A stretch of 6,935 bases of DNA, from the NCBI GenBank assembly GCA_024231375.1, contig JAAEQP010000802.1:1-6935 (forward strand). The letters run 5' to 3'. Positions within the stretch are counted from its first letter, which is position 1. Each line of letters begins with the position of its first letter. This document shows positions 1 through 6,935 of the stretch, one piece after another. A program made the translations under genes and the position numbers. The DNA is from a bacterium (lineage in GTDB: Bacteria; Hydrogenedentota; Hydrogenedentia; Hydrogenedentiales; SLHB01). The notes under the pieces were generated by a model. It was not told the origin of the DNA and ran no database searches. It saw only the letters and a list, made by a program, of their open reading frames with translations.

Positions 1-4
1 CTGC

Positions 5-92
5 AAGAGCGACTGTGAGCGTTTAGGTGTTGGCGAAGAACGGACGGAGGTCACTGGATGAAGAGATCCCTCGGCTTCGCTCGGGATGACGC
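5..92. repeat. Dispersed intergenic repeat, part A, left copy
   Basis: This 88-base stretch aligns without gaps to 4670-4757. I count 12 differences by hand, or about 86% identity. The best conserved part is CTGGATGAAGAGATCCCTCG followed by CTTCGCTCGGGA, which contains an imperfect dyad (ATCCC...GGGAT). Elements of the type GATCCCTCGRCTTCGCTCGGGATGAC (reverse: ATCCCGAGCGAAG...) are known from memory as common intergenic repeats in several bacterial groups. The antisense reading frames through it are artefacts. The right-hand copy begins directly after a stop codon, so this copy may mark the 3' end of a gene lying outside the window. Confidence 0.8.
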
Positions 93-175
93 GGAGGGCG
101 TTTGTTTGAAATGGGAGTGGGGCGGGGACTGGAATCTCTGACAGGATAACGGGATGAGGAGATTGGAGACCTGTC

Positions 176-217
176 GGTCGGAAGATGTGGCTCGGTCGGA
201 GACCGGCCACAACGGAG
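176..217. repeat. Dispersed intergenic repeat, part B, left copy
   Basis: The motif GGTCGGAAGATGTGGC, then GACCGGCCACAACGGAG (201-217), recurs at 4851-4909. The last 17 bases are identical in both copies. Here a small hairpin CGGTC-GGA-GACCG (193-205) sits inside it; the right copy instead carries a longer hairpin at the same place. In both copies part B immediately precedes coding sequence: the HAD remnant here, the kinase gene on the right. The A-to-B order and approximate distance are also the same, so A and B look like the two ends of one composite intergenic element. The stretch between them (93-175) shows nothing recognisable. Confidence 0.65.
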
Positions 218-296
218 CGTCATCCTCGATTCCAAAGGCACGGTGCGCTCGGCGCGCTACTTCGCACCGCTGGGGATGTAGCTGAAGGCGATGCGG
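216..296 (+). pseudogene. Decayed N-terminal fragment of a HAD-family phosphatase
   Basis: Read in frame from 216, this gives SVILDSKGTVRSARYFAPLG, then M, a TAG stop (279-281), and LKAMR. The intact HAD gene has SVIFDFDGTLCSGRYFAPLG at codons 9-28, starting at base 4081. Fourteen of these 20 residues match, and the DNA is similar across the whole stretch without gaps. The catalytic DxD motif is lost: the first Asp remains but the second is Lys. There is no start codon with a ribosome site, and homology stops about where the opposing glycosyltransferase gene ends. This is a remnant of a paralogue, probably cut by a rearrangement, not a functional gene. Confidence 0.7.
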
Positions 297-309
297 CCGG
301 TCCGGGCCG
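294..309 (-). terminator. Possible weak terminator hairpin after the glycosyltransferase gene
   Basis: CGGCC-GGTCCG-GGCCG forms a 5-bp GC stem immediately after the glycosyltransferase stop codon, in the direction of that operon. No T-run follows on the minus strand. It is therefore only a weak candidate for an intrinsic terminator; Rho-dependent ending is equally possible. Confidence 0.25.
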
Positions 310-1617
310 TTAGTTTTCTGTGTCTTTCGTTTCCGGCCCGAAGATTTCGCGAAGGAACCCCGCGGCATTTGCCGGGCCGTCCCATTGAGCGAGCTGGTCG
401 CGGAACGCTTCAACCTTTCTTCTTGCGGCTTCGTTTGCGAGCTGCGTGTCGATTGCTTCGAACACATTGGTTGCTGTATGTCGCCACTTGTTCAGACGGA
501 TGGCGAACCCCTTCCTGGCGCAGGCCTCCAGGTTGGCCTCTTGTTCCGGATGCATGCCCATCCCCACGATGGGCGTTCCGGACAGGCATGCGTTCATGAC
601 GGTGTTTTGCCCTCCATGGATGACAGAGACGTCGGCCATGGGGTTGACCTTGTGGGCGGGCAGGAAACCGGTCACGATGACATTCGACGGGACCTTCACA
701 TCCAGGCGATCCACCAGACCCTTGACGGGCGCGATGACGCGATAGGGCTTGCCTTCGAACCCCTCCAGGATGCTCGCCACGAGCTTGGCTTTCCCTGAAC
801 TCCCCATGGCGAAGTAGATGATGGGCTTGTCTCTCGGAATCCGGGCCACTTCCTCGGGGATATCCGCGTCGAGTTTGGCGACCAGCGGGCCGACGTAGCG
901 TTTGTTCGGCGCGACCTCAGACAGGCCCACCCATTCGGGGATGTCGGCCAGGAGGGTGTAGTCGCCTTCCAGCGCGTCGATGAAGCTCGTGAAGGGCTTG
1001 AGTCCGTGGCGTCTCCCCACTTCGTTGTAGGGCCTGAGCGGGAAGGTGGAGGTCAGGATCCGCCGGTTGAACCGGCGGGTCAGCCTGTCCTCGGAGAAGA
1101 GGCGGCGCAGCCAGTGAAGCCTGTCCGGCCAAGGCTGAAGCCCGGCCTCGTACCATTCGGTGATGCTTGTCGAGTGGAGGACGTTCACGAAGGGAACCTG
1201 CGCTGCTCTGGCGGAGATCGTCACGCTCAAGCACCAGCCGGTCAAGACGGCAGCGGGCCTAATCTCGCGGAACAGGGCGACCTCGTTCTCCACTCGGGGA
1301 GCCAATTCGGCCGCCGAGAAGTAGCCTAACGTGTTCCAGGTTTCGCCGCTGAGCACGACCTGGAGCTGGGCGAGTTTCTGGGGCGTCAGTCGTGGGTTCA
1401 TCTTCTTCAATGTGAAGCCGGCTTCCTCGATCAGTCCTTCGAAGCGGCCGCCGTAGCTCAGGAAGAGGACCTCGAACGACTGCTTCGCCGCCTTGGCGAT
1501 CTCGATCATTCTTCCGGTCTCGGCGAGGTTGTATCCGGCGACAGCAAACACCAAGGTTGGCCGCCGCGTTTCACCCCGGACTGATTCGGCTTCGTTGTCG
1601 ATGTTGCGTGCATTCAT
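310..1617 (-). CDS. GT-B fold glycosyltransferase, GT1/MGT (UGT-like) family
   Basis: The product is a 435-aa cytoplasmic enzyme of the UDP-glycosyltransferase-like group, which moves a sugar from an activated nucleotide donor to an acceptor. The N-terminal half (about residues 15-215) starts with the Rossmann-type strand TLVFAVAGYNLAETGRM and would bind the acceptor. The C-terminal half carries the donor-site signature IHGGQNTVMNACLSGTPIVG (His334 region), followed by PEQEAN (358-362), as in the family's nucleotide-sugar box. Its length is typical. An in-frame ATG at 1632 would add MGGID, but those codons are the Shine-Dalgarno GGGAGGAATTGAC itself. The start at 1617 has ideal spacing and overlaps the stop of the upstream gene (ATGA). 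It is the last gene of a four-gene operon. The acceptor cannot be deduced: family members glycosylate polyketides, macrolides, lipids or phenolics. Confidence 0.9.
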   Translation of the reverse strand: MNARNIDNEAESVRGETRRPTLVFAVAGYNLAETGRMIEIAKAAKQSFEVLFLSYGGRFEGLIEEAGFTLKKMNPRLTPQKLAQLQVVLSGETWNTLGYFSAAELAPRVENEVALFREIRPAAVLTGWCLSVTISARAAQVPFVNVLHSTSITEWYEAGLQPWPDRLHWLRRLFSEDRLTRRFNRRILTSTFPLRPYNEVGRRHGLKPFTSFIDALEGDYTLLADIPEWVGLSEVAPNKRYVGPLVAKLDADIPEEVARIPRDKPIIYFAMGSSGKAKLVASILEGFEGKPYRVIAPVKGLVDRLDVKVPSNVIVTGFLPAHKVNPMADVSVIHGGQNTVMNACLSGTPIVGMGMHPEQEANLEACARKGFAIRLNKWRHTATNVFEAIDTQLANEAARRKVEAFRDQLAQWDGPANAAGFLREIFGPETKDTEN

Positions 1618-1874
1618 GTCAATTCCTCCCAAGTGGTGTGCTCTACAATTCCGAAGGCGCGCAGCGCAGAGGCGAGCCGGACACCGAGGCCGCTCGGCTC
1701 GTCACTAGGATGGTCAATGTGGATGGCCACGTCCGTTTCGAGCCCTCTGCGCCGGTACAGTGTGACGACTTGCGTGCTCGCGTCTTCCTCCCTGATTGAC
1801 TCACGGATCCTGCTACTGAGGGCCTCGGCGGGTTCGCCGGACGAGCGCAAATGGATAATCTCAAGTTGTTTCAT
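1614..1874 (-). CDS. Small conserved-looking protein of unknown function (86 aa)
   Basis: The sequence opens with a beta-strand-like MKQLEIIHLR, then an amphipathic helix (about 12-28), strands VVTLYRR (36-42) and DVAIHID (48-54), and a helix GVRLASALRAFGIVEH (63-78). This alternating pattern suggests a small ferredoxin-like alpha/beta domain, a fold often dimeric. That is inference from pattern alone. I have a general impression of similar hypothetical proteins in other bacteria but cannot name a family. The gene overlaps both neighbours by ATGA: its ATG (1874-1872) overlaps the stop of the 44-aa ORF, and its stop (1616-1614) overlaps the glycosyltransferase start. Such double coupling argues strongly that it is real and made in step with the enzyme. 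A GGAGAGAGAG tract precedes the start. Confidence 0.8.
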   Translation of the reverse strand: MKQLEIIHLRSSGEPAEALSSRIRESIREEDASTQVVTLYRRRGLETDVAIHIDHPSDEPSGLGVRLASALRAFGIVEHTTWEELT

Positions 1875-2005
1875 ACTCTCTCTCCAAGAGATCGGTAGTG
1901 GGCCTCAAGCGTACGCGTGCCTGTCGCGGGCGCCACGACGTCGGTGGTCGCCATGGTCGTGAAGAACGCGAGCACTCGATGCGTCTCTGTTGTCTGCTTC
2001 ATCAT
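1871..2005 (-). CDS. Threonine-rich 44-aa peptide, function unknown
   Basis: This short ORF begins MMKQTTETHRVLAFF and ends EAHYRSLGERV. Ten of its 44 residues are Thr, mostly in three clusters (5-8, 16-21, 28-32). It has no Cys and no clear signal peptide or membrane segment. It starts 13 bp after the stop of the 56-aa gene, behind GAAAGGGACAGCC, which supplies a ribosome site for either of two adjacent ATGs (2005 or 2002). Its stop overlaps the start of the 86-aa gene as ATGA. This fixed arrangement is the main evidence that it is translated. It could be a coupling or leader peptide, a small partner protein, or a substrate for the operon's glycosyltransferase; nothing in the sequence decides between these. 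Confidence 0.6.
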   Translation of the reverse strand: MMKQTTETHRVLAFFTTMATTDVVAPATGTRTLEAHYRSLGERV

Positions 2006-2018
2006 GGCTGTCCCTTTC

Positions 2019-2189
2019 TCACCGGTTCTTCGTGGCCGCAGGCATCAAGGCCCGGCACGCAGAGGCGAGTTCGACTCTCAGAGAGGAGAGAACGGGAAGC
2101 AGATCATCATCAGCCCGTCCTTCGTCAGTCAGCGCCCTGACCAAGTCCTTCGCGGCGATGAGAAGTCGCGTCTCCTGATTCGTCGACAT
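2019..2189 (-). CDS. Small helical protein of unknown function (56 aa)
   Basis: This is the first gene of the minus-strand operon. Its start at 2189 is set by an excellent ribosome site, AAGGAGGA, nine to ten bases upstream. A longer frame open to 2558 is not the gene, because that extension runs through the promoter region and the divergent regulator gene. The protein begins MSTNQETRLLIAAKDLVRAL and looks mainly helical: an amphipathic helix at about 8-21, an acidic stretch (TDEGRADDD), then a second helix (31-48) and a basic tail AATKNR. It has no signal peptide. It could be a small helical bundle or interaction subunit; I recognise no family. Its position right behind the sigma-54 promoter makes it the lead product of the operon. 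Confidence 0.7.
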   Translation of the reverse strand: MSTNQETRLLIAAKDLVRALTDEGRADDDLLPVLSSLRVELASACRALMPAATKNR

Positions 2190-2251
2190 CTCTTCGGTCC
2201 TCCTTCCGAGCGTTCTGCCCGAATCGGGCAACAGCTTGCGTCTTAGGGTAG

Positions 2252-2267
2252 AGCGAGAATCGTGCCA
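2252..2267 (-). promoter_or_regulatory. Sigma-54 (RpoN) promoter of the glycosyltransferase operon
   Basis: Read on the minus strand this is TGGCACGATTCTCGCT. The sigma-54 consensus is TGGCACG-N4-TTGCW, so only one defined base differs (TTGC is TCGC). The essential GG and GC doublets are present at the right spacing. The start site would be near 2241, about 52 bases before the first start codon (2189). The adjacent divergent gene encodes a sigma-54 activator, which makes this site very likely to be real. Confidence 0.8.
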
Positions 2268-2342
2268 GAAGTTCAAGTTGTTTCGTTGCAGTGTTTTGCG
2301 AAGAAAGGCCACCGAAGCGACTGCAGTTATTGGCGATTCGGA

Positions 2343-2371
2343 TTGCTGTATTTCGCAATTCCGGATATAAT
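2343..2371 (+). promoter_or_regulatory. Sigma-70-type promoter of the regulator gene
   Basis: A perfect -10 box, TATAAT (2366-2371), lies 17 bp after a weak -35 box, TTGCTG (2343-2348). Transcription would start near 2378, about 37 bases before the regulator's ATG at 2415. The palindrome at 2354-2375 overlaps the -10 box and spacer, as expected for autorepression. Confidence 0.6.
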
Positions 2372-2375
2372 TGCG
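2354..2375. promoter_or_regulatory. Inverted-repeat operator / upstream activating site
   Basis: CGCAATT and AATTGCG form a perfect 7-bp inverted repeat around an 8-bp spacer, a spacing of about one and a half helical turns between centres. The dyad lies about 120 bp upstream of the predicted sigma-54 start on the minus strand, the usual range for enhancer sites of AAA+ activators. Related half-sites occur nearby: ATTGC at 2342-2346, which also pairs with GCAAT at 2355-2359, and TTGCGAA at 2296-2302. The natural candidate to bind is the Fis-type helix-turn-helix of the adjacent regulator. Confidence 0.6.
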
Positions 2376-2414
2376 GCATATGGCACTTTGTCTGGCCCTT
2401 GTGAGGAGCTGAAC

Positions 2415-3971
2415 ATGGTAGACGACAACGAGTTTTTCAGAAACGTGACGCTGCGAATCTGCGGGCATCTGGAAATCGAGGGAGGTCTGCAGTCGTGCAT
2501 CGACTATATGTCGCAGCATCTTCCCGCGGACACGCTCTACCTCCAACGGCATGAGCATGATGTGGGCGCCATGCGCATCATTGCCCGGGCCGATGCCAGG
2601 AAGGGTGAGAAGATGGACGTCCTGGTTCCCTTCTCGGAAGAGGCCAAGGCTGCGATGGCCCGGATGGCCGGCGTATGGCGGGCTGGGGAAATGCCGCCCG
2701 TACTGGTGTTCAATCGGCCCGAGGAGGAACCAGTCACGCGCTGCATGCTCAAGGCGCTTGGGGAACCCTCCTCCTCAGTCATGAGCCTGCCCCTGTTCAT
2801 CAGGGATGAGATCGTCGGCGCCCTCGCTCTGCTCGCCGAAGGCAACGACCGCTTCAACGACCACCACGCCAAGCTGTACGCATCGCTGAAGGAACCGTTC
2901 TTCGTGGCCATGTCCAACACGCTGAAGCATGAGGAAGTGGTCCGGCTCAAGAACCGATTGGCCGACGACAACCGGTACCTGAACCGCGAGCTGCTCCGGA
3001 GATCGGGGGACGAGATCGTTGGTGTCGACTTTGGCTTGCGCGCGGTGATGCAGCAGGTCCGGCACGTGGCCCCGACCGAGAGTCCGGTCCTGCTCTCCGG
3101 CGAAACGGGCGCCGGCAAGGACGTCATCGCCAACGCCATTCATCTCGGTTCCGCACGGCGAGACGGGCCTTTCATCCCGGTCAACTGCGGCGCGATCCCC
3201 GAGTCCCTCATCGACAGCGAGCTATTCGGCCATGAGAAGGGGGCTTTCACGGGGGCGCTGTCGAAGAAACGGGGCCGTTTCGAACGGGCCGACAAGGGCA
3301 CGATTCTGCTTGACGAGATAGGCGAAATGCCCCTTGAGGCACAGGTACGCCTGCTGCGGGTCCTTCAGCACCGGGAGATCGAACGGGTGGGTGGGGCCGA
3401 CCGCATTTCGGTGGACATCCGAATCGTCGCCGCCACAAACCAGGATCTCGAAGCGATGGTGCGGGCGGGGCGTTTCCGGGAAGATCTCTGGTTCCGGCTT
3501 AACGTTTTTCCGATCACGGTTCCTCCGCTTCGCGAGCGGACCTGCGACATTCCAGCACTCGTGCAGCACTTCATCGAACGGAAGGCCAAGGAACTGAAGG
3601 TAGCGCACACGCCCCAGTTGGCGCCGGGCGCCATCGACGATCTCGTGGCCTATCCATGGCCGGGTAATGTACGGGAACTCGAAAACGTGATCGAACGAGC
3701 CATGATCCTGCACCGGCACGAGCCTCTCCGGTTCGACGGCCTTGGCGCAACGGGTCCGGGCCCGGAAACCACGGAAGCACCAGTTGAAGACGAGGGGCCG
3801 CTCGATCTCGACTCTGTCACCGCGCGCCACATCCGGCGGGTTCTGGGGATGACCAACGGCAAGGTACACGGTCCGGGTGGCGCGGCCGAAGTGCTTGGCG
3901 TCAACGCGAGCACGTTAAGATACCGGATGGAGAAGCTGGGGATACCCTACGGCCGCAAGAGTCAGTGGTAA
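2415..3971 (+). CDS. Sigma-54-dependent transcriptional activator, GAF-AAA+-Fis HTH
   Basis: The product is a 518-aa enhancer-binding protein that uses ATP to open sigma-54 RNA polymerase complexes. Residues about 8-165 resemble a GAF sensory domain, as in NorR- and FhlA-type activators; no phosphorylatable receiver domain is seen. A helical linker (166-197) follows. The AAA+ core (about 200-435) has Walker A GETGAGKD (229-236), the sigma-54-contacting GAFTGA loop (276-281), Walker [12 protein letters not shown] (296-306) and arginine fingers in [13 protein letters not shown] Fis-type helix-turn-helix lies at about 470-511. All key residues are intact. The frame is open from 2262, but the ATG at 2415 has GAGGAG six bases upstream and follows the promoter, so the longer form is rejected. 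It is divergent from the small-protein/glycosyltransferase operon and very likely controls it. The GAF ligand is unknown. Confidence 0.93.
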
Positions 3972-4056
3972 TGCGAGCGGGTTCTGCGTGGGCGTCCCCC
4001 GGTTGGATGGCACTCGTCCCCGGGGCGCTTCTACGCGGACACGGAAGGACTTGCCC

Positions 4057-4668
4057 ATGATTGACCCGGATACCATCACGAGCGTCATTTTCGATTTCGA
4101 CGGCACGCTTTGTTCGGGGCGGTACTTCGCGCCGCTGGGGGCCGACGCCTTGCGTAGGATAGGGCGGTTGGTGTTTGGCGAGAACTCGGCGCGCTGGGCC
4201 GACCCGTGGATGCGCGGCGAGCTGACGTGCCGGGACATCGCGGGGTACTTGAGCGGACATCTTGACCTGTCGGAGGACCACATCCTATCCGCGTTGCGCG
4301 AGGGATGCGCAAACCTGACGTTCAACCCGGCTGTGCATGCCTTCGCGCGGCAGCAGCGGGAAGCCGGACGCAAGACCGCGTTGGTGACCGCCAATATGGA
4401 CGTGTTCACGGAAGTGGTGGTGCCCGCGCACGGGCTCGACGCGTTGTTCGACATCGTGCTGAACACGGCCGACCACGGGACCCTCGACAAGGACGTGCTG
4501 TGGCGCAAGGCGTTCGCGACGTTCGGGCCGGAGCACACGTATGCGTCTTCGCTGTTGATTGAGGACAACCCGAAGATGACGGCGCTGTTTGAGTCGCTGG
4601 GCGGAAATGCGCATCAATATGTGGAAGATGGGGCGTTCCGTATGTGGCTGGCGGAGGTGGGGTTCTGA
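4057..4668 (+). CDS. HAD-superfamily phosphatase (subfamily I)
   Basis: The product is a 203-aa soluble hydrolase. Motif I is FDFDGT, with nucleophile Asp13 and acid/base Asp15. Motif II is LVTAN (Thr111), the motif III lysine is probably Lys145 in DKD, and motif IV is LLIEDNPKM (Glu169, Asp170). Residues about 19-90 form a helical cap. These features indicate a phosphatase or phosphatase-like hydrolase of the phosphoglycolate-phosphatase/haloacid type; the substrate is not evident. An ATG at 3988 would add 23 residues rich in Arg and Pro. The ATG at 4057 is preferred because AAGGA lies eight bases upstream and the protein then begins directly with the core strand. It lies 85 bp after the regulator and may be co-transcribed with it; an imperfect CCCCGG...CCGGGG dyad (3997-4025) lies in that gap. 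A broken paralogue occurs at 216-296. Confidence 0.85.
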   Translation: MIDPDTITSVIFDFDGTLCSGRYFAPLGADALRRIGRLVFGENSARWADPWMRGELTCRDIAGYLSGHLDLSEDHILSALREGCANLTFNPAVHAFARQQREAGRKTALVTANMDVFTEVVVPAHGLDALFDIVLNTADHGTLDKDVLWRKAFATFGPEHTYASSLLIEDNPKMTALFESLGGNAHQYVEDGAFRMWLAEVGF

Positions 4669-4669
4669 G

Positions 4670-4757
4670 AAGAGCGGCTGTGAGCGTTTGGATGTCAGCG
4701 ATGAACGGACGAAGAGCGCTGGATGAAGAGATCCCTCGACTTCGCTCGGGAAGACGC
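4670..4757. repeat. Dispersed intergenic repeat, part A, right copy
   Basis: This is the partner of the repeat at 5-92 and aligns with it without gaps. It begins immediately after the HAD stop codon. The shared core is CTGGATGAAGAGATCCCTCG plus CTTCGCTCGGGA. The following 93 bases (4758-4850) are GC-rich and contain no recognisable gene. Confidence 0.8.
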
Positions 4758-4850
4758 ACGCCGGGGACGGCGCGATCCGAAGAAGGCGGGGACGCCCTCT
4801 TCTGGCGTCTGGGCTGATGGGGCGTTGACGGAGAAGAGGAGCGGAGCTTC

Positions 4851-4909
4851 GGTCGGGGATGTGGCGCGGTCAGAGCGCGGCCAAGAGGCCGCGACCGGCC
4901 ACAACGGAG
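4851..4909. repeat. Dispersed intergenic repeat, part B, right copy, with hairpin
   Basis: GGTCGGGGATGTGGC and GACCGGCCACAACGGAG (4893-4909) match the left copy at 176-217. Compared with that copy, this one has extra sequence forming a tight hairpin, CGCGGCC-AAGA-GGCCGCG (4876-4893). It lies directly upstream of the kinase gene and may supply its promoter or leader, though no good -35/-10 pair is visible. Confidence 0.65.
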
Positions 4910-4940
4910 GGCCGGGAGCGCGACAGTGATGGGAGAATCC

Positions 4941-5711
4941 ATGCAGTTTCCAGCGGAATTGGGGCCGTATCTTGAAGGATGCGAGGCGGAAGGCGTCGAG
5001 ATTGGCATGTCGACGTCGGACGTGTTTCGAATGACGCGGGATGGATGCGCCGAATGGGTCGTGAAACGCGCGCCCGTGGCAGATCGCGACGCGCTCGAGG
5101 ATGAGGCGGCGCGGCTGCGGTGGCTGGACGGGCGTGCTCCGGTTCCCCGTGTGGCTGCGTTCACGGTTGACGACGGGCACGCCTATCTGCTGATGGAGGC
5201 GCTGCCGGGCAGGGATGCCACGGTTGCCGCTGCTAGATCGCCCGAGGCGATCGTGCGCGGCATGGCTCGGGCGCTGCGTGAACTTCATGCACAGCCGGTA
5301 GACGGGTGCCCATTCGATGAACGTCTGGATGCGAAGATCCGGGCGGCGCATGAACACGCGTGCGCGGGGTTGGTGGACGAAATGGACTTCGACGAGGAAC
5401 GTCTCGGCGTACCCGTCGACCAGTTGCTCGATCAGTTGGAGCGCGACCGGCCGAAACACGAGGACCTGGTGCTGACCCATGGCGACGCATGTTTGCCGAA
5501 CTACATCTTCGACGGCGACCGCTTCACGGGGTTCGTGGATTGTGGGCGCTTCGGCGTGGCGGACCGATACCAGGACCTTGCACTGGCGGCGCGCAGCACG
5601 ATCTACAACCTGGGGCCGGACTGGGTGCAGCCTTTCTTCGATGCATATGGACTGCCCCAACCGGACGAAGGGCTCTTGGCCTACTACCGCCTGTTGGACG
5701 AGTTCCCTTGA
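4941..5711 (+). CDS. aph(3'): Aminoglycoside 3'-phosphotransferase (APH(3')) homologue
   Basis: The enzyme class phosphorylates the 3'-hydroxyl of aminoglycosides such as kanamycin with ATP or GTP, in the cytoplasm. From the ATG at 4941 it is 256 aa, close to the usual ~260-270. Visible motifs are the nucleotide loop with MSTSDVFRM (23-31), the ATP-binding lysine in VVKRAP (Lys42), catalytic HGDACLPN (180-187; Asp182, Asn187) and metal-binding DCGRFGVADRYQDLALA from Asp200. The spacing Asp182-Asn187-Asp200 equals that known for APH(3')-IIIa (190-195-208). The C-terminal YYRLLDEF is also characteristic, ending one residue differently from the usual EFF. The start is ambiguous: GTG 4926, ATG 4929 or ATG 4941, the last with GGGAG just upstream. 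No mobile element flanks it, so it looks like a chromosomal gene; its native substrate could differ from clinical drugs. Confidence 0.92.
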   Translation: MQFPAELGPYLEGCEAEGVEIGMSTSDVFRMTRDGCAEWVVKRAPVADRDALEDEAARLRWLDGRAPVPRVAAFTVDDGHAYLLMEALPGRDATVAAARSPEAIVRGMARALRELHAQPVDGCPFDERLDAKIRAAHEHACAGLVDEMDFDEERLGVPVDQLLDQLERDRPKHEDLVLTHGDACLPNYIFDGDRFTGFVDCGRFGVADRYQDLALAARSTIYNLGPDWVQPFFDAYGLPQPDEGLLAYYRLLDEFP

Positions 5712-5721
5712 GACAATGAAC

Positions 5722-5736
5722 GGCTCTGTCTGAGCC
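5722..5736 (+). other. Short hairpin after the kinase gene
   Basis: GGCTC-TGTCT-GAGCC forms a 5-bp stem 10 bases after the kinase stop codon and just before the ribosome site of the mini-ORF. There is no T-run, so it is unlikely to be a strong terminator; it could stabilise or separate transcripts. Confidence 0.3.
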
Positions 5737-5760
5737 AGAACGAAGAGGAGGCGTGAAACC

Positions 5761-5820
5761 ATGTTGGCACTGAGAATACAGAGTGTTGCGTTGTCACGTC
5801 GCCAGCGGACTCGCCGCTAG
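5761..5820 (+). CDS. 19-aa Arg-rich mini-ORF, possible leader peptide
   Basis: The ORF encodes MLALRIQSVALSRRQRTRR and a TAG stop. Its start is preceded by AGGAGG (5746-5751) with a nine-base spacer, one of the best ribosome sites in the window. The peptide has seven Arg residues, six of them in the last eight positions. It lies 202 bases upstream of the methyltransferase start, in a leader able to form alternative hairpins (5829-6001). Known leader peptides regulate downstream genes by ribosome stalling or attenuation, sometimes at Arg-containing motifs. That role is inference here. It could also be a fortuitous short frame behind an otherwise non-coding ribosome-like site. Confidence 0.45.
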   Translation: MLALRIQSVALSRRQRTRR

Positions 5821-5828
5821 ACACATCG

Positions 5829-5922
5829 ACGTCCTTTCGCTAAGACCGGCCGGTTGACGACGGTCGGTGTGGGCCACCGCTCTGTCGGATGGCCGTCCTT
5901 TCCCTGTCGAGGCCGTGGACGT
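5829..5922 (+). ncRNA. Candidate multi-branched structured leader RNA
   Basis: Hand folding gives a closing stem ACGTCC (5829-5834) with GGACGT (5917-5922). It encloses GACCG/CGGTC (5844-5848 with 5861-5865), CGGTG/CACCG (5865-5869 with 5875-5879; the two share one base) and ATGGCC/GGCCGT (5889-5894 with 5911-5916, one G-U pair). The last helix abuts the closing stem, allowing coaxial stacking. It lies between the mini-ORF and the methyltransferase and matches no riboswitch class I know. GC-rich DNA produces such pairings by chance, so this is tentative. Confidence 0.3.
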
Positions 5923-5966
5923 GACACGCACCCACGGTTCCTCCATTTCTATCGACGCCAATCACT

Positions 5967-5994
5967 GAGCCGTGGAATAGCCTTTCCGCGGCTC
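5967..5994 (+). promoter_or_regulatory. Candidate attenuator or sequestering hairpin before the methyltransferase gene
   Basis: GAGCCGTGGAA (5967-5977) pairs with TTCCGCGGCTC (5984-5994) in an 11-bp stem with one G-U pair and a six-base loop. The left arm has other partners: CCGTGG (5970-5975) pairs with CCACGG (5932-5937), and GTGGAA (5972-5977) with TTCCAC (5996-6001). Mutually exclusive pairings of this kind are typical of attenuators. There is no T-run after the stem. The methyltransferase ribosome site AAGGA (6008-6012) lies 13 bases beyond it. Confidence 0.4.
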
Positions 5995-6022
5995 GTTCCA
6001 CTTTGAGAAGGAAGTCTTACCA

Positions 6023-6799
6023 ATGACAGACACAAACTACGCGAGATCCAACAAGTACGAAGACCTGGACACCATCTACGAGCAGTGCAGTGGACCGGGC
6101 GGTTTGAAGCTGGCCGAGTTCATTGCTGACAAGATCGATTTGCAGCCCGGAGCCCGCCTGATTGACGCCGGGTTCAACCAAGGATACCAGACCTGTTTCC
6201 TTGCCGAGGAGTACGGGGTAAACGTCGTAGGCATCGACCCGTGGGACGACCCGTCGAACGAGGTGGGAACCCCCTTCGTCGAATGGCTGATGCGCAACGC
6301 GCGTGCCTGGGGCGTCGAGGACCGAATCCTGGCCGTCAAGATGGGACTGCCCGACACCCGGTTCGCGGACGGCTCGTTCGATGCGGCCTATTGCACAACG
6401 GCACTGAACATGGTCCGTGAGTCCCAAGGTGAAGACCGGTATCGAGAATGCCTGGCGGAAGTCACGCGCGTGATGCGGCCCGGAACGCTGTTCGGCTACG
6501 GCGACCCCATGCATCTCGATGTCGAAATCCCGGAGGACCTGGCGCCGCTGGTCACTGAGGGGGAGGGGGCATGGGCGGACGGTTTCGCGACCATCGACGA
6601 AACGGTCGACGCGTTTCGCGCGGTGGGCTTCGAGGTCGTCGAGGCGGACTACGCGCCCGACGCCCGCCTCTGGTGGGAGGAATACGCCCGGCACGATGTG
6701 AACTGCCGGGCCAACCCCGAGGGCGAGCCACGGACCATAGAAGTGGACGGCGGACGGTGGCTCAGCTACGGGTATGTGATTGCGAGGAAGCCGGAATAG
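6023..6799 (+). CDS. Class I SAM-dependent methyltransferase
   Basis: The product is a 258-aa soluble methyltransferase with a Rossmann-like fold. An N-terminal helical cap (about 1-42) contains SNKYEDLDTIYEQCSGPGG. Motif I is LIDAGFNQGYQT (Asp48, Gly50), and the acidic residue after strand 2 is Asp72 in VVGIDPWDD. SFDAAYCTTALNM forms the strand-4 region and VTRVMRPGTLFGYGDPMH the post-core loop and strand 5. The C-terminal section (about 170-258) has WWEEYARHDV and ends in GRWLSYGYVIARKPE. The fold is that of small-molecule type-11 methyltransferases; no rRNA- or DNA-specific motif is seen, and the acceptor is unknown. The ATG at 6023 has AAGGA ten bases upstream. It lies 311 bases after the kinase gene behind a structured leader, so it may be separately regulated. 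Confidence 0.88.
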   Translation: MTDTNYARSNKYEDLDTIYEQCSGPGGLKLAEFIADKIDLQPGARLIDAGFNQGYQTCFLAEEYGVNVVGIDPWDDPSNEVGTPFVEWLMRNARAWGVEDRILAVKMGLPDTRFADGSFDAAYCTTALNMVRESQGEDRYRECLAEVTRVMRPGTLFGYGDPMHLDVEIPEDLAPLVTEGEGAWADGFATIDETVDAFRAVGFEVVEADYAPDARLWWEEYARHDVNCRANPEGEPRTIEVDGGRWLSYGYVIARKPE

Positions 6800-6826
6800 A
6801 CCCTATGCACAGCCCTTGAAGATTCT

Positions 6827-6875
6827 GCCGGAGCGGTGAAGGCTATTGCCGTGTGGCGATGCCCACCGCTCCGGC
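6827..6875. repeat. Strong inverted repeat downstream of the methyltransferase gene
   Basis: GCCGGAGCGGTG (6827-6838) and CACCGCTCCGGC (6864-6875) are perfectly complementary over 12 bp. With flanking T-A, C-G and T-G pairs the stem reaches 15 bp (6824-6878). The 25-base loop contains smaller dyads (GGC-TATT-GCC, GGC-GAT-GCC). It starts 27 bases after the methyltransferase stop. It could be a Rho-independent-like or bidirectional terminator or an mRNA-stabilising 3' structure, though no T-run follows. The remaining bases to 6935 show no gene. Confidence 0.7.
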
Positions 6876-6935
6876 GGACCGCCAACCTTTGATGGGCTTG
6901 GTGTGTATGGGATACTCTGAACCAGAACAGCCACA

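Follow-up and report, generated by a model that had tools for sequence, protein, structure and literature searches.

An undescribed family of small proteins found beside divergent sigma-54 activators and exchangeable enzyme genes

The window analyzed here (the whole stretch of DNA, 6,935 nucleotides) carries a minus-strand operon of three small ORFs and a glycosyltransferase gene, preceded by a sigma-54 promoter and facing a divergently transcribed gene for a sigma-54 activator. The features of this region are the following:

310-1617 (ATG at 1617), minus strand: GT1-type glycosyltransferase (UDPGT/EryCIII-like), with PF00201 and PF06722 domains
1614-1874, minus strand: gene of an 86 amino acid protein, member of a conserved small-protein family, probably remotely ABM-like, and constant neighbor of the activator
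1871-2005, minus strand: 44 amino acid ORF, relic of an NmrA-type SDR gene
2019-2189, minus strand: 56 amino acid ORF, the first after the sigma-54 promoter, with GGAGGA ahead of it; orphan
2268-2252, minus strand: sigma-54 promoter (-24/-12), 62 bp ahead of the start of the 56 amino acid ORF
2354-2375, no strand assigned: perfect inverted repeat CGCAATT-8-AATTGCG, candidate activator site
2415-3971, plus strand: divergent sigma-54 activator with a GAF-like N-terminus, an AAA+ domain with GAFTGA and a Fis-type HTH

An earlier note on this DNA had described an operon in the order 56 amino acids, 44 amino acids, 86 amino acids and glycosyltransferase, and this layout is exact in the sequence, with a 13-bp gap between the 56 and 44 amino acid ORFs and ATGA overlaps at 1871-1874 (44 and 86 amino acid ORFs) and 1614-1617 (86 amino acid ORF and glycosyltransferase). 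The ribosome sites that it had placed ahead of the 56 amino acid ORF and the glycosyltransferase are present as the Shine-Dalgarno-like sequences GGAGGA and GGGAGGAA, respectively, and GGAGAGAGAG ahead of the 86 amino acid ORF is likewise Shine-Dalgarno-like. Sigma-54 control was also borne out: the site CTGGCACGATTCTCGCT (2268-2252, minus strand) has 13 of the 14 consensus letters, and its weighted consensus score (16.0 of 17.0) was reached by none of 500 mononucleotide-shuffled versions of the intergenic region. This -24/-12 promoter adjoins the gene of the divergent activator, and the inverted repeat that may serve as activator site sits 85 bp upstream of it. No common activator-site motif was seen across the related loci described below, and a shared activator-binding motif was rejected, as the inverted repeats vary between loci. 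A HAD fragment at 216-275 is a further piece of gene debris in the window.

The dedicated activator of the earlier note is a divergent sigma-54 activator of the bEBP class (PF00158, 232.7 bits; GAFTGA at residue 276; Walker A motif GETGAGK). Its N-terminal domain is GAF-like at a sub-threshold score (GAF_2, 22.0 bits vs a cut-off of 28.6; E = 2e-4), which places it outside GAF_2 proper, and its HTH_8 match is also below the cut-off (19.1 vs 22 bits), as are its scores against the NCBIfam FhlA, NifA and NorR models. An inducible function, as had been proposed from the sigma-54 operon and its dedicated activator, is plausible. The glycosyltransferase scores above the cut-offs of both PF00201 (38 bits; cut-off = 19.5) and PF06722 (35.8 bits; cut-off = 31.7), in agreement with a GT1/UDPGT assignment, and falls far short of the macrolide glycosyltransferase model MGT (TIGR01426; 72.6 bits vs a cut-off of 260).

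Codon scores of all three small ORFs lie below those of the five large genes used for training. Since the 86 amino acid gene, which on its conservation is certainly more than a chance ORF, also scores low, codon usage is uninformative for small ORFs and was discarded as a test of them.

First, the 44 amino acid ORF has a sole relative at E ≤ 1, a partial protein named as an SDR (P0104; 90% identity over 31 residues). In a related locus (L019), an intact SDR gene lies 24 bp ahead of the homologue of the 86 amino acid gene, and the C-terminus of this SDR matches the 44 amino acid ORF (tblastn E = 2e-5; 17 of 33 residues identical, 52%). The tail of a second SDR (L124, 44% identical to that of L019) can be aligned with the ORF as well, its direct match being not significant (E = 3.7). 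The first ~12 residues resemble an SDR start, with HRVL in common, a weak likeness that 860 of 20,000 shuffles equaled. The 44 amino acid ORF is therefore like an NmrA-type SDR in that its residues ~11-43 align with the SDR C-terminus, and unlike one in that the NAD-binding body is absent: just the C-terminal ~33 residues align significantly and the Rossmann N-terminus of a working SDR is missing. Judged by this alignment, the ORF is a relic of an NmrA-type SDR gene whose residues ~11-43 correspond to the SDR C-terminus. Its first ~12 residues may be the SDR N-terminus, joined to the rest through an internal deletion, and the missing middle may have been deleted in the organism itself or dropped during assembly.

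Second, the 56 amino acid ORF returned itself alone in a word-sharing search of the protein collection, has no Pfam or NCBIfam match, and shows no distinctive codon usage. Its translation is no more than plausible, given its good ribosome site and its place just after the promoter. It could be argued from the intact frames, tight spacing and ribosome sites of the 44 and 56 amino acid ORFs that both encode functional micropeptides of the operon. We consider this improbable: the 44 amino acid ORF runs colinearly with SDR C-termini, with 52% identity to that of L019 and 90% to that of P0104, the 56 amino acid ORF has no homologue in the word-sharing search, and the HAD fragment shows that the window holds other gene debris.

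Third, the 86 amino acid protein has many relatives. A search of 5.8 billion clustered proteins yielded 103 hits at E ≤ 0.001. Apart from the window's own protein, these are 102 homologues with 47-71% identity to it, all without a precomputed Pfam domain. When 33 diverse members (profile A2) were scanned singly, just isolated Pfam/NCBIfam matches appeared, at E = 0.013 or worse, and family profiles found no solved structure in the PDB (best E = 0.21 and 0.13). The window's own protein has no credible match in Pfam, NCBIfam or PDB. An alignment of 31 members (A4), whose identity to the window's protein goes down to 19%, has three invariant residues (E5, G75 and W82) and five nearly invariant ones (I7, R10, D48, S61 and L71). 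The earlier note had named a lack of purifying selection as a refutation, and in relatives of this gene such selection is seen: pairwise comparison of L023, L024 and L025 gives dN/dS values of 0.14, 0.18 and 0.22, at high dS (1.2-2.3), and the other two of the five pairs, one of them including the window's own gene, are saturated. These data indicate that the 86 amino acid protein is a member of a real, undescribed small-protein family. As for the statement that none of the three small proteins has a recognizable family, it stands for the 86 amino acid protein, which is undescribed, and falls for the 44 amino acid ORF, an SDR stump; for the 56 amino acid ORF no relative was found. The three ORFs as one system were rejected, as only the 86 amino acid ORF is a conserved free-standing gene.

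Genome searches, in which the number of candidates scored for each genome was capped and carrier counts are therefore lower bounds, found the 86 amino acid family in at least 8 genomes out of 297 from the phylum of G005 and in at least 2 out of 246 from that of G001 (locus record titled Planctomycetota). In searches run without a positive control, 68 Hydrogenedentota genomes yielded neither the family nor the HAD gene of the window, and no member of the family turned up among 299 genomes from the phylum of G002 or among 201 from that of G003. A tblastn search with the closest homologue (P0002) gave nothing in plasmid and phage collections, and a profile scan of viral contigs confirmed none of 8 candidate stretches; a phage or plasmid origin was rejected on these two results.

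The coupling of the small genes to the glycosyltransferase did not hold up. Five relatives of the enzyme were found at 48-76% identity (the matches in L004 and L005 being partial), and neither the 86 amino acid family nor the sensor domain of the activator was found in any of the five loci (best E = 1.1 and 1.7), of which L004 lacks one flank and L003 is short. With a relic, an orphan and a gene not found beside any of the five related enzymes, a tie of the small genes to the glycosyltransferase was rejected; for this enzyme, the refuting outcome named in the earlier note (small ORFs not conserved next to related glycosyltransferases) was thus the one observed.

The other check of the earlier note, conservation beside related sigma-54 activators, gave a strong result. 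Profiles of the 86 amino acid family located 13 intact loci, 11 among 13 places in the phylum of G005 and two in the phylum of G001; the two places set aside were a further copy cut by the contig start, with its upstream side missing (G052:C129), and a 28-position fragment abutting an activator fragment (G179:C356). In a set of 17 places, an antisense match within an activator-like gene (G097) was left out as well. In 12 of the 13 intact loci, an activator 49-60% identical to that of the window is divergent to the small-gene operon, in which the small gene comes first in nine loci and second in three (L019, L022 and L025). The exception, L024, has no activator, and its small gene follows a 653 amino acid gene which, on visual inspection, looks like the S15 hydrolase gene of L025. 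It should be noted that searching by way of the activator led to three further carriers (L098, L105 and L107), which stand outside the count of 12 of 13. In 10 loci out of 13 (the window and 12 others), a sigma-54 site directed towards the operon was equaled by 6 or fewer of 500 shuffles; the sites of L021, L022 and L030 did not clearly exceed the chance level (71, 32 and 35 of 500 shuffles, respectively). Searches among open-licence papers showed none on this pairing.

The enzymes beside the small gene, on the other hand, vary almost locus by locus, and a single genome (G005) holds four activator/small-protein pairs with different cargo. The cargo consists of an NmrA-SDR (L019), an amine-oxidase-like flavoenzyme with an SDR (L020), an ATC-hydrolase-like protein (L021), an SRPBCC protein with an SDR (L022), an S15/PepX hydrolase (L025, and the same in L029 beside a cut copy), an HlyD/CusB-type membrane-fusion protein followed by a gene read as an RND pump (L026), DUF6064 (L027), a methyltransferase (L028), an acyl-CoA ligase with an acyl-CoA dehydrogenase (L030), and an ApbA-type reductase with an alpha/beta hydrolase (L037). 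In this survey the contig of L023 stops right after the small gene, and the neighbors of L038 were left out.

The reverse test gave a weaker result. A sensor-domain profile built from paired activators was run against the same sample of 297 genomes and gave 50 places at E ≤ 1e-30; the 40 that were new were fetched with 1.6-5.1 kb upstream each and searched with profile A2. The small gene accompanies 13 of the 50 related activators (ten known before and 3 of the 40 newly fetched), which argues that the activator can do without the small protein. Carriers (these 13, the window, L037 and L038) are spread over a tree of 52 activators that leaves out the partial activator of L108, with 12 changes vs a shuffled mean of 13.9 (82 of 500 shuffles as low). 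Where both proteins are present, they have diverged together: tree distances of the activator sensor domain and the small protein correlate at r = 0.79 over 16 pairs and at r = 0.72 over the 14 pairs that remain without the near-duplicates L105 and L025, values that none of 10,000 permutations reached in either case and behind part of which shared organismal history may lie. A cruder first test, over 13 pairs with one small protein mis-framed, had given r = 0.42 (p = 0.04) for the whole activator, r = 0.38 (p = 0.01) for the sensor domain and r = 0.55 (p = 0.03) for the AAA+ domain.

This patchy presence on the activator tree, together with the finding that a different small-protein family (A5) comes first in the divergent operon of five related loci, would fit a gene without any special tie, inherited from an old operon, in the course of being lost and serving some other general function such as by-product detoxification. 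We regard this as quite unlikely, given the low dN/dS among the three relatives and the 12 of 13 intact loci that adjoin this activator subfamily. The simplest account of the distribution would be an old pairing of activator and small protein with repeated loss, and by these comparisons the 86 amino acid protein is tied to the activator and not to the glycosyltransferase.

What the small protein may be is suggested by its most divergent relatives. L037, L038, L098, L105 and L107 are not among the members of profile A2, and it finds all five at E = 1.0e-24 to 1.2e-7. The cut-out domain of L105 matches PF03992 above the cut-off (E = 4.7e-5; 23.9 vs 23.1 bits), and within the full-length protein its ABM score is below it (19.3 vs 23.1); the cut-out domains of L038 (E = 6.9e-4) and L098 (E = 2.5e-3) both fall below the cut-off. 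L105 also matches LsrG (3qmq) at E = 0.0022. Three of the 31 members scanned match an ABM model, the other 28 showing none at E ≤ 1, and the window's 86 amino acid protein has no match to the ABM models, which places it outside PF03992 as that model defines it. Because of the transitive link through the divergent members L105, L038 and L098, the protein is probably remotely ABM-like, which would make it a dimeric alpha+beta barrel. It resembles the ABM superfamily (PF03992; LsrG, ArqI/PA0709) in size, in the beta-alpha-beta-beta-alpha-beta order that we read by eye from the family alignment and in the matches of these three members, and differs from it in E5, D48 and W82 (plus H52 and H79 in closer members), which are, as far as examined, the family's own.

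ABM proteins act in polyketide assembly, and ArqI binds the CoA ligase PqsA. Among the small ABM proteins described are fidelity factors without catalytic activity (PMC6689052), and ArqI is an enzyme-binding stress protein of ABM type (PMC12274486). ArqI resembles the probably ABM-like protein studied here in being small and in sharing an operon with an enzyme: its gene and that of a detoxifying enzyme form a two-gene operon induced by stress, and the protein contacts another enzyme; unlike in our case, the terms sigma54, sigma-54 and enhancer are absent from that paper (PMC12274486). A third source tabulates one ABM-domain protein under a predicted RpoN site (PMC13207237).

The constant pairing, the changing cargo and the ABM link through divergent members are consistent with a modular response circuit, of which the window would be one copy, made of an activator, a constant small protein of 86-90 amino acids on the regulatory side and an exchangeable enzyme. 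We advance this reading tentatively, at a little under an even chance. The GAF-like domain of the divergently made activator would bind a small, probably lipophilic or aromatic, inducer, and the inducer-bound activator would open the sigma-54 promoter, leading to production of the small protein and the glycosyltransferase. The exchangeable enzyme would modify or dispose of the compound, in the window by glycosylation, and the SDR relic would be a remnant from an earlier version of the window's operon. The 86 amino acid protein, which we place on the regulatory side because its pairing with the activator persists as one enzyme replaces another, would bind the inducer or the product of the enzyme and tune the activator, by feedback or attenuation.

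It is also possible, and ranks close behind the regulatory placement, that the 86 amino acid protein is an ABM-like partner on the side of whichever enzyme the operon carries, taking a small catalytic step on its substrate or acting as a chaperone for that substrate; we hold it to be a serious possibility, short of a probable one. The ABM link through divergent members, the co-operonic redox and hydrolytic enzymes and the non-catalytic and enzyme-binding roles described in the literature (PMC6689052; PMC12274486) all speak for it, as do L098 and L105, in which the small domain is in frame with an FAD_binding_2 flavoprotein, although a strong internal ribosome site lies ahead of the flavoprotein. 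Against it, the small protein and the activator stay paired even though the cargo has no common chemistry (glycosyl transfer, efflux membrane-fusion, acyl-CoA ligation, methyl transfer).

Known systems offer partial parallels. NorR-NorVW is a one-component sigma-54 activator with a divergent target operon. Both this system and DVU3142-ohc, another with a one-component sigma-54 activator, are like the window in that the activator adjoins a divergent sigma-54 promoter, and unlike it in that the window has a small conserved protein and an exchangeable enzyme downstream. In D. vulgaris, six one-component activator genes adjoin a divergent sigma-54 promoter, as reported (PMC4641369). The pairs FleN-FleQ and NifL-NifA are alike in a different respect, namely a second protein that is inherited with the activator and would modulate it, as is predicted here; their partners are an ATPase and a sensor protein, unlike the ~90 amino acid, probably ABM-like protein of this locus. 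FleN and NifL inhibit the sigma-54 activators FleQ and NifA, and we know of no partner of a sigma-54 activator that is a ~90 amino acid ABM-like protein made from the target operon. In its strongest form, which we consider somewhat unlikely, the proposal is that uncultured bacteria use an undescribed two-protein sensing module, in which a GAF-like/sigma-54 activator is joined by a dedicated ~90 amino acid ABM-like ligand-binding protein, made from the activator's own target operon, that would set the response threshold; the enzymes accompanying the module (glycosyltransferase, flavoenzymes, hydrolases, efflux) are unrelated to one another.

In conclusion, the pairing links an uncatalogued small-protein family firmly to a genomic partner and offers a role for it that can be tested. 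It also points to a group of enzymes, probably inducible and under sigma-54 control, for which a single reporter assay could read the switch that they have in common. If the 86 amino acid protein does tune the activator, this would be a new mode of sigma-54 modulation and a possible biosensor part.

The glycosyltransferase of the window (310..1617, minus strand) appears to depart in one motif from its class. GT1 enzymes typically carry a GHxxP motif that holds the catalytic histidine; at the place of this motif, the window's enzyme and three relatives have AGYNLAET or AAYNLAET (window 1440-1570). The HGG region looks canonical.

Elsewhere in the window, the gene at 4941-5708 scores 302.5 bits against an NCBIfam cut-off of 205 for APH(3') aminoglycoside phosphotransferases. 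Two further resemblances indicate that other gene debris is present in the region:

215-275, 20-codon relic resembling the 5' end of the HAD gene in the window (cf. 4080-4140)
5-92 and 4670-4757, 88-bp repeat, copies 86% identical

Among loci of related sigma-54 activators fetched from other genomes, we identified a second small-protein family, encoded by the first called gene of the divergent operon and marked by a motif like TMEGMLIExxGCxSL that is repeated in four of its five members (coordinates within each locus):

L075, 4284-4580
L076, 960-1307
L077, 4550-4750
L078, 917-1252
L083, 1003-1359

The 86-aa family was undetected in these five loci, whose activators form one group in the activator tree (SH-aLRT support 96%). 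A Pfam scan of two members of the second family returned no credible match.

In two other loci, a divergent member of the 86-aa family is joined in one frame to an FAD_binding_2 flavoprotein, with a strong internal ribosome site upstream of the flavoprotein part:

L098, 779-2713
L105, 779-2692

Judged by eye, this flavoprotein has a putative TAT-type signal.

Operons divergent to this activator subfamily are very varied in content (L069-L108); going by gene names read off sequence starts, they apparently include aldehyde ferredoxin oxidoreductases, xanthine-dehydrogenase-like, 2-hydroxyacyl-CoA dehydratase-like and azoreductase-like genes, and RND efflux.
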